From positions 2,418,001 to 2,482,000 of the forward strand of contig NZ_CP069338.1 in NCBI RefSeq assembly GCF_016859125.1: a DNA stretch of 64,000 nucleotides, written 5' to 3'. Made by a program: the position numbers and the translations under genes. This DNA is from Archangium violaceum (GTDB lineage Bacteria > Myxococcota > Myxococcia > Myxococcales > Myxococcaceae). The notes beneath the pieces were generated by a model that was not told the DNA's origin, searched no databases, and saw nothing but the letters and a program-made list of their open reading frames with translations. Position 1 is the first letter of the stretch; every line of letters starts with the position of its first letter. This document shows, piece by piece, positions 1 through 64,000 of the stretch.

Positions 1-776
1 GGCCTCCCTTCAATCCAGAGAGCTACCTGCGGCTGGTCCATGAGCACCACATCACCGTCTCCTCGGTGACCCCGCTGCTGGTGCGCTCGCTCCTCGCCCA
101 GGAGCACCTGCCCGAGAGGCTGCGCGTCCTCACCGTTGGAGGCGATGCCCTGGCCGCCCCGCAGGTCGAGCGGCTGTTGAAGCTGCGGCCCGGTGGCGAG
201 CTGTACCTCACCTACGGGCTGTCCGAGGCGGGGCCGCGCGTGGCCACCCTGGCGGCCCACCTCGAGCCGCCCCACCGTTACACCTCCGTGGGGCGTCCCC
301 TCCCCGGCACGCGCGTGGAGTTGGAGGGCCAGCGGATACCGGGTCAGGGAGAGCTGCTGGTCTCCTCGGACACGCTGATGAAGCGGCGCATTGGCTTCGT
401 TGAGGGGCGCAAGGCGCATGAGTGGCGTGCTCCCGGCCTGCTCGCCACGGGTGACATCTTCGAGATCGACCCCCAGGGCTACCTCTCCTTCATCGGCCGG
501 CTGTCGGACTTCGTCGTCAAGGGCGGAGAGAAGATCAGCCTGGCCTCCGTGCGGCGGCTGGCCACGTCGTTGCCAGGGGTGGTGTCGGCCCGCACCGAGG
601 TCATCGTCGATCGGGTGGAGACGAACTACGACCTGCACCTGGTGGTCACCAGTCCCGAGCTGACCTCCGAGTCCGTCCGGCGCCACCTCCAGGGTCAGCT
701 CCGGCGCACGGAGACGCCCCGCACCATCTACCTCATGAGCACCAACGACAGTCGAGCCCAGCTCGGGCACAAGTGA
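1..776 (+). CDS. AMP-dependent acyl-CoA synthetase / acyl-AMP ligase, C-terminal part
   Basis: Partial gene, open from base 3 of the window, so its N-terminus lies outside. The family activates a carboxylic acid as an acyl-adenylate, usually before thioesterification. Visible motifs are YLTYGLSEAG (A5-like), LLATGDIFEID (A7, with the ribose-binding Asp) and FIGRLSDFVVKGGEKIS (A8 hinge). The usual A10 loop with its catalytic Lys (consensus PxTxxGK) is replaced by a short tail ending STNDSRAQLGHK, so the second half-reaction may be altered. The stop is 31 bases before an oxidoreductase gene on the same strand, and the two probably form one transcription unit. The substrate cannot be told from the sequence. 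Superfamily call is firm; exact function is open. Confidence 0.85.
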   Translation, partial: PPFNPESYLRLVHEHHITVSSVTPLLVRSLLAQEHLPERLRVLTVGGDALAAPQVERLLKLRPGGELYLTYGLSEAGPRVATLAAHLEPPHRYTSVGRPLPGTRVELEGQRIPGQGELLVSSDTLMKRRIGFVEGRKAHEWRAPGLLATGDIFEIDPQGYLSFIGRLSDFVVKGGEKISLASVRRLATSLPGVVSARTEVIVDRVETNYDLHLVVTSPELTSESVRRHLQGQLRRTETPRTIYLMSTNDSRAQLGHK

Positions 777-807
777 GCGGCCGGGCCGCCAGGGAGCAGA
801 AAAGACC

Positions 808-1836
808 ATGAAGGCCGTGGCGATCCAACAGCATGGAGGGCCGGAGGTGTTGCAGGTGGTGGAGCTGCCCGAGCCCGCCCCGCGGGCGCAGGATGTGCTC
901 GTGCGGGTGAAGGCAGTCGCGCTCAACCATCTGGACATCTGGCTGCGACGCGGGGGCTCGGGGCTGCGGCCGAGCCTCCCTCACGTCCCGGGCAGCAACG
1001 TGGCCGGAGTGGTGGCGAGCGTGGGCGCCGAGGTCAAGGATCTGGCGCCGGGGACGGAGGTGCTCGTCAACCCCGGGCTCTCGTGCGGACACTGCGAGGC
1101 GTGCCTGGCGGGTGACGATCCGGCGTGCCGCGGTTTCCAGCTGGTGGGTGAGCACCTGCCTGGGGGCTATGCCGAGTACGTGGCCGTGCCCCGGCGCAAC
1201 GTGGTTCCCAAACCCGCCCGGCTCTCCTTCCCCGAGGCCGCCTGCCTGCCCCTGTCCTTCCTCACCGCGTGGACCATGCTCGTGCGGCGCGCGCAGGTGA
1301 AGCCGGGCGAGTGGGTGCTGGTCCAGGCGGCCGGTTCCGGGGTGGGCAGCGCGGCGGTGCAGATCTGCAAGCTGCTGGGTGCCACGGTGATCGCCACCGC
1401 CTCCAGCGCCGAGAAGCTGGCCCGGCTCCAGGAGCTCGGGGTCGACCACCTCATCAACTACGCCGAGCAGGACTTCGTCACGGAGGTCCGGCGCCTCACA
1501 CGCCGACGCATGGTGGACGTGGTCGTCGAGCATACCGGCGCGGCCACCTTCGAGAAGAGCGTGGCGTGCCTGGCGGGTGGGGGGCGGATGGTGCTCTGCG
1601 GGGCCACCACGGGGGCCGAGGTGAAGCTGGATCTGCGGGTGCTCTTCTCCAAGCGCCTCTCCGTGCTGGGCTCCACGCTGGGCTCCAAGGGGGACCTGCT
1701 GCACCTGCTCCGGCTGGTGGAGCAGGGCAGGCTGCGGCCGGTGCTGGATCGCACCCTGCCGCTGGAGGAAGCCGCCCAGGCCCACCAGCTGATGGAGCAG
1801 CGGGCCCAATTCGGACACATCGTCCTCACTCCGTGA
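808..1836 (+). CDS. Zinc-type alcohol dehydrogenase / quinone oxidoreductase (MDR family)
   Basis: 342-residue medium-chain dehydrogenase/reductase. An N-terminal GroES-like domain carries the structural-zinc lobe as Cys93, Cys96, Cys99 and Cys107 (C-x2-C-x2-C-x7-C). A Rossmann domain follows, with a nucleotide-binding loop QAAGSGVG near residues 173-180. The family reduces or oxidises alcohols, enones or quinones with NAD(P)H. The C-terminal pattern (LPLEEAAQAHQLME) is the usual MDR lid region. It starts 31 bases after the acyl-AMP ligase, preceded by GGGAGCAGAAAAG, so co-expression is likely and the pair may modify an acyl substrate in sequence. No cofactor or substrate specificity can be read. 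Confidence 0.9.
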   Translation: MKAVAIQQHGGPEVLQVVELPEPAPRAQDVLVRVKAVALNHLDIWLRRGGSGLRPSLPHVPGSNVAGVVASVGAEVKDLAPGTEVLVNPGLSCGHCEACLAGDDPACRGFQLVGEHLPGGYAEYVAVPRRNVVPKPARLSFPEAACLPLSFLTAWTMLVRRAQVKPGEWVLVQAAGSGVGSAAVQICKLLGATVIATASSAEKLARLQELGVDHLINYAEQDFVTEVRRLTRRRMVDVVVEHTGAATFEKSVACLAGGGRMVLCGATTGAEVKLDLRVLFSKRLSVLGSTLGSKGDLLHLLRLVEQGRLRPVLDRTLPLEEAAQAHQLMEQRAQFGHIVLTP

Positions 1837-1916
1837 CTCGCGGAGAACAACCTGGAGGCGCTGGTGCTGCGCCGGGACTCGCACGACGGCGGCGGGTGGG
1901 CTAGTCCAGTGTTCGC

Positions 1917-2858
1917 ATGAGACGAACCGCGGGCATCCTTCTCATCCTGTTGTCGGGCGCTTCCTTCGGAGCGCTGGGCATCTTCGGGCGCGTGGCGTAC
2001 GCGTCGGGAGCGAACACGCCCACGGTGTTGTTCCTGCGCTTCGGCCTGGCGGCGCTGCTGCTGGGCGCGGTGATGGTGGCGAGGCGGGTGCCGCTGCCCC
2101 GAGGGCGCGTGCTGGGCGGCCTGGTGCTGCTGGGAGCGTTGGGGTACGTGGGGCAGAGCCTGGCGTACTTCTCGGCGCTGAAGCACGCGTCGGCTGGGTT
2201 GACGGCGCTGTTGCTCTACCTCTTCCCGGCGCTGGTGGCGCTGCTGTCGGTGGTGGTGGACGGCGAGCGGTTGACGCGGAGGCGTGTGGTGGCCGTCGTG
2301 CTGGCGCTCGGGGGGACGGCGCTGACGATTGACTTGAATGGGGGAGCGAGTCCGAAGGGGATTCTCTTCGGGTTGCTCTCGGCACTGGTGTACGCGGTGT
2401 ACGTATTCACGAGCTCGCGGGTGGTGGGGCCGGCGGGGCCGCTGGCTTCGTCGACGGTCATCCTGGGCTCGGCGGGAGTGGTGTACGGAGCGCTGATGGC
2501 AGCGCAGGGGCCGGCGCTGCCGCAGACGCCGCAGGGCTGGATGGCGGTGGCGGGCATGATGCTGCTGTCGACGGTGATGGCGGTGCTGACGTTCTTCGCG
2601 GGGCTGGAGCGGGTGGGGCCGGTGGTGGCATCACTGCTGTCGACGGTGGAGCCGCTGGTGGCGGTGTTGCTGGGGGCGCTCCTGCTGAGCGAACGGTTGA
2701 GCGCGTCGCAGGGCGTGGGAGGACTGCTCATCCTCGCGGCGGTGGTGCTGCTCTCGAAGCCCGAGAGCCCCCCCACCCCCCTCCCCCGCCAGGAGCAGGT
2801 GTCGGGGGGTTCGTGGGCGCGGTCGAGCGAGAGTACCAGCACCACCGACGGCGGCTGA
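1917..2858 (+). CDS. EamA-family (DMT superfamily) permease
   Basis: 313-residue inner-membrane protein with about ten hydrophobic helices arranged as two EamA repeats of roughly 140 residues each. The first starts ILLILLSGASFGALGIFGR, and the second begins about residue 150 with GILFGLLSALVYAVYVF. The family exports metabolites or amino acids such as threonine, homoserine or drugs. The last 25 or so residues are hydrophilic and proline/serine-rich. An 80-base gap separates it from the oxidoreductase, so operon membership is uncertain. Substrate unknown. Confidence 0.88.
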   Translation: MRRTAGILLILLSGASFGALGIFGRVAYASGANTPTVLFLRFGLAALLLGAVMVARRVPLPRGRVLGGLVLLGALGYVGQSLAYFSALKHASAGLTALLLYLFPALVALLSVVVDGERLTRRRVVAVVLALGGTALTIDLNGGASPKGILFGLLSALVYAVYVFTSSRVVGPAGPLASSTVILGSAGVVYGALMAAQGPALPQTPQGWMAVAGMMLLSTVMAVLTFFAGLERVGPVVASLLSTVEPLVAVLLGALLLSERLSASQGVGGLLILAAVVLLSKPESPPTPLPRQEQVSGGSWARSSESTSTTDGG

Positions 2859-3272
2859 GCCCGGCCACCTGAAATTCCCGCCGTGTCTTGCCCTTGTTAC
2901 CCGGGGCCGCGAAGAAGTCCCGGGTGGAGGGATTGGGCTCGGAGAGGGTCCTCCGCGGCTCAGTGAATCCGGACGGAGAAGGTCTCTGTGTTTCCGGTGA
3001 CGGTGGCCACGAAACCGTTCGAACAATTGATGAACGGATACAGTATTTTCATTGCTCCCCTGGCTTTCATTCACCGAGCTCTTCGGCAGCGGCTTCTGCT
3101 TATTCAGAAAAGAGCTTGTCCACGCAAGCGAAAACCAGGACAAGAATGATGTATGTATTCTCTCCCTCGAAAGGGGGATTTCCCCGGGTATCGAATCTGG
3201 TACTCGACTCAGGGTTGGCAGATGGGCTCGGCGCACGACCGGGGCACGTCGTCAGCGCGCGTGGCGGCGTAG
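2859..3272. other. Intergenic stretch with lower GC, no supported gene
   Basis: 414 bases between the 3' ends of the EamA gene (plus) and the GlxA-type regulator (minus). The block from 3001 has 29 G+C in 60 bases, well below the neighbours. Open frames exist on both strands but show no codon bias or family match. I see no clear terminator hairpin. Confidence 0.5.
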
Positions 3273-4307
3273 TCACGAGTCATTCGACTTCCCCTGAAAG
3301 TGCTCCCGGTAGCGCGCTGGAGTGACGCCGAGTCCGCGCAGGAAGGCACGCCGCATCACCTCGGCGCTGCCAAAGCCGCAGGAGTTGGCGATCTCCTCGA
3401 CCCCCTTGTCGGTCCGTTCGAGCAGGCGCCGGGCCGCTTCGACGCGCAATTGCTGGACGTAGCGGGCCGGGGTCTTCCCCAGTTCCTGGAGGAACACGCG
3501 GGCGAAGTTGCGAGGGCTCATCGCCACTCGCGCGGCCAGGGATTCAACCGACATCCGCTCGCCAGGGTTCTCGGCCATCCAGACCTGGAGCTCGTGGAGC
3601 GCCTTGCGCTCGGCGGACTGGGCGGACAGGGCGACGCTGAACTGGGCCTGCCCTCCGGATCTCCGCAGGAACAGCACCAGACCACGCGCGACCTGGAGCG
3701 CGGCGGTGCTTCCGAAGTCCTCCTCCACCAACCCCAGGGCGAGATCCATCCCGGTGGTGACTCCCGCCGAGGTGTAGATGCGGCCGTCCTGAATCCAGAT
3801 GGGATTGGGATCGACGGACACACGGGGGTAGCGCAGGGCCATCTCGCGAGCCCACCCCCAATGCGTGGTGGCGCGCCGGCCATCGAGGAGCCCGGCTTCG
3901 GCCAGCAGGAAGGCACCGGTACAGATGGAGCCCAGGCGCCGCACCTGGGAAGCTCTCTCGCACAACCAGCGCAGGAGCGAAGGATCGCGCACGTTCAGCA
4001 CGCCAGTGCCTCCAGCCACCAACAGCGTGTCGATCCGTCCGCGGACCTCGTGGAAGCTCTGCCCGGCCAGGAGCGAGAGTCCCGACTCCCCCGTGACGAG
4101 CCGTTCCGCCGTGCTCGTCACGAGCTCGATTTCATAACCGGAGCCGCTCCTCCCGAGGAGACGGTTGAGGCCCGCGAAAACCTCCACGGGGCCCACGACA
4201 TCGAGTTCCTGAACGGGCGGCACGGCGAGCACGACCACGCGTCGCGCCTGACGGACCGAGCCATTCTTCCTTCCACTCCGCACCAGCTGCGCCGCACGTG
4301 TGCTCAC
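3273..4307 (-). CDS. GlxA-family AraC-type regulator with DJ-1/PfpI sensor domain
   Basis: About 344 residues. The N-terminal DJ-1/PfpI (class-I amidotransferase-like) domain occupies about residues 20-190, with the nucleophile-elbow motif SICTGAFLLAEAG. The C-terminal AraC DNA-binding region (about 240-335) has two helix-turn-helix units, including the typical end AFLRGLGVTPARYREHF. GlxA-type regulators use the DJ-1 domain to sense a small molecule and usually activate an adjacent gene. I chose the GTG start at 4307 because GGGAGG lies five bases upstream; an open frame continues to 4391 without such a site. It is divergent, across 163 bases, from a gene for an exported DJ-1 protein, which is the obvious target. 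Confidence 0.9.
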   Translation of the reverse strand: MSTRAAQLVRSGRKNGSVRQARRVVVLAVPPVQELDVVGPVEVFAGLNRLLGRSGSGYEIELVTSTAERLVTGESGLSLLAGQSFHEVRGRIDTLLVAGGTGVLNVRDPSLLRWLCERASQVRRLGSICTGAFLLAEAGLLDGRRATTHWGWAREMALRYPRVSVDPNPIWIQDGRIYTSAGVTTGMDLALGLVEEDFGSTAALQVARGLVLFLRRSGGQAQFSVALSAQSAERKALHELQVWMAENPGERMSVESLAARVAMSPRNFARVFLQELGKTPARYVQQLRVEAARRLLERTDKGVEEIANSCGFGSAEVMRRAFLRGLGVTPARYREHFQGKSNDS

Positions 4308-4470
4308 CTCGTCCTCCCAGCCCGCGAACGCCAACCCACGAGTGCTCGCCCGACTCTGGCAGGAATCGTGGGGTCTTCGTCCTGACGGCAAATCCGCGCG
4401 GACAGTACCTTGCTCGGGCCATCAGACGGCAACCCATGCGCACACGCATGGATTCTCGCGAAGGACTCGA

Positions 4471-5298
4471 ATGAACAGGCGCGACTTCGGAAAGACTCTC
4501 GGCACCCTCCTGACCGCCTCGGCCCTGACGGGCGGGCTGGAGGGCCTGGCCGCCGCTCCCGAGACAACTCGCGGCGGCCGGGACTCGCCCCCGCCGACCC
4601 CGGGCACGCGGTTGCGGATCGCCATGCTCATCTACCCGGGAATGACCGCACAGGACATGATCGGCCCGCAGCTCATCTTCGCCTCGCTCGGGAATGTCGA
4701 CGTCCACCTCGTGTGGAAGACCCGGGAGGCCGTGGTCAGTGACACCGGAGTCCCCATCCTGCCCACCGCCACGCTCCAGGAATGTCCGAGGGACCTGGAC
4801 ATCCTGTTCGTGGGGGGTGGCTTGTCGGGCACATGGGCCCTCATGAACGATCTGGAGGTCCTCGACTTTCTCGAGGACAGGGGTCATCGCGCCCGGTACG
4901 TGACCAGCGTCTGCACCGGTTCGCTCGTGCTGGGAGCCGCCGGCCTGCTGCGCGGGTACGAGGCCGCCTCGTACTGGGCGGTGAGGAACCTGCTTCCGCT
5001 GCTCGGGGCCAGGCCCATCGCCGAGCGAATCGTCGAGGATCGCAACCGCATCACGGGAGGCGGTGTCACCGCGGGCCTCGACTTCGGCCTCTACCTCTCG
5101 GCTCGGCTGCGTGGAGAGACGTTCGCCCGGATGCAACAACTGTCCATCGAGTACGATCCACAGCCGCCGTTCCAGGCTGGAAGTCCCGAGAGCGCCGGAG
5201 AGGCCATTACGGCCCAGGTCCTGGAGATGCTGGCGCCTGAGCTCGAGGCTGGCCGACAGGCGGCTCTCGAGGCAGGGAGGCGACTCGACGAGCGCTGA
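4471..5298 (+). CDS. Tat-exported DJ-1/PfpI family protein (isonitrile hydratase-like)
   Basis: 275 residues. The start is a twin-arginine signal (MNRRDFGKTLGTLLTASAL) with an AlaAlaAla region near residue 30, so the protein should be folded in the cytoplasm and exported by Tat. The mature part is a DJ-1/PfpI fold with the elbow Cys in SVCTGSLVLGAAGLL and a later ITGGGVTAGLDFGL segment, the pattern seen in isonitrile hydratases and related DJ-1 hydrolases. An AAGGA motif lies six bases before the ATG. The gene is divergent from a GlxA-type regulator whose sensor domain has the same fold, suggesting that regulator and enzyme bind related ligands. Enzyme activity is an inference; export of a DJ-1 protein is uncommon. 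Confidence 0.85.
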   Translation: MNRRDFGKTLGTLLTASALTGGLEGLAAAPETTRGGRDSPPPTPGTRLRIAMLIYPGMTAQDMIGPQLIFASLGNVDVHLVWKTREAVVSDTGVPILPTATLQECPRDLDILFVGGGLSGTWALMNDLEVLDFLEDRGHRARYVTSVCTGSLVLGAAGLLRGYEAASYWAVRNLLPLLGARPIAERIVEDRNRITGGGVTAGLDFGLYLSARLRGETFARMQQLSIEYDPQPPFQAGSPESAGEAITAQVLEMLAPELEAGRQAALEAGRRLDER

Positions 5299-5347
5299 AC
5301 CACGTCATCCTTTCGTCGTGTTGCTCATGCATCGACCTCGCTCCCCT

Positions 5348-6574
5348 TCAGGGCTTCTCGGTGACTGGGAGTCGTCCCAGCCCGGCTCCCCCTGCGAGGA
5401 GGACGACGACCGCGAGGGGGAGCAGGGCCGCCCCCGCCAGCACCGGGCGCGCACCGCCCTGGGCGAGCAGCGAGCCCGCCAGCGCACCGCCTCCCGCGAC
5501 CCCGAGCGACCAGCACGCGCTATAGAAGGAGAAGCCCTCGGCGTGCCGCGCGGGGGGAAGCGTCCGCTGGAGGAGGAAGGTCAACGTCCCGGTCAGCGGA
5601 GCCAGGAAGAGGCCCGCCGCGACGAGCCACAGTCCCAGCCCTTGGAGCGAGGCCATCCACCCGAGCGGGAGCAGCAGCAGACCCCACAGCCCCAGCATGA
5701 GCTTCGCGCGCCAGGTGCCCTCCGCGCGCCCCCGCGCCCCAGGCAACAGGGTATAGACGAGTCCTCCCACGGCGCTCACGGCGGACAGCAGCGCGGCCAG
5801 CACGCCCCATTGCGCCGCGCCCACGCCCACCTCCTCCAGCCTCGGAGGGACTCCCGCCTCCAGCGCGCCCCAGCTCACGCCCAGCACCGTCACCAGGACC
5901 AGGACCGCCAGCACCCCCGGGGTACGCCACACACCCGGGCCCTCCCGCGTGACGACGGACGCCGGCACGGGAGAGAGAGGCCGCTCCGGGAGGCCCTGGC
6001 TCAGCACGCTCGCGGCGAGCGCGCTCATGCCCATCAGCCCCAGCGCGAGGAGGGGGACGCCACTGGCGGACGCCATCCCCACCAGCAGCGGTCCCAACAC
6101 CCACTGCACCTCCACGAGGACGGCGTCGAGCGCGAAGGCCGCCTCCAGCCGCGAGGCCGGCGCCACCGAGGCCAACAGGGCGCGGATGCCTCCCTGCACT
6201 CCGGAGGGCATCACCCCCAGCAGCAGTGCTCCGGCCAGCAGCACCGGTGCCGGCGCGCGCAGGGTGGCCGCCGCGCAGAGTCCCACCGTGAGGAGCGCCT
6301 GCCAGTACAGCCCCCGCCTCAGTCCCGTGAGCAGGGGCTCGCGGTCGAGCATCCGCCCGCGCCACGGCGCCGCGAGGGCCGCCCCCACGGAGCACGCACT
6401 CGCCATCCAGGCGCCGAAGGTGAAGGAGCCGGTGGCCTCCCGGCCGGCCATGAGCAGCGCGAAGGCCGTCATCGTCCCGGGCAGCCGCGCGAACAACGCC
6501 GTCAGCACCCACCGTCGCCACGTCCGCTCCCGCCACAGGTCCAGGGACAGGGCCCCCCGCCTCGTCGCCGCCAT
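5348..6574 (-). CDS. MFS transporter
   Basis: 408 residues with about twelve hydrophobic helices and a longer hydrophilic link in the middle (residues about 195-225, SQGLPERPLSPVPASVV), the usual 6+6 major facilitator plan. The loop GRMLDREPLLTGLRRGLYW after helix 2 matches the conserved cytoplasmic loop 2-3. GGAGGG stands six bases before the ATG. It is divergent from a LysR regulator across 112 bases, so it is probably an efflux or uptake pump controlled by that regulator. Substrate unknown. Confidence 0.88.
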   Translation of the reverse strand: MAATRRGALSLDLWRERTWRRWVLTALFARLPGTMTAFALLMAGREATGSFTFGAWMASACSVGAALAAPWRGRMLDREPLLTGLRRGLYWQALLTVGLCAAATLRAPAPVLLAGALLLGVMPSGVQGGIRALLASVAPASRLEAAFALDAVLVEVQWVLGPLLVGMASASGVPLLALGLMGMSALAASVLSQGLPERPLSPVPASVVTREGPGVWRTPGVLAVLVLVTVLGVSWGALEAGVPPRLEEVGVGAAQWGVLAALLSAVSAVGGLVYTLLPGARGRAEGTWRAKLMLGLWGLLLLPLGWMASLQGLGLWLVAAGLFLAPLTGTLTFLLQRTLPPARHAEGFSFYSACWSLGVAGGGALAGSLLAQGGARPVLAGAALLPLAVVVLLAGGAGLGRLPVTEKP

Positions 6575-6686
6575 GAGAATCCCTCCTCGTCAGTGGGGGG
6601 GAAGATGCGCCCGCCTCATCTGTGAGGACAATCGATTAAAGTGCCCGGGTACGGTGAGCTTTCCTCACCGGTGCCTGGAGCACGCC

Positions 6687-7577
6687 ATGCCCGCCCCCCT
6701 TCCTCCCCTCAATGCCCTCCGCGCCTTCGAGGCCGCCGCGCGCCATGGCCACATGGGACGCGCCGCACGGGAGCTGGGCGTCACCCACGGTGCGGTGAGC
6801 CGGCAGGTGAACCTCCTGGAGGAGCACCTGGGAAACCGCCTGTTCGCCCGCGTCGGGCGGGGACTGGAGCTCACCGAGCGCGGGCGGGAGCTGGCCGAGC
6901 GTGCCACGCGCATCTTCGCGGACCTCGCGTGGGCGGTGGATCGCGTCAACGCGAAGCCCACGGCGGCGACGCTGCTGGTGGGCGTGCCGCGCGCCTTCTC
7001 CATCCGGTGGCTGGCGCCTCGGCTGGCCGGGTTCACCGAGGCCCACCCGTGGATCGAGCTGCGCGTGGACAGCTCGCGCGACGAGGTGGAGTTGGGCCGG
7101 GGCGAGGCGGATGTGAGCATCCGCTTTGGCGAGGGCCCCTGGCCGGGCGTGGTGGTGGACTCGCTGGGCGAGGAGCGGCTGTTCCCCGTGTGCGCGCCCT
7201 CGTTGCTGCACGGGGGCCGGCCGCTGCGCAACGTGGCGGACCTGGCGAGGCACACGCTGCTGCACTTCGCCGACACCCCGGACTGGGCGAGCTGGTTGAA
7301 GGCCGTGGGCGCCACCGACGTGGACGCGACGCGGGGCCCTCGGCTCAGTGAGCTGGCGGCGGTGCTCGCGGCGGCCGAGGCCGGGCAGGGAATCGCCATC
7401 GCGCGCAGCACGCTCGTCCAGCGCGAGCTCCAGAGTGGACGGCTGGTCCGGCCGTTCTCGGGCGAGGCGGTGGACGGCCGCGGCTACTTCCTGCTCACCA
7501 CTGCGCGCGGCAACCGGCAGCCCAAGGTGAGCGCCTTCCGCACGTGGCTGCTGCGGCAGTTCGGCACCGCTCGGTAG
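6687..7577 (+). CDS. LysR-family transcriptional regulator (GcvA-like)
   Basis: 296 residues. The N-terminal winged helix-turn-helix (LNALRAFEAAARHGHMGRAA then LGVTHGAVSRQVNLLEEHLG) is the LysR signature. The opening PLPPLNALRAFEAAARHGH and the later DVSIRFGEG are characteristic of the GcvA/AmpR-like branch. The effector-binding domain spans about residues 90-290. The ATG at 6687 is used because the helix-turn-helix begins a few residues later, although the frame is open far upstream. The 112-base divergent gap to the MFS gene contains an AT-rich centre around ATCGATTAAAG (near 6630-6640), a likely site for promoters and a T-N11-A box. Confidence 0.9.
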   Translation: MPAPLPPLNALRAFEAAARHGHMGRAARELGVTHGAVSRQVNLLEEHLGNRLFARVGRGLELTERGRELAERATRIFADLAWAVDRVNAKPTAATLLVGVPRAFSIRWLAPRLAGFTEAHPWIELRVDSSRDEVELGRGEADVSIRFGEGPWPGVVVDSLGEERLFPVCAPSLLHGGRPLRNVADLARHTLLHFADTPDWASWLKAVGATDVDATRGPRLSELAAVLAAAEAGQGIAIARSTLVQRELQSGRLVRPFSGEAVDGRGYFLLTTARGNRQPKVSAFRTWLLRQFGTAR

Positions 7578-7717
7578 CGCGCCCTCCACACCCGGGAGGA
7601 AACCTCTGGAACGCTATCTTCAATCCAGAAAACCCGAAAAAGCCAGGCCGTTCCTCTCATAGCCGAGGAGTCCCCCTGCGATGATGGTTTACAGCATGAC
7701 CTGACAAGGGAGCGGAA

Positions 7718-8764
7718 ATGGCTGACAGAGATGATTCCAAGCGCATCAACGCGGTTCGGATGGATGTGAGCCGGCGAGCGTTCCTCAAGGGGTCGCTGGC
7801 GACGTCGGGAGGGCTCGTCCTCGGAGGGGGAACGGGACTCGTGTCAGGACTCGCCAACGCGGCACCGGCCGGTTTCCCGAACTACACATACATCGGCACG
7901 GCGTTCAACAAGGTGAATTTGAGATACAACCCGACTGGCGAGCTCATCTTCCCCTGCATCCGAGGCACGATCGGCCGGGTCGCGAACCCGTTGGCGCGCT
8001 ACTACCTGTATTACGCGCCCCACGATGCGCCCGGTGGCATCTGCCTGGCTTACGGCGACCACCTCTATGGTCAGTTCACCGAGTACGCCTACAACCCGAT
8101 CTTCTCGCGAACGTGGCCGGGGGGCCCACCCGATATCAGCCACGTCTCGTCACCGCACGTGCTCTGGAACTCGCGGGTGAACAAGTTCTACCTGTATTTC
8201 CACGGCGAGAACACGGTCACCCGCGTGGCGACGTCCACCGACGGCATCCACTTCACCTACCAGGGAGGGTGCGTCTCGACGAGGTTCTTCACCGATGGCT
8301 CCGTCACCGAGACGTCCTACGCGCGGGTGTTCGAGCACGACATTCCGTCCAAGGGCAGCCACTACGTCATGGTGTTCATGGGGAACCAGAACGGGAGACG
8401 CCGGATCTTCTGGGGCTGGTCCAAGACCGGTGACGCGCAGAGCTGGACAATCCAGCAGACCCCCCTCATCTCGCCGGCCGCTGATGGTGAGACGGACATC
8501 TCCGGGCCGCATGTGGTGTTCCGCAACGGAACGGCCTACGTCATCTACCACGGAGGCAGCGGTAGGATGTACATCACGGAAGTCGGGCTGAACTTCGACA
8601 AGGAGCTCCATCTCGGGGTGTTCCACACGCCGCTGGGCGGGTGGCCAGATAACGGCCGGGCGGCGGCGCCGTCATTCGGCACCGAGAATGGCGAGGAGTA
8701 CATGTTCTACGAGGCCGGTCACCGTCTCAACGCCACGATCGCCGTTGCCAAAGTGCTGTGGTGA
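7718..8764 (+). CDS. Tat-exported five-bladed beta-propeller protein (GH43-like fold)
   Basis: 348 residues. A consensus twin-arginine motif SRRAFLKGS is at residues 18-26, followed by a Gly-rich hydrophobic stretch and an Ala-rich cleavage region (LANAAPAG). The mature part has repeated aromatic blade motifs such as SPHVLWNSRVNKFYLYFHG and SGPHVVFRNGTAYVIYHGG, as in GH43/GH32-type propellers. I cannot assign all three GH43 catalytic carboxylates with confidence, so enzymatic activity is not claimed. GGGAG precedes the ATG. Monocistronic, 140 bases after the LysR gene. It most likely acts on, or binds, an extracellular glycan. Confidence 0.75.
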   Translation: MADRDDSKRINAVRMDVSRRAFLKGSLATSGGLVLGGGTGLVSGLANAAPAGFPNYTYIGTAFNKVNLRYNPTGELIFPCIRGTIGRVANPLARYYLYYAPHDAPGGICLAYGDHLYGQFTEYAYNPIFSRTWPGGPPDISHVSSPHVLWNSRVNKFYLYFHGENTVTRVATSTDGIHFTYQGGCVSTRFFTDGSVTETSYARVFEHDIPSKGSHYVMVFMGNQNGRRRIFWGWSKTGDAQSWTIQQTPLISPAADGETDISGPHVVFRNGTAYVIYHGGSGRMYITEVGLNFDKELHLGVFHTPLGGWPDNGRAAAPSFGTENGEEYMFYEAGHRLNATIAVAKVLW

Positions 8765-8810
8765 CCTGCGGTGTAGCGCGCGCCCCCCGGCCGCGCGAGA
8801 CTCCTCCGGA

Positions 8811-9138
8811 ATGATTCGAAGCAATCCATCGTGGCAGCTCCTGCTGGGACTCGTCATGACCCTGGTGGGCGGAATCGCGGGCTGTGAGTTCCTCGAGCAG
8901 GCGTGGGCCGAAGAGGATGTGCCCACGGGGCCCGCCGCCCACCGGCGGTTGCGTGAGTATGGGACCACGCAGCAGACGCGGGGCTCCCATGAGTCCCCGG
9001 CTCCATCCGCGCTGGCGACGCTGCTCGTGATGGGCACCTTCGGGGTGGGGTTGACCCTCCACGGCGTGCGGCAGCTGCAACCACATGCTCGACGTGGAGA
9101 ACGTGCGGCGGGCGGACGCCGCGTTGCGCAACCTGTAG
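8811..9138 (+). pseudogene. Small membrane protein with an apparent +1 frameshift
   Basis: Unrecognised small gene. From ATG 8811 the frame encodes two hydrophobic segments (LLLGLVMTLVGGIAG near residue 11 and ALATLLVMGTFGVGLTL near residue 65) joined by a hydrophilic loop. After about 9075 the codon third positions in that frame lose their G/C bias, while the next frame has all-G/C third positions and ends HMLDVENVRRADAALRNL before TAG 9136-9138. The natural product is therefore probably about 109 residues, with one extra base somewhere in 9060-9085. This is either a recent mutation or a sequence error. No function can be named. Confidence 0.55.
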
Positions 9139-9384
9139 GCTCAGCGGGTCCGCGTCCTGGTCAGCACGGGTTGCCGCCTGACACGGTGAAGGGCGGACTT
9201 CGCGGCAGCGGCATGTACGAGCTCCATCCCGTCTCGCTCTCCACGCGCGGCACTGGAGTTGATGGGACTGAAGCCGCACCACGGCCAGCAGAACCAGGAC
9301 AACCGCTAGCACGGAGCTCAGGGCGAAATCGATTCGATGCCGAGAGCCCGGCGGTGGATGCGCACGGACTCTCCCGTCCTGGGC

Positions 9385-10386
9385 CTACGCGGGCAGGGTG
9401 CCGTTGCCCGTCTGGATGGTGTTCCAGAACTGCTTGACCTTCTGCACGTAGGTGGCGTCACCCGTGCCGGCGGGGATGGCGTTGGGGTTGTTGCGGTCCA
9501 CACCGTTGGGACCCGAGTTGTAGGCGCGCAGCGCCAGGTCCCAGTTCCCGAACTGCTCCTTCATGTCCTTCATGTAGAAGGCGCCCGCCAGGATGTTGGT
9601 CTCGGGGTCCGCGAGGTTCTTGCCCTGGAGCTCGGGGTGCTTGGCCTGGAGCTCCTGGAAGGTGTTGGGGTTCACCTGCATCAGGCCGGTGTCGGTCAGG
9701 CCATTGCCGCCGTTGGTGGAGACGGCGGCGAGGTTGCCGCGCGACTCCTGCCAGATCTGCCCCGCCAGCATGGACGCGGGCACTCCGGCCTTGGCGGCGG
9801 CCGACTCGATGGCGCCCTTGAACTGCTGCAAGGCCGGAGGGAACCCGGAGCCCAGACGCGCGTCACCCGAGACGTTGACGGGACCGGAGTCCTTGGAGGT
9901 GGAGGGGTTGAGCTCCACGGGGGCCTGCTGGGTAGAGGGGACGCCGCTGTTGCCCGCGGGAGCCTGCGGAACGGCCGGAGCGGCGGGAGGGGCGCTGGCG
10001 CCACCGGCCGGCGGGACACCACCGGCCGACGGGGTGGCCCCGGCGGCGCCCTGGATCATCTGCTGCTGCTGTTGAATCATCTGCTGCAGCTGCTGCTGCA
10101 TCTGCTGCATCTGGGCCTGCACCATCTGCTGATGGGCCTGGATGATCTGCTCCTGCTGCTTGGCCGCGTCGAGGCCCTGCAGCCCCTGCAGGAACTGGGT
10201 CCACTGAGCACCGGTCTGCGGGCCCGCGCTGAAGCCATCCTTGTGCATGTCCAACGAGCCAGCGCGCTTGGCGCCGCTCTCCAGAGGGGCCACGGGCTGC
10301 GTGGCGGTCTGCCCCACGCGGGGAGCGGAGACGTCCTGCGTGGGGAGGCGAACAGCGAGGTCACGAGAGGAAATGGGCGAGGTCAT
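9385..10386 (-). CDS. Lytic transglycosylase (SLT domain) with Gln-rich N-terminal half
   Basis: 333 residues. The C-terminal SLT/goose-lysozyme-like domain (about residues 185-330) has the catalytic Glu214 in GQIWQESRGN, then GLMQVNPNTFQEL and LALRAYNSGPNGV, all standard for soluble lytic transglycosylases that cut peptidoglycan. The first half is unusual: a Gln/Met-rich segment (about residues 75-115, for example QMQQMQQQLQQMIQQQQQMI) likely to be helical, then an Ala/Pro/Gly-rich linker. I see no signal peptide, so export would need a non-Sec route or lysis. The ATG at 10386 is preferred over the longer open frame because upstream residues look like translated non-coding DNA. Confidence 0.85.
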   Translation of the reverse strand: MTSPISSRDLAVRLPTQDVSAPRVGQTATQPVAPLESGAKRAGSLDMHKDGFSAGPQTGAQWTQFLQGLQGLDAAKQQEQIIQAHQQMVQAQMQQMQQQLQQMIQQQQQMIQGAAGATPSAGGVPPAGGASAPPAAPAVPQAPAGNSGVPSTQQAPVELNPSTSKDSGPVNVSGDARLGSGFPPALQQFKGAIESAAAKAGVPASMLAGQIWQESRGNLAAVSTNGGNGLTDTGLMQVNPNTFQELQAKHPELQGKNLADPETNILAGAFYMKDMKEQFGNWDLALRAYNSGPNGVDRNNPNAIPAGTGDATYVQKVKQFWNTIQTGNGTLPA

Positions 10387-10644
10387 GGTCGGGAGTCCAT
10401 TCGAGGCAGTGGAGATGTCCTGCCCTGGAGCAGGACGCGTGCCAGCGGCTCCTCGGCTCCCGGAGGGCCCGAAATGGGCCGTTCTTCCTCGAAAGCAACC
10501 CAAGGGAGGGGTGTTCACCCCCCTGATTCGCGTGACAGGCGCCCCCCGGGAGACTGGTGACTGCAGTCCTCCCTGGTGACTGGAGTCACCACCTGGGCCG
10601 CCCCCGGGCATCGTCGCGGGCGGCCCGTCGGTGGCGCTCGTGCA

Positions 10645-11970
10645 CTAACGCAGGCAGGTGCCTTGAAGCGTCACGAGCCCGTTGTTGTAGTCCGCGATGG
10701 CGACATCGCCGCAGCCGTCTCCGGAGAAATCACCGACCGCCAGACCCTGCGGCGCGTAGTGGCTCGCATACGGAATGGAATAGAGCACCTCCGGCATCAA
10801 CGCCCCGGCTTCCTGGAGGTAGACGCCCACCTTCATCCATCCTCCGTGCACCACCACGACGTCGTCGTCTCCGTCCCTGTCGATATCCGCGACCTGGACG
10901 GACTCCGGGATGTCGTAGGACGAGACGGCCGTGGGGCCGACGAGGTTGCCGTTGGCGTCCTGCACCATGAGCCACAGGACAGTCGGGCTGTTGCCAGGCT
11001 TCGACAACACCGCGTCGAGCCGGCCATCGCCATTCACGTCACCGAGTCCGACTCCACCAGCCAGCACGTTCTGCCCCATGAAATAGGAGTCGGGGGTCGT
11101 GCCGAGGGCGTTGGTGCCGTCGTGCAGGTGGACCGACAGGTTCGGCACGGCGTAGCCCTGCCCGGACATGACGGCGAGGTCCGGGATGCCGTCGCCGTTC
11201 AGGTCACCGACTTCATGGTCATTGTAGCCCGACGCTTTCGTGGCGAACGGGACGATCCGCGAAAAGGCCCCGGTGCCGTCGCCGTAGAAGATGGAGGCGC
11301 CGCGGCTCCATCCCAGCGAGATGATGTCGAGCTTGCCATCGCGGTTCACGTCCGTTGCGGCGAGCGTGTCCGCATCATGGTCGGCGACCACGACGGCGGG
11401 CGAGAGGCCACCCGTCGCCTTGTCCGCGAGCAGGACGCTGAGCCCCGACCCGTGACCGACGACGACATCCAGACAACCGTCCTTGCTCAAGTCCGCCAGC
11501 GCGATTCCATTCCGACTCGCGGTGGCACCGTAGGGATACGACACCGGAGTACCGAGGCCGCCCCCCGCCAGCTGCGGGAAGACGAAGACGCGGTAATCAC
11601 GTGCGGCGTCGAAATAATGTGTCGTCGTCATGACGACATCGGGGCGCCCGTCGCAGGTGACATCGCCGATCGCCACCGCCTCCGGCCAGCTTCCGACGGG
11701 ACGGCTCGTGTACGCGCCGAGGGAGAACTGGACACTGGCGAGGCCGCTCTCGAGGACCCCACTCGGCGACGAGCTGGAGGCTCCAGGCGCGGGGACGCCC
11801 ACGCCGTCGCGATAGCGCATCGGCCCGTCCGTGCCGACGAGCGGTCTGCCGTACATATCCCTTGGAACGTCGTGGAGGGACACCGCGCCCTGATCGACCG
11901 GGGGACCTGATTCATCGCACCCCACGGCCAACGCCATCGTCACCAGACAAGACACCGCGCACCAACGCAT
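10645..11970 (-). CDS. FG-GAP/VCBS repeat lipoprotein
   Basis: 441 residues. A lipoprotein signal (CLVTMALAVGCDES, with the lipobox Cys at residue 18) places it on the envelope. The rest is a series of about seven FG-GAP/VCBS units, each with a calcium-loop motif of the type DVNRDGKLDI, DLNGDGIPDL, DVNGDGRLDA and DIDRDGDDDV. This predicts an integrin-like seven-bladed beta-propeller stabilised by calcium. Such proteins are common in myxobacteria and are usually surface or secreted binding proteins. No enzymatic motif is visible. Nearest neighbours are unrelated and the gene appears monocistronic. Confidence 0.88.
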   Translation of the reverse strand: MRWCAVSCLVTMALAVGCDESGPPVDQGAVSLHDVPRDMYGRPLVGTDGPMRYRDGVGVPAPGASSSSPSGVLESGLASVQFSLGAYTSRPVGSWPEAVAIGDVTCDGRPDVVMTTTHYFDAARDYRVFVFPQLAGGGLGTPVSYPYGATASRNGIALADLSKDGCLDVVVGHGSGLSVLLADKATGGLSPAVVVADHDADTLAATDVNRDGKLDIISLGWSRGASIFYGDGTGAFSRIVPFATKASGYNDHEVGDLNGDGIPDLAVMSGQGYAVPNLSVHLHDGTNALGTTPDSYFMGQNVLAGGVGLGDVNGDGRLDAVLSKPGNSPTVLWLMVQDANGNLVGPTAVSSYDIPESVQVADIDRDGDDDVVVVHGGWMKVGVYLQEAGALMPEVLYSIPYASHYAPQGLAVGDFSGDGCGDVAIADYNNGLVTLQGTCLR

Positions 11971-12264
11971 TGCTGAGCCCCCTTCGCCGAACCTTCAGCG
12001 GGATGCAAGCGATTGTAGCAGGCGGCTGCTGAGCGGGGCGATGAAAATCATTGTCCCAGACCCCTTGTATGGGCGTGAGCATCACTCCCGGTCAATGGAC
12101 GGCGCCACCCGCCAGGCGTCGGGCAGGTGGAGGCGCTCCTCCGTTTCACCCGGCCCGCGGGCCCGCCAAGTATGACATGGGCAAGCCCGACGCATAAAAG
12201 GGACAGGGACACGCAAAGGACCCGGTCCGACACCTTGCCCCTTACAAGTCGTCACACGGCGCGA

Positions 12265-13087
12265 ATGAGCCCTCCCCCTCCAGAACACCCCGAGCCCGTG
12301 CTGCCCTACCTCGAGACGGGCCAGCCCGGCCACCCCGCCCTGCTCTTCCTGCATGGCGGAGGGCTGAGCTCCAGGCAATGGGCCCCCCCAGCTCGAGCAA
12401 CTGGCCCAGGACTTCCACTGCCTCGCGCCCGACCTTCCCGAGCAGGGGCGCAGCGCCCACGTGCGCCCCTTCACCCTGGAGGGCTCCGCTCGGGCCGTCT
12501 CGGAACTGGTGCGCATGCGTGTACCCAGCGGACGTGCCCACCTGGTGGGCCTATCGCTGGGCGGAGCGGTGGGACTCACCCTGTTGCGCACCGCGCCCGA
12601 GCAGGTGGAGAGTCTGATGGTCTCCGGGACCGCGTCCGGGCTGGGGCGAGTGCTCGGCACGGTGTCGCTGTGGAGTGCCGGGCTCTACCGGCTGATGTCT
12701 CCCGAACGGCTGGCGGAGCTCTCCGCGCGGCAGTTCGGCATTCCGGAGGAGTTCACCGAGGCCTTCCAGGAGGACCTCGCGCGCTGCGCCACGGCGGACT
12801 TCACGCGCAGCTTCACCCGAGCGCTCATGGGACTGCGGTTGCCCCTCGAGACACGGGTCCCCCTCCTCGTGGCCGTGGGCGAGCACGAGACGTGGGCCGC
12901 ACACCGGGCAGCGCGGGTGCTCGCGCGGAGGCTGCCTGACGCGCGAGCGGTGACGGTGCCAGGTGTGGGGCACGTATGGAACCTGCAAGCGCCCGTGGGG
13001 AGGCACTGCCCATCTCGGGCCCCTGACGAACTCCCTGACGCTCAGGCGGGCTCTATGGAGGCCGGGGGTGGGCAACTGCCTTCTTGA
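12265..13087 (+). pseudogene. Alpha/beta hydrolase split by a frameshift at a C7 run
   Basis: The first part starts at ATG 12265 and reads through ALLFLHGGGLSSRQW (oxyanion-hole motif HGG). A run of seven C at 12383-12389 then puts the frame out. Removing one C restores APQLEQLAQDFHCLAPDLPE and the rest of a normal hydrolase, with the nucleophile elbow GLSLGG and a late GVGHVWN carrying the catalytic His. The C-terminus after that His is short and atypical, so a second lesion is possible. As written the gene is broken. A slippage-prone tract, a real mutation or a sequence error would all fit. The family includes esterases and lactonases. Confidence 0.75.
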
Positions 13088-13312
13088 TTTCTCGAAAACA
13101 AGAACTCGATTTACTGCTTTTTCTCGCGTTAACTGCTTACCCGGAAAGCACAAACCTGCCATACGAAACACGCTGGTTCTTGATGCTTCAACCTGTCTTC
13201 CATTGATGTTCCTGGTCTTGATTGCCACACAACCATCGAGCCAACGCCATGTATGGCTGGGTTCACGCCCGCCAGGAGACTTGCGCGGTGGCGGATACCG
13301 AGAGGTGAACAC

Positions 13313-14066
13313 ATGAAGAAATCCACCCAAGGACTTCTCCCCTTCCGAAACAAGACACTGGCATCAGCCGGGACCATCTTCAACGCCGCGTCAGCCTTCC
13401 ACTTCGCCACGGCGAGCGCCGGGAGCGCTGCGATGCCGACCAGCCCGGCGCAGCCCACCACTCCCCTCGCGGGATGCACGCCTCTGTGCAACGGGGGGAC
13501 CTGCACGCCTGTCATGCTCGCGGACATCTGGCCCTCGCATCATGTCGCGTTGACCGACACCGACGTGTTCTTCTCCGGCAGCGCCTACCCGTACACCGAC
13601 AACGGCTTCGTGGCCAAGGTCTCCAAGGCAGGCGGCCCGACCGAGTTCGTTCTCAGACTGGGTGAACCAGCCCGCGAGCAAGAAGGGCTGGACCCTCTGG
13701 AAGGCGCCCAGGTCCGGCGGGGCAGCGCCAACCCTGCTCCTCTCCGTTCAGGCCGGCAGATTCCGCAGCTTCGCCCTGGACGCGAACGACATCTACTTCA
13801 TCGACTACTACACGGGGCTCAACAAGATTTCCAAGAACGGCGGCGCCGTCACCAACATCGCCTATGCGGACGAGCCCGGGAACTTCCTGGTCGCCGATGA
13901 CGAGCGGCTCTACTGGCTCAAGGACGAGGTCCTCACGGCCACGTGCAAGGATGGCAGCAGCTCTCAGGCCCTGACGGCGGAAACCTACCTCACGGAAGAT
14001 CTCGCCGTGGATGACTCGGGCATCTACTGGACCCAGTTCTACCAGGTCTGGAAGATCGCGAAGTAG
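13313..14066 (+). pseudogene. Secreted beta-propeller-like protein split by a frameshift near 13650
   Basis: The N-terminal part from ATG 13313 contains a Cys-rich link (GCTPLCNGGTCTPV) and blade-like segments (VALTDTDVFFSGSAYPYT). At about 13650 the reading moves to the next frame, which continues DWVNQPASKKGWTLWKAP and then blade repeats such as FALDANDIYFIDYYTGLNKI, ending YQVWKIAK. Together they make a protein of about 250 residues like the DUF5050/SMP-30-type propellers common in myxobacteria. The N-terminus has Ala-rich hydrophobic character but no textbook signal peptide. Codon bias is strong on both sides of the break, so this is a recent lesion or a sequence error. Confidence 0.65.
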
Positions 14067-14072
14067 CACCCA

Positions 14073-14112
14073 CCCGCCAGCCCCGGGAAAGGTGTCCCGG
14101 GGCTGGCGGGTT
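14073..14112 (+). terminator. Strong intrinsic terminator hairpin
   Basis: A perfect 17-bp stem: 14073-14089 (ACCCGCCAGCCCCGGGA) pairs with 14096-14112 around the loop AAGGTG. It begins seven bases after the propeller gene's stop. There is no T-run, as is usual at this GC content. Confidence 0.8.
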
Positions 14113-14310
14113 GCACGGCTGTGCGAGGCGGGAACGGTAGAGTCGCACGTCAGCTCCTGGTTGCCGCTGGGGTGCCACTCGACGGGCGAATGGCACGAGC
14201 GCCACAACCCCCATAGGTATCGCCTGCGGACGTAGAGGTCGCAGCCGGGGAAGGCGGCGGAAGGAACCGCGGCCTCCGCTCAGGCCCGCGGCTGGGGGCG
14301 AGCATGCGTC

Positions 14311-15429
14311 TCACGGGCCGCGGGTGTTGGCTCGGAACCAGCCCGGCTCCGCGCGCACCACGGTGTTGGCCGTGAACATGCCCCGTGCGAACACCGGATC
14401 CTCGAAGAACACATAGGGGTGCACGAGCTCGGGCCGGCTCGCGGCCTCCAGCCTGGCCGAGAGCTCCGGCGGCAGCGTGAACTCGAGCGCACGCAGGTTG
14501 CTCTCGAGCTGCTCCAGTCGGCTCGCGCCGATGAGGGTGGAGGCCACGGCGGGACGCGTCGCCACCCAGTTGAGCGCCACCTGCGCGGGCGAGCGCCCCA
14601 CCTCCTTCGCCACGGCCACGAGCTGCTCGACGATGGCCCACGCGCGGTCCTTCAAGAACTTGTCGGCGATGGGCAGACCCGTGGCCAGCAACGCGTGGGC
14701 ACGCCCCTCCCCTTTCAACTCCGACCCCTCGCGCTTGTATTTGCCCGTGAGGAGCCCACCGGCGAGCGGGCTCCAGGGCACGATGGCCGCACCCAGCTCG
14801 AGTGCCGCGGGGAGGTGCTCGCGCTCGATGTTGCGCTCGGCGAGCGAATACTCCAGTTGCAGCGCCGAGACCCGCTCCCAGCCATTGCGCTCGGCCAGCG
14901 TCTGGGCCCGCGCGAAGTACCAGGCCGGCACGTCGGAGAGGCCGATGTACCGGACCTTGCCCTCGCGCACGAGGTCCGTCAGTGTCCGCATCACCTCTTC
15001 CACGGGCGTCAGGCCATCCCAGGCGTGGAGCCAGTACAGGTCCACGTAGTCCGTCTTGAGGCGGCGCAGCGAGCCTTCGAGCGCGCGGTAGATGTTCTTG
15101 CGTCCATTGCCACCCGAGTTGGGGTCTCCCGGCGAGGTGCCCATGGTGAACTTGGTGGCGATGACGGCCTGGTCGCGCTTGCCATGCTTCGCGAAGAAGT
15201 CGCCGATGATGCGCTCGCTCGAGCCGGCGGTGTACGCATCCGCGGTGTCGATGAAGTTGCCGCCCGCCTCCAGGTAGCGTGCCAGGATTTGATGGGCGGT
15301 GCTCTCGGGATTGCCCCAGCCGAACTCGGTACCGAACGTCATGGTGCCCAGCGCCAGCGGGCTCACCCGGAGCCCCGAACGGCCAAGCAGGTGGTACTGC
15401 GTCAGGGAATCGATGTGATGGGTAGACAT
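14311..15429 (-). CDS. Aldo/keto reductase
   Basis: 372 residues. It has the aldo/keto reductase TIM-barrel motifs in order: LALGTMTFG, NFIDTADAYTAGSSE (catalytic Asp and Tyr), the active-site Lys in VIATKF, YVDLYWLHAWD (catalytic His), YIGLSDVPAW, and the C-terminal NADPH-binding stretch TLIGASRLEQLESNL. These enzymes reduce aldehydes and ketones with NADPH. The ATG at 15429 precedes STHHIDSLTQYHLLGRSGL; an upstream in-frame start gives only eight extra residues. The tail after the NADPH site is about 50 residues longer than usual. Minus-strand neighbours (Ada-like, NUDIX) are separated by 90-150 bases, so shared transcription is uncertain. Confidence 0.92.
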   Translation of the reverse strand: MSTHHIDSLTQYHLLGRSGLRVSPLALGTMTFGTEFGWGNPESTAHQILARYLEAGGNFIDTADAYTAGSSERIIGDFFAKHGKRDQAVIATKFTMGTSPGDPNSGGNGRKNIYRALEGSLRRLKTDYVDLYWLHAWDGLTPVEEVMRTLTDLVREGKVRYIGLSDVPAWYFARAQTLAERNGWERVSALQLEYSLAERNIEREHLPAALELGAAIVPWSPLAGGLLTGKYKREGSELKGEGRAHALLATGLPIADKFLKDRAWAIVEQLVAVAKEVGRSPAQVALNWVATRPAVASTLIGASRLEQLESNLRALEFTLPPELSARLEAASRPELVHPYVFFEDPVFARGMFTANTVVRAEPGWFRANTRGP

Positions 15430-15577
15430 GAGGGAGCTCTCAATCTCTGGCAAGTTGCCTTGCCTTTGCGTTGTCGACAGACCCGCTCAGGAGCCCGTCT
15501 TGCCGCTACAGATAGGAGGAAGCACACCTGAGAGCGACCCGCTTCTTGCCCTGAATATCGCGAGTCCTGGCGCGCTC

Positions 15578-16465
15578 TCACGGGCCGGTTGCGCTCACCG
15601 TGCCGGGCGCCTCGCCGGCCTCGTCCTCCGCGCCGTAACGCAGCGACTCCCATGCGAGCATCACCTTCTTGCGCGCGGGGCCCCAGCGGTAGTCGCCGAA
15701 GGCGCCCGTCTTGCGCAACACGCGGTGGCAGGGGATGAGCAATGCCACGGGATTGTCTCCCACCGCCGAGCCCACCGCGCGCACCGCGTTCGGGTTGCCG
15801 ATGCTTCGGGCGATGTCCTCGTACGTGGCCACGTGGCCCGGAGAGATGCGCAGCAGCGCCTGCCACACCTGCACCTGGAAGGGCGTGCCCTTCACCAGCA
15901 CGGACAGCGGCGTGGGCTCGCGCGGGGGCCGAGAGGGGAAGATACGCTCCGCCCACGCGGCGGTCGCATCACGGGACTCCACGAAGGTGGCACGCGGCCA
16001 CTGCGCTCGCAGCGACACCAGTGCCTCCTCCGCGGACTCGTCGGAGAGGAAGTGCAGGCCGCAGATGCCGCGCTCACAGGTGGCGATGAGGCAGTCCCCG
16101 AAGGGCGATGGGTGGATGCCGTAGCGCACGGTGAGGCCCTCCCCGCCCTGCTTGAACTCGCCCGGTGTCATGGCGGTGAGGGTCACGAAGAGCTCGTGCA
16201 GCCGACCGCCACCGGACAGGCCCACGGCGTAGGAGGTGTCGAGCACGCTGTGCCGCTCGGCCAGCAGGCGACGGGCCGACACGAGCGTGTGCACCTGGAG
16301 GAAGCGCTTGGGGCTGATGCCCGCCCAGCGGGTGAAGAGACGCTGGAAGTGGAAGGGGCTCAGGCCCACGTGCGCGGCGACGTCATCCAGGGAGGGCTGC
16401 TCGCGCGCATGGGCGTCGAGGTAGAGGATGGCCTGCTCGATTCGGGCGTAGTCGCTGGTCGCCAT
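15578..16465 (-). CDS. Ada-like protein: AraC helix-turn-helix fused to O6-methylguanine-DNA methyltransferase
   Basis: 295 residues. An N-terminal AraC-type DNA-binding domain (about residues 1-105, with VGLSPFHFQRLFTRWAGISP) is followed by the ribonuclease-like fold and the methyltransferase active site LIPCHRVL, with the acceptor Cys246. The Ada N-terminal zinc domain that senses phosphotriesters is missing, so control must differ from that of E. coli Ada. Family role: suicidal transfer of methyl groups from O6-methylguanine and control of alkylation repair genes. A Gly/Glu/Ala tail (EDEAGEAPGTVSATGP) follows the active-site domain. Call is firm for both domains. Confidence 0.93.
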   Translation of the reverse strand: MATSDYARIEQAILYLDAHAREQPSLDDVAAHVGLSPFHFQRLFTRWAGISPKRFLQVHTLVSARRLLAERHSVLDTSYAVGLSGGGRLHELFVTLTAMTPGEFKQGGEGLTVRYGIHPSPFGDCLIATCERGICGLHFLSDESAEEALVSLRAQWPRATFVESRDATAAWAERIFPSRPPREPTPLSVLVKGTPFQVQVWQALLRISPGHVATYEDIARSIGNPNAVRAVGSAVGDNPVALLIPCHRVLRKTGAFGDYRWGPARKKVMLAWESLRYGAEDEAGEAPGTVSATGP

Positions 16466-16555
16466 GCCACGGCTCCTGGGAAGGGTGCTCCTGTACCCGA
16501 TATGGCCGCCGAATCGCGCGGGAACAACCCGGTTCTTGCGGTTCGCCCAGCAGGC

Positions 16556-17245
16556 CTACAGTTCGAAGTTGAAGCCGGCCTTCTCCAGCTGCTTGTACTT
16601 CTTGTGGTCGAAGCGGTAGAGGCGCGCGGCTCGGTGGGAGACGTCCTGCTCCACCTCATCGAGCTCCTCGAGCAGGTCCATGGAGAGGATCTTCTTGCGA
16701 AAGTTCCGCTTGTCGAGCTCACGCTCGAGGATCTTCTCGTACATGCGCTGGAGCTGCGTGAGGGTGAACTTGGGCGGCAGCAGCTCGAAGCCGATGGGCT
16801 GGTAGCGCACCTTGCCCTTCAGCCGCTGGAGCGCCGTGGCGATGATGTCCCCATGATCGAAGGCCAGCTTGGGCGTATCCCAGACGGAGAACCAGGCGGC
16901 CTCCTTCGCGTCGGTGGCGGCGTGGACGCGATGGTCCGTCAGCTTCACCAGGGCGAAGTAGGCCACGCTCACCACCCGGCCCCGTGGATCCCGGTCCGGA
17001 GCGCCGAACGTGTAGAGCTGCTCCAGCAGGTTGGGACGGATGCCCGCCTCCTCCTGGAGCTCGCGGCGCGCGGCGTCCTCGAGCGACTCCTCCATGCGCA
17101 CGAAGCCACCCGGCAGGGCCCACTTTCCCTGGAAGGGCTCCACCCCTCGCCGGATGAGCAGCACCTTCAGGTCCTCCTCGTCCAGGCCGAACACCACGCA
17201 ATCCACCGTCAACGCCGGACGCGGGTACTCGTAGGTGTAGCTCAC
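16556..17245 (-). CDS. NUDIX hydrolase with NrtR-like C-terminal winged helix
   Basis: 229 residues. The NUDIX domain (about residues 8-140) has the box from [18 protein letters not shown] to QEEAGI, conserving REL-x-EE. The C-terminal domain (about 150-229, [20 protein letters not shown]) matches the winged helix of the NrtR group, which represses NAD-metabolism genes and releases DNA on binding ADP-ribose. I use the GTG start at 17245 because AAAGGAG lies six bases upstream; an in-frame ATG at 17266 lacks such a site. Since the NUDIX box is intact, the protein may be an active ADP-ribose pyrophosphatase, a regulator, or both. No NAD biosynthesis genes are adjacent. Confidence 0.88.
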
Positions 17246-17320
17246 GGGTGACTCCTTTCGTTTCATGGCCCCGAGCGCATAGTGTTGGGCCCACACGAAG
17301 TCAAGCCGCGCGTCGGGGGT

Positions 17321-18364
17321 CTACCGGCCATTCAGGGTGTCGAGGAAGAGCTCCTCGAAGAGGGCCGTATGGGTCTCGGTGCCCACCCGGACGCGCCTGC
17401 CCGTCGAGGACACCTTCGTCCGGCCCAGCGAGGCGCCCTCCTGGACCACCTCCAGCGACCGCGTCTCGAAGGAGACCACGCCCGGCCGCGTGGCCGCGAC
17501 CACCGTGAGCGGATCCCACCAGTAGAGCAACCCGGACTCGATGCCCCCCTGTACCTCCGCGTTGGAGAGGATGGCCGAGACGAGCCCCACCTCGGCCGTG
17601 GCGGGCTCGGTTCCCACCCGGCTGGACTCCAACCGGCTGGCGAACGTCTTCGTGACGGGCACGGCCCGGGTCGCGTCCAGCGGCACCAGGAACACCTTCT
17701 CGGGCGCGAGCGACGCAATGAGGCCCCGCACGGCGGCCGCGTCCCCCAGCATGTTGAGCTCCTGCGAGTTGTCGTACCGCGACTCGGCGCCACAGCAGAT
17801 GTTGCCCGGCACGGACACGGTGCCCCCCATGACGTACACGGCCTCGACGTGGCTCTCGAGCTCCGGCTCGAGCTTCAGCGCCTCGGCCACGTTCGTCACC
17901 GGCCCGAGCGTCACCACCCGGACGATGTCCTCCCGTCCAAGGATGTCCGCCAGCAATTGGGGGGCGCTCCGCTGGGCGGGCTCGGCGTTCTGGGTGCAGC
18001 CCTCGAAGGTCCTCGAGAGGATGCGCTCGACGCCGTCCCGCATCGGGGCGGGGAACAGGTTCGTCGCCGTGCGCGAGCCATCGGCCACCGGCACGTCCGT
18101 CAGGCCACACGCCGCGAGCGTGCAGCGCACGTACTGGAGCGCCTTCCCCGGATAGCCCGCCCCCGTGTTCGTGACGGTGACGGCCGCGAGCTCGATGCGC
18201 CCGAGCTTGTGCTCCTGGCAGAGGTAGGCCAGCGCCGAGATGTCATCGATGTCCGCGTCGATATCGGCCACCACCACGGGCTTGCGCGGTTCAGGGGAAA
18301 CACAGGCGCCGAGCGCCAGGAGGGCCACGACGGCCACGCTCCGACGGAAGAGGATTCGGGTCAT
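17321..18364 (-). CDS. Lipoprotein nucleoside hydrolase (IUNH family)
   Basis: 347 residues. It begins with a lipoprotein signal (RRSVAVVALLALGACVS, lipobox Cys about residue 21), so it should be anchored outside the cytoplasm. The mature start VVVADIDADIDDISALAYL is the calcium-binding DxDxxxDD motif of inosine-uridine nucleoside N-ribohydrolases. VTLGPVTNVAEAL and YVMGGTV follow as in the family. These enzymes split ribonucleosides into base and ribose. An exported form fits scavenging of nucleosides from lysed prey. The ATG at 18364 is chosen because the signal peptide starts there. A GC-rich repeat hairpin lies between this gene and the upstream Rpn-like gene. Confidence 0.9.
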   Translation of the reverse strand: MTRILFRRSVAVVALLALGACVSPEPRKPVVVADIDADIDDISALAYLCQEHKLGRIELAAVTVTNTGAGYPGKALQYVRCTLAACGLTDVPVADGSRTATNLFPAPMRDGVERILSRTFEGCTQNAEPAQRSAPQLLADILGREDIVRVVTLGPVTNVAEALKLEPELESHVEAVYVMGGTVSVPGNICCGAESRYDNSQELNMLGDAAAVRGLIASLAPEKVFLVPLDATRAVPVTKTFASRLESSRVGTEPATAEVGLVSAILSNAEVQGGIESGLLYWWDPLTVVAATRPGVVSFETRSLEVVQEGASLGRTKVSSTGRRVRVGTETHTALFEELFLDTLNGR

Positions 18365-18426
18365 GGCTGCTTTATGGCATCCCCGGTCATCGGGGTGGAA
18401 CACGGGGGAGGAGAACGGGAAGGAAG

Positions 18427-18471
18427 ACCCTCACCCCGGCCCTCTCCCAGGGGGAGAGGGAGTGTGGGCCC
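18427..18471. repeat. REP-like hairpin element, copy 1
   Basis: Contains CCCTCACCCCGGCCCTCTCC followed by an AGGGGGAGAGGG arm. The stem 18440-18448 pairs perfectly with 18452-18460. The flanks (TCACCCCGGCCC on one side, AGTGTGGGCCC on the other) recur in copy 2. It sits just downstream of the minus-strand Rpn-like gene and could end its transcription. Confidence 0.7.
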
Positions 18472-18480
18472 TTCATCCCC

Positions 18481-19497
18481 CTACTGCGAAAGGTCGCCCA
18501 ACACTTCGGAGAGCGTGGGAGCCTTCAGGGCTCGCTCGAACCAACGCTCGAGGAGGGTCACATCCGTACAGGTCAGGATACGCTGCCGGGTCTGTTCGCT
18601 GACGGACCAACCCCTCGCGGCGAGAATCAGAAGCACACTCTCCGCCCGCCCCTGTGCCCGTCCCTGTGCCCGGCCCTGCTCCAGTCCCTGTTGGCGCCCT
18701 TGCTCGATGAGTTCCTCGCCATAGGTCCGCATCAGTTCCTCCGCTCGGTGTGTCTCCATGACGGAACGTAGCACTCCGCCTATCGCGGCGCGGACGGTCC
18801 TGTCCCCGACCTGGAGGAGATAACGGACAACCAGACCCAGCTCCTCGTCTCCATGGGGGGCGGCGTGAACCTCCGCGAAGAGTGCCATCCAGTCCGGCAG
18901 CCTCCGAGTGAGTTCCTCGGTGCGCCCGTAGCGCAGCACGAGCAGGGCCAGCCGGGTCAGGGCCGGACCCGGGCGTGCCATCAGCGTCTCGGCCCGCTCG
19001 GCCGTCAGGTCATCGAGCAGGTACTCGAAGCGTGGCACGAGCGCGCGCCAGGGCTCCCGCGCCTCCGACTCGTCCGGCAGGTCGAAGAGTTCTTCCACCC
19101 GCCGGGGAGCGGACCAGGCGCCATCCGGCCCGTGGTACATGACCAGGGGCACCACCACCGGCAGCTTCTCGCTGTCCGGGTTCGTCTGGCGCCAGTGCTC
19201 GAGCTGGCGCACCACGTAGCGCAGCATGCGCAGCGCCATCCAGCCATCCACCCGGGACTGGTGCTCCAACAATACGTAGAACAGCAGCGGTCGCCCCCCG
19301 CGCAGGCGCGCCGAGAAGAGCAGATCGCTCTGGGTCTCCCGCAGCTCCGGATCCACCACGGAGCCGGACTCCCGCTGCAGCGTGGACCAGTCCACCTGGG
19401 AGATGACCCGAGGGGGCAAAGCGGCGCGCAGCTCGGCCACGGCCCGCTCGGGCTGACCCAGGGTGTAGCGGACGAAGAGGTCATGAGGTCCGGACAT
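18481..19497 (-). CDS. Rpn/YhgA-like PD-(D/E)XK nuclease family protein
   Basis: 338 residues. The N-terminal half matches the Rpn (transposase_31/DUF4351-type) nuclease domain: GPHDLFVRYTLGQPERAVAE, then SDLLFSARLRG and the core LLFYVLLEHQSR, whose Asp, Glu and Gln form a PD-(D/E)XK-like site. Rpn proteins are DNA endonucleases linked to RecA-independent recombination. The C-terminal part is helical and holds a short tandem repeat, EQGRAQGRAQGRAE, near residue 280. The ATG at 19497 is chosen because the family consensus starts there; the frame is open upstream to 19650 but without homology. Usually such genes stand alone in many copies per genome. Confidence 0.85.
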   Translation of the reverse strand: MSGPHDLFVRYTLGQPERAVAELRAALPPRVISQVDWSTLQRESGSVVDPELRETQSDLLFSARLRGGRPLLFYVLLEHQSRVDGWMALRMLRYVVRQLEHWRQTNPDSEKLPVVVPLVMYHGPDGAWSAPRRVEELFDLPDESEAREPWRALVPRFEYLLDDLTAERAETLMARPGPALTRLALLVLRYGRTEELTRRLPDWMALFAEVHAAPHGDEELGLVVRYLLQVGDRTVRAAIGGVLRSVMETHRAEELMRTYGEELIEQGRQQGLEQGRAQGRAQGRAESVLLILAARGWSVSEQTRQRILTCTDVTLLERWFERALKAPTLSEVLGDLSQ

Positions 19498-19675
19498 GGC
19501 GAGCAGCGCCGGAGAAAGCATGCGGTGGGCCAGCGGTGCCGCACAGGGAACCGCCTCTCCGGGTGCGTCCGTTTCGGCGACAGCCCTCTCACACGAGAGA
19601 CACCAGCACCCGCGTCTCTCTCCGAACGGACCTGCCGCCAGCCAGGACATGGAGCCGTTGGTGGCGCCGCGGCCG

Positions 19676-19718
19676 CCTCACCCCGGCCCTTTCCCAGGGG
19701 AAGCGGAAGTGTGGGCCC
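19676..19718. repeat. REP-like hairpin element, copy 2, forming the end of the AraC gene
   Basis: A diverged second copy: CCTCACCCCGGCCCTTTCCC, then AGGGGAAGCGGAAG and GTGGGCCC. It shares the flanking CTCACCCCGGCCC and AGTGTGGGCCC with copy 1. The stop codon of the AraC-type regulator (19678-19680) and its last dozen codons lie inside it. Confidence 0.65.
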
Positions 19719-20715
19719 GGCGGAAGGACTCGGGGCTCATGCCCCACCAGCGCTTGAAGGCCCGGTGGAAGGTGGCGGGCTCACCGTAGCCCAGCAGGAA
19801 GGAGACCTCCGCGATGGACATCCGGCGCCGCAGGTAGTCCTCCGACAGCTCGCGGCGTACCGCATCCAGGATGCCCGCGTAGCTCTGTCCCTCCTCGGCC
19901 AGCTTCCGCTGCAACGTGCGCTGGGACATGTGCAGAGCCCTCGCCACGGCCTCGAAGGAGAAGTCCCCTCCCGCCAGCGTGCGCCGCACCTGCTCCCGGA
20001 CACGCTCGGAGGGGCTCGCCGTCGTCGGCAGCCGCGCCAACGCGCGCTGGGCCTGCTTCTCGAACATGGTGCTCAGCAGCGCGTCCGCGTGGACGAAGGG
20101 CCGCTCGGCGTCCTCGTAGGAGAACTCGATGTCGCTGTGGGGTGCACCGAAGACGAGCGGACAGCCAAAGAGGGCCTCGTGCTCCCGGATGTCCGCGGGC
20201 GCCGGGTGGACGAAGCGCACCTGGAGCGGCCGTACGTCCGCCCCGGTGAAGAAGCGCGTCCCCGTGGCGAGCTGCACCATCGCGATCTCGACCACGTGCC
20301 GGTGGGCCGGACGCCAGGGCCCCACCGGGGTGAAGCGCATGCGCACCCCGCGCTCCGTCTCCTCCACCTTGAAGCGCTCCCCATCGCCCCACACGCGCTG
20401 GTAGCGGCACCCGCGCACCAGGGACTCCTTCAGCGTCGCGCTCGTGAGGATGACGAGCGAGGCGGCATCATCCGGGTCCACGTAGCTCATCCGCGCCATG
20501 TGCAGGCCCAGGTTGTCGTCCCCCATCACCTCCACCGCCCGCTCCATGACGGTGTCCAGCACGCTGTACGGGATGCGCGCCTCGGGGTCATCGAGGTCGG
20601 CCCGGTGCAGGCCCACCTCGTGGCAGAGCGCCTCCACGGGCACGCCGTGCTCGGCCGCGATGTTCAGCGCCTGGAGGACCAGCCGGGAGGAGAGAGCGGC
20701 GGGAGGAGAGGACAT
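19678..20715 (-). CDS. AraC-family regulator with arabinose-binding-like (OruR/GbdR-type) N-terminus
   Basis: 345 residues. The N-terminal domain (about 1-210) is of the DUF4066/arabinose-binding-like type found in OruR, ArgR and Legionella-type AraC regulators: VLQALNIAAEHGVPVEALC, then YSVLDTVMERAVEVMGDDNL. The C-terminal AraC domain has MSQRTLQRKLAEEGQSYAGI and VSFLLGYGEPATFHRAFKRW. The final residues (SASPGKGPG) come from a repeat element and are not part of the fold. The ATG is at 20715. A 37-bp motif that recurs before the methyltransferase gene at 24962 starts 19 bases upstream, which suggests autoregulation and a distant target. The ligand is unknown. Confidence 0.88.
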   Translation of the reverse strand: MSSPPAALSSRLVLQALNIAAEHGVPVEALCHEVGLHRADLDDPEARIPYSVLDTVMERAVEVMGDDNLGLHMARMSYVDPDDAASLVILTSATLKESLVRGCRYQRVWGDGERFKVEETERGVRMRFTPVGPWRPAHRHVVEIAMVQLATGTRFFTGADVRPLQVRFVHPAPADIREHEALFGCPLVFGAPHSDIEFSYEDAERPFVHADALLSTMFEKQAQRALARLPTTASPSERVREQVRRTLAGGDFSFEAVARALHMSQRTLQRKLAEEGQSYAGILDAVRRELSEDYLRRRMSIAEVSFLLGYGEPATFHRAFKRWWGMSPESFRRAHTSASPGKGPG

Positions 20716-20733
20716 CGACAGGAGGACGCTAGC

Positions 20734-20770
20734 GACCGGCTGACGTCCACCGCAAGCCGTTCTGGCCCCC
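20734..20770 (+). promoter_or_regulatory. Copy A of a 37-bp motif also present at 24883
   Basis: Starts GACCGGCTGACGTCC and contains GCAAGCCGTTCTGGC. It matches 24883-24919 at 31 of 37 positions, with no gaps. It lies between the AraC regulator (start 20715, minus) and the small lipoprotein (start 20918, plus). A regulator binding site is the simplest reading, but no binding protein is shown by sequence alone. Confidence 0.5.
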
Positions 20771-20917
20771 CTGGGCGGGCAGCCTTCAGCCCTCGATATT
20801 TTGATGCCGCCTTTGATTTCCGAGGCACCTCCTCGAGGCCCCCTCCTCCGCGCGCCGGGGCACATCATGGAGAAGCCCCGCGCTCGGGCGGGTACGCGCC
20901 CTGCATTCCCGCCGGAC

Positions 20918-21307
20918 ATGACATCGAGAATCCCCTCCCTGCTTGCATTGCTGATGCTGTCCGCCTGTGCCGAGGACCCCGTCGACGAGGTCTGCCGCGA
21001 ACAACCCTGTCCGGCCGTATACACCCCACCCGTATCGCTCACCGTGTGGTCACCCGCTGGACAGCCACTCCCCGACATCACCGTGACGGGAGTGGAGAAC
21101 CCCTCGTGCAGCCGCCTCGGGCCGGAGTCAATCTCCTGCTTCATCGGCACGGGGCCTGGTCAGTATGTCCTCGACATCCAGGCGCAAGGCTTCCAGCCGG
21201 TCCACCTCGAAGTGAATGTGTTCAAGCGAGAGCGGACGGCGTGTGACTGCTGCTCACCCGGCTATACGCCACAGTCCCTGGGGATCCGGCTCGCGCCCGA
21301 GACCTGA
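20918..21307 (+). CDS. Small lipoprotein with carboxypeptidase-regulatory-like domain
   Basis: 129 residues. Lipoprotein signal MTSRIPSLLALLMLSACAED, with the lipobox Cys about residue 17. The mature protein is Cys-rich (CREQPCP, CDCC) and holds a beta-sandwich-like segment, VSLTVWSPAGQPLPDITVTG, typical of the carboxypeptidase-regulatory-like domains common in myxobacterial lipoproteins. Function unknown. Its last 46 bases overlap the 3' end of the convergent glycosyltransferase gene. I start at 20918 because the signal peptide begins there. Confidence 0.75.
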   Translation: MTSRIPSLLALLMLSACAEDPVDEVCREQPCPAVYTPPVSLTVWSPAGQPLPDITVTGVENPSCSRLGPESISCFIGTGPGQYVLDIQAQGFQPVHLEVNVFKRERTACDCCSPGYTPQSLGIRLAPET

Positions 21308-22449
21308 GAGGACACGGGCTCCGGCCAGGAGCGTCCGGCGATGACCTGGGCGTAGCTGTCCACCAGCGCGCCGTTGACGGCCTGGGTGTCGCGCCGCAAC
21401 GCGTACGCACGCGCACGCTGACCGAGCGGTCGGCGTGCCTCCGGCCGCAAGAGCGCCTCCACCTGGTGGGTGAGGTCCTCCACGTCCCGGGGCCGGGCCA
21501 CGGCGCCGCAGTGGCCCTCCCGCACCAACTCGGGCGGCCCACCCGCGTCCACCACCACCGCTGGCACGCCGGAGGCGAGCGACTCCAGCACCACGTTGCC
21601 GAACGTCTCGGTGGTGGAGGGGAAGACGAACAGGTCCGCCGAGGCGTACCACCGCGCCAGCGCCTCTCCCGTCTGGTGCCCCATGAACCACGCGTCCGGC
21701 AGCAGCGTCTGGAGCTCGGCGCGCATGGGCCCGTCTCCCACCAGCACCAGCCGGAAGGCATGCCCGCGCGCGCGCAGCCGGCGGCTCAGCTCCACCAGGA
21801 CCTCCAGGTCCTTCTCCCGCACCAGCCTGCTGACCAGCAGCAGCAGCGGCACCGTGTCGCTGGCGCCCACCGAGCGGCGCAGCTCCTCGTCCCGGTTCGC
21901 GGGCGAGAAGCGCACCGGGTCCACGCCGCGGCTCCACAGCTCGCAGTGGCGCAGCCCCTGGGCCTCCAGTTCCCCCATCATGCGGCGGGTGGGGACATAC
22001 ACGCGGGCGCACTGGCCGTAGAACCAGCGCATGAAGGCCCAGGCGGCGTCCTCGAGCGCCCCGAAGCCGTAGTAACGCAGGTAGGCCACGAAGTGCGTGT
22101 GGAAGCTGCTCACCACCGGGATGCCCCGGGAGCGGGCGTAGCGCAGCGCCCAGAGGGACATGGGCGTGGGTGTGGCCACGTGGATGAGCTGCGGGCGGAA
22201 CGCGTCCAGCTCCCGGGCCACGCCACCGCCCAGGGGCAGGCCCATCCGGTAATCACGGTACAGCGGAAAGGTGAGGGAGCCGACGCGCCGCGCACGCCAC
22301 GCCCACCGCAGGTCCTCCGGCGGGCTGAACGCGGAGAACACCCGGAAGTCGACCTGGCGGGCCTCCAGCGTCTCGAACAACCGTGCCAGCGTCAGCGTCA
22401 CACCATCCACCAGCGGCAGCAGCGCCTCGCTGAAGTAGGCAATGCGCAT
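21262..22449 (-). CDS. Glycosyltransferase family 4 (GT-B fold)
   Basis: 395 residues. The N-terminal Rossmann domain starts MRIAYFSEALLPLVDGVTLT, a typical GT4 opening, and has SFHTHFVAYLRYYG. The C-terminal nucleotide-sugar domain has LLLLVSRLVREKDLEVLVEL, LVLVGDGPMRAEL and the E-x7-E motif in SASTTETFGNVVLES-like form (PSTTETFGNVVLESLASGVP). Closest in style to GDP-mannose-dependent alpha-mannosyltransferases that build glycolipids (MgtA/PimB type). The ATG 22449 is chosen because the fold starts there. Upstream DNA shares an element with the lipid-kinase-like gene at 25787-26800, hinting that both act in envelope lipid or glycolipid synthesis. Confidence 0.9.
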   Translation of the reverse strand: MRIAYFSEALLPLVDGVTLTLARLFETLEARQVDFRVFSAFSPPEDLRWAWRARRVGSLTFPLYRDYRMGLPLGGGVARELDAFRPQLIHVATPTPMSLWALRYARSRGIPVVSSFHTHFVAYLRYYGFGALEDAAWAFMRWFYGQCARVYVPTRRMMGELEAQGLRHCELWSRGVDPVRFSPANRDEELRRSVGASDTVPLLLLVSRLVREKDLEVLVELSRRLRARGHAFRLVLVGDGPMRAELQTLLPDAWFMGHQTGEALARWYASADLFVFPSTTETFGNVVLESLASGVPAVVVDAGGPPELVREGHCGAVARPRDVEDLTHQVEALLRPEARRPLGQRARAYALRRDTQAVNGALVDSYAQVIAGRSWPEPVSSQVSGASRIPRDCGV

Positions 22450-22482
22450 CGGCCCCGAGGCGGACCCCCATCGCTCCCGTAC

Positions 22483-22528
22483 CACGGCTTCGTCGTGCCG
22501 TGGCTGCTCCGTGACCGACCTGACACGT
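22483..22528 (-). promoter_or_regulatory. Upstream element shared with the lipid-kinase gene (copy 1)
   Basis: Read on the minus strand, ACGTGTCAGGTCGGTCAC (22511-22528) is followed 16 bases later by GACGAAGCCGTG (22483-22494). The same two blocks occur before the gene starting at 26800. The element lies 34-79 bases before the glycosyltransferase ATG, where a promoter or operator would be. Confidence 0.45.
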
Positions 22529-22630
22529 AACACGGTGAACACCTCCCCTGGTGAGGGGTGTCAGCATCCACCGCCGCCACGAGGGTCTTCGAGACGACCC
22601 TGTGATTTCGAGGTCACGGCCAGGCCGCCC

Positions 22631-24652
22631 TCATCGCGGCTCGACACCCCAGACGAGCTGACCGTTCCGGTAGAGCGTCACGCCATCCCAATCGGCGAAG
22701 GAGGTCTTGGAGGGGTCGAAGGAGTAGTCATTGGATTCGTCGAAGTTCGACCAATCGGCCTTGTGGCTGCGGGTCTCGATTCCCCCTGAATCGCCGCCCG
22801 CCGGAATGCCGCCAGCAGCGGAGCTGAAGGTGATTTCCAGGTAATGGTCCGCCCCCGTCTTCCCCGTGCTCATCTTCACATGCTTGCCGATGACGTTCGA
22901 GCTACCGATGCGGGCATAGTCACAGTAGAAGGCAAGTGGCTTCTCCCCATCCACCGTGAACCAATAGCGGATGGCCAGTTCGCTCAGCCGCACGGACTCG
23001 CCACCGTTGTTCTTGATCTTGAAGTGTGGCCTCAGGCCGTTATCACCCACCTGGGTGTCCGCCGCGCGGTATTGCAGCACGAGCTCGCCCGAGGGAGGCG
23101 TCGATACGATGGCCCAGTAGGCCGGCTTGGACTGCAGACGCTCATCGAACAAGAGGGGCCAATCATTGCGGGCCACCGGGAACGTTCGCAGCCAGGTGTT
23201 CGCGTCATCCTTGCCCCACAACGTGACACTGGTGATCAGGTTCTTGTGTCTTCTGAAGACCTCGAACAGCTGCTTGTAGAGGGAGGCCTGCTTCTGCTTC
23301 AACTCCTCCGGGAACGTGTCGTACCGCTGCGAGGCGTCGGAGTACACGCTCACATCCAGTTCGGTGATGTGCGTTTCGACACCCAGGTCGGCGAATCTGG
23401 CGATGGAGCTTTCGATCTCCTGAATCGTTGGATAGTAGAGGCTGATGTGCGTCTGGTGTCCAACACCATCAATCGGAATCCCCTTGGCCTTCAACCGCTT
23501 GACCAGGTTGTACATGGCCTGGCTCTTGCCTGATTCGTGTGTGTTGTAGTCGTTGATGAACAACACCGCATCCGGGTCCGCTTCGCGGGCGAACAGGAAT
23601 GCCTTCTCGATGAACTCCTCCCCGGCTATCTGGTACCACGGGCTGCGACGCAATCCGTCAGGCTGCGAGGCATCGAGGACCTCGTTGACCACATCCCAAG
23701 CGTATATCTGGCCCTTGTACCGGCCCATGACCGCGTTGATGTGGTTCTTCATCCGTTGGAACAAGAGCTCCTTGCTCGCCAGGTTTCCGTTCGCATCACG
23801 GAACACCCAGTCCGGCGTTTGTGAGTGCCAGACCAGAGTATGGCCTCGAATCCGCTGCCCGTTTTCGACCGCGAACTGAACGGCGGCATCCGAACCGCTG
23901 AAGTCGAAGACCCCCTCCCGAGGCTCCGTGCTGTCCCACTTCAAGACGTTGCCCGGTGTCGTGCTGTTGAAGTGCTTGGCGAGCAACTTCCGGTCCGCTT
24001 CCGCCATGAGCTCACTGTTGGAGAACGCGGTCCCGATCAGGAAATCATCGGCGAAGACGTCCTTGAGCGAAGGAATACCTTCCTCGATGATGATGGGCCC
24101 GAGATCAGGCAGCCTCTCCACGCGGAAGTCGTCGATATAGAAGACCAGCGAGGAGTTATCCGGCGCCTCGAAGTATACGGACAGGTTGTCCGCCGCCTCG
24201 AGAAGCTTGTACTGGGCCTGGAACCTCACCCAATCGTTGGAGGTGACCGTGTCGAAGTACATCCTCTCGTAGTGAGTGGTGCTCGGCATCCTGCGTTGCA
24301 TCGTCATGGAGACGGTGGTGCTCGGGGCTGCCGGCGGTAGCTTGAGCCACCCCGTGAACACGTAGGTCTGACCCGGCTCCATGTGCGCCGTTACATCCAG
24401 CGTCGGCCCGTGCCAGGACTGCTCGCGACCACCTACCTTCAAGCCGTACACGCCGCCACGGGCCGCTTCCGCTACCACCTCCAACGTCTCCACACCACCG
24501 CGCCCCGTCCAACCTTGCGCCGTTCCATCCTCAAAATCAGTCTGGAGGAGCAGGCTGTTTTCCGAATACGCGGGAGCCGACGAGAAGAGCAGCAGAATCA
24601 AGAATGACGCCAGGAACGTCTGAAGCACTTTCAGGGCAGGCCTTTCCTTCAT
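22631..24652 (-). CDS. Secreted GH10 endo-xylanase with CBM22 and CBM3 modules
   Basis: 673 residues, secreted by a Sec signal (VLQTFLASFLILLLFSSAPA). Order: CBM22-like module (about 35-185, TDFEDGTAQGWTGRGG), GH10 barrel (about 195-535), C-terminal CBM3 (about 545-673, with LVLQYRAADTQVGDN and YDYSFDP-like ending NDYSFDPSKTSFADWDG). The acid/base is Glu324 in WDVVNEVLD and the nucleophile Glu431 in ITELDVS, both intact. It hydrolyses beta-1,4-xylan; CBM3 would hold it on cellulose. GGAAGGAG precedes the ATG at 24652. Base composition is unlike its neighbours: the blocks from 23221 and 23401 have 29 and 31 G+C per 60 bases, against 44 in a glycosyltransferase block. The module set resembles Gram-positive enzymes, so transfer is likely. 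Confidence 0.95.
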   Translation of the reverse strand: MKERPALKVLQTFLASFLILLLFSSAPAYSENSLLLQTDFEDGTAQGWTGRGGVETLEVVAEAARGGVYGLKVGGREQSWHGPTLDVTAHMEPGQTYVFTGWLKLPPAAPSTTVSMTMQRRMPSTTHYERMYFDTVTSNDWVRFQAQYKLLEAADNLSVYFEAPDNSSLVFYIDDFRVERLPDLGPIIIEEGIPSLKDVFADDFLIGTAFSNSELMAEADRKLLAKHFNSTTPGNVLKWDSTEPREGVFDFSGSDAAVQFAVENGQRIRGHTLVWHSQTPDWVFRDANGNLASKELLFQRMKNHINAVMGRYKGQIYAWDVVNEVLDASQPDGLRRSPWYQIAGEEFIEKAFLFAREADPDAVLFINDYNTHESGKSQAMYNLVKRLKAKGIPIDGVGHQTHISLYYPTIQEIESSIARFADLGVETHITELDVSVYSDASQRYDTFPEELKQKQASLYKQLFEVFRRHKNLITSVTLWGKDDANTWLRTFPVARNDWPLLFDERLQSKPAYWAIVSTPPSGELVLQYRAADTQVGDNGLRPHFKIKNNGGESVRLSELAIRYWFTVDGEKPLAFYCDYARIGSSNVIGKHVKMSTGKTGADHYLEITFSSAAGGIPAGGDSGGIETRSHKADWSNFDESNDYSFDPSKTSFADWDGVTLYRNGQLVWGVEPR

Positions 24653-24882
24653 TGAACTCGTTCTCCTTCCTCGTGCTTGGATTCCGCTCCGACACCGCCT
24701 CTCCGGAGAGCGGGGCATGAACACCGGGCTCAGGGTTGAAAGAAGCGCTCCTCAGCGGCAACAGTCAGGCGCAGACACTGATTCACTTCAATTCGAGCAA
24801 AACAAATATTCCAAGACCTCCATGCGCGTCAAATGATTCAAGGGCGGGGAATTTTTCCGTTCACCGACCTCGCTCCCGCCTG

Positions 24883-24919
24883 AACCGGTTGGCGTCCGCG
24901 GCAAGCCGTTCTGGCGCCC
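24883..24919 (+). promoter_or_regulatory. Copy B of the 37-bp motif, upstream of the methyltransferase gene
   Basis: Starts AACCGGTTGGCGTCC and contains GCAAGCCGTTCTGGC, ending 42 bases before ATG 24962 and in the same orientation. It matches 20734-20770 at 31 of 37 positions. The surrounding 309-base gap (24653-24961) also has an AT-rich part at 24780-24860, probably the promoter region of the xylanase or the edge of acquired DNA. Confidence 0.5.
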
Positions 24920-24961
24920 GGTGCCAGTGCGTACCGGGGGGGCGGGTGGCACGTTCGAGCC

Positions 24962-25771
24962 ATGACCGGGACCGCCTCCACCACCGCACTCATCCCGCGC
25001 CTCCACCTCTTCGAGCTGTTGGATCTGGACTGGTACCCGCGAACCCTGCGGGACCTGGGCACGGACTACCTCCACACCGTCAGCGAGAAGACGGGCGCCT
25101 TCGATGCCGCCACGGACATCCTCGCCCGGGGCCTGCGCGCCTCGGAGACACCGGAGCTGCTCGACCTGGGCTCGGGAGGAACCGGCCCCCTGCCCCGACT
25201 GTGCCGGCGGTTGGAGTCGGAGCACGGGCTGAAGCCCCACGTGGTGCTCAGCGACCTGTACCCCACCGCCCATGCGGCGCGGCGGGCGCGCGAGCATGGC
25301 GTCGACTACCTGGAACGGCCGGTGGACGCCACACGGGTGCCGCCGGACCTGCGCGGCATGCGCACCCTCTTCAACACGATGCACCACCTCCGGCCCGAGC
25401 AGGTGAGGCGGATGCTCGCGGATGCCCAGGAGCGCAACGTCCCCTTCGCGGCCTTCGAGGTGATGCGCCGCACGCCCGCGGGCCTCCTCGTCATGCTGCC
25501 GGTGCCGCTGATGGTGTGGCTCTTCACTCCCTTCATCCGCCCGCTGACGCCGCTGCGCCTGCTGCTCACCTACCTGGTACCTGTGGCGCCGCTCGCCAGT
25601 CTCTGGGATGGGCTGGTGTCCGCGCTCCGGGCACACCGTCCCGAGGAGCTGCGCGCCATGACGGCCTCCCTGGCGCGCGAGGGCTACACCTGGGAGGTGG
25701 GCGAGGTGCGCAAGCCCGGCAGGCCCACCGTCACCTACGTGCTCGGGCTGCCGGACCGCCCCACCCGCTGA
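24962..25771 (+). CDS. SAM-dependent class I methyltransferase-like protein
   Basis: 269 residues. A Rossmann-type SAM-binding core: motif I is LLDLGSGGTGPLPRL, and the acidic residue after strand 2 is in HVVLSDLYPTAHAAR. Around residue 175 there is an uncommon hydrophobic segment (LLVMLPVPLMVWLFTPFI), followed by PLRLLLTYLVPVAPL, so the protein may associate with the membrane or a lipid substrate. Convergent with the lipid-kinase-like gene, with only 15 bases between stops. Copy B of the 37-bp motif lies just upstream, suggesting control by the AraC regulator at 19678-20715. Substrate unknown. Confidence 0.75.
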   Translation: MTGTASTTALIPRLHLFELLDLDWYPRTLRDLGTDYLHTVSEKTGAFDAATDILARGLRASETPELLDLGSGGTGPLPRLCRRLESEHGLKPHVVLSDLYPTAHAARRAREHGVDYLERPVDATRVPPDLRGMRTLFNTMHHLRPEQVRRMLADAQERNVPFAAFEVMRRTPAGLLVMLPVPLMVWLFTPFIRPLTPLRLLLTYLVPVAPLASLWDGLVSALRAHRPEELRAMTASLAREGYTWEVGEVRKPGRPTVTYVLGLPDRPTR

Positions 25772-25786
25772 GGCCCTCCACGGGCC

Positions 25787-26800
25787 TCACGCGTTCGCGA
25801 CGAGCCGCTTGAGCTGCCGCCAGTCCACCAGTTGCACGGACTCCTCGGCCAGGGAGAACTCGAGCGAGCGGCGCAGGCCCATGATGTCGCCCCCCATCTG
25901 GAAGGGCACCTCGCGATCGAAGTCCATGCGCAGGCGCTCCACGAGGAAGTCGTGCATCCTGGGCAGCGGGTGCGCCCCGCGCCACAGCTTGAACATGTTG
26001 CGCGTGGCCTCCAGCACGCCGGCGCCGTAGACGCGCACGGACAGCCGGTGCGGCACCGCCTGGGCGAAGGGGAAGGCCTTGAAGCCGAAGCCCCACTCGG
26101 GCGTGGTGGCCGCTCCAGCGACTCCGACAGGGCCGTCGTAGAGGAGCGCGCCGGTCTCTCCACCGGGGAGGGGCACCACGGTGCCGCGCCCGTCCACGGT
26201 GAGCGCCGGAGCGCCCAGGTTGTACACCTTCACCCTCGGGGCGCCCCTGCCGAACGTGTGCCGAGGGATGGTGCGGGTGAAGAGGGCACCCATGTACCCG
26301 CGCAGGCCTCCGTTCGCCTCGCGCAGGGGCCCGGCCGGAAACCTCGAGATATGGTCCTTGAAGTCCTGCAGCGTCTCCGCGTCCCAGCCGGTGCCCGCGA
26401 AGGGCGCCACCTTGTTCTCCACCCGCACGAGCGAGAAGAGGCGCAGGGGGGGCAGGCGCTCGCCACAGGCCGCGAGTTGGCGCAGGGCATCCACGGGCTT
26501 CGGCGCTCCGGTGACGCGCGCCCAGGCATTGCCCGTGCCCAGGGGCAGCACGCCGATTGCGGGAAGAGCCAGCCCCTGGGCGCGCAGCTCATTGAGCAGC
26601 CCGGTGATGGTGCCGTCTCCCCCGCCGGCCAGCAGCAGCGTGGGTGGGTTGGGACGGAGCTGTTCGGAAATCCAGGTCCGGGCCTCATCCAGCGAGCGGG
26701 TGAGGGCGAGGCGGGCACGGGGGAAGATGCGCTGCACCATTCCGCCGACTCGTTCGGAACCACGGCGTGCGCGCAAGTTGACCATCACGGCGATATTCAT
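25787..26800 (-). CDS. Diacylglycerol kinase catalytic-domain protein (DAGK/sphingosine-kinase family)
   Basis: 337 residues. The N-terminal nucleotide-binding part has the family hallmark LLAGGGDGTITGLLNEL (GGDGT) and the following VLPLGTGNAWAR (PLGTxN). The C-terminal beta-sandwich contains the usual substrate-site residues. Relatives phosphorylate diacylglycerol, sphingosine or similar lipids in the cytoplasm or at the inner membrane. The ATG at 26800 precedes NIAVMVNLRARRGS, the typical first strand. A promoter-region element is shared with the glycosyltransferase at 21262-22449, which supports a joint role in membrane lipid or glycolipid metabolism. Exact lipid substrate is not determined. 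Confidence 0.88.
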   Translation of the reverse strand: MNIAVMVNLRARRGSERVGGMVQRIFPRARLALTRSLDEARTWISEQLRPNPPTLLLAGGGDGTITGLLNELRAQGLALPAIGVLPLGTGNAWARVTGAPKPVDALRQLAACGERLPPLRLFSLVRVENKVAPFAGTGWDAETLQDFKDHISRFPAGPLREANGGLRGYMGALFTRTIPRHTFGRGAPRVKVYNLGAPALTVDGRGTVVPLPGGETGALLYDGPVGVAGAATTPEWGFGFKAFPFAQAVPHRLSVRVYGAGVLEATRNMFKLWRGAHPLPRMHDFLVERLRMDFDREVPFQMGGDIMGLRRSLEFSLAEESVQLVDWRQLKRLVANA

Positions 26801-27220
26801 GGCGGTGCCACTCTCCCCAAGCCATGTCACGGCTTCGTCATGGCGGGTGTGACCGGTTGTCACGTTCCGGTAGCGGACACATGGGCCCTCGACCGCCGGG
26901 TGTCCCCTCCCGGTCCGCGGGTCCTTCGTTGCCCAAGATGGCGACGAAGCACGGCGGCGCACGCAGGGCATGGCTCGCCCCCACGCCGGGCAGGCGGGGT
27001 GGCTCGGCCCGGATGGGGCGTCCATGATCGAGACGGCGGAGCCTCGCGCCCGAGGTGGGGACTCCCTGATGGGTAGGGAGTCCGGCACCCGCCCAATGCC
27101 GCGAAATGTCAGCGATTTGGGACGTGGAGGGTGGGTTGTGGGAGCGGTGCTCGGGCTGGTATTTGCGAGGCCGTACGCCCGGCTGCCGACGGAACGGGCC
27201 CTGCAATTCCGCTCCACATC
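26801..27220. other. 420-base divergent intergenic region
   Basis: Divergent between the lipid-kinase gene and the PEGA-domain gene. It holds the shared element at 26828-26865 and a 9-bp-stem hairpin (27059-27067 with 27075-27083, GGACTCCCT/AGGGAGTCC). The rest shows no gene I can support. Confidence 0.6.
26828..26865 (-). promoter_or_regulatory. Upstream element shared with the glycosyltransferase gene (copy 2)
   Basis: On the minus strand ACGTGACAACCGGTCAC (26849-26865, itself the inverted repeat GTGAC-N5-GTCAC) is followed nine bases later by GACGAAGCCGTG (26828-26839). It lies 28-65 bases before ATG 26800. The order and position match copy 1; only the spacer differs, by about 7-8 bases. 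Confidence 0.45.
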
Positions 27221-28717
27221 ATGACCTTCCTCAAGAACTCATCTTCGCTGGTGGTGGTGCTCGCTCTCGCTCTGGGTCACATGGCGGAGGCGGCTCCGCG
27301 CCGCATGGTGGTCGCCAGTGGCGACTGCAAGGACGCGGAGCTCAGCAGTCAGACCAAGGCCCTCTACGACACGCTGGTGGCCCGCCCGGGGGAGAAAGTC
27401 CTCACGGTGACGGACTTCGCCGAGCGTCTGTTCCCGCAGCCCTCCGGGAGCTTCGAGGACATCAAGCGGCAGCTCGAGGCCGCCCAGGGCCAGTTCTACG
27501 AGGCGCGCTACACCCGGGTCGCCCCGGCCCTCGACGAGGTGCTGAGGCAGGTGGCCCGCCTCCCGGTGGGCGGGGCGCGTTGGAAGCTGTACGTCGACGC
27601 GCTGCTGCTCCAGGCCGTCAACTACCGCGCCATGGGCCGGGTGAAGGAGAGCGACGAGGCCTTCCGCGGCGTGCTGCGGCTGGACGCGCAGTACGAGCTC
27701 GACCCGGACTACTACACGCCCTCCACGCGCCAGGCCTTCGACAAGCTGCGCCGCGAGATGGCCCGGGTGAAGAAGGTGAGGCTCTCGGTGAAGTCCACCC
27801 TGCCCGCCTCCGAGGTGTTCCTCGATGGCCGGAGCATGGGGCAGACCCCGCTGACGATGGAGGTGCACGCCGGCACCTACGAGCTCACCGTGAAGAAGGG
27901 AGAGGCCGTCAGCTTCCCACGTCAGCTCCTGGTGCAGGGCGAGGAGATGCCGATGCTCGTGGACCTGGCCTACGAGGGCTCCATCTCGGCCAATCCCTTC
28001 CCGTGCCTCGCCTCCAGCAGTGAGGAGGGGGAGCAGGTGCTCTCCCGCGCCATCCGTCTGGGGGGCACCATCCCGGGCGTGGAAGAGGTCATCGTCGTGA
28101 AGCTGGAGGGGGCGAACGGCGGACCGAAGTGGCTCGCCGCCACCGTTCTCAACGTGGAGGGGGGCCAGAAGCTGCGCGAGGGCGGTTTCAAGACGCGGGG
28201 GCTCGACGCCCCGGCCGAGTCGCTCAACGCGCTGGTCGACTTCGTCACCACCGGGAAGGCCCAGCCGAGCCTCGTGGTCGCCCAGGCCAACATCCAGCCT
28301 CCCTGGGAGGCGCCTTCCGCCGAGCAGGCCGCGCTCACCGAGGTGACGGAGAAGTCCGGCTCCGTGCGTCCCCTGCGCGTGGTCTCGTACGTGACGCTGG
28401 GCGCGGGCGTGGCGGCCCTGGCGGGCACGGGCATCCTGCGGCTCGCCATCCAGCAGGACATGCAGGCGCTCGAGAAGGGCAACCACCTCAACGCCAACGG
28501 CAATGTCAGCGCCGGTGATCGCGCCGGCCGGGAGATCGTCAACCGCATGGCGGGGAAGGTCCGCATCCACAACGGGCTGCTCATCGGCTCGGGCGCGGCG
28601 CTCGCCACCGGGCTCGTGCTCTTCCTGCTCTCCCCCTCGGAGGCCCCTCCCCCCGTGGCGGTGGGCGTCGTGGCGGGCCCGGACGGGGCGGGCGCCTCGC
28701 TCTCCGGGACGTTCTGA
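27221..28717 (+). CDS. PEGA-domain protein with signal peptide and two C-terminal membrane segments
   Basis: 498 residues. Signal peptide SLVVVLALALGHMAEAAP. A helical, TPR-like region (about 60-180, with ALLLQAVNYRAMGRVKESDE) precedes a PEGA domain (about 185-235, TLPASEVFLDGRSMGQTPLT). Two hydrophobic helices lie near residues 387-410 and 452-470. PEGA domains are beta-sandwiches found in surface-layer and envelope proteins. The architecture is common in myxobacteria, often beside secreted proteases or serine/threonine kinases, but its role is unknown. The next gene, an M64 peptidase, starts 26 bases after the stop, so the two are very probably cotranscribed. Confidence 0.82.
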   Translation: MTFLKNSSSLVVVLALALGHMAEAAPRRMVVASGDCKDAELSSQTKALYDTLVARPGEKVLTVTDFAERLFPQPSGSFEDIKRQLEAAQGQFYEARYTRVAPALDEVLRQVARLPVGGARWKLYVDALLLQAVNYRAMGRVKESDEAFRGVLRLDAQYELDPDYYTPSTRQAFDKLRREMARVKKVRLSVKSTLPASEVFLDGRSMGQTPLTMEVHAGTYELTVKKGEAVSFPRQLLVQGEEMPMLVDLAYEGSISANPFPCLASSSEEGEQVLSRAIRLGGTIPGVEEVIVVKLEGANGGPKWLAATVLNVEGGQKLREGGFKTRGLDAPAESLNALVDFVTTGKAQPSLVVAQANIQPPWEAPSAEQAALTEVTEKSGSVRPLRVVSYVTLGAGVAALAGTGILRLAIQQDMQALEKGNHLNANGNVSAGDRAGREIVNRMAGKVRIHNGLLIGSGAALATGLVLFLLSPSEAPPPVAVGVVAGPDGAGASLSGTF

Positions 28718-28742
28718 CGCCGGCTCGGGTACGTTCCCGCGC

Positions 28743-30173
28743 ATGAACGTACTCCTGGCCCTGCTCCTGGCCGCGAGCGCCACCAGCGCTCCGGCCCCCC
28801 GCACCTTCCGCGTCGACTACTTCCACACCGGCAACGCCACCGAGGAGCGCTTCAGCCTCGATCGGCTCGTGGTGGAACCGCTGCCCTGGCCGGGCAGCCC
28901 CTCGCGCGCCATCGACGAGACCAACCTCGGCAAGTACCTCTTCGAGGTGCGTGACCGCGACACGAACCGCCTGCTGTACTCGCGCGGCTTCGCCTCCATC
29001 TACGGCGAGTGGGAGACGACGCCCGAGGCGCGCGAGGTGAACCGCACCTTCCACGAGTCCCTGCGCTTCCCCACCCCGGAGAAGCCCGTGCAGGTGATTC
29101 TCAAGAAGCGCGCGAAGGACAACTCCTTCCGCGAGGTGTGGAGCCTCACGGTGGACCCCAAGGACATGTTCGTCGACCCGTCCGAGCCCGCCTCGCCCGG
29201 CGCGCTGGTGAAGCTGTTGGACAACGGTCCGCCGGCGGACAAGGTGGACTTCCTCATCCTCGGGGACGGCTACACCGAGAAGGAGCGCGCCCGCTTCGAG
29301 AAGGACGCGCGGCGGCTGGTGGACATCCTCTTCACCTTCTCGCCCTTCAAGGAGCGCAAGCAGGACTTCAACGTCTGGGGGCTGATGCCGGCCGCCCGGC
29401 AGTCGGGCATCTCCCGCCCGTCCACCGGCATCCACCGCGACTCGCCCGTGGGCGCCACCTACGACGCCTTCGGCAGCGAGCGCTACGTCCTCACCTTCGA
29501 GAACCGCCGCTTCCGCGACATCGCCGCGTTCGCGCCCTACGAGTTCGTCGAGATCCTCGTCAACGGCAACACCTATGGCGGCGGTGGCATCTTCGGCCTC
29601 TACAGCACCGTGGCCGCCGACAACCTGTGGTCCCCCTACGTCTTCGTCCACGAGTTCGGCCATCACTTCGCGGGGCTCGCGGATGAGTACTACACCTCCG
29701 AGTCGGCCTACGCCCCGGCCGAGGAGCGCGTGGAGCCGTGGGAGAAGAACGTCACCGCGCTCAAGGACCCGTCGACGCTCAAGTGGAAGGACCTGGTGGC
29801 CGCCAGCACGCCGCTGCCCACGCCGTGGAAGAAGGAGGAGTACGAGGCCCACGCGCGTGAGGTGCAGAAGGAGCGCCGCCGCATCCGTGCCGAGCGCCGT
29901 CCCGAGTCGGAGATGGACGCGCTCTTCACCGCCCAGCGCGACTGGGAGGAGCGGTTCCTCGGCAAGCAGCAGTACTCCGGCAAGGTGGGCGCCTTCGAGG
30001 GCGCCATGTACGAGGCCCGTGGCTACTACCGGCCCCAGCTCGACTGCGTGATGTTCACCCGGGACCGGGTGCCCTTCTGCGCCGTGTGCCAGCGCGCCAT
30101 CTCCGAGGTCATCGACCTGTACGCGGGCAAGGGAGCGAAGGCGACGAAGAAGGCGACGAAGAAGGCACCTTGA
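28743..30173 (+). CDS. M64-family (IgA peptidase-like) metallopeptidase
   Basis: 476 residues, beginning with a signal peptide (MNVLLALLLAASATSAPA). An N-terminal beta-rich domain (about 20-155, M64_N type) is followed by the catalytic domain: VDFLILGDGYTEKERARFEK, then the zinc site HEFGHHFAGLADEYY near residue 303 (HExxH with the downstream Glu/Asp). Two Cys pairs appear late (QLDCVMFT, FCAVCQ). The C-terminus is Lys-rich (KATKKATKKAP). The family includes secreted IgA-cleaving peptidases of gut bacteria; in a myxobacterium a role in degrading prey or matrix protein is likely. Second gene of the unit with the PEGA protein. A hairpin terminator follows at 30185. Confidence 0.92.
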   Translation: MNVLLALLLAASATSAPAPRTFRVDYFHTGNATEERFSLDRLVVEPLPWPGSPSRAIDETNLGKYLFEVRDRDTNRLLYSRGFASIYGEWETTPEAREVNRTFHESLRFPTPEKPVQVILKKRAKDNSFREVWSLTVDPKDMFVDPSEPASPGALVKLLDNGPPADKVDFLILGDGYTEKERARFEKDARRLVDILFTFSPFKERKQDFNVWGLMPAARQSGISRPSTGIHRDSPVGATYDAFGSERYVLTFENRRFRDIAAFAPYEFVEILVNGNTYGGGGIFGLYSTVAADNLWSPYVFVHEFGHHFAGLADEYYTSESAYAPAEERVEPWEKNVTALKDPSTLKWKDLVAASTPLPTPWKKEEYEAHAREVQKERRRIRAERRPESEMDALFTAQRDWEERFLGKQQYSGKVGAFEGAMYEARGYYRPQLDCVMFTRDRVPFCAVCQRAISEVIDLYAGKGAKATKKATKKAP

Positions 30174-30184
30174 GCCTCGTCCTC

Positions 30185-30212
30185 GCGGCCCGGGAGTGGG
30201 GTTCCGGGCCGC
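30185..30212 (+). terminator. Intrinsic terminator after the M64 gene
   Basis: Stem GCGGCCCGG (30185-30193) pairs with CCGGGCCGC (30204-30212) around a 10-base loop. It starts 12 bases after the stop codon. Confidence 0.65.
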
Positions 30213-30289
30213 CAGGCCGTTGCTCACCTGCCTGCTGCGGGCCGGATTGTACGTCTCCAACCTGACACGGAAAGGAGGCGGACACACCC

Positions 30290-30748
30290 ATGGCCATGAT
30301 GCACAATCAGGAGACGGAGTCCTGGTCTGGTGAGGGAGTAGGAACGAGCGCGGAGTCCTTCCTCGCGCGAATCAACCGTGAGGTCCCCGAATACTCTCCG
30401 ACCGAGGCGGCGGACGCGGTGATCAGCGCGCTCTGCGAACGGCTCCCCGGCGGGTTGGTTCAGGAGTTGAGGGAGCAGTTCCCCGAGAGTCTGCGCAAGC
30501 TCTTCGAGCGCAGTTGGAAGGACCGGAGCGCGCCCGCGCACAAGTTCGACAAGGACGACTTCTACCTGGACATCGCCGAGCGGCTGCAGATCGAACCCGA
30601 GAGCGTCCGCCTCGTGCTCCATGTCGTCTTCGGCTCCATCCACTCCCAGATTACCGAGCGGCTGGCGGAGAAGATCGCCGCCGAGATGCCTCCCAACATC
30701 TCCGGTACCTGGGACGCCGCGCGCCGCGACGCGGATCTGCCTCGCTGA
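30290..30748 (+). CDS. DUF2267 family protein
   Basis: 152 residues, cytoplasmic, no signal or membrane segment. The helical pattern SAESFLARINREVPEYSPTE, then AADAVISALCERLPGGL and AERLQIEPESVRLVLHVVFG, matches DUF2267, a small all-alpha family of unknown function often linked to stress-response genes. The upstream sequence GGAAAGGAGG, 15 bases before the ATG, is a strong but distant ribosome site. Monocistronic, bounded by terminators on both sides. Confidence 0.85.
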   Translation: MAMMHNQETESWSGEGVGTSAESFLARINREVPEYSPTEAADAVISALCERLPGGLVQELREQFPESLRKLFERSWKDRSAPAHKFDKDDFYLDIAERLQIEPESVRLVLHVVFGSIHSQITERLAEKIAAEMPPNISGTWDAARRDADLPR

Positions 30749-30765
30749 GCGCCCGTTGGACATGA

Positions 30766-30800
30766 AAACCCCGGAGGGCCACGATCGCCCCCCGGGGTTT
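30766..30800. terminator. Bidirectional terminator between DUF2267 and SIMPL genes
   Basis: AAACCCCGG (30766-30774) pairs with CCGGGGTTT (30792-30800), with an inner GGGC/GCCC extension across one mismatch. The T/A ends give a short U-tract in either direction. It lies between two convergent genes. Confidence 0.85.
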
Positions 30801-30821
30801 CCCGTACCTTCCCCCTGACGA

Positions 30822-31592
30822 CTACCGGCCCTGCCCCTCGATGGCGAAGACGAGCGTCACCGTCGCGTTCACCGTCTGCTCCTGCGGCTGGATGGGCGTC
30901 GACACGTCCGCGGCTCCGGCCATCGAGGCCATCTCGAAGCGCGCCGCCATCGGGAAGGGGCGCGGCGGCTCCGTCACCGTGCTCGCGTCCAGCACCGGCC
31001 CCAGCTTCACGCCCAGCGACGTGGCCAGCACCTGCGCCGACTGCCTCGCCCGCTCCACCGCGTCGCGCAGCGCGTCCCCCTTCACCACCTCCGGCTTGCT
31101 CAGCCCGAAGCGCACCGCGTCCACCCGGTTCGCCCCCGCGTTCAAGGCCGTGTCCAGCAGCGGCCCCACCCGCGCCAGCTCGCGCACGTGCACCTCCACC
31201 GTGTTGCTCACCCGGTAGCCCTTCAGCTTGGGCGTCGCGTTCGGCTTCGGCTGGGGCTCGTACTCCGGGAACACCGTGTAGTTGCGCGTCTCGATCTCCT
31301 TGCGCGGGATGCCGGCCTGCACCAGCGCGGCGATCACCTTGTCCATCTTCCGCGCGTTCTCCTCCGCCGCCGCCTTCGCCGTGGGCGCCAGCGTCTCCAT
31401 GGCCAGGTCGATGAAGGCCTCGTCCGGCGCGACCTTCACCTCTCCGGTGCCCTCCACCCGGATGGTCCGCGCCAGGGGATTCACCAGCGGCGGCGCCGGA
31501 GCCGGTGACGGCTGCCTGGGTTGGGCCAGGGCCACCGGAGCAAGGGTGCTCAGCAGCAGGACGAGCAGCGGGGTTGTACGTACGGCGGGCAT
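30822..31592 (-). CDS. Periplasmic SIMPL (DUF541) protein
   Basis: 256 residues with a Sec signal peptide (TTPLLVLLLSTLAPVALAQP). The mature protein starts with the family consensus TIRVEGTGEVKVAPDEAFID and ends with a beta-strand, TVNATVTLVFAIEG. SIMPL-domain proteins such as E. coli YggE form oligomeric rings and are linked to oxidative-stress tolerance and outer-membrane integrity, but their biochemistry is unclear. The ATG at 31592 is chosen for the signal peptide. It is divergent, across 89 bases, from the small two-helix membrane protein at 31682. Confidence 0.92.
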   Translation of the reverse strand: MPAVRTTPLLVLLLSTLAPVALAQPRQPSPAPAPPLVNPLARTIRVEGTGEVKVAPDEAFIDLAMETLAPTAKAAAEENARKMDKVIAALVQAGIPRKEIETRNYTVFPEYEPQPKPNATPKLKGYRVSNTVEVHVRELARVGPLLDTALNAGANRVDAVRFGLSKPEVVKGDALRDAVERARQSAQVLATSLGVKLGPVLDASTVTEPPRPFPMAARFEMASMAGAADVSTPIQPQEQTVNATVTLVFAIEGQGR

Positions 31593-31681
31593 CGAAGTGC
31601 CTCCTGTGAATGAGGTGTCACGCCTTGAATCTGCTGACGGAGGAGCAGGCGCGGTATTCTCGCCAGCCACAGGGAGATGTC

Positions 31682-32284
31682 ATGCGGACACTGCTGGTGC
31701 TGATCGCGCTGCTCGCGGGAGGTTACGCGGGGTATGTGGCGTTCTTCGTCAAGACGCCCTACTCGTCCTACTCGCAGGCCCAGCTTGGCCAGCTCGAGGA
31801 CGAGTACACCCGGCAGTACCTGTCGGCCGAGGGTGACGAGAGCGAAGCCCTTCGCGTCTCGCTGACGCTCATCCGGGAGGAGCTGGCCCGGCCGCTTCAT
31901 ATGAAGGCGGCGCTCGGTGTGGCGGGACTCTCCCTCCTGGGAGCGCTCGCCCTCACGCTCGTCCGGAGCAGGCGCCGCGCTGACACGGCCCAGGACGCGT
32001 ACGGCTCGTCCCAGGAGCTCGCGGACCCCTCCTCCACACCGGCCCCGGTGGTCTCTCGCGAGCAGGCCGCGGCGCTCCTCGGGGTCCGCCCGGACGCGCC
32101 TCGCGGCGTCATCGAGGCCGCCCTCCAGGCCCAGCTCGCGGAGAGGGACCCATCCCTGCTGCACGGGCTCGATCCGACTCTCCGCCAGCGCGTCCTCCAA
32201 CAGCGCGAGGTGCTCACCCAGGCGGCGAACCTGTTGCTGGGGCGGCAGGAGCTTCCCTTGTCGGACGGCTCGAGCCGGAGCTGA
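31682..32284 (+). CDS. Two-helix membrane protein with helical cytoplasmic C-terminus
   Basis: 200 residues, not assigned to a named family. Hydrophobic helices at about 3-22 (LLVLIALLAGGYAGYVAFFV) and 78-96 (ALGVAGLSLLGALALTLV) flank a hydrophilic loop. The C-terminal region (about 125-190, SREQAAALLGVRPDAPRGVI then QREVLTQAANLLLGR) resembles the helix arrangement of a J-domain without the HPD motif, so I do not call it a co-chaperone. Its stop is 25 bases from the stop of the convergent hybrid kinase gene. Confidence 0.7.
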   Translation: MRTLLVLIALLAGGYAGYVAFFVKTPYSSYSQAQLGQLEDEYTRQYLSAEGDESEALRVSLTLIREELARPLHMKAALGVAGLSLLGALALTLVRSRRRADTAQDAYGSSQELADPSSTPAPVVSREQAAALLGVRPDAPRGVIEAALQAQLAERDPSLLHGLDPTLRQRVLQQREVLTQAANLLLGRQELPLSDGSSRS

Positions 32285-32309
32285 GCCGAAGCGTGCCGGG
32301 TCCGGCGCC

Positions 32310-35300
32310 TCAGGCCGCCTGGCCCGGCTCCGCGTTGCGCGCCTTGGTCACCCACTCGCGCACCTGCTCGCGCAGCCGCTGGGGATCGAACGGCTTGTCC
32401 ACCCGCGCGTTCTGCACCGTGTCCATGAAGGCCCTCGCGGCCGGCGTGAAGGCTCCACCGGTGACGAACACCATCCGGCGCGCCACTCCCGGCGCCGTCG
32501 CCGTCAGGTCCGCGTGCAGATCCATGCCCGTCAGGTCCGGCATCATCAGGTCGCAGAGGATGACGTCCACCTCCGCGCCCTTCGGCCCCTTGAGCAGCTC
32601 CAGCGCCTGACGCGAGCTCGTCACCACCTCCACGTCGTGCTCGCGCGCCAGCGTCCGCCGCAGCGCCGAGCTCACCATCACATCGTCATCGACAATCATT
32701 ACCCGGCCACGCACGCGCGCACCCTCCTGCTCTTGTTGCATCTGACGCACTCCCTGCTGCTGCTGGGACGAGGACACGGGCGCCGCCGCGGCCCGCAGTG
32801 TCACACGAACTACCGTCCCCTTGCCCAGCTCGCTCTCCACGGCGATTTCTCCCCCCATGGCGGTGATGAATCGGTGACACAGGGCCAGTCCCAACCCCGT
32901 CCCCACACCCACCGGCTTTGTGGTGAAGAAGGGGTCGAAGATGCGACCCATGACCGCTGGGGGAATCCCACACCCGGTATCGCGCACCTCCGCCACCATC
33001 CGCGCCCCGTCCCGCCGCGTCACCAGACGGACCTCGTTGCTCAGCGCATGCCCCTCGGGCAGCGCCTGGGCCGCGTTGATGATGAGGTTGAGGAAGACCT
33101 GCGCCAGGCGGGACTCGTTGCCGTCCACCCACCCGGAGTCGCCGTACTCCTTCACCAGCCGGGCCCGGGGCGCCAGCTCGCTGCCGGCCAGCTTGGCGGC
33201 CGAGTCCAGCATCGCGTGCAGGTCCACCGGCCCCCGCGCGTCCTCGTCGCCCCGGGAGAACGTCTTCAGGTCCTGGACGATGCGCCGCACCCGATCCGCG
33301 CCGTGCCGGGCCTCGCCCAGCACCCGGTCGATGTCCTCGAGCCGCCGGCGGCCCGGAGCGCCCGCGGGCAAATCCCGCCCCAACGCCGCCGACTCCGCGA
33401 GGGCGTACTCCAGGTTGGAGACGATATAGGCCAGCGGGTTGTTGATTTCGTGGCCCACGCCCGCCGCCAGCGTGCCCACCGCGGCCATCTTCCCCGCCTG
33501 CACCAACTGCGACTGGGCCTGACGCAGGGCGCGCAGGTTCTCGTCCAGCTCGCGGTTGGCCGCGGCGAGCTCGCGCGTACGCTCATCCACGCGCGCCTGC
33601 AGCCAACGCTCGCGCCGCTTGAGCCGGCTCATCTGCAACACGTACCCACCCAGGGCCAGCGCCCCCACGCCCAGCGCGCAGAGCGCGTAGAACGCCAGCG
33701 TCTCGCGGAAGCGCGGGATGACGCTCAGCTCCACCACGGCCCCGGGCTCCGTCCACACCCCGTCCCGGTTGGCCGCCGTCACCACGAAGCGGTACTCGCC
33801 CGGAGACAGGTTCGTATACGAAACGGTGCGCCGATCCTCGGCATCCACCCAGTCCGGGTCGTGGCCCAGCAACCGGTAGCGCAGCGGCAGCCGCGTGGAG
33901 TCTCCCAACGAGAGCGCGGTGAAGCGGAACTCCACGTCCCGCTGCCCGGGCTCCAGCACCAGCCTGCCCGAGGGCGGCACCGGCCGGCCCCGCACCCGCA
34001 CCTCCTCCAGGCGCGGCTCGGCCGCGGGCCAGCGCACCACCATCCGCTCTGGATCCACCGCCACCACGCCGCGCAGCGTGGGGAACCACAACCGCCCGTC
34101 GCGCGAGCGCCACCCCGCGGGGAACAGGCCCCCGTTGCACTCGGAGCTGCGCATGCCGTCGCGCCGGTCGAAGAAGACGGGCCGCACCGTGGGGCGCAGA
34201 CCCTCGGCCACCTCCTCCAGCTCGCGCCGGGACACCCGGGAGATGCCGCGGTTGCTGCTCATCCACAGGAAGCCCTCCGAGTCCTCGAGCACGCGCAGGA
34301 CGAAGTCCTCGTAGAGCCCCTGCGCGGTGGTGAAGCGGGTGAAGCGCCCGCCGCGCAACAGGGTGAGGCCCGAGCCCGAGGCCACCCACAGGCCTCCCCG
34401 AGGATCCGCGTACAGGTCCAACACACGGTTGCCCGTCAGCCCGTCCGCCGAGGTGTAGCGGGTGAAGGTGTCGCCCGACAGCCGGTACAACCCCCCGAAG
34501 GCGCCGAACCAGAGCGTCCCCTCGGAGTCCTCGGCCATGGTGACGACGGGCAGCGCCGCGCCCGACGGGGCGCCCTGCTCCGCGCCGAAGTGCGTGAAGG
34601 TGCCCTGGCGCAACCGGCTCAGGCCCGTGCCGGTGCCGAACCACACGTCCCCGCGCGAGTCCGCGAAGATGGAGTAGATCAACTCGTCCGGCAGTCCCTG
34701 CTCGCGACCTACCCGGGAGAAGCCCCGGCCGTCGAAGAGGAAGGCGCCCCCGGTGGTGCCCACCCACAAGCGGCCCTCCCGGTCCTCGCAGAGGGAACGG
34801 ACGTTCGCGTGGGGCAACCCCTGCTCCGGGCCGAAGTGGGTGGACACCCCGTCCTTCAGGCGCGTCACCCCGCCCGCGAAGGACCCCACCCACACCGCCC
34901 CCTGACGATCCTCCAGCACCACCGAGGTCAGCTCGTCCTGGATGCCCTCGGGCTGGCCGAAGGTGACGAAGGGCGCGTCCCGCAACCGGCTGAGCCCTCC
35001 CATCATCGTCCCCACCCAGAGGGAGCCCTCGCGATCCTCCAACAGGGAGAGCACCGCCGAGTTGGAGAAGCCCTGCTTCGGACCGAGCACCGAGAAGGTG
35101 CCCCCCGACAGGCGCGCCAGCCCGCCCGTGTCGGTGCCCACCCACAGGTTGCCGTCCCGGTCCTCCGCCAGGGCCATCACCTTGTCGTCCGGCAGCCCGT
35201 CGCGCGTGGTGAAGAGCCGGGCCTGCCCCTCGCGAAGGCGCACGAGCCCCGCGTCCGTCCCCATCCACATCGAGCCATCATGGCCCTCGAGCAGCGCCCG

Positions 35301-35951
35301 CACCGTCGCCCGGGCCGCGGCTCCCGGCAGACGCACCGGCTCCACCCGCTCCCCGGACAGCCGCACCAGTCCCTTCCCCGTGCCCACCCACAGCACCCCG
35401 TCATGATCCACCCGCAGCGCGTACACCCACTCGGAGGGCAACCCCTCCGCGGTGCCGTAGCGCCGCGCCTGGCCCTCGCGCACGTGGAAGAGCCCCTCCT
35501 GCGCACCTACCCACAGGCCCCCGTCCAAGGCGCGCACCAGCGCGGACACCTCCACCTCGCCCGGTCCCGCCGGAGCCATGCGCTGGAAGCGGCCCTCCCG
35601 GTACGAGAGCAGTCCCCGCCCCGTTCCCACCCACAACGTGCCGGACGCGTCCTCGACGAGGGCGCGGATGACCTCGTCGCGCAGCTCGGGCGTGTTGCGC
35701 CTGTCGTAGACGGTGAAGTGCACGCCGTCGAACCGGGCCAGGCCCTCCCACGTGGCCACCCACAGGTAGCCGTCACGCGTCTGCGCGAGCGCGAAGCCGG
35801 TGTTCTGCGGCAGCCCGTCCTCGTCCTTCCAGGTGTCGTGGCTGTACTGCGTGACGCGACGGGCGGGGTCCAACGCGAGCGCGGGACCGCCCAGGCCCAT
35901 GAGCACCGTCATGACCAGCCCCAGCAGGCCGTGCACCCCGTCTCGTCGCAT
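32310..35951 (-). CDS. Hybrid sensor histidine kinase with double reg_prop beta-propeller sensor
   Basis: 1,213 residues. Signal peptide or first helix (LLGLVMTVLMGLGGPALA), then about 14 reg_prop propeller repeats (to about residue 670, for example DGYLWVATWEGLARFDG), a Y_Y_Y domain (about 680-745, LPLRYRLLGHDPDWVD), one membrane helix (FYALCALGVGALALGGYVL), and a kinase core. The core has the H-box TLAAGVGHEINNPLAYI, the N-box LNLIINAAQAL and the G-boxes GCGIPP and GTGLGLAL. A C-terminal receiver (about 1082-1205) has acidic pocket VDDD and phospho-Asp in LCDLMMPD. No DNA-binding domain follows, so a separate partner must complete the pathway. Related propeller sensors often detect glycans. 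Divergent from the KtrAB pair across 185 bases. Confidence 0.95.
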   Translation of the reverse strand: MRRDGVHGLLGLVMTVLMGLGGPALALDPARRVTQYSHDTWKDEDGLPQNTGFALAQTRDGYLWVATWEGLARFDGVHFTVYDRRNTPELRDEVIRALVEDASGTLWVGTGRGLLSYREGRFQRMAPAGPGEVEVSALVRALDGGLWVGAQEGLFHVREGQARRYGTAEGLPSEWVYALRVDHDGVLWVGTGKGLVRLSGERVEPVRLPGAAARATVRALLEGHDGSMWMGTDAGLVRLREGQARLFTTRDGLPDDKVMALAEDRDGNLWVGTDTGGLARLSGGTFSVLGPKQGFSNSAVLSLLEDREGSLWVGTMMGGLSRLRDAPFVTFGQPEGIQDELTSVVLEDRQGAVWVGSFAGGVTRLKDGVSTHFGPEQGLPHANVRSLCEDREGRLWVGTTGGAFLFDGRGFSRVGREQGLPDELIYSIFADSRGDVWFGTGTGLSRLRQGTFTHFGAEQGAPSGAALPVVTMAEDSEGTLWFGAFGGLYRLSGDTFTRYTSADGLTGNRVLDLYADPRGGLWVASGSGLTLLRGGRFTRFTTAQGLYEDFVLRVLEDSEGFLWMSSNRGISRVSRRELEEVAEGLRPTVRPVFFDRRDGMRSSECNGGLFPAGWRSRDGRLWFPTLRGVVAVDPERMVVRWPAAEPRLEEVRVRGRPVPPSGRLVLEPGQRDVEFRFTALSLGDSTRLPLRYRLLGHDPDWVDAEDRRTVSYTNLSPGEYRFVVTAANRDGVWTEPGAVVELSVIPRFRETLAFYALCALGVGALALGGYVLQMSRLKRRERWLQARVDERTRELAAANRELDENLRALRQAQSQLVQAGKMAAVGTLAAGVGHEINNPLAYIVSNLEYALAESAALGRDLPAGAPGRRRLEDIDRVLGEARHGADRVRRIVQDLKTFSRGDEDARGPVDLHAMLDSAAKLAGSELAPRARLVKEYGDSGWVDGNESRLAQVFLNLIINAAQALPEGHALSNEVRLVTRRDGARMVAEVRDTGCGIPPAVMGRIFDPFFTTKPVGVGTGLGLALCHRFITAMGGEIAVESELGKGTVVRVTLRAAAAPVSSSQQQQGVRQMQQEQEGARVRGRVMIVDDDVMVSSALRRTLAREHDVEVVTSSRQALELLKGPKGAEVDVILCDLMMPDLTGMDLHADLTATAPGVARRMVFVTGGAFTPAARAFMDTVQNARVDKPFDPQRLREQVREWVTKARNAEPGQAA

Positions 35952-36136
35952 TCCAGTCACCATGTGCCATGTTCGACGTCCCTGGAGCAAACCCCATCCC
36001 GGGAACTCCCGCCGCACGCCGGGCCGCCCCTTCTTCCCTGGATTCCAGGAAACCTGGGGGCAGGCGGCCAGACGAGCCCCAGCCGCGATGGCGCTTCCAC
36101 TTCATTTGAAGGTGCTAGCTTCGCCCATTCTCCGTG

Positions 36137-37930
36137 ATGAACGCCACGAGCCCCCGGGCAACGCCCGACCCCGCCCCCGAGCCCCCCGCGCTCGCGCCTC
36201 CGCCGGAGGAGCCCCGCCGCCGACCCCGTCACCGCTCGGACTGGCCCCGCCGGGCGAACCAGGTCTCGGTGGTGGCGCTGCTCGTCTTCGAGTTCACCGT
36301 GAGGGGCAACGACAGTCCCTGGCGTGAGGTGGTGGCCACGCTGCTGGCCGGAGCGGTGGTGGCCACCTTCGCCGGGGAGCTGGTGCGCGATGGCTGGGCC
36401 TTCCGCCTGAGGCTGTGGCGCCACCGGTGGCCGGACCTGCTCTTCGCCGTACCGGCGACGCTGTCGCTGGGCGCGGGGAGCCCCCGGGGCGCGGCGACCC
36501 TGGTGGCCCTGCGCCTGCTGGCTCGCGAGCTCATCGATCTGGTGGCGTGGCGCCCGGCGCGGCCCGTGCTCCAGGCCCTGCTGCAGCGCCCGCTGCCGCT
36601 CCTGTGCCTCTCCTTCCTGCTCACCATCGCCGTGGGCACGCTGGGGCTCATGTTCCCCGCGGCCACGCGGGACGGCACGGGCGCGCCCTTCCTCGTGGCG
36701 CTCTTCACCGCCACCAGCGCCTCGTGCGTGACGGGGCTGGCCGTGGTGGATACCGGGAGCTACTTCAGCACCTTCGGCCATTGGGTGATTCTCGGCCTCA
36801 TCCAGGTGGGCGGCCTGGGCATCATGACGCTCACCACCACGCTGGCCCTGGCCTTCCGCAGCCAACTGTCGGCGCGCACGCGCGGGGCCATGCAGGAGAT
36901 TCTCGAGGAGGAGACGGTCCAGGGCTTCCAGCGGCTGCTCTACTCCATGTCCCTCATCACCGTGACGCTGGAGGTGCTGGGCGCGCTGGCCCTCTACCCC
37001 TCCATGGCACTGGCCCCGGATGGCCGGGCGCTGGCCGCCTCGGAGCGCGTCTTCTACGCCCTCTTCCACGCGGTGAGCGCCTTCTGCAACGCGGGCTTCG
37101 GCCTCTACCCGGACGGCCTGATGCGCTTCGTGGGAAACCCCGGCGTCAACCTCACCGTCATCTCCCTCATCACGCTGGGGGGCCTGGGCTTCCCCGTCGT
37201 CACCTCGCTGCTGGACTGTGGGCCGTGGAAGGAGCGCGGCGTGCGCGGGGCCTGGCGCGGCCTGCCGGTGCACTCGCGCGTGGTGCTCCTCACCAGCGCC
37301 ACGCTCGTGGTGGGGGGCACGCTCGCCTGGCTCGTCCTGGAGTGGAACCACTCGCTGGCGGGGCTCTCCCTGGGACAGCGGCTGTGGGCCAGCCTCTTCC
37401 AGAGCGTGTCGCTGCGCACCGCGGGCTTCAACTCGGTGGACTTCGCGAAGCTGGGCACGCCCATGCTGCTCTTGTGCCTAGTGCTGATGTTCATCGGCGG
37501 CTCGCCGGGAGGCACCGCGGGCGGGGTGAAGACGACGACGGTGGCGGTGCTCGCCCTCACCTTCCGGGCCCTGCTGCGCAACCGCTCCGAGGTGGAGGTG
37601 ATGGGACGCAGCATCCCCCCGGCCACCGTGTACCGGGCGTGCGCGGTGAGCCTCATCTCCTTCGGCCTGCTCTTCGGCCTGGCCTTCCTCCTCTTCGCCG
37701 CCGAGCCCCACCTGCCCTTCCGCGACCTGCTCTTCGAGGCGGTGAGCGCGTTCGGCACCGTGGGGCTGTCCACCGGCGTGACTCCGCAGCTGTCCGCCAC
37801 GGGCAAGCTGGTGGTGTGCGCGCAGATGTTCGCCGGGCGGCTGGGCCCCTTCACCCTCGCGCTCGCCCTGGGGCTGTCCAAGGCGCGCGCCAGCTACAGC
37901 TACCCCTCGACGAAAATTGTCGTGGGCTGA
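36137..37930 (+). CDS. TrkH/KtrB-family potassium uptake channel subunit
   Basis: 597 residues. After a hydrophilic Pro-rich N-terminus (about 40 residues) come two extra helices and then four M1-P-M2 units. The selectivity-filter loops are readable: ATSASCVTGLAVVDTG, AVSAFCNAGFGLY, SVSLRTAGFNSVD and AVSAFGTVGLSTG, each with the conserved Gly. It forms the inner-membrane channel for potassium (or sodium-coupled potassium) uptake. Translation may also start at GTG 36134; I use the adjacent ATG. Its stop is six bases before the regulatory subunit gene. Divergence from the hybrid kinase raises the possibility that the kinase responds to, or regulates, ion or turgor status. Confidence 0.95.
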   Translation: MNATSPRATPDPAPEPPALAPPPEEPRRRPRHRSDWPRRANQVSVVALLVFEFTVRGNDSPWREVVATLLAGAVVATFAGELVRDGWAFRLRLWRHRWPDLLFAVPATLSLGAGSPRGAATLVALRLLARELIDLVAWRPARPVLQALLQRPLPLLCLSFLLTIAVGTLGLMFPAATRDGTGAPFLVALFTATSASCVTGLAVVDTGSYFSTFGHWVILGLIQVGGLGIMTLTTTLALAFRSQLSARTRGAMQEILEEETVQGFQRLLYSMSLITVTLEVLGALALYPSMALAPDGRALAASERVFYALFHAVSAFCNAGFGLYPDGLMRFVGNPGVNLTVISLITLGGLGFPVVTSLLDCGPWKERGVRGAWRGLPVHSRVVLLTSATLVVGGTLAWLVLEWNHSLAGLSLGQRLWASLFQSVSLRTAGFNSVDFAKLGTPMLLLCLVLMFIGGSPGGTAGGVKTTTVAVLALTFRALLRNRSEVEVMGRSIPPATVYRACAVSLISFGLLFGLAFLLFAAEPHLPFRDLLFEAVSAFGTVGLSTGVTPQLSATGKLVVCAQMFAGRLGPFTLALALGLSKARASYSYPSTKIVVG

Positions 37931-37936
37931 GGAACG

Positions 37937-38605
37937 ATGATGCGCAGGACGTACGTGGTGGTGGGCCTGGGGCAGTTCGGCGAGCACGTGGCACGGCGCC
38001 TCTCCGAGGCCGGCGGCGAGGTGCTGGCCGTGGATCGCTCGCTCGAGCGCGTGGAGGCCCTCAAGGACGTGGTGGCCCAGGCGGTGCGCGCGGACTGCAC
38101 CTCGGAGGAGGCCCTGCGCGTGCTCGGGGTGGGCAAGGCCGAGGTGGCCGTGGTGGCCCTGGGCGAGGAGGACTTCGAGGCCGCCGTGCTGGGCACCGCG
38201 GTGCTCAAGGGGCTCGGGGTGAAGACGGTGGTGGCGCGCTCCTCCAACCGGCAGCGGGGAAAGATTCTCGCGCTCGCGGGCGCCACCCGCGTGGTGTACC
38301 CGGAGGCGGAGATGGGAGATCAGCTCGCCCGCCTGCTGCTGCACTCGAGCATGCAGTCGAGCACCGAGCTGCCCAACGGCTACGCGCTCGCCGAACTGCG
38401 CGTCCCCGAGCACGCCGCGGGCAAGAGCCTGCAGGAGCTGCGGCTGCGGCAGACGCACGGGCTGAACGTCATCGCCATCCAGCACCGGGGCGTGGTGAAC
38501 GAGCCCATCCCCGAGGCCATGCTCCACGCGGGAGATGTGCTCCTGCTGGCGGGCAAGGGCGAGCGGGTGGCCGCGCTCGCGCGACTGTGGGACCCGGGCC
38601 GCTAG
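37937..38605 (+). CDS. TrkA/KtrA-type RCK regulatory subunit of potassium uptake
   Basis: 222 residues, cytoplasmic. RCK-N domain: Rossmann motif VVVGLGQFGEHVARRL with the acidic end of strand 2 in VLAVDRS. RCK-C (TrkA-C) domain: about residues 140-220, ALAELRVPEHAAGKSLQELR to DVLLLAGKGERVAAL. The single RCK pair indicates a KtrA-like octameric ring rather than the double TrkA. It gates the channel encoded six bases upstream in response to nucleotides. Two ATG codons are adjacent at 37937; either could serve. Confidence 0.95.
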   Translation: MMRRTYVVVGLGQFGEHVARRLSEAGGEVLAVDRSLERVEALKDVVAQAVRADCTSEEALRVLGVGKAEVAVVALGEEDFEAAVLGTAVLKGLGVKTVVARSSNRQRGKILALAGATRVVYPEAEMGDQLARLLLHSSMQSSTELPNGYALAELRVPEHAAGKSLQELRLRQTHGLNVIAIQHRGVVNEPIPEAMLHAGDVLLLAGKGERVAALARLWDPGR

Positions 38606-38609
38606 CGGC

Positions 38610-38804
38610 TCAGACCCGCTCGACCTTCGAGAAGATGCGCCGCAGCAGCGCCTCTCCGTCCGAGCGCGGCGGCGCCGAGGACACGAACGACGGCAGCGCG
38701 GGGTCCTCGGACCGCGGGGGCCTGGACTCGAGCGCCGCGGGCGGGAGGCCCAGACACCCGGTGCCCGGGTGGGTGCATGGATGCTGTCCGGTCTGGTGCA
38801 ACAT
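38610..38804 (-). CDS. Small protein of unknown function (64 residues)
   Basis: No family recognised. Support comes from GGGAGG six bases before ATG 38804 and nearly all codons ending in G or C. The product starts MLHQTGQHPCTHPGTG, is Pro/Ser-rich in the middle and ends in a basic amphipathic helix (EALLRRIFSKVERV). It is convergent with the RCK gene (five bases between stops) and lies 189 bases from the oppositely oriented beta-barrel gene. Confidence 0.5.
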   Translation of the reverse strand: MLHQTGQHPCTHPGTGCLGLPPAALESRPPRSEDPALPSFVSSAPPRSDGEALLRRIFSKVERV

Positions 38805-38993
38805 GGAGAGCCTCCCGGGAAGGAATGCGGCACCGGACGAAGTCTGCACTCCGGGTCTGACATGCCAGGTTGGGAAGAGCAGGGTCTTCCGGCGTTCCAC
38901 CGGGCAGGAAGCCGAGCCGCGCTTCACACTCCGTTGCAGCCGGATTCCACACACCCCCAGCTTGCCAGCGGACACTCGAAAGGAGTCCGACAC

Positions 38994-39650
38994 ATGAAGA
39001 CCGTCATCCGGATTGGCTTGTGTGCGGCGGCGCTGTGGGGTGGCGCGGCCCTGGCAGGAGAGGACTGGAAGCAGCCGGGCGCCGGCGGCTCCGGCCTGGA
39101 GCAGGATCGGTCGATCTACCGGGCCGAGGACAGGGGAGCGGACACGGGCGTCTACGTCCTCCTGGGAGGCGGCACGGAGGGCTACACCGGCACGAACGCC
39201 TCCGCCCTGAACCCGGGCTTCGCCTATGGCGCCACCGTCGGCGTCAAGCCCTCGAGGATGCTGGGCTTCGAGCTCAACTACAACGGCGCCTTCAACGACG
39301 TCGACCTGGCGGGGCCGGGGGGCACGGCGGATGGCGCGGACATCATGCGTCAGGGCGGCCAGGCGGCGATCACCCTCGGGCTCACCACGACGAAGCTGCA
39401 GCCCTACGTGCTGGGCGGCATCGGCATCCAGAACTACAACGTCCGCGGCACCAGCCCGGTGTTCGGCTTCGAGGATGACACCAGCGGGTACGTGCCGGCC
39501 GGCGTGGGTCTGCGCTACAACATCGGCCCGCTGATCACCGCGGACGCGCGGGTGGACTACAACATCCCGTTCGCCCAGGACTTCGCACCCGACAACGACG
39601 TGGGCGACGGACGCTACAGGGCGCTGCTGCAGCTCGGTGGAACCTACTGA
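38994..39650 (+). CDS. Outer-membrane beta-barrel protein
   Basis: 218 residues with a Sec signal peptide (IRIGLCAAALWGGAALAGED). The mature part alternates hydrophobic and polar residues with Gly and aromatics at strand ends, for example GVYVLLGGGTEGYTG, MLGFELNYNGAFND and KLQPYVLGGIGIQNYNV, consistent with an eight-stranded OmpX/OmpW-like barrel. It ends in an aromatic residue (LQLGGTY), typical of barrel C-termini. AAAGGAGTCC stands just before the ATG. The frame is open far upstream, but signal peptide and ribosome site fix the start. Monocistronic with a terminator at 39675. Confidence 0.85.
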   Translation: MKTVIRIGLCAAALWGGAALAGEDWKQPGAGGSGLEQDRSIYRAEDRGADTGVYVLLGGGTEGYTGTNASALNPGFAYGATVGVKPSRMLGFELNYNGAFNDVDLAGPGGTADGADIMRQGGQAAITLGLTTTKLQPYVLGGIGIQNYNVRGTSPVFGFEDDTSGYVPAGVGLRYNIGPLITADARVDYNIPFAQDFAPDNDVGDGRYRALLQLGGTY

Positions 39651-39674
39651 CGTGCCGGCCCATCTCCACGCGGC

Positions 39675-39718
39675 AACGAGGGGAGGCCCGGGGCTACGTG
39701 CCCTCGGGTCTCCCCGTT
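39675..39718. terminator. Bidirectional terminator between convergent genes
   Basis: An imperfect long hairpin: AACGAGGGGAGGCCCGGGGC on the left pairs with GCCCTCGGGTCTCCCCGTT on the right, with one bulge and two non-Watson-Crick positions. It lies between the barrel gene (ends 39650) and the minus-strand gene ending at 39736. Confidence 0.7.
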
Positions 39719-39735
39719 GACGTTCCCGGGCTCAC

Positions 39736-40083
39736 TCAGGAGAAGCGCGCCATGAAGGCGCCCAGCTTCGCGCCCGCCTCGCGCGTCGCCTCATCCAACC
39801 GCCTCGGCCCCGCCGGCAGTTGCATCGCCAATTCCACCAACGCTGGCTTCATCTCGTCCCAGGCCGCGTGGGACTCCGCCTCGCTCCCGAAGTGGCGGGC
39901 GTGCACCAGCCACCCCGAAATGCCACACGTCAGCGCGTAGAACGAGCGCTCCGGGTCCTCCTCCAGCGTGAGGCGCAACCCCGCCGGGTGCTCCTCGTCC
40001 CGGACGATGGTACCGCCTTCCGCGCCTCCCAGCCCCAACGTCCGCCCCTCTTCCACCGGCCTCCAGCTCTGCTCGTCGCTCAT
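39736..40083 (-). CDS. Hypothetical protein (115 residues)
   Basis: Family not recognised. Cytoplasmic-looking, acidic and without signal or membrane segment. It begins MSDEQSWRPVEEGRTLGLGG, has a beta-rich centre (TIVRDEEHPAGLRLTLEE, FYALTCGISGWLVHARHF) and a helical end (AAWDEMKPALVELAMQL). Codon bias is strong. The ATG at 40083 is preferred because residues upstream in the open frame look like random translation and GAGAGG is close by. Confidence 0.65.
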   Translation of the reverse strand: MSDEQSWRPVEEGRTLGLGGAEGGTIVRDEEHPAGLRLTLEEDPERSFYALTCGISGWLVHARHFGSEAESHAAWDEMKPALVELAMQLPAGPRRLDEATREAGAKLGAFMARFS

Positions 40084-40401
40084 CGCCTCTCGTGCCTCCC
40101 ACTCGGGGTCCACCCTGTTCCACCCGGGGGCCGAACGGCAACCACCCACTCGTGCGCCAACGGGCGACCAGGCGATTCCCTCCCCGGAGCCCCTCGATTT
40201 TCCCTCGATTAAACCCGCCTTATCCCCCGCACTCCGCGTATGGAAATCCGCCCCTGACTCCCTGAACAACCCGGAAGTCACCGCACCATCCACACGAGCA
40301 CATGTCTGGAATGAAGGACCGGGCGGATTGTCGGAGTAGCGCCTCCCAGGCCGCCTGCACAGCAGGCGATTACCCCATCGAGTAAGAGGAGCCCGACATC
40401 C
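40084..40401. other. Divergent intergenic region, 318 bases
   Basis: Separates the starts of the minus-strand 115-residue gene and the plus-strand lipoprotein gene. GC is lower than in the genes. I see no convincing promoter match, hairpin or small gene. GAGGAG lies about 10 bases before ATG 40402 and serves the lipoprotein. Confidence 0.5.
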
Positions 40402-40854
40402 ATGAATCGCATCACCATCGCCGTCCTGATGCTCTCCACCGCCGTTGGCTGTGGAACGAGCCGTAGCGCGACCGGGGGGCGCGCGGAGCGTGAAGGAAAC
40501 GGCACCGTGACAGGCATCATCTCTCTGGCCGACGAGGTGGGCCCGAAGACCGGGGACTTCTGCGAGGGCCTCACCGTGAAGGTGGCCTACGCGGACGCAC
40601 CCGAGGACGTGCTCGGCAGCCGCATGGTGAAGGTCAGCCGCGGCCGCTGCAGCTACCAGGTTTCCGGCCTGCCCAGCGATGGCCCGGAGCTGCAGCTCAC
40701 CGTGACGCCGTCGCCGGACTGGAAGTGTGGCAACGCGGGCACGCCAACGCTCGAGCCGGCGCAGCAGCCCCTCAAGCTGCGGGACTACCAGGCGGAGACG
40801 CGTGACTTCCGCGTGACCTGCGAGACGCCGTCGGCCGAAGCCGCGCAGCAGTGA
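40402..40854 (+). CDS. Small lipoprotein
   Basis: 150 residues. Lipoprotein signal MNRITIAVLMLSTAVGCGTS, lipobox Cys about residue 17. The mature protein has two Cys pairs (GDFCEGL, RGRCSYQV, WKCGNAG, VTCETP) and beta-rich segments such as GTVTGIISLADEVG, consistent with a small disulphide-stabilised beta-sandwich in the periplasm or on the surface. No named family. Bounded downstream by a strong bidirectional terminator. Confidence 0.75.
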   Translation: MNRITIAVLMLSTAVGCGTSRSATGGRAEREGNGTVTGIISLADEVGPKTGDFCEGLTVKVAYADAPEDVLGSRMVKVSRGRCSYQVSGLPSDGPELQLTVTPSPDWKCGNAGTPTLEPAQQPLKLRDYQAETRDFRVTCETPSAEAAQQ

Positions 40855-40877
40855 GGTCGTAGTCACCCCTTCGTCCC

Positions 40878-40914
40878 ACCGGGCCCCGGAACGAGCAGCG
40901 CACCGGGGCCCGGT
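40878..40914. terminator. Bidirectional terminator
   Basis: Perfect 12-bp stem ACCGGGCCCCGG (40878-40889) with CCGGGGCCCGGT (40903-40914), loop of 13 bases. It separates the convergent lipoprotein and SEC-C genes. Confidence 0.8.
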
Positions 40915-40916
40915 CA

Positions 40917-41744
40917 CTACCCACCGCGGGCGTCACGGCTCAGGTGGCACTTCTTGTACTTCACCCCGCTGCCGCACCAGCAGGGCTCGTTGCGCCCGGG
41001 ACGATCCTTCCTCCGGGGCGCGGGGAGCGGAGGCAGCGACTCCAGCACGCTCTGGAACATCGCCACCAGCCGCCGACGTGCACGCAGGGCCCGTTCGACC
41101 TTCTCCCGCTGCGCCCCGCTGAGCGTCCCTCCGAGCGTCTCGATGGCCATCGCCAGCTCGATGACGGACTGGTGGGCGAAGAGATCCTCCTCGTCCTCCG
41201 CCACCGAGCACGCATCCAACGCCCGGACCAGGGGCTCGAGCGTCCGCGCGTCGCCGTAGCGCGCCAGGTTCATCGCCCCCTGGACGGGGTCCTCCTCGAA
41301 CTGCTGGAGGAGCGCCGCGTAGATGCGTTCATCCTTCACACCGCCCCGTGACAACAGGGAGAGCAGCCCGAAGCGCTCGTCCGGGGTCCGGGCACGGGCG
41401 AGCGCCTCCAGGGCCACGGGAGTCACCGCCGGCCCCAGCTCCTCCAACCCGGACAGGAGCGTGTCATAGAACACCTCCCCAGGCATGGAGCGCATGAGTT
41501 GCTCCACCAGGGCGGGCACGGCCGCGAGGTCCCTCCGGCGAACCAGCAACCTGGCCGCGTGGATGGGCGCGAAGCCTTCTCCCGGAGCCCTCATCTCGGC
41601 CAGTGACGCGTCGCTCAGGATTTCCACCAGCGGCGCCACCACCTCGGGGCCTCGCGAAACGATGTCCGAGCTCAAGTCCTCGGGGAGCTCCGCCGTGTGC
41701 TCCAGCAACCGGCGCACGAGCGCACGAGCATCACCGGCCCGCAT
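40917..41744 (-). CDS. Helical-repeat protein with C-terminal SEC-C zinc motif
   Basis: 275 residues, cytoplasmic. Mostly alpha-helical HEAT-like repeats (for example VVAPLVEILSDASLAEM, LARYGDARTLEPLVRAL), ending in a SEC-C motif, NEPCWCGSGVKYKKCHLS (CxC-x-S/G-x6-CH), which binds zinc and is found at the end of SecA and many uncharacterised proteins. The start at 41744 overlaps the end of the upstream gene by 14 bases, so translation is probably coupled and the two products may work together. No enzymatic motif is visible. Confidence 0.82.
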   Translation of the reverse strand: MRAGDARALVRRLLEHTAELPEDLSSDIVSRGPEVVAPLVEILSDASLAEMRAPGEGFAPIHAARLLVRRRDLAAVPALVEQLMRSMPGEVFYDTLLSGLEELGPAVTPVALEALARARTPDERFGLLSLLSRGGVKDERIYAALLQQFEEDPVQGAMNLARYGDARTLEPLVRALDACSVAEDEEDLFAHQSVIELAMAIETLGGTLSGAQREKVERALRARRRLVAMFQSVLESLPPLPAPRRKDRPGRNEPCWCGSGVKYKKCHLSRDARGG

Positions 41745-42921
41745 CGGACCCACCTCCCTGGAGCGAGGAGCGAACCTCCTCCACGAGCAGGGGATCGCTC
41801 GCGGCCGCGAACTGCTCGGGCAGCGCCGAGAGGATCTGCCAGGCCCGCTCCCACCACCGCGCCAGCTCCTCCGGCGCCACCAGCCCCAGCCTGACGAGGA
41901 ACTCGCCCCAGGGACGCAGCGCGAGCGCCGTGGCGGCATGGATGTGTGGATGCAGGGCCCGCTCCTCCACCATGCCGCGGACCCAATGCTCCAGGTCACT
42001 GAGCACGGGCAGCAGCAGGAACATGGCCCGCTCCGCCCTGCCATGGTGCCCGAAGGGGCCGGGCAACAGATTGAAGAACTCCGGGAAGAGCAGCTGCGTG
42101 CGCCCCAACGGCCACCCGTGCCGCGCCCGCAGCTCCGGCTCGAGGGCCATCACCAGGACCCGCTGCTCGTCGAAGAACGCCTCCGAGGACAGGTCGACCA
42201 CCTGTTGGCCCGTCATGCGCAACCACTGCGCCCGGCCGGTGCGCAGCAGCAGCCCCTCACGCACCCAGAGCGGAACCACCTGGGCGAAGGGCACGAGGAG
42301 CGCATCCAGTTGATCCACGGACAGGTCCGGCGACTCCCGGAACGCCGCGTCCATGCAGGTGAGGACCGAACGCGTCACGTAGTCCACCCGGGTCCACTCG
42401 GCGACCGTCTCGTCGTCGCGCACCCGCGGCCACGCCTCCATCAGCCCCGCCCGCGCCTCATCGAGCCGCCCCCGGAAGAGACACCACTCGGCCAGCCGTG
42501 ACACCAGCTCCGCGTCCCCCGTGAGCCGCGCCACGGACACGAGCGCCTCCTTCACATCCCGGCCCGGCAGGCGCAGGGCCAGCTCCGCGCGCCAGGTGCG
42601 CACCGCCGGCTCCGCGTCGTGCACCTTCGGAGCCCGCTCCTTCCACGCGTCCAGCAGCCCCTCGAACTCCGCGTACCGGCCGGCCGCCGACAGGGCCTCC
42701 TCGACGCGGCTGCCCACCTCGAAGGCATCCTCCTCGTCGAACCCCGGGTGACTGGCGGCCTCGCGCGCCAGTGCCAGCTTCTCGTCCACGGAGGCCTCCG
42801 CCAGACGCTCGTAGAAGGTCAGGGGCAACCCCGACGCTTCCCGCTCACTCCCGGTGGCCCCACTCGAATCCGTCGGGAGCCGCTGCCCCCGCGGTGCCTT
42901 GTCGTGCCGCTTGTTCCCCAT
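41731..42921 (-). CDS. Large helical protein of unknown function, partner of the SEC-C protein
   Basis: 396 residues. No named family. The start is basic (MGNKRHDKAPRGQRLP); the rest is TPR-like helices (for example AAGRYAEFEGLLDAWKERA, LAEWCLFRGRLDEARAGLME) and a Trp-rich C-terminal part (LARWWERAWQILSALPEQF). It contains no membrane segment or signal. The last 14 bases overlap the SEC-C gene, so the two genes are translationally coupled. The ATG at 42921 is used; the frame upstream has no ribosome site that I can see. Confidence 0.75.
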   Translation of the reverse strand: MGNKRHDKAPRGQRLPTDSSGATGSEREASGLPLTFYERLAEASVDEKLALAREAASHPGFDEEDAFEVGSRVEEALSAAGRYAEFEGLLDAWKERAPKVHDAEPAVRTWRAELALRLPGRDVKEALVSVARLTGDAELVSRLAEWCLFRGRLDEARAGLMEAWPRVRDDETVAEWTRVDYVTRSVLTCMDAAFRESPDLSVDQLDALLVPFAQVVPLWVREGLLLRTGRAQWLRMTGQQVVDLSSEAFFDEQRVLVMALEPELRARHGWPLGRTQLLFPEFFNLLPGPFGHHGRAERAMFLLLPVLSDLEHWVRGMVEERALHPHIHAATALALRPWGEFLVRLGLVAPEELARWWERAWQILSALPEQFAAASDPLLVEEVRSSLQGGGSDAGR

Positions 42922-43003
42922 GGCCGCCCACTGTAGACGTGACCGGAGAAGTTGGCACGAAAATATGACCTTTGATGTCGGGTGCACACCCGTGTGCTGC
43001 TGC

Positions 43004-43026
43004 CCCCTCGCCCAGAGGGAGAGGGG
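43004..43026. repeat. REP-like hairpin element, copy 3
   Basis: CCCCTCGCCC (43004-43013), AGA loop, GGGAGAGGGG (43017-43026), one mismatch in a 10-bp stem. It directly follows the stop of the minus-strand nitronate monooxygenase gene and can act as its terminator. Confidence 0.65.
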
Positions 43027-43027
43027 A

Positions 43028-44107
43028 CTACCGCTCCGTGACCTGGAGGGTCAGCTGCTCGGACTCCGAGATGAGCTCCCGCATCAACTCCGCCGCCGGT
43101 TTCCCTCGAGACAACGCGGCCGCCTGACCCGACCAGAGCGCGATGAATCGGGAATCGCCCCGCGCCGCCGCCGCACTTCGCAACGGCGTCGTGGCCGCGT
43201 GTTGGAGCGGGTACGGAAGAAGCTCCTTCGTGTCCGCGAGCGCCTCCGTGAAGGCATTGGCGAGCCCACGGGCCGGACGGCCGGAGAAGGCTCGCGTCAC
43301 CACCGTCATGTCGTCCCGCGCCTCCCGGAGCGCGGCCTTGTACACGGCGGCGATACCCGACTCGGGGCACGTCAGGAAGGCCGTCCCCAGCTGCACGCCA
43401 CCCGCCCCGAGCACGCGCGCGGCGACGATGCCCCTCCCATCCATGATGCCGCCGCTCGCCACCACCGGGAGGCGCACGGCGTCCACCACCTGGGGAACCA
43501 GCGCCATGGTGCCCACCAGCGCCGCCTCGAAGGGCCCCGCGAAGGTGCCCCGGTGGCCACCCGCCTCGCTGCCCTGCGCGACCACGACGTCCACGCCCGC
43601 GGCTTCCAGCAACCGCGCCTCCCGCACCGTCGTGGCGGTCCCGGCGAGCACCATCCCGCGCGCCTTCAGCCGCTGGAGCACCTCGGCGGGGGGGATCCCG
43701 AACGTGAAGCTGAACACCCGGGCCCCGCTCTCGGCGATGGCGTCGACCTGCTCCTCGAAGGGCGGGAGCGGGGAGGCCGGCGGCTGGGGCGGAGCGAGCC
43801 CCAGCTCCTGATGGTAGCGGGCCAGCACCGCCAGCATCCGGCTCGGGTCGACCTCGCCGGGCGGGGGCAGGGGCGCGAAGAGATTGATGGCGAAGGGCCG
43901 GTCCGTGAGCTCGCGGACGCGGCGCGAGTGCTTCACGATGTCCTCTGGCTTCAGGTAGGCGGCCCCGGTGGAGCCCAGCCCGCCCGCGTTCGACACGGCG
44001 GCGACGAGCTCCGGCGTCGTGGCTCCGCCCGCCATGGGCGCCTGGATGATGGGGTGCTCGACTCCGAACAACGACGCGAGGTGACTCCAGGCGTTGGACC
44101 GGGGCAT
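43028..44107 (-). CDS. Nitronate monooxygenase / 2-nitropropane dioxygenase family
   Basis: 359 residues forming an FMN-binding TIM barrel. Visible hallmarks: PIIQAPMAGGATTPELVAAV at the start, VSNAGGLGSTG, the catalytic-region DVVVAQGSEAGGHRG with the conserved His, LPVVASGGIMDGRGI and AAGGVQLGTAFL-like GAGGVQLGTAFLTCPES. The family oxidises alkyl nitronates such as propionate-3-nitronate, and some members are FabK-like enoyl reductases, but the GGHRG motif favours nitronate monooxygenase. The ATG at 44107 precedes PRSNAWSHLASLFG. A repeat hairpin follows the stop. Confidence 0.92.
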   Translation of the reverse strand: MPRSNAWSHLASLFGVEHPIIQAPMAGGATTPELVAAVSNAGGLGSTGAAYLKPEDIVKHSRRVRELTDRPFAINLFAPLPPPGEVDPSRMLAVLARYHQELGLAPPQPPASPLPPFEEQVDAIAESGARVFSFTFGIPPAEVLQRLKARGMVLAGTATTVREARLLEAAGVDVVVAQGSEAGGHRGTFAGPFEAALVGTMALVPQVVDAVRLPVVASGGIMDGRGIVAARVLGAGGVQLGTAFLTCPESGIAAVYKAALREARDDMTVVTRAFSGRPARGLANAFTEALADTKELLPYPLQHAATTPLRSAAAARGDSRFIALWSGQAAALSRGKPAAELMRELISESEQLTLQVTER

Positions 44108-44177
44108 GCCGTCCCTCCCATGGGGTTCGGCCGCTACATTAAGAGCCCCGGTCCTCCGGGTCAGCACCGCGGTGCGT

Positions 44178-45965
44178 CTAGGGCACCGAAACCGTGTCGA
44201 CGATGACGGTCAGGGAGTCGCGCAGCTCGGAGACGCTCTGCGCACGGAAGAACCCACCCTCGCCCGCCTTCGCGATGCTCTGGAGCATGGGGCTGTCCGT
44301 GCCGTAGCCCACGACGTACGTCTGCACGGGCTCGTGGCCGGGCCGGTCGCCACGCAGATCCATGTGCGACAGGAAGAAGGCCACGTCATCCATGAAGTTC
44401 TTGTTGCCCACGCCCAGACCGGCCGGCCAGTTGTAGTCGGTGTAGTCGCAGTCCGCCTTGGTGTACGTCCCGCTGGCGGGGGGATACTTCACGGCCTGGT
44501 CGCAGTAGTTGATGCCTCCCACGCTCGGGTTGTGCTCGGGGTCGGCCGGGTTGAACCGGACCGGCGACTCATCCGGGTGCGCGGCCCCCTGGGCGATGAG
44601 CAGCTCCATCATCTTGGTGATGGGCACCGAGTTGTCCTCGTAGCGGGGCGTGCCTCCCGTCACCACGACGACGGCCGTGCGCTGGTTGTCGAAGCAGATG
44701 GACCTGTCATCGCCCTCGGCCGCCTCCCAGGGCTGGCCCGGCAGATAGATTCCCCGCTCGTCATCGATGTACGGCGCCTTGAGCCACTCGTCGGGGGCGG
44801 CGGCCCAGGTCGCACCGAACTGGCCCGTGTACGGGTTGTCATAGGTGCCACCGTCGCAGCATCCCGGCCAGCCCCAACCCGGATCAATGGGCTGCGCGAA
44901 CCAGTTGCCCCACTGGTTGTCCAGCATCTGGGAGGAGAAGTAGCCGCCCAGGCCGAACAACGACTCACCGACGTTGCGGTCCAGGTTGCGGAATTGAATC
45001 TGATTGACGGCACGCATCAGACCGGCACGGTCGAGCGCCGTCTCGTCCACGGTGGGGGTGGACTTGTCACAGGTGGGGCTCATCCCCATGAGGAGCTCCG
45101 GCGGATCGAACCAACCCTGGTCCCTTCCGAGGGTGGCCAGTCCGATGCGCACGTTGGACGCCTGGGCGATGACGTCCTTGAGCGCCTTGCGCGCCACCAC
45201 GAACTTGGGCGGACGCACGTTGAGGACACGGCCGCTGACGACCCACTTGCGGAAGGCCTCGGGAGGAAGCGGCGCCTCACCGGGATTCGGCTTCGGGCCA
45301 TCGAGACCGGGCGAGGTCTGCGCGGAGACCATCGGGCCACGCCACCAGCCCCTGGTCGTCAGACACGTCATGCACTCGTCCATCATGGGCGAGTTGAAGT
45401 ACGCGTCCTTCCAATTGGTGACGGTGTAGCAGGCCGTCAGCGCGTCGCCGTGCGAGTTCAGCGAGTTGAAGTCGCTGGAGACCGAGAACGGGTACTCATC
45501 CGTCTGCCAGGCCAGACGCCGCCCCCGCGAATGATAGAACCTGTCGGGCTCGAAGAACTTCGAACCCAGCGTGGAATCCGCGTCGATGCTGACGGAGCCA
45601 TTCTTCGCCGGATCCGAGCTGTCCTTGTCGAACCAGCTCATCGCGGCGACCAGCGCCGGGTCCGTGCAGCCCGTGTTGATGTTGTGTCCGGCGGGCCCGT
45701 CACCGCCGAGATCGCCGGGGGCCGGGTCCTCGGGGGTGGGATAGAAGCCGGGCGTGAAGGCCTCGGGGAGATACTCGGAGTACTCCTGCATGGCCCCGTT
45801 GTTGTCCACCAGGAACATGACATTGGAGGGAGGAGACCCCTCGGCCAGACTCGCGACGGGGAACAACCCCGACACGCCAGCCGCCATGATTCCCACCGTC
45901 AAACCCAGCCGCTGCCCGGGCAGCCGCTTCCAAAAAACCTTCCCAATACCGGAATCATCGTGCAT
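44178..45965 (-). CDS. Short PilY1-like secreted vWA-type protein
   Basis: 595 residues. An N-terminal signal (LGLTVGIMAAGVSGLFPVASLA) leads to a vWA-like domain beginning NVMFLVDNNGAMQEYSEYLP. This region and the following Cys-containing segments (GCTDPALVAAMSWFD, DECMTCLTTRGWW, PVQTYVVGYGTDSP) resemble the N-terminal half of myxobacterial PilY1-type pilus adhesins. It stops right after LTVIVDTVSVP, so the C-terminal beta-propeller expected in PilY1 is absent. The MIDAS motif DxSxS is replaced by DNNGA, so metal-dependent ligand binding is doubtful. No pilin genes are near. It may be a stand-alone surface adhesin or a reduced paralogue. ATG 45965 fits the signal peptide. Confidence 0.78.
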   Translation of the reverse strand: MHDDSGIGKVFWKRLPGQRLGLTVGIMAAGVSGLFPVASLAEGSPPSNVMFLVDNNGAMQEYSEYLPEAFTPGFYPTPEDPAPGDLGGDGPAGHNINTGCTDPALVAAMSWFDKDSSDPAKNGSVSIDADSTLGSKFFEPDRFYHSRGRRLAWQTDEYPFSVSSDFNSLNSHGDALTACYTVTNWKDAYFNSPMMDECMTCLTTRGWWRGPMVSAQTSPGLDGPKPNPGEAPLPPEAFRKWVVSGRVLNVRPPKFVVARKALKDVIAQASNVRIGLATLGRDQGWFDPPELLMGMSPTCDKSTPTVDETALDRAGLMRAVNQIQFRNLDRNVGESLFGLGGYFSSQMLDNQWGNWFAQPIDPGWGWPGCCDGGTYDNPYTGQFGATWAAAPDEWLKAPYIDDERGIYLPGQPWEAAEGDDRSICFDNQRTAVVVVTGGTPRYEDNSVPITKMMELLIAQGAAHPDESPVRFNPADPEHNPSVGGINYCDQAVKYPPASGTYTKADCDYTDYNWPAGLGVGNKNFMDDVAFFLSHMDLRGDRPGHEPVQTYVVGYGTDSPMLQSIAKAGEGGFFRAQSVSELRDSLTVIVDTVSVP

Positions 45966-46096
45966 TCGGGGGCTCCTCGAACGGATTCGATGCTTGGTTA
46001 TGGATACACCAATGAACATTCGAATCCAATGCCCCCGATCGGCATGGATGTTCTTTCCAGGATGACGCGGTGCGCTTCGAGGGCATGTTAGGACAC

Positions 46097-46663
46097 ATGC
46101 CCATGATCAGGTACGTCGCCCTGCTGCGCGGTATCAACGTGGGAGGAAACAAGAAGGTTCCGATGGCTCGGCTCCGCGAGCTGATGCAAGGACTCGGTTA
46201 CACCGACGTCGCGACACTCCTCCAAAGTGGTAACGCCGTTTTCTCGAGCAAGGAGAAAAACACGGCGAGGCTTGTCAAACAGCTCGAGGCCGCCCTTGCC
46301 GAGACGTTCGGCTTCGAGGTCGCCGTCGTCATCCGGACGAGGGACGAGCTGGCCGCGGCGATCGAGGCCAATCCCCTCCCGGGTGCCGAGGACGCGCCCT
46401 CGCAATTCCTGGTGACGTTCCTGTCCGACGCGCCGGATCCAAAACGGCTCCGGGAGATCGACCCGGCGGCGTACCTGCCAGACGAATTCCGCGTGGTCGG
46501 GCGGGAAATCTACGCCCGGTTTCCCAATGGCATCCGGGATTCGAAGCTGGCCACCCTGCTCGGCGGAGCGCGATGGGGAGTCACCGCGACGGCACGCAAT
46601 TGGAATACCGTCACGAAGCTCCTGGAGCTCGCCAACAAACACACAGCGCCTCCACGTGGATGA
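46097..46663 (+). CDS. DUF1697 family protein
   Basis: 188 residues, cytoplasmic. The opening IRYVALLRGINVGGNKKVPM, then LLQSGNAVFSS and the end ARNWNTVTKLLELAN, are hallmarks of DUF1697, a widespread family of unknown function. Base composition is lower than its neighbours: the block from 46201 has 32 G+C in 60 bases, so it may be a recent arrival. Start could be ATG 46097 or 46103. It is divergent from the PilY1-like gene across 131 bases and ends before a strong terminator. Confidence 0.9.
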   Translation: MPMIRYVALLRGINVGGNKKVPMARLRELMQGLGYTDVATLLQSGNAVFSSKEKNTARLVKQLEAALAETFGFEVAVVIRTRDELAAAIEANPLPGAEDAPSQFLVTFLSDAPDPKRLREIDPAAYLPDEFRVVGREIYARFPNGIRDSKLATLLGGARWGVTATARNWNTVTKLLELANKHTAPPRG

Positions 46664-46708
46664 CAGACATTCCCCGGGGAAATCACTTACGCGCTGGGGT
46701 GCCTGGAC

Positions 46709-46740
46709 GTGATGCCCGGCTCGAAACAGCCGGGCATCAC
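46709..46740. terminator. Bidirectional terminator
   Basis: Perfect 13-bp stem GTGATGCCCGGCT (46709-46721) with AGCCGGGCATCAC (46728-46740), loop CGAAAC, followed by GTTTC. It separates the convergent DUF1697 and protease genes. Confidence 0.9.
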
Positions 46741-46763
46741 GTTTCACATCACACGGCCCGTCC

Positions 46764-48313
<1,550 letters not shown>

Positions 48314-49374
48314 GTGGGATTGATACAGCGCGTCATCGTTTGCGTCCTCGTGAGCGGGAGCGCGAGCAGTGCGGCTCACGCGGAGCCGTGGAGCGCCGTG
48401 CTGCGGACATCCTCTCCAGAAGATGAGGCGCTGGAGGGCCGCATCCGGGGGCAGATCAGCGACCTCCCCCTGGTACTGAAGGTGGACCCGGGACCCGAAC
48501 CCGGCCCGGACGCCGCGGAACAATGGAGGGCCGTCGTGGCCCTGGCCGAGCATCACCAGGCCCGTGCGGTGATCTGGTTCAGCCACACACCGCGAGCACT
48601 CGTCATCCACATCGCGGAGCCCGCCACGCGACGGATGCTCGTCAGGCGGCTCCAGCACCAGGAGCCCCCCACGACGTTGAGCCGCTCCGCGACGGCCGAG
48701 ACCGCCGCCCTGGTGGTGCGCTCCGCGTTGAAGGCGTTGGATGCACGGCTGCCCGTGGGAGAGCCCGTGGAGGTGGCGCTCGAGCCGGAGGTGCCGCCTC
48801 CTCCTACTCCGCTCCCTCCTCCTGCTCCGCTCCCTCCTCAGAACCGCGAGGCCTCCCCCTGGACGCTGGCCGTGGGTTGGCAGGCATCCCTCGACGGGAA
48901 CAGTCCACGAGGCCAACAGGGGCTCCAGCTGGGACTGGGATGGGAGAGAGGATGGCTGCGTGCGCGCGTGCTGCTGCTGGCGAGCCTCCCCGCCCACCTC
49001 ACCGATGAATACACCCGGGTCTCCCTGTCGAGACACGCGGCCAGCGTGGTGGTGGATGCGTCCCCGCTGTCCACGGAGCGATTCCGTCTGGGCGCGGGCC
49101 TGGGCGTGGGCGTCGCGGGCTTCCTGCGGAGCACCGAGTCCCTGGCACCCGCGGCCGAGGCGTCTCCCCCCCGGCTCACCCCCACCCCCTACGCGAGCCC
49201 GGAGCTCTCGGCTCGCTGGCGCACGGGCCCGGTGGCTCTGGAGACGTCCGTGGCCGTGGACGTGCTGGCCGGAGTACCCACCCTGACCTACCAGCGGGCG
49301 CAGTCGGTCGTCGTCCGGAACCGGCTCTGGGGCGTGCAGCCGCGCCTCGGACTGGCGCTGGTCCTCGGGTCCCC

Positions 49375-49378
<4 letters not shown>
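48314..49378 (+). CDS. Envelope protein: periplasmic domain plus C-terminal beta-barrel, first gene of a sigma-factor operon
   Basis: About 354 residues. Signal peptide LIQRVIVCVLVSGSASSAAHA. The N-terminal soluble domain (about 25-150) has alternating strands and helices, such as ARAVIWFSHTPRALVIHIAE. A Pro-rich linker follows (PPPPTPLPPPAPLPP, built from an imperfect DNA repeat). The C-terminal half alternates like an outer-membrane barrel (GLQLGLGWERGWLRARVLLL, RFRLGAGLGVGVAGFL). I place the start at GTG 48314; a TTG at 48299 is the alternative. The stop overlaps the sigma-factor start by four bases (ATGA), so translation is coupled. The family is recurrent beside ECF sigma genes in myxobacteria but has no known role. 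Confidence 0.72.
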
Positions 49379-50012
<634 letters not shown>

Positions 50013-50016
<4 letters not shown>

Positions 50017-50822
50017 GTCGCTCGACCGATGAGCACGAGGAGCCGTTCGAGCTGCTCGGATTGTTGGACGAGAGCTCCGGGCCCGCCCGGCGCATCTCCC
50101 GGCAGCGGTCCGCCGAGCTCGTCCAGGGGGCACTCGCCACGTTCGAAACGCAACCGGCTCCGAAACGAAGACGGTGGAACGCCCGGAAGGGCATGTGGGT
50201 CACCGGGGCGTGCCTGGCCCTGGCGGGCTCGGCGGCGGCGGGTATCTGGCAATGGCGTTCGTCTCCCCCCTCGGAGCCCGCGCCGCGGATGGCCCTGGCG
50301 CCCGAGGAACCGGCACCCGCCCGGATGGAACCCACTCCCACGCCGGTGGAGCCCGCCCCCGCGCTGGTGGAGCCCGCCGCGGTAGTGCGTCCGTCCCCGC
50401 CGGCGCCCAGGGCCCGGGCCCGGGTCGCCGCCGCCGAGCCGGAGGACGTGTTGCGCCAGGCCAACGAACGGCGGGCCCAGGGCCGGTGGCGCGAGGCGGA
50501 GACGCTCTATCTGCGGGTCATCCAATCCTCTCCAGGCACGACGTCGGCGTACGTGGCGCACGTGGCGTCCGGGGTGCTGCGGCTGGAGCACCTGGGAGAC
50601 GCGCGAGGCGCCCTGCGCCAGTTCCAGCAGGCGCGGCGGATGCAGCCGGGGGGCTCGTTGAGCGAGGAGGCGAGCCAGGGCGTGGCGGCGGCCTGGCGGG
50701 CGCTCGGAGACGAGGCGCGTGAAGCGCGGGCCCTGGAGGAGTTCCTCGCCGCGCACCCGGACTCCCTCTTCGCCGAGCAGGCCAGGCGCCGGTTGAAGGA
50801 GCTGTCCTCGACGGCCCAATGA
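50013..50822 (+). CDS. Single-pass membrane TPR protein, probable anti-sigma or transducer
   Basis: 269 residues. A cytoplasmic N-terminal part (about 1-60) is followed by one hydrophobic helix (MWVTGACLALAGSAAAGIW, about 60-78), a Pro/Ala/Glu-rich spacer (for example EPTPTPVEPAPALVEPA) and a C-terminal TPR-like region (about 145-265, EDVLRQANERRAQGRWREAE and DARGALRQFQQARRMQPGG). The topology, cytoplasmic segment then periplasmic TPRs, and the four-base overlap with the sigma gene argue for an anti-sigma role, but the conserved ZAS zinc motif is absent. That role is an inference. Confidence 0.8.
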
Positions 50823-52006
50823 CAGACACCTCCGCGAGGACACACATGCCTTGGCGCTTCGGACTTCTGCTCGCGCTGGTCTCGGGAGGAGGCTGGAGCT
50901 GTTCCCTCGTGGATCCGGTGGCCTCGTTGCACGACCCGGAGGGTGATGGCCGGAGCGAGTACTGCGCGGGACAGGGCTCCACCGGGTTCGTGGACCTGGC
51001 CGCCCAGACCTTCCAACACGCGCTGTGCACCTGCGAGGGGCTGACGGTCAGCACCCCCTTCGTCACCGATGCCTTCCGGAGCTCCCAGGGCCCCTGGTCT
51101 CCCGGGGGAAGAGGCGCGTCCATCGGGACGAATGGAGATTTCTCCAACGCGGCGTCGATGCAGGTGGGAGGCTCGCTCCAGGTAGGAGGCACACGCGGCA
51201 TCCAGGCCGCCACGACCCTGTCCATCGCGGGCGAGCTGCGAACCCGTGGCTCGCTGGAGGGCAATGGCCCCGTGTCGGTGGAGGAGGACGCGCACGTCGG
51301 AGGCGACATCACCCTCGGCGAGCTGACGGTGGGCGGGATCCTGACGCTCCCGCCGGAGCGCAACCTCTCCGTGTCGGGTTCGTTCCAGGTGTCCGAGCTG
51401 CGACGCGAGCCCGTGGCCCCCCTTGCGCCTCCGTGCCCATGCGACGCGTTCGACGGCGAGGACATCGGAGCGCTCGTCAGCGGCCACGTCACCGACAACC
51501 ACAACGCCTCCATCGGGCTCGACCCGGCGGCGCTGGATGGCTTCTCGGAGGACCGCACCCTGGAGCTTCCGTGCGGACGGTTCTATCTGAGCCGCATCGC
51601 GGGTACGGGCTCGGCGAAGCTCGTCGTGAGGGGTCGGAGCGCGTTGTTCGTCGGAGGGGATGTGGACGTGGGGCGCCGCTTCGAGGTGGCGCTGCTCGAG
51701 GGCGCGGAGTTGGATCTGTTCATCGCGGGCCGGCTGTTCGCGGCGGAGCGGCTCTCGCTGGGCTCGGCCCGCTTTCCCTCGCGCCTGCGCGTCTACGTGG
51801 GCGGCCCCGGCTCCTTCGAGGTACCCGCCTCGAGCCTGCTGGCGGGCAACTTCCATGCGCCCGAGGCCAGCATGGACATGAGTGAGAAGCTCGAGCTCTT
51901 CGGCGCGCTGCTGATCGGCCGGCTGGCCTCTTCGGGGGAGGTGTCCATCCATTACGACCTGGATGTGCTTCCACCCCCCACCCTCTCCCATCCCCCAGAA
52001 GGGTGA
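50819..52006 (+). CDS. Surface lipoprotein with repetitive beta-solenoid-like region
   Basis: 395 residues. Lipoprotein signal (PWRFGLLLALVSGGGWSCSL, Cys near residue 28). Residues about 95-200 are a repeat of short strands rich in Gly and Val/Leu (for example SMQVGGSLQVGGTRGIQAAT, AHVGGDITLGELTVGGILTL), the pattern of a beta-helix like bactofilins or DUF7305 surface proteins. It continues to a more ordinary beta-rich half with a Cys pair (CPCDAFDG). Its start overlaps the TPR gene by four bases. Likely the effector or structural output of the sigma-factor operon, anchored on the outer membrane. Confidence 0.75.
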   Translation: MTDTSARTHMPWRFGLLLALVSGGGWSCSLVDPVASLHDPEGDGRSEYCAGQGSTGFVDLAAQTFQHALCTCEGLTVSTPFVTDAFRSSQGPWSPGGRGASIGTNGDFSNAASMQVGGSLQVGGTRGIQAATTLSIAGELRTRGSLEGNGPVSVEEDAHVGGDITLGELTVGGILTLPPERNLSVSGSFQVSELRREPVAPLAPPCPCDAFDGEDIGALVSGHVTDNHNASIGLDPAALDGFSEDRTLELPCGRFYLSRIAGTGSAKLVVRGRSALFVGGDVDVGRRFEVALLEGAELDLFIAGRLFAAERLSLGSARFPSRLRVYVGGPGSFEVPASSLLAGNFHAPEASMDMSEKLELFGALLIGRLASSGEVSIHYDLDVLPPPTLSHPPEG

Positions 52007-52101
52007 GACGACGAGTTTTTTGACCCGAAGCGACAACCGGCCACCTCCATGCCCGATAACCAGCGAAACGCTGGAAACCCGCTTGAGCGGAGGAGCCGTC
52101 T

Positions 52102-52825
52102 TTGTCCTATATCGCATCTCCCTTCCGCAAACTGGCCGTGGGAGCAGCCTTCCTCTCGTCGCAGATCGCATGCTCCGGTCAGCCCGAGGTCCCCGCCGAG
52201 GAGACGGAGGGCACGCGGGAGCAGGCCGCGCTCGCCACCCGGGTCGTCGGCTACTTCCCCACGTGGAATGGTGACGTCAACGCCATCCCGTACGACAAGC
52301 TCACCCACATCAACTACGCCTTCGTCGTGCCCACCGCGCAGGGAGGCCTCACGGGGCCGGGCAGTGGGGACAGCCGGCTCAGGTCGCTGGTGCAGAGCGC
52401 GCACTCGCGAGGCGTCAAGGTGTCCATCGCGGTGGGCGGCTGGAACGACGGGGACGACTCCGGCTTCAGGAGTCTGGCCGCCAACGCCAGCACGCGCACG
52501 GCCTTCGTCAACAACCTGGTGAACTACGTGACGCAGGCCGGGTTGGACGGAGTGGACATCGACTGGGAGTACCCGGATCCGGGAACCGAGTCCCAGAACT
52601 TCGCGCTGTTGATGAAGCCGCTCCAGCGGCGGTCAGCGCGTGCTGCGCCTGTACGCCAAGAACCATGGCGCGGCGGAGATCGGCTCGGGCGCCGTCTCCG
52701 GCTGGACGAAGTACACCCTCCCCAACATCCACTTCTCCAACGGCTACATCGAGGTGGGCGTCTACAGCGATGCCCTGGCGAACAACTGGGCGGCCCTCGA
52801 CCAGTTCGAACTCGTCAAGCAGTGA
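52102..52825 (+). pseudogene. GH18 chitinase remnant with internal deletion and frameshift
   Basis: From a TTG start at 52102 (GGAGGAG eight to nine bases upstream) the frame encodes a signal sequence and the first half of a GH18 barrel: VVGYFPTWNGDVNAIPY, THINYAFVVP, VSIAVGGWND and the catalytic DGVDIDWEYPDPG (Glu156 intact). At about 52620 the sequence jumps to another frame which encodes only the C-terminal carbohydrate-binding-like end (VLRLYAKNHGAAEIGSGAV to WAALDQFELVKQ). A large middle portion of the barrel is missing, so the gene is dead even if the frame were restored. The intact GH16 gene follows 74 bases later. Confidence 0.85.
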
Positions 52826-52899
52826 ACCCCTGAGACCAAGTAATCCTGGAAATAATAGCAACAACCGCATATCACGGCAGTCCCCCCAAGGAGTATCGA

Positions 52900-54222
52900 A
52901 TGGCTTTGAACGTCAAGAAGGCACTGCGCAGCCGTTGGATGTTGATGGCCGGAGTTGGAAGCCTGCTGCTGGGAGCTTCCGCCTGCTCGCCCGAGGCAGC
53001 GCTCGCTCCGGAAACGCCGGAATCACTGAAGCAGCCCCTGGCGGCCCCCATCGGGCAGACCATCTGGCTGAAGGCCTGTCTGACCGGGAAGTTCGTCTCG
53101 GCGGATGGCAACCTCGGAGCGACGGCGCCGCTGGTGGCGGACCGCGCCGCGGCGGCGGGCTGGGAGTTGTTCCAGATCGTCGATGCGGGCAACGGCACCA
53201 TCGCGCTGCGCGTCAGCGAGACCGGCAAGTACGTGTCTGCCGACACGAACCTCGGAGGCCAGCTCGTCGCCGACCGCACCGCCATCGGTGACTGGGAGCG
53301 CTTCACGTGGGTGGACTTCGGCAACGGCACCATCGGCCTGATCGCCAAGAGCACGGGCAAGTACGTGTCGACCGACACGAACCGCGGCGCGAACGCGCCC
53401 CTGTACGCGGACCGCACGACCGCCGGCTGCTGGGAGGCGTTCTCCTTCGGAACCTCTGGAGGCACCGGGGGCTGGAAGCAGATCTGGAGTGACGAGTTCA
53501 ACGGCACCAGCGTGGACACGTCCAACTGGAGCTACATCACCAACATCCACGTCAACAACGAGCAGCAGCAGTACACGACCTCGCCCAACAACGTGCAGGT
53601 GAGCAACGGCACGCTGAAGCTCATCGCCCGCCGCGAGTGGAACAACGGCTACCCGTTCACCTCGGGCCGCCTGGAGAGCGCGGGCAAGCGCGAGTTCCGC
53701 CACGGCGCCATCGAGGCGCGGCTCAAGATGCCCGTGGGCCCGGGCCTGTGGCCGGCGTTCTGGCTGCTCGGCAACGACATCAACCAGCCGGGGGTGGGTT
53801 GGCCGGCGTGCGGCGAGCTCGACATCATGGAGAACGTCGGCTACGGCGATTGGGTCTCCGGCGCCCTGCACGGCCCGGGTTACTCCGGCAACACGCCCAT
53901 CAACGGCCGGTTCTACCCGAGCTCCCCGGTCAGCAACTGGCACACGTACCGCACCGAGTACTCGCCGACCGACATCAAGTGGTTCATCGACGGCCAGCTG
54001 GTCAAGACCACGCTGAAGTCGGAGGTCACCCGGTACGGCAACTGGGTGTACGACAAGCCCATGTTCATCATCCTGAACCTGGCCGTCGGTGGCGACTACC
54101 CGGCCGGAGTCAACGGGGCCAGCCAGCCGTACCACGGCGTGCCGCAGTCCACGGCGGACCTCATCGGCCAGACGCCGCAGGCGTTCGAGGTCGACTGGGT
54201 GCGCGTCTATCAGTGGCAGTAG
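52900..54222 (+). CDS. Secreted GH16 beta-glucanase with N-terminal fascin-like beta-trefoil
   Basis: 440 residues. Signal/lipoprotein-like start (SRWMLMAGVGSLLLGASACS, possible lipobox Cys). Residues about 45-185 hold three trefoil repeats, each with a GKYVSAD-type motif (TGKFVSADGNLGA, TGKYVSADTNLGG, TGKYVSTDTNRGA), as in fascin-like carbohydrate-binding domains. The GH16 domain (about 195-440) has the catalytic signature GELDIMENVG: Glu306 nucleophile, Asp308, Glu311 acid/base. Likely a laminarinase/beta-1,3-glucanase acting on fungal or algal glucan. AAGGAG precedes the ATG. Its last 62 bases overlap the end of the convergent GNAT gene. Confidence 0.94.
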   Translation: MALNVKKALRSRWMLMAGVGSLLLGASACSPEAALAPETPESLKQPLAAPIGQTIWLKACLTGKFVSADGNLGATAPLVADRAAAAGWELFQIVDAGNGTIALRVSETGKYVSADTNLGGQLVADRTAIGDWERFTWVDFGNGTIGLIAKSTGKYVSTDTNRGANAPLYADRTTAGCWEAFSFGTSGGTGGWKQIWSDEFNGTSVDTSNWSYITNIHVNNEQQQYTTSPNNVQVSNGTLKLIARREWNNGYPFTSGRLESAGKREFRHGAIEARLKMPVGPGLWPAFWLLGNDINQPGVGWPACGELDIMENVGYGDWVSGALHGPGYSGNTPINGRFYPSSPVSNWHTYRTEYSPTDIKWFIDGQLVKTTLKSEVTRYGNWVYDKPMFIILNLAVGGDYPAGVNGASQPYHGVPQSTADLIGQTPQAFEVDWVRVYQWQ

Positions 54223-54856
54223 TTGGGTGAGGCAACGCGGCGGGGTTGGAGGTGGGGTCCAGCCCCGCCGCCGCGCTCAGCCCTCCCGGGGTTCCACGGT
54301 GGACCGCCCATTCGGGGGCGAGAACCGCCATGACGAGGGTGTCGTGCCAGGCGCCCTCCCAGAGGAGGCTCTGCCGCCGGACGCCCTCGATGACGAAGCC
54401 CGCCTTCTCATAGACGCGCCGGGCCCGGGGGTTGAAGTCGTAGACCTCCAGCTCCACGCGGTGCATGCCCACGGTCTCGAAGGCATGCCGCAACATCAGC
54501 CGGGTGGCCTCCGTCCCCAATCCCCGGCCGAAGGCGTGGGGCCCCGTGAGGCAGATGCGGAAGCCGCAGGCGCGATTGACCTCGGAGAGGTTGTTGAGCA
54601 CCACTTCGCCCTGGCACTCATCCGTGGTGGCATCCGCGACGGCCAGGTCGAGGCGCTCCGACACCGCCCCCCGGCTCGAGTACCACGCGTCCACGGACTC
54701 CCGGGTGAATGAGCTCCGCGAGCCGGTGAGCCGCATGCACTCCGGCTCATGGAGCATCGCCCAGAGCGAGGGGATGTCTTCCTGACGGAACGGCCGGAGC
54801 ACGACGTGGGCGCCACGGATGACGGGCTTGTGCGAGAACATGGAGCTGGAAACCAT
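54161..54856 (-). CDS. GNAT-family N-acetyltransferase (RimJ/RimL type)
   Basis: 231 residues. Typical opening VIRGAHVVLRPFRQEDIPSL, acetyl-CoA pocket GRGLGTEATRLMLRHAFE (R/Q-x-x-G-x-G/A form) and strand HRVELEVYDFNPRARRVYEKAGF. Related enzymes acetylate ribosomal protein N-termini or small amines. The last 45 or so residues are Pro/Thr/Arg-rich, extend beyond the usual end and are encoded over the end of the GH16 gene, so they are probably dispensable. ATG 54856 or 54841 could be used. Divergent from the TetR gene across 128 bases. Confidence 0.88.
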   Translation of the reverse strand: MVSSSMFSHKPVIRGAHVVLRPFRQEDIPSLWAMLHEPECMRLTGSRSSFTRESVDAWYSSRGAVSERLDLAVADATTDECQGEVVLNNLSEVNRACGFRICLTGPHAFGRGLGTEATRLMLRHAFETVGMHRVELEVYDFNPRARRVYEKAGFVIEGVRRQSLLWEGAWHDTLVMAVLAPEWAVHRGTPGGLSAAAGLDPTSNPAALPHPTTATDRRAPSRPRTPAASGR

Positions 54857-54930
54857 GACCCGAGCGCCGGTTCCACGCAACGAGGAGGAGCAGGCGCCTG
54901 GCGCCCGGCTGCCCGGTAGGACGCCCTCCC

Positions 54931-54974
54931 TTGCCGTCATGGGTTCCCGGCGCTATAAGTGAATGGAAGGTTCA
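54931..54974 (+). promoter_or_regulatory. TetR gene promoter with overlapping operator
   Basis: TTGCCG (54931-54936), 17 bases, TATAAG (54954-54959): a near-consensus housekeeping promoter. Immediately after it, TGAATGGAAGGTTCA (54960-54974) matches the TGAA-N7-TTCA form of the larger operator at 55611-55641. The ATG of the TetR gene is at 54985, so a bound repressor would block its own transcription start. Confidence 0.65.
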
Positions 54975-54984
54975 CGATTCCGCC

Positions 54985-55599
54985 ATGGCCCAGTACCTCA
55001 AGGATGCAGTCCAGGAAGGCATCGCCTCCGCCGCGCTGAAGGTCTTCGCGCTCAAGGGGTACACGAGCGCGACCATGGCGGAGATCGCCAAGGCCGCGCG
55101 CATCTCCACCGGCAACATCTACCGGTACTACGAGAACAAGAGCGTCCTGTTCGACGAGGTGGTCAGCGACGATTTCGTCCGCACCTTCACGGCCCTCCTG
55201 CGCCAGAGGGTGAAGTCGCTCGACGGGGTCTCCGACGTCCGGACGCTCGGACCGACGGCCGCCTTCCATCTGGCCTCCGAGGAACTGCTCCGGTTCTGCA
55301 TCGACCATCGGCTGCGCGTCATCGTGCTGCTGGGACGCGCCCAGGGCTCCCGCCATGAGGAGTTCTCCGAACGGCTGGTCCAGGAGCTCATCCAGCTCGC
55401 CGTGGCCCACTTCCGCTCGCTCCATCCCGGCACTCGCGTGACCGAAACGACCCGGTTCAACCTGGAGCGCATCTACCGCAACCTCGTGGGCGCCTTGGTG
55501 GACATCCTCACGCGCTTCGAGGAAGAGCCCCTCATCCGAGAGGCCGTCGAGGGTTATTCCAGATACCACCTGGCGGGGCTCGCGAGCCTCTTGGGCTGA
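54985..55599 (+). CDS. TetR-family transcriptional regulator
   Basis: 204 residues. The N-terminal TetR helix-turn-helix is clear: AALKVFALKGYTSATMAEIA then KAARISTGNIYRYYENKSVL. The C-terminal ligand/dimer domain is diverged, as usual. It is followed by an operator-like palindrome (55611-55641) and an NAD(P)-binding protein gene in the same direction. The promoter in front of it overlaps a second copy of the operator half-sites, predicting autoregulation. The inducer is unknown. Confidence 0.93.
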   Translation: MAQYLKDAVQEGIASAALKVFALKGYTSATMAEIAKAARISTGNIYRYYENKSVLFDEVVSDDFVRTFTALLRQRVKSLDGVSDVRTLGPTAAFHLASEELLRFCIDHRLRVIVLLGRAQGSRHEEFSERLVQELIQLAVAHFRSLHPGTRVTETTRFNLERIYRNLVGALVDILTRFEEEPLIREAVEGYSRYHLAGLASLLG

Positions 55600-55610
55600 T
55601 ATTTTTTTGT

Positions 55611-55641
55611 CACATAAATGAACCGTCCGTTCATTTATGTG
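55611..55641. promoter_or_regulatory. Perfect 13-bp inverted repeat, TetR operator candidate
   Basis: CACATAAATGAAC (55611-55623), CGTCC, GTTCATTTATGTG (55629-55641). The core TGAAC-N5-GTTCA is typical of TetR-family operators. A TTGTCA (55607-55612) overlapping its left end could be the -35 box of the next gene. It is strikingly AT-rich for this genome and lies 47 bases before ATG 55689. Confidence 0.75.
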
Positions 55642-55688
55642 GAGTGCACGGCGCGCAGGCCGGAATGGACCGGCGAATGGAGGCGATC

Positions 55689-56570
55689 ATGGCGGGGAAG
55701 ATTCTCATCATCGGGGCAACGGGCGCGGTGGGCCGCGAGCTCCTGGCGAAGCTCGAGACGAGCGGAGAGGAGGTGCTCGCCGCCACGCGAGAGCCGGCAC
55801 GCGCCGCGTCAGGCGTCCGGACGCGGGCCCGCTTCGTCGCGTTCGACCTCGAGCGGCCCGAGACGTTCACCCCGGCCCTGGACGGAGTGGATCGCGTCTT
55901 CCTGATCGCCCGGCCCGGAGACGAGCACTCGGATCGGCTCGCCCTCCCCCTCATCGACGAGATGAAGCGGCGGGGCGTCCAGCACGTCGTCGACCTGAGC
56001 GCCATGGGCGCCGAGCTGCGGAGCGGCTTCGCGCTGCGGAAGGTGGAGCTGTACCTGGAGGACTCGGGTATCGGGTTCACGCACCTGCGGCCCAATTGGT
56101 TCATGCAGGTGTTCAGCTCGGGGACCCTGCTCTCGGGCCTGCGCGCGACCGGCGAAATCCGCATCCCGGCCGGCCACGCGAAGATCTCCTATATCGACGC
56201 GCGCGACATCGCGTCCGTCGCCGCCCTGGCGCTGACCGGGCCCGGCCACAGGGGGAAGGCCTACACGCTCACCGGAGACGAGGCGTTCGATACCGCCGAG
56301 GTCGCACAGTTGCTCTCGCACGCGGCCCAACGGCCCCTGCGGTACGTTCCCCTCGGCGAGGACGAAGCGCGTTCGGCGCTCCGGGGGGCCGGGTTCCCGG
56401 ATGAGTGGATCGAGCGGTTGATTCACTTCTACCGCCTCGTCCGCGAGGGGTTCTGCGCTCCCGTCTCACCCGATGTGCGCACGGTGCTCGGACGCCCCGC
56501 GCTGACCTTCGCCCGGTTCGCGCAGGAGCATGCCTCGCTCTGGGCCACGCCCGGACCTGGGAGGTCATGA
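55689..56570 (+). CDS. NmrA/SDR-type NAD(P)-binding protein
   Basis: 293 residues. Rossmann motif ILIIGATGAVGRELLAKLE near the N-terminus (GxxGxxG), then VDRVFLIARPGDEHSD, HVVDLSAMGAEL, LRPNWFMQVFSSG and YIDARDIASVAALALTG, all typical of NmrA-like/QOR2-type atypical short-chain dehydrogenases, which act as NADPH sensors or quinone reductases. GGAGG lies six bases before ATG 55689; earlier in-frame ATG codons lack such a site. It follows the TetR gene and operator and is the most likely regulated target, perhaps a redox or electrophile response. Confidence 0.9.
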   Translation: MAGKILIIGATGAVGRELLAKLETSGEEVLAATREPARAASGVRTRARFVAFDLERPETFTPALDGVDRVFLIARPGDEHSDRLALPLIDEMKRRGVQHVVDLSAMGAELRSGFALRKVELYLEDSGIGFTHLRPNWFMQVFSSGTLLSGLRATGEIRIPAGHAKISYIDARDIASVAALALTGPGHRGKAYTLTGDEAFDTAEVAQLLSHAAQRPLRYVPLGEDEARSALRGAGFPDEWIERLIHFYRLVREGFCAPVSPDVRTVLGRPALTFARFAQEHASLWATPGPGRS

Positions 56571-56599
56571 CGTCCTCGAGGTCCCAGGTGTCAAGGCGT

Positions 56600-56614
56600 G
56601 TTACCAGCGGTAAC
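56600..56614. promoter_or_regulatory. Inverted repeat upstream of the porin gene
   Basis: GTTACC (56600-56605), AGC, GGTAAC (56609-56614), followed by another GTTACC at 56619-56624. It lies about 65-90 bases upstream of the sigma-54-like promoter, a usual position for an activator protein site. Confidence 0.5.
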
Positions 56615-56677
56615 AGTGGTTACCAAATCACACTGGACGCGGTGCGGCAGCACGGGACTTCCAGAGTGAGGGCGATG

Positions 56678-56692
56678 TGGTACGGAGGTTGC
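56678..56692 (+). promoter_or_regulatory. Sigma-54 (RpoN)-type promoter candidate
   Basis: TGGTACGGAGGTTGC has the -24/-12 arrangement GG-N10-GC with TTGC, close to the consensus TGGCAC-N5-TTGC. A start site about 12 bases later leaves a 35-base leader before ATG 56739. Confidence 0.55.
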
Positions 56693-56738
56693 GTTCTCAG
56701 CGCCAGGCACCCATCGACCCCACAACCCCAGGGAAGCC

Positions 56739-58073
56739 ATGAAGACAGCTCGACTCGCCGCATTGATCATCTCGGGGGGACTCTGCTCGGCCACCCAGGC
56801 ACTGGCCCAGACGACGACCCCCGGCACCGGTGATGCCACCGCTCCGGCCGCCACCCAGCCCGCGCCAACTCCGACGCCGCCCCCGGCCGTCGCCACCCCG
56901 CCGGCTCCGGCCGCCGCCAGTGACGACGAGAACCTCTTCCGGTTCTACGGCACGCTCAACCCGCGCATCGTGGTCGCCGACGGAGCGGTGGAGTCCTTCA
57001 ACCAGCCCAACGCCTCCGCCGTCACCGCCGCGGGCAACCCCGCCTACGCCATCGCTCCGGACAGGTCCCGCCACACCTTCCAGGTGGCGCAGTCGCGCGT
57101 GGGCTTCTGGCTCAACGAGAAGGGGCCCGTGCGGGCGCAGCTCGAAGTCGACTTCGTGGACTTCACCAAGGCCACCCCCACCGTCGCCAGCCTGCCCCGT
57201 CTGCGGCTGGCGCACGTGGACTACACCTTCCACCCCGGCCACACCGTGTCACTGGGACAGGACTGGGATCTGCACGCCCCCCTCAACCCGCACGGCATCA
57301 ACCTGGTGGGAGCGCTCTTCCAGGCGGGCAACAGCGGCTTCATGCGCCAGCAGGTCAAGTACCTCTACAGCAAGCCGAGCTTCGAGCTGGGCGTGGCGGT
57401 GGGATTCCCCGCCCCCAACGTCACGGCCAGGGACGCGGCCCTCGAGATTGGCGCCCTGCCCACCTTCGCGGTGCGCGGCACCTACAAGTTCGGCAAGAAC
57501 CGGGTCGGCGCATCGGCGCTGGCCACGCGGATTCCCTTCAACTTCGGCGCCGCGGACGAGCGCTACGCCACCGCCTACGCCGCCGCGCTCTTCACCGAGC
57601 TCGCCCCCTCCGACAACACCAACATCCGGGTGGAGCTCAACCACGGGCAGAACGCCGCCAACCTGGGCCTGCTGACGCTGGCGCAGGGCCGCGCCAGTGA
57701 GGACCTGCGAGAGATGGGAGGCTACATCTCCATCCGCCAGGTGCTCACGGGCATGCACGCCGTCTACGGCATGGCGGGCTACCAGAAGGTGCTCGAGCCC
57801 TCGAAGGTGGTGCCCAACTACGCCTATGCCGCCACGACCGGGGATGCGCTGCCCGCGCTCGGCAGCGCCACGAACGCGGGCACCGGGCCGGGCCTGCTGC
57901 ACAACGGCACGGTGCGCCTGGGCTACGAGCTCAAGCCCTCCCGCTGGCTGGCCTTCGTGCTGGAGGGCTTCCTCTTCCAGTCGCACTTCCGGCTGCAGAC
58001 GGTGGACGTGGGCCGCTTCGAGGCGGAGCGCACCGCGTTGGGAATCGAGACGGGCGCCATCCTGAGCTTCTGA
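56739..58073 (+). CDS. Outer-membrane porin-like beta-barrel protein
   Basis: 444 residues. Signal peptide (AALIISGGLCSATQALAQTT), then a Pro/Ala/Thr-rich linker (about 25-60) and a long alternating beta-strand region with Gly and aromatic girdle residues, for example RVGFWLNEKGPVRAQLEVDF, HTVSLGQDWDLHAPL and SFELGVAVGFPAPNV. It ends GAILSF with a terminal Phe as barrel proteins do. Likely a 16-stranded porin or channel. A sigma-54-type promoter and inverted repeats lie upstream, so expression is probably activator-dependent and condition-specific. Substrate unknown. Confidence 0.85.
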   Translation: MKTARLAALIISGGLCSATQALAQTTTPGTGDATAPAATQPAPTPTPPPAVATPPAPAAASDDENLFRFYGTLNPRIVVADGAVESFNQPNASAVTAAGNPAYAIAPDRSRHTFQVAQSRVGFWLNEKGPVRAQLEVDFVDFTKATPTVASLPRLRLAHVDYTFHPGHTVSLGQDWDLHAPLNPHGINLVGALFQAGNSGFMRQQVKYLYSKPSFELGVAVGFPAPNVTARDAALEIGALPTFAVRGTYKFGKNRVGASALATRIPFNFGAADERYATAYAAALFTELAPSDNTNIRVELNHGQNAANLGLLTLAQGRASEDLREMGGYISIRQVLTGMHAVYGMAGYQKVLEPSKVVPNYAYAATTGDALPALGSATNAGTGPGLLHNGTVRLGYELKPSRWLAFVLEGFLFQSHFRLQTVDVGRFEAERTALGIETGAILSF

Positions 58074-58081
58074 GTCAGGGC

Positions 58082-59560
58082 TCAGTTCACGGGCGGCTGG
58101 CGTGAGTCGTCAGTCGCCCCGGGGCGACCCAGACCCCTGTTCACCGCGGGCAGCGACGCGGTGACCGGGCCCACGTAGAAGACGCCGTGGTAGCCCTCCT
58201 TGTTCCGCCGCTCGAACAGGTGCACGAAGAAGCGGTCCCCGTTGTCCTTGCCGCGCGCGGGCCGCACACCGCACTCCAGCCGAGGGTTCGTGGACTCCGC
58301 CGCGCAGATCCACGCGGAGCCGCTGTCGTAGGCCATGTCCAGCGCCACCACGTCCTCGAGCTGCCCGGACAGCAGCAGTCCCATGGGCTTGAAGCTGGCA
58401 TCCCATGGCAGACCCTGGACGGTGCGCGGGTGGATGTTGCCGGACACCACCAGGAAGAAGCGCCCCGGCCCCTGGCGCACGTGCGAGAGCACCGTGGCGG
58501 CCATGGCGTCCTCGTGCGCCTGCCCCTTCGTGCCGGGGTGGTCGAAGACGAAGACATCCACGTCCAAGCCCCGCGCGCGCAGCAGGCGCAGTTGCTCCAG
58601 CAGGTTGGCCATGGCCTCGCTGCTCCGCCCATCTTGATAGGGATTGCGCCAGAAGGGCGCCTCCATCAGCTTCAACCAGTCCTCCTCCGTGCCAGCGCTC
58701 CGCAGGAAGGTGGCCACGCGCTCCTGCTGGACCACCGGCAGCTCCAGTCCCACCGTCACGGGAGTCCCACTCGCGGCCGTCTGGCAGGCGCTCTGCGCGA
58801 TGAAGCGCGGCACCTCCTGCGTGCCATGCAGCTCGCCCAGCAGCAACACGCCCCCGGGCTTCACCCGGGCCGCGAGTCCGGCGATGGGCTGACCACACTC
58901 CACCGCCAGCGCCGCGAGGGGCGCCCCCTTCTTCACCTCCGGCGCCTCCGCTCCCCGCGCGCTCGGCTCCTCCCGCCTGGCCAATCCGGGCGCCAGCGAC
59001 TGGTACACCTTCCACTCCATCACCAGGTCGCGCGAGCCCTGCGCCGAGCCAGCCACGATGCCGTTCTCCCCTCGTGGCATCTCGCCCATCTTCGCCAGAT
59101 CCTCGGCGCTCTGGTACCAGTCCATCCCATCCGGTGAGGCCTCGATGTCCGAGCCCCCGCCCGGGCCCCCGGCCCCCAACCCCCGGTCCACACTCCAGTC
59201 GATCTCGTCTCCCGCGCGAGCCAGCGTCCTGTTCGCGGTCCGGGTGACGCGGATGATCCACAGCTTGCTCCGCGTGGGCGTCTCGCGCTTGCCCTGCACG
59301 AGGTAGCGGTGCCAGTAGCCCGCCACCCTCGAGCCCCCGAATTCCTCACGCCACTCCGTCTCCAGGACGAAGTTGCCCTTGTCCTCGCGGAAGGGCAGAC
59401 CGTTGTCCGTGAAGAATTGGCGGACGGAAGGCCAGACCTCCTCCAACGGAGCGTCGTAGATGGCCTCCTCGCCCGGAACCTCCCATGCCTTCAGCCCCGA
59501 GGCGCAGCCGACCAGCAGGACCGCGAGTCCCATCGACACGAATACTCCCGAGCGCATCAT
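58082..59560 (-). CDS. Lipoprotein with BamC-like N-terminal and Tiki/ChaN-like C-terminal domains
   Basis: 492 residues. Lipoprotein signal MMRSGVFVSMGLAVLLVGCA. The first domain (about 30-130, APLEEVWPSVRQFFTDNGL and VAGYWHRYLVQGKR) recalls BamC/NlpB-type envelope domains. The second (about 230-420) has VLLLGELHGTQEVPRF, VGLELPVVQQERV and VSGNIHPRTVQGLPW, the Gx2H and E/H pattern of the Tiki/TraB/ChaN (EreA-like) superfamily, which includes metalloproteases and haem-binding proteins. The pairing of the two domains is unusual. Expected on the periplasmic face of an outer membrane. Only eight bases separate its stop from that of the convergent porin gene. Confidence 0.75.
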   Translation of the reverse strand: MMRSGVFVSMGLAVLLVGCASGLKAWEVPGEEAIYDAPLEEVWPSVRQFFTDNGLPFREDKGNFVLETEWREEFGGSRVAGYWHRYLVQGKRETPTRSKLWIIRVTRTANRTLARAGDEIDWSVDRGLGAGGPGGGSDIEASPDGMDWYQSAEDLAKMGEMPRGENGIVAGSAQGSRDLVMEWKVYQSLAPGLARREEPSARGAEAPEVKKGAPLAALAVECGQPIAGLAARVKPGGVLLLGELHGTQEVPRFIAQSACQTAASGTPVTVGLELPVVQQERVATFLRSAGTEEDWLKLMEAPFWRNPYQDGRSSEAMANLLEQLRLLRARGLDVDVFVFDHPGTKGQAHEDAMAATVLSHVRQGPGRFFLVVSGNIHPRTVQGLPWDASFKPMGLLLSGQLEDVVALDMAYDSGSAWICAAESTNPRLECGVRPARGKDNGDRFFVHLFERRNKEGYHGVFYVGPVTASLPAVNRGLGRPGATDDSRQPPVN

Positions 59561-59625
59561 CGACCCTCCGGGCAAGAACCGTGACCCGGCGATTCAACGA
59601 CCCGCGAGGGAAAGACATATCGGGC

Positions 59626-61464
59626 CTACTTCACCCGCTCTCCCGTCTTCTGCTCGTACCAGTGGAACGGGCGCAGTACCTGGACATGGGTGCCCGCGGC
59701 GCTCGCCTCCACGCCCAGGGGAATGGGTCCCACCTTCACCAGCATCACCGCGTGAGGCGAGCCCCCGACACTCTCCGCCCTTCCTCGCAGCTCGAGCCCC
59801 CTGCCCCGAGCATGCAAGCCTTCCACCTTCGCGCCCTCGGCTCCCAACGACACCGAGCCGGAGAGCTCCAGGTTCCTGGCGGTGAGAAGGGACGAGAGCA
59901 CGCGGGGCAAGGAGCCCTGCTCGGTGAGCAGGGCGATGAATGGAGTGGCGTTGGAGAAGCTCCCCGTGAAGCGCCCCTTGAAAGACAGGGGTGACAGGGA
60001 GAGGGTCGCCTCTGGAAAGTCCAGGGTGCCGTCCCAGCCATGCGCCTCGTCCCGGCCGCCCGTTCGCACGGAGACGTCCCGCAGCAACACGCGGCTGCCA
60101 TGCAGCGTCACCCTGTCCTGGTGGAAGGCCAGCTTCCGCATGTCGACATCCACCAGGACACGCCCGCCCAGCGTCGCGCCGCCCCAGCGCGCCTGGAGGT
60201 CCTCCGTGCTCAGCTCCAGGTGGGCCTCGCCCCCTTCCATCTCGGGATTGGCATGGGACGAGGCCTCCAGCGTCAGACGGCCGGACTCCACCTGGAAGGA
60301 CGGCCCCAACCATCCGTTGAGCAGACGCAGCTCCAGGGGATTGCTGCGCGCCGCTCGGAGCACGAGGTGGACATCGGGGAGTGGTTGGCCCAGGCGCGGG
60401 GACTTCGCGCCCAGCAACACGGTCATCTCGGAGGTCTCCAGCGCCGGCCCCGCTCCCCCCTCCAGCCGCACCGGCCCCAGGGTGAGCTTCAGTCCGAAGC
60501 GATCCGCTCCGTCCTCTCGCTCGTACACATCCGCGCGCAACCGCCACGGTGCCTTCAGCGCCAGGGGGTTCACCATGGGCAGCACGAAGGGCGCTCCCTC
60601 GCCTTCGATCCGGGTCCCCGGTGCGAGGCGGCCCTCCTTCACATGCACATCCGCCTCGATGCGCCCCGCGCCCCCTCTCAGCACGACTCCGGCGAACCGG
60701 GGCGAGAGCCGCCGCAGCCCCTCGAGCGACGGGAGGGAGGCGGTGAAGCGAAGCCGCCCTTGCGTGAGCCCGGTGATGAGGTCGAGCCCCTCGGGCTCCT
60801 GGCGCTGCACCTCGAGGGTGACTTCTCCCGCTCCCTGTTCCACGTGGGCCACGGCCGCGCGTTGGTAGAAGAGCTGGCCCGGTCCGAGTCGTACCCGCGC
60901 GTCCCGCACGAGGACGCGCCGCCCCGGTGTCATCTCCAGGCTCCCGGTGACCTCCGTGATGCCCGTGAGCCGCGCCTCGTTCCACAGCAACTCGCGCACC
61001 TCGTGGACCCGCACTCCGTAGAGCGCCAGCTCCCAGGGGTCATCGGGTCGCGACGCCTTCGTCGAAGTCTTCGCACCACGCTCGGGTGTCACGGTGTGGA
61101 GCAGGACGCGCAGACCGCGGACGTCCAGGGACTCGGTCTTCAACCGCCGCGTCAGCAGGGAGAGGAGGGACAGCTCCACCTCGACCTGCTCCATCTCGAG
61201 CTGCCAGTGGCCACCGTTGAGTTCCTCCTGCCGCAGCGTCAGGTCCCGGACGTGGACGTGTCCGGGAATCAGACTCCAGGCCCGGCTCCAGTCCACGCTC
61301 AAACGCCCGAGGAAGAGATTGAGCACCGTGGCCAGGAGGCCGGTCACGAGGAGCGCGTTGTAGAGCAACTCCAGCACGAGCAGCGCCCCGAGTCCTCCCA
61401 GGAGCGGACGGCGCCACCGGGCCAGGCGGCGGGAGACAGGCGAGAGGGAGGAGAGCGGCGGCAT
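59626..61464 (-). CDS. AsmA/TamB-like membrane-anchored protein
   Basis: 612 residues. One N-terminal membrane helix (about 20-45, PLLGGLGALLVLELLYNALL), then a long periplasmic part of repeated beta-strands such as GHVHVRDLTLRQEELNGGHW, LDVRGLRVLLHTVTP and GGRVLVDVDMRKLAFHQDRV. This is the pattern of AsmA-like/DUF748 proteins, which form hydrophobic grooves that move phospholipid between membranes. Its C-terminus lacks the DUF490 end of TamB, so it resembles AsmA/YdbH more. ATG 61464 is chosen over GTG 61485, which has no ribosome site. It lies 65 bases upstream of the Tiki-like lipoprotein gene on the same strand. Confidence 0.78.
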   Translation of the reverse strand: MPPLSSLSPVSRRLARWRRPLLGGLGALLVLELLYNALLVTGLLATVLNLFLGRLSVDWSRAWSLIPGHVHVRDLTLRQEELNGGHWQLEMEQVEVELSLLSLLTRRLKTESLDVRGLRVLLHTVTPERGAKTSTKASRPDDPWELALYGVRVHEVRELLWNEARLTGITEVTGSLEMTPGRRVLVRDARVRLGPGQLFYQRAAVAHVEQGAGEVTLEVQRQEPEGLDLITGLTQGRLRFTASLPSLEGLRRLSPRFAGVVLRGGAGRIEADVHVKEGRLAPGTRIEGEGAPFVLPMVNPLALKAPWRLRADVYEREDGADRFGLKLTLGPVRLEGGAGPALETSEMTVLLGAKSPRLGQPLPDVHLVLRAARSNPLELRLLNGWLGPSFQVESGRLTLEASSHANPEMEGGEAHLELSTEDLQARWGGATLGGRVLVDVDMRKLAFHQDRVTLHGSRVLLRDVSVRTGGRDEAHGWDGTLDFPEATLSLSPLSFKGRFTGSFSNATPFIALLTEQGSLPRVLSSLLTARNLELSGSVSLGAEGAKVEGLHARGRGLELRGRAESVGGSPHAVMLVKVGPIPLGVEASAAGTHVQVLRPFHWYEQKTGERVK

Positions 61465-61557
61465 CCTTCGCCTCAAGGAAGGCACCCTGCTCGCGAGCCG
61501 CGAGGGGGTGAGCCCACTCTCGTGGGGCGAGTGTCTACCAGGTCACTCCGTGGACAT

Positions 61558-61580
61558 CCCCTCTCCCCCTGGGAGAGGGG
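61558..61580. repeat. REP-like hairpin element, copy 4
   Basis: Perfect 10-bp stem CCCCTCTCCC (61558-61567), loop CCT, GGGAGAGGGG (61571-61580). It begins 13 bases past the P450 stop on its 3' side and can act as a terminator for that gene. Confidence 0.7.
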
Positions 61581-61593
61581 AAATGGCCGCGCG

Positions 61594-62784
61594 CTACGGC
61601 TGAGTGTGTGCGACCACGGGCAGGACGCGGGGGCCTCGCACGGTGAAGGAGTGGTTCCACTCCACGGGGCCACCGGACGTGAAACCGGCGAAGCGCGACA
61701 GCAGCACGTCCAGTCCGATGCGGGCCTCCATCCTCGCGAGCGGCGCGCCGAGGCAGAAGTGGATGCCGTGCCCGAAGGGCAGGTTGTTCACGCCCTCGCG
61801 GTCCATGTTGAAGCTGTCCGCGTCCGGGAAGCGCGTGTCGTCGTGGTTGGCCGAGCCGATGAGCAGCATCACCCTCGCGCCCGCCGGAATGCGCACGCCG
61901 CTCAGCTCCGTCTCGGCGGTGGTGAGCCGGCCCATGGCCTGCACGGGCGGCTCGTAGCGCAGCACCTCCTCGATGAAACGCGGGAGCAGCGAACGGTCCG
62001 CCCTCAGGCGCGCGAGCACGTCCGGGCGCTCCATGAGGACACGCATGCAGTGCCCGAGCAGGTGGATGGTGGTCTCCAGGCCCGCCACCAGCAGCAGGAA
62101 CATGAAGCTCATCAGCTCCGCGTCACCAGGTGACTCGCCGTCCACGCGCGCCTGGAGCAGGTCCGTCACCAGGTCCTCGCGCGGCTCGCGACGGCGACGG
62201 TCCAGCACCGCGGCCATCTCCGTCTCCACCTCCCGGACCGTCGCGCGGATCTCCTCCCGGCGCTTCTCGTCCTGGGGATTGGCGCTGATGCTGGTGAGAT
62301 CATCCGCCCAGCGCTTGCAGCGCGCGTGCAGGGAGGGCTCCAGCCCGATGAGCTCGCCGATGACACTGGCGGGCAATGGGAGCGTGAAGGCATCCACGAA
62401 GTCCACCAGTTGTTCCTCGGGGATGCGCGCGACGATGGATTCGGCGTACTGGCGCACGCGCACCTCCAACCGGGCGAGCGCCGCGGGTCCGAAGGTCCGG
62501 TTCACCAGGTTGCGCAGCCGGGTGTGGGTCGGCGGATCCTGGCCGATCATCGAGTCCGAGAAGGGGTTGTGCCCCAGCCACTCCGGCTTCGTGGCCACGC
62601 GCATCCCCACGTTGGAGAAGATCTGGGGATTCTTGAAGGCAGTCACCACGTCATCGTGGCGGGTGACGACCCAGTAACCACCCGGGTCCACCTGGCACAC
62701 CGGCGAGTTTCGTCGCAGCTCGGCATAGACCGCATAGGGATGGGCCCGGACCTCGGGCGCCAACAGATTGATACGTCCGCTCAT
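61594..62784 (-). CDS. Cytochrome P450
   Basis: 396 residues, soluble bacterial type. I-helix oxygen motif LLLVAGLETTIHLLG (AGxET), K-helix ExxR in FIEEVLRYEP, and haem loop FGHGIHFCLGAPLAR with the axial Cys344. It opens with PEVRAHPYAVYAELRRNSPV, a normal bacterial CYP start. It monooxygenates a small organic substrate using a ferredoxin and reductase, neither of which is nearby. The Glu in AGxET, common in several bacterial CYP groups, is intact. ATG 62784 fits the family. Neighbours give no hint of a pathway. Confidence 0.96.
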   Translation of the reverse strand: MSGRINLLAPEVRAHPYAVYAELRRNSPVCQVDPGGYWVVTRHDDVVTAFKNPQIFSNVGMRVATKPEWLGHNPFSDSMIGQDPPTHTRLRNLVNRTFGPAALARLEVRVRQYAESIVARIPEEQLVDFVDAFTLPLPASVIGELIGLEPSLHARCKRWADDLTSISANPQDEKRREEIRATVREVETEMAAVLDRRRREPREDLVTDLLQARVDGESPGDAELMSFMFLLLVAGLETTIHLLGHCMRVLMERPDVLARLRADRSLLPRFIEEVLRYEPPVQAMGRLTTAETELSGVRIPAGARVMLLIGSANHDDTRFPDADSFNMDREGVNNLPFGHGIHFCLGAPLARMEARIGLDVLLSRFAGFTSGGPVEWNHSFTVRGPRVLPVVAHTQP

Positions 62785-62957
62785 CAGACAGTCCTCCGCG
62801 CGGGCGGAGCGTTGGAACACCGGCCGTACCCCACGAACGCTCCCCCCACTGGAACTGTCCCTGATCCGGGCCCGAGGAGCCAGATGGGCACCTCACTGCT
62901 TCTACGTGACGACGGGACACGGCTTTGAAACACAAGGAACTGGGAGACGAAAGAAAG

Positions 62958-62999
62958 GGGACCCTCCCGCGAGGAGAGGTCTTGCACAGGAAGGGTCCC
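62958..62999 (-). terminator. Terminator after the TerB-like gene
   Basis: On the minus strand GGGACCCTTCC pairs with GGGAGGGTCCC (one G-T wobble) across a 20-base loop, followed by CTTTCTTTC as a T-rich tail. It starts 31 bases after the TerB-like stop. Confidence 0.6.
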
Positions 63000-63030
63000 G
63001 ATACCGCCAGGCAGCGTGCTCCGCTCCCTT

Positions 63031-63465
63031 TCAGCGGGCGTACTTCATCGCGAGCACCTCGAGCACCTTCTGGGCGGTGAAGTCATCGACGCCCAGAATC
63101 CGCTGCATCCGGGTGAGGAGCTCGTCCTCCGCCTCGTCCACCTCGCCCGAGCTCATCGCGAGATCCGCGGCAAGCACGAACGCCTTGCGCTTCACCGTGT
63201 CGCTCGAGAGCTCCCTCAAGGACTCCACCGCGTCGAGGAAGTTGGAGTACTTGTTCGCGAGCTTGCTGGCCTGGGCGATGAGCTCCTCCAGCTCCTTCCC
63301 CTTGAACTCCGGGAGCTGCCCGACGAAGGCCGCGACAGAACCCACCTCGGATTCGTCGAAGTACCCGTCGGCCCCGCTCATCAAGAGCATCGAGAGCATC
63401 AACAGGACGTCATCGCTCGGCCTCTTCGCCGGAGCGGCGCTGCGGAATCTGCTCAAAAGACCCAT
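63031..63465 (-). CDS. TerB-like (tellurite-resistance family) protein
   Basis: 144 residues, cytoplasmic, all-alpha. The segment DVLLMLSMLLMSGADGYFDE (metal-ligand-like acidic residue after the first helix) and ADLAMSSGEVDEAEDELLTR match TerB/DUF533-type domains, which fold as a five- or seven-helix bundle with conserved acidic metal sites. Role in tellurite resistance is not implied; most myxobacterial copies are of unknown function. GAGGGGG precedes ATG 63465; the open frame continues upstream but without homology. Confidence 0.85.
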   Translation of the reverse strand: MGLLSRFRSAAPAKRPSDDVLLMLSMLLMSGADGYFDESEVGSVAAFVGQLPEFKGKELEELIAQASKLANKYSNFLDAVESLRELSSDTVKRKAFVLAADLAMSSGEVDEAEDELLTRMQRILGVDDFTAQKVLEVLAMKYAR

Positions 63466-63664
63466 GATTTCCCCCTCTACGGTGCTGCGGTTGTTTTCCG
63501 GCGCACTATGCGTGGCCGCACACACCCGGTCCACTGATGATCGGTGCACGCCCCCGCCTCCTCCCCCGCAACGTTTCATTGCCCTCGGGCGGCAGTGCGG
63601 GTAGGAGTGGGCGAATTGCTTGAATGATTGGACAGTCGGGAGAAACCAGCGCCGGGGACGAAAT

Positions 63665-63678
63665 ACCGGAATTCCGGT
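63665..63678. promoter_or_regulatory. 14-bp perfect palindrome upstream of the OmpA-like gene
   Basis: ACCGGAATTCCGGT, a perfect dyad with no spacer, 80 bases before ATG 63759. Its position suits an operator for the divergent TerB-like or OmpA-like gene. Nothing in the sequence names the binding protein. Confidence 0.4.
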
Positions 63679-63758
63679 GCCCCGCTGCACGCAAGGTCAT
63701 GCCTCCCCGCACGATGGGTAGGGAGGACGCCTCCCATCGCGCTCCACACGGAGAACCC

Positions 63759-64000
63759 ATGAGCTACACGAAGCCGCGCCCGCCGAAGCGCTCGGCGCAG
63801 TCCGTGCGTCTATCCGCCCTCGCCGCCCTGTTGCTCGCCTCGACCGCGCTCGCCCAACCCCAGGGCGTGCCGGGGTTCGAGTTGGAGCGTCTGGAATTGA
63901 ACCCCAACGGCCGGGGCTCGCTGGTGATGGGCACCGGTGAGTTGCTGCCCTCCGGAGGGTTCCGCCTCTCGCTTCTAGGTCATTACGAGAAGGATCCACT
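63759..64000 (+). CDS. Secreted OmpA-like/outer-membrane protein, N-terminal part (partial)
   Basis: Runs off the window end. From ATG 63759 there is a basic N-terminus (SYTKPRPPKRSAQ), a hydrophobic signal (LSALAALLLASTALAQPQ, cleavage after ALA likely) and the start of a mature protein: GFELERLELNPNGRGSLVMG then LLPSGGFRLSLLGHYEKDPL. This opening, with LERLELNP and a barrel-like strand, is typical of myxobacterial OmpA-family outer-membrane proteins, whose C-terminal peptidoglycan-binding domain would lie beyond the window. A small hairpin (GGGAGG/CCTCCC, 63721-63735) sits in the leader. Confidence 0.75.
   Translation, partial: MSYTKPRPPKRSAQSVRLSALAALLLASTALAQPQGVPGFELERLELNPNGRGSLVMGTGELLPSGGFRLSLLGHYEKDP

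Follow-up and report, generated by a model that had tools for sequence, protein, structure and literature searches.

A TetR-family regulator of Archangium violaceum with putative operators ahead of both its own gene and the following gene

A 64-kb stretch of the Archangium violaceum genome (the window; positions 2,418,001-2,482,000 on one contig of 12.68 Mb; G+C 0.69) carries a gene for a TetR-family regulator followed by a gene for an NmrA-like NAD(P)-binding protein, and related palindromes, named O1 and O2 here, lie before the two genes. Comparison with relatives of the regulator points, with a probability of about 0.88, to an autoregulated TetR dimer that would also obstruct RNA polymerase at the following gene and thereby control it.

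Materials and methods

The search for close orthologues of the regulator covered three overlapping sets of genomes, 96 from the family, 147 from the class and 195 from the phylum; the regulator of Sorangium cellulosum So ce26 came from one scan of named genomes. A position matrix was built from 14 sites of relatives with the own genome left out, and was made symmetrical by adding reverse complements. Amidase genes were assigned by PF01425 in genomes G042 and G163 and by tblastn matches at eleven other loci (G001, G056, G059, G077, G108, G109, G110, G112, G113, G114, G116). The tree of 19 TetR proteins was rooted at its midpoint for drawing only.

Results and discussion

Gene content of the locus

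The features of the locus are the following:

54931..54959, + strand: putative tetR promoter (TTGCCG at 54931-54936, 17-bp spacer, TATAAG at 54954-54959)
54955..54979, + strand: O1, putative tetR operator of 25 bp, with the core TGAATGGAAGGTTCA at 54960-54974, immediately downstream of the -10 box
54985..55599, + strand: TetR-family regulator, 204 aa, ATG at 54985 (PF00440, E 4.2e-14; AlphaFold2 model with mean pLDDT 91.4)
55585..55608, + strand: weak terminator-like stem with T-run where tetR ends (terminator scan: one found, shuffles mean 0.7)
55611..55641, + strand: O2, putative operator, perfect 13-bp inverted repeat with a centre of 5 bases (conserved extent 55614-55638)
55689..56570, + strand: NmrA-like NAD(P)-binding protein, 293 aa, ATG at 55689 (PF13460, E 6.1e-19; PF05368, E 5.7e-18)

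The start of tetR is the ATG at 54985, since six close relatives begin with MAQ-LKD at the same place; the TTG at 54931, given as start in a mechanical ORF list, is the beginning of the -35 hexamer. The TetR_N helix-turn-helix domain (PF00440) covers residues 13-59 with 52.5 bits (cut-off 24), and the AlphaFold2 model has ten helices in an all-helical TetR fold. In the list of structural matches to this model, DesT, FasR and MtrR, each with DNA, occupy ranks one to four (Z 13.3-14.6). DesT is the best match (3lsp and 3lsr; Z 14.6 and 14.3; rmsd 4.1 and 4.8; 183 and 185 aligned residues), although it shares just 15 and 17% identity and is a lipid-linked regulator (the title of 3lsp names the desCB promoter and oleoyl-CoA). 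We count the DesT-DNA and FasR-DNA complexes at the head of the list as model-based support for a TetR-type mechanism. The best 50 entries listed extend down to Z 11.9, so that they single out no TetR subfamily, nor any ligand class. No solved structure is close in sequence, the best being 4me9 (residues 9-65, E 3.2e-8), and nothing on this regulator was found among the literature matches listed.

The NmrA-like gene has a GGAGG (55679-55683) before its ATG, and its product scores 66.0 bits with PF05368 (cut-off 27) and 69.0 bits with PF13460 (cut-off 27.2). Near the N-terminus it carries GATGAVG, which we take to be the GxxGxxG motif. With 122 bits it stays below the curated cut-off of 256.4 for TIGR03649 (ergot_EASG). 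The weak stem with T-run between the two genes may terminate the tetR transcript before O2; a T-run follows tetR in the congeneric genomes G004 and G006, too. On the other side of tetR lies a divergent GNAT acetyltransferase gene (PF13302; 54320-54835, minus strand). O1 is the sole high-scoring matrix site between these two genes and might also affect the acetyltransferase gene.

The two sites

O2 reads CACATAAATGAAC-CGTCC-GTTCATTTATGTG, and the perfect 13-bp inverted repeat described for this place in the earlier note was found letter by letter. Equally accurate was its description of O1, whose core stands right after TATAAG, itself 17 bases from TTGCCG. Both sites are AT-rich, as had been claimed, with a G+C content of 0.39 for O2 (31 bases) and 0.36 for O1 (25 bases), compared with 0.69 in the window as a whole. 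Inverted repeats with arms of at least 10 and loops of 3-10 bases number four in the window, namely O2 and three others, whose arms are 17, 15 and 11 long; in 40 simulated windows (first-order Markov) the longest arm was 11, below the 13 of O2. Two longer, GC-rich perfect repeats, at 14072-14111 (arms 17) and 46707-46742 (arms 15), both with a loop of 6, are perhaps terminator hairpins. The form of O2 with 11-bp arms and up to three mismatches occurs in the own genome only among the 96 genomes of the family; the outermost letters of O2 are therefore not conserved, and relatives do not keep the full 13-bp arms.

The dyad of O1 is imperfect, with a T opposite a G, and its core ends 10 bases before the tetR ATG. 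Taken by itself, O1 is not remarkable as evidence: allowing up to two mismatches, TGAAC-N5-GTTCA is matched 36 times in the window, where 11.3 matches would be expected, and there are two one-mismatch matches, at 24718 and at 54960 (O1).

The putative tetR promoter agrees with the sigma-70 consensus in 9 of 12 letters, and the arrangement TTGNCN-N16/17-(T/C)ATAAG is common to G004, G006 and Sorangium; a stricter scan requiring the final T reported no tetR promoter. For O2, the most promoter-like sequence is TTGTCA-N17-TTCATT (8 of 12 consensus letters), in which the operator lies within spacer and -10. Sorangium has TTGTCT-N17-TTCATT, and the readings in the other relatives differ and are mostly weaker (scores of 6.5-7.5 across six relatives). 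The stricter scan found no promoter at O2, and the one that we assume there would be weak by consensus.

Conservation with the regulator

Six close relatives of the regulator, from five genomes of the same genus (G002-G006) and from Sorangium, are 57-67% identical to it, and both sites are present at all seven loci including the own one; since five of the six relatives belong to the same genus, these are not seven independent witnesses. The upstream site begins 29-39 bases before tetR in every case, and the second one 15-72 bases behind the tetR stop, ahead of the gene that follows in the same orientation (both measured from the start of the 25-mer). Thirteen of the 14 sites fit RTGAAY-N5-RTTCAY, the exception being O1 of G003, which reads GAGAAC-N5-GTTCAC with a changed first half-site. 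The N5 centres and the surroundings vary between most loci. Matrix positions 1-2 and 24-25 still hold 1.7-2.4 bits; the operator is therefore about 25 bp long (54955-54979 and 55614-55638), with a consensus of about AWNNRTGAAY-N5-RTTCAYNNWT.

The less close relatives in G042 and G163 have one site each, before tetR; that of G163 fits RTGAAY-N5-RTTCAY and that of G042 reads GCGAAC-N5-ATTCAC. The strict site is found at none of 35 further loci with TetR relatives, 11 of which are amidase-linked and have a related site, and it is likewise missing from seven further loci with NmrA homologues. The Sorangium regulator (L005:3001-3612) is 67% identical to that of the window, compared with 57-64% for the proteins of the same genus, and is placed by the tree, weakly, outside of the latter.

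Specificity in window and genome

By the matrix, O2 (38.2) and O1 (33.6) rank first and second in the window, followed by 9.5 for O2 out of register and 9.0 for the best unrelated place; with an earlier version of the matrix these values were 39.2 and 34.4, with 3.7 and 3.1 next. The loose pattern GAAY-N5-RTTC, too, occurs in the 64-kb window at O1 and O2 only.

For the whole genome, the earlier note had proposed a scan for TGAAC-N5-GTTCA and named hundreds of chance matches as an outcome that would speak against the operators. The scan gave not hundreds but 20 exact matches (3 for the reversed control), including O2 and not O1. The 15-bp core alone is thus weak evidence, and the scan of the core does not decide the matter. 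RTGAAY-N5-RTTCAY has 12 places in the genome, namely O1, O2 and ten others, against none for the reversed control. These ten score between 0.2 and 21.6 by the matrix; eight lie inside ORFs with coding-like third-position GC, the ninth is in a frame of 427 codons with GC3 0.87, and the tenth is intergenic (score 7.8). O1 itself would count as within an ORF if the TTG start at 54931 were accepted. From the genome rate of this pattern, assumed to be uniform, the chance of finding both sites at their places is about 5e-9. That the core and the RTGAAY pattern are commoner than their reversed controls might reflect codon or dinucleotide bias, which is a guess.

The extended pattern AWAARTGAAYN5RTTCAY occurs in the 12.68-Mb genome at O1 and O2 only (control 0); its design was based on knowledge of these very sites, and the O1 sites of G004 and G006 depart from it. 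With W required three bases outside each arm, the pattern has 4 to 6 places per genome in six genomes of the genus. Besides the tetR pair, it yields TTGATGAAC-N5-GTTCATCAA in five of the six; in the own genome this sequence is part of a frame that spans 952 codons or more, and its matrix score is 21.6.

The earlier note had taken the two copies as strong internal evidence. The core alone does not carry that weight, and it is the comparison with relatives that makes the case: presence at all seven closely orthologous loci, the matrix ranks and the uniqueness of the AWAA-extended form support two putative operators at the promoters that the TetR protein would control.

Comparison with known systems

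Among described systems, RolR and BioQ of Corynebacterium glutamicum are TetR-type repressors with TGAAC half-sites as well, their operators being TGAAC-N4-GTTCA and TGAAC-N3-GTTAC in the available excerpt of PMC9210681. The spacing there is 4 and 3 instead of 5, and the comparison covers the operator letters. RolR is reported in the same excerpt to occupy a double site of 29 bp with two dimers. The reasoning resembles operator prediction of the Snowprint type, which draws on autoregulation, dyad symmetry and conservation with the regulator (PMC10858194, in excerpt). Snowprint is a method and not a relative, and the present prediction was worked out manually and includes pattern counts over the whole genome as well as negative loci.

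Proposed mechanism and alternatives

We infer that a TetR homodimer would bind an operator of roughly 25 bp. The O1 core stands directly behind TATAAG, and a dimer bound there would therefore cover the expected transcription start of tetR and limit synthesis of the regulator. At O2, the dimer would lie over the region where transcription of the nmrA-like gene starts, possibly between the TTGTCA -35-like element and the poor -10, and keep the gene off, until a small molecule, probably related to a substrate of the NmrA-like enzyme, released the protein. As O2 fits the matrix of the relatives better than O1 and is perfectly symmetrical, repression is predicted to be tighter for nmrA than for tetR. 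The site starts 12 bases past CATAAG in G004 and G006, and in G042 it overlaps spacer and -10 of TTGACA-N17-CATCAT. Blocking of RNA polymerase would be the natural reading.

Some members of the TetR family activate transcription, and NCBIfam names FasR, one of the leading structural matches, an activator. Activation at O2, possibly combined with self-repression at O1, is nevertheless an unlikely mode of action, since O2 lies over the likely start region and not upstream of a -35, a position that favours blocking as far as the uncertain promoter at O2 allows.

Even less probable is that both sites are bound by a regulator encoded elsewhere, with the neighbouring TetR protein as a bystander. The binding protein cannot be named from sequence alone, and at least 11 TetR-like matches exist in the own genome. 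The sites, however, accompany this very tetR although the downstream gene differs (nmrA, DUF6178 or helicase), they recur in Sorangium, they are absent from all 35 of the further loci, and the AWAA-extended form is found nowhere else in the own genome.

Least probable is that O2 acts in the tetR mRNA, as the hairpin of a terminator or attenuator, and not as a binding site for a protein. RNA 55595-55660 would form a hairpin of 14 pairs at O2 (-21.1 kcal/mol and z -2.75 for the whole segment, equalled by 1 of 200 shuffles). However, the T-run stands before this hairpin and not after it, relatives keep the dyad letters with shorter and imperfect arms, and the same dyad precedes tetR, where a terminator makes little sense. 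Examined as an intrinsic terminator, O2 has no T-run behind its arms and was not reported by the terminator scan. The autoregulated, blocking TetR dimer thus remains the preferred explanation.

Genes under the second operator and amidase-linked relatives

The gene behind O2 is nmrA in the own genome, G004 and G006 (proteins 66-67% identical), a gene for a DUF6178 protein in G002, G003 and G005, and in Sorangium a gene for a protein with UvrD-like helicase domains. Control of the NAD(P)-binding gene, as claimed in the earlier note, is supported for this locus; across its range, the regulator is not an NmrA regulator, nmrA being one of three kinds of genes found behind O2.

More distant TetR proteins (36-46% identical) sit with an amidase. 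At the eleven loci assigned by tblastn they are 36-42% identical, apart from the homologue of G059 (40-46% in two pieces). As at the window's locus, a homologous regulator is combined with a GAAY-N5-RTTC palindrome at a promoter, but the outer letters differ (GSGAAY...RTTCGC versus RTGAAY...RTTCAY) and the site lies before the amidase gene, which precedes tetR. The palindrome is present in this form at all eleven loci, 20-113 bases before the aligned amidase start, with a second, overlapping match in G113. Counted by eye, TTGAC stands shortly before it in seven of the eleven and TTGCG in three more. In the own genus, 12 of 15 places with amidase genes were examined; there was no loose GAAY-N5-RTTC near the amidase start, and no TetR relative was found beside these genes.

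In the tree, the seven members with two operators group together (99/99) and the twelve amidase-linked proteins lie on the other side of this branch; the tree does not establish the nmrA-associated regulators as one clade (fork 81/79). The G059 homologue (L021 / L109) has a long branch, and its gene is split over two frames, apparently as a broken gene or through an assembly error. In G163, TetR and amidase domains (PF00440, PF01425) occur in one open frame of 661 aa (G163:C1066, L110:2912-4894), preceded by the one RTGAAY-N5-RTTCAY site; in this incomplete genome, the frame is possibly a natural fusion of regulator and enzyme.

From its wider spread, we infer that the amidase arrangement is ancestral. 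Tentatively, and at slightly less than even odds, the regulator may be a portable switch: a TetR-amidase form with one operator would have gained a second operator behind tetR, under which three unrelated kinds of genes came to lie, with RTGAAY replacing GSGAAY in the outer letters and no change in the inner GAAY-N5-RTTC. STGN(I/V)YRY(Y/F)ENK occurs at nine loci with sites of the RTGAAY type (in G042 in part GCGAAC), in a motif search that missed several loci. A one-to-one link between recognition helix and half-site is not claimed, as G110 has STGNVYRYF followed by PDK together with a GCGAAT site.

Implications

Judged by its sequence, the system is well supported as an ordinary self-regulating TetR switch, in which the controlled gene has apparently been exchanged between relatives. 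It provides a candidate regulator-operator pair whose operator is almost unique in its genome, which is large and GC-rich. Related repressors with their sites before different genes form a small natural series, which would suit the study of target exchange and half-site drift.
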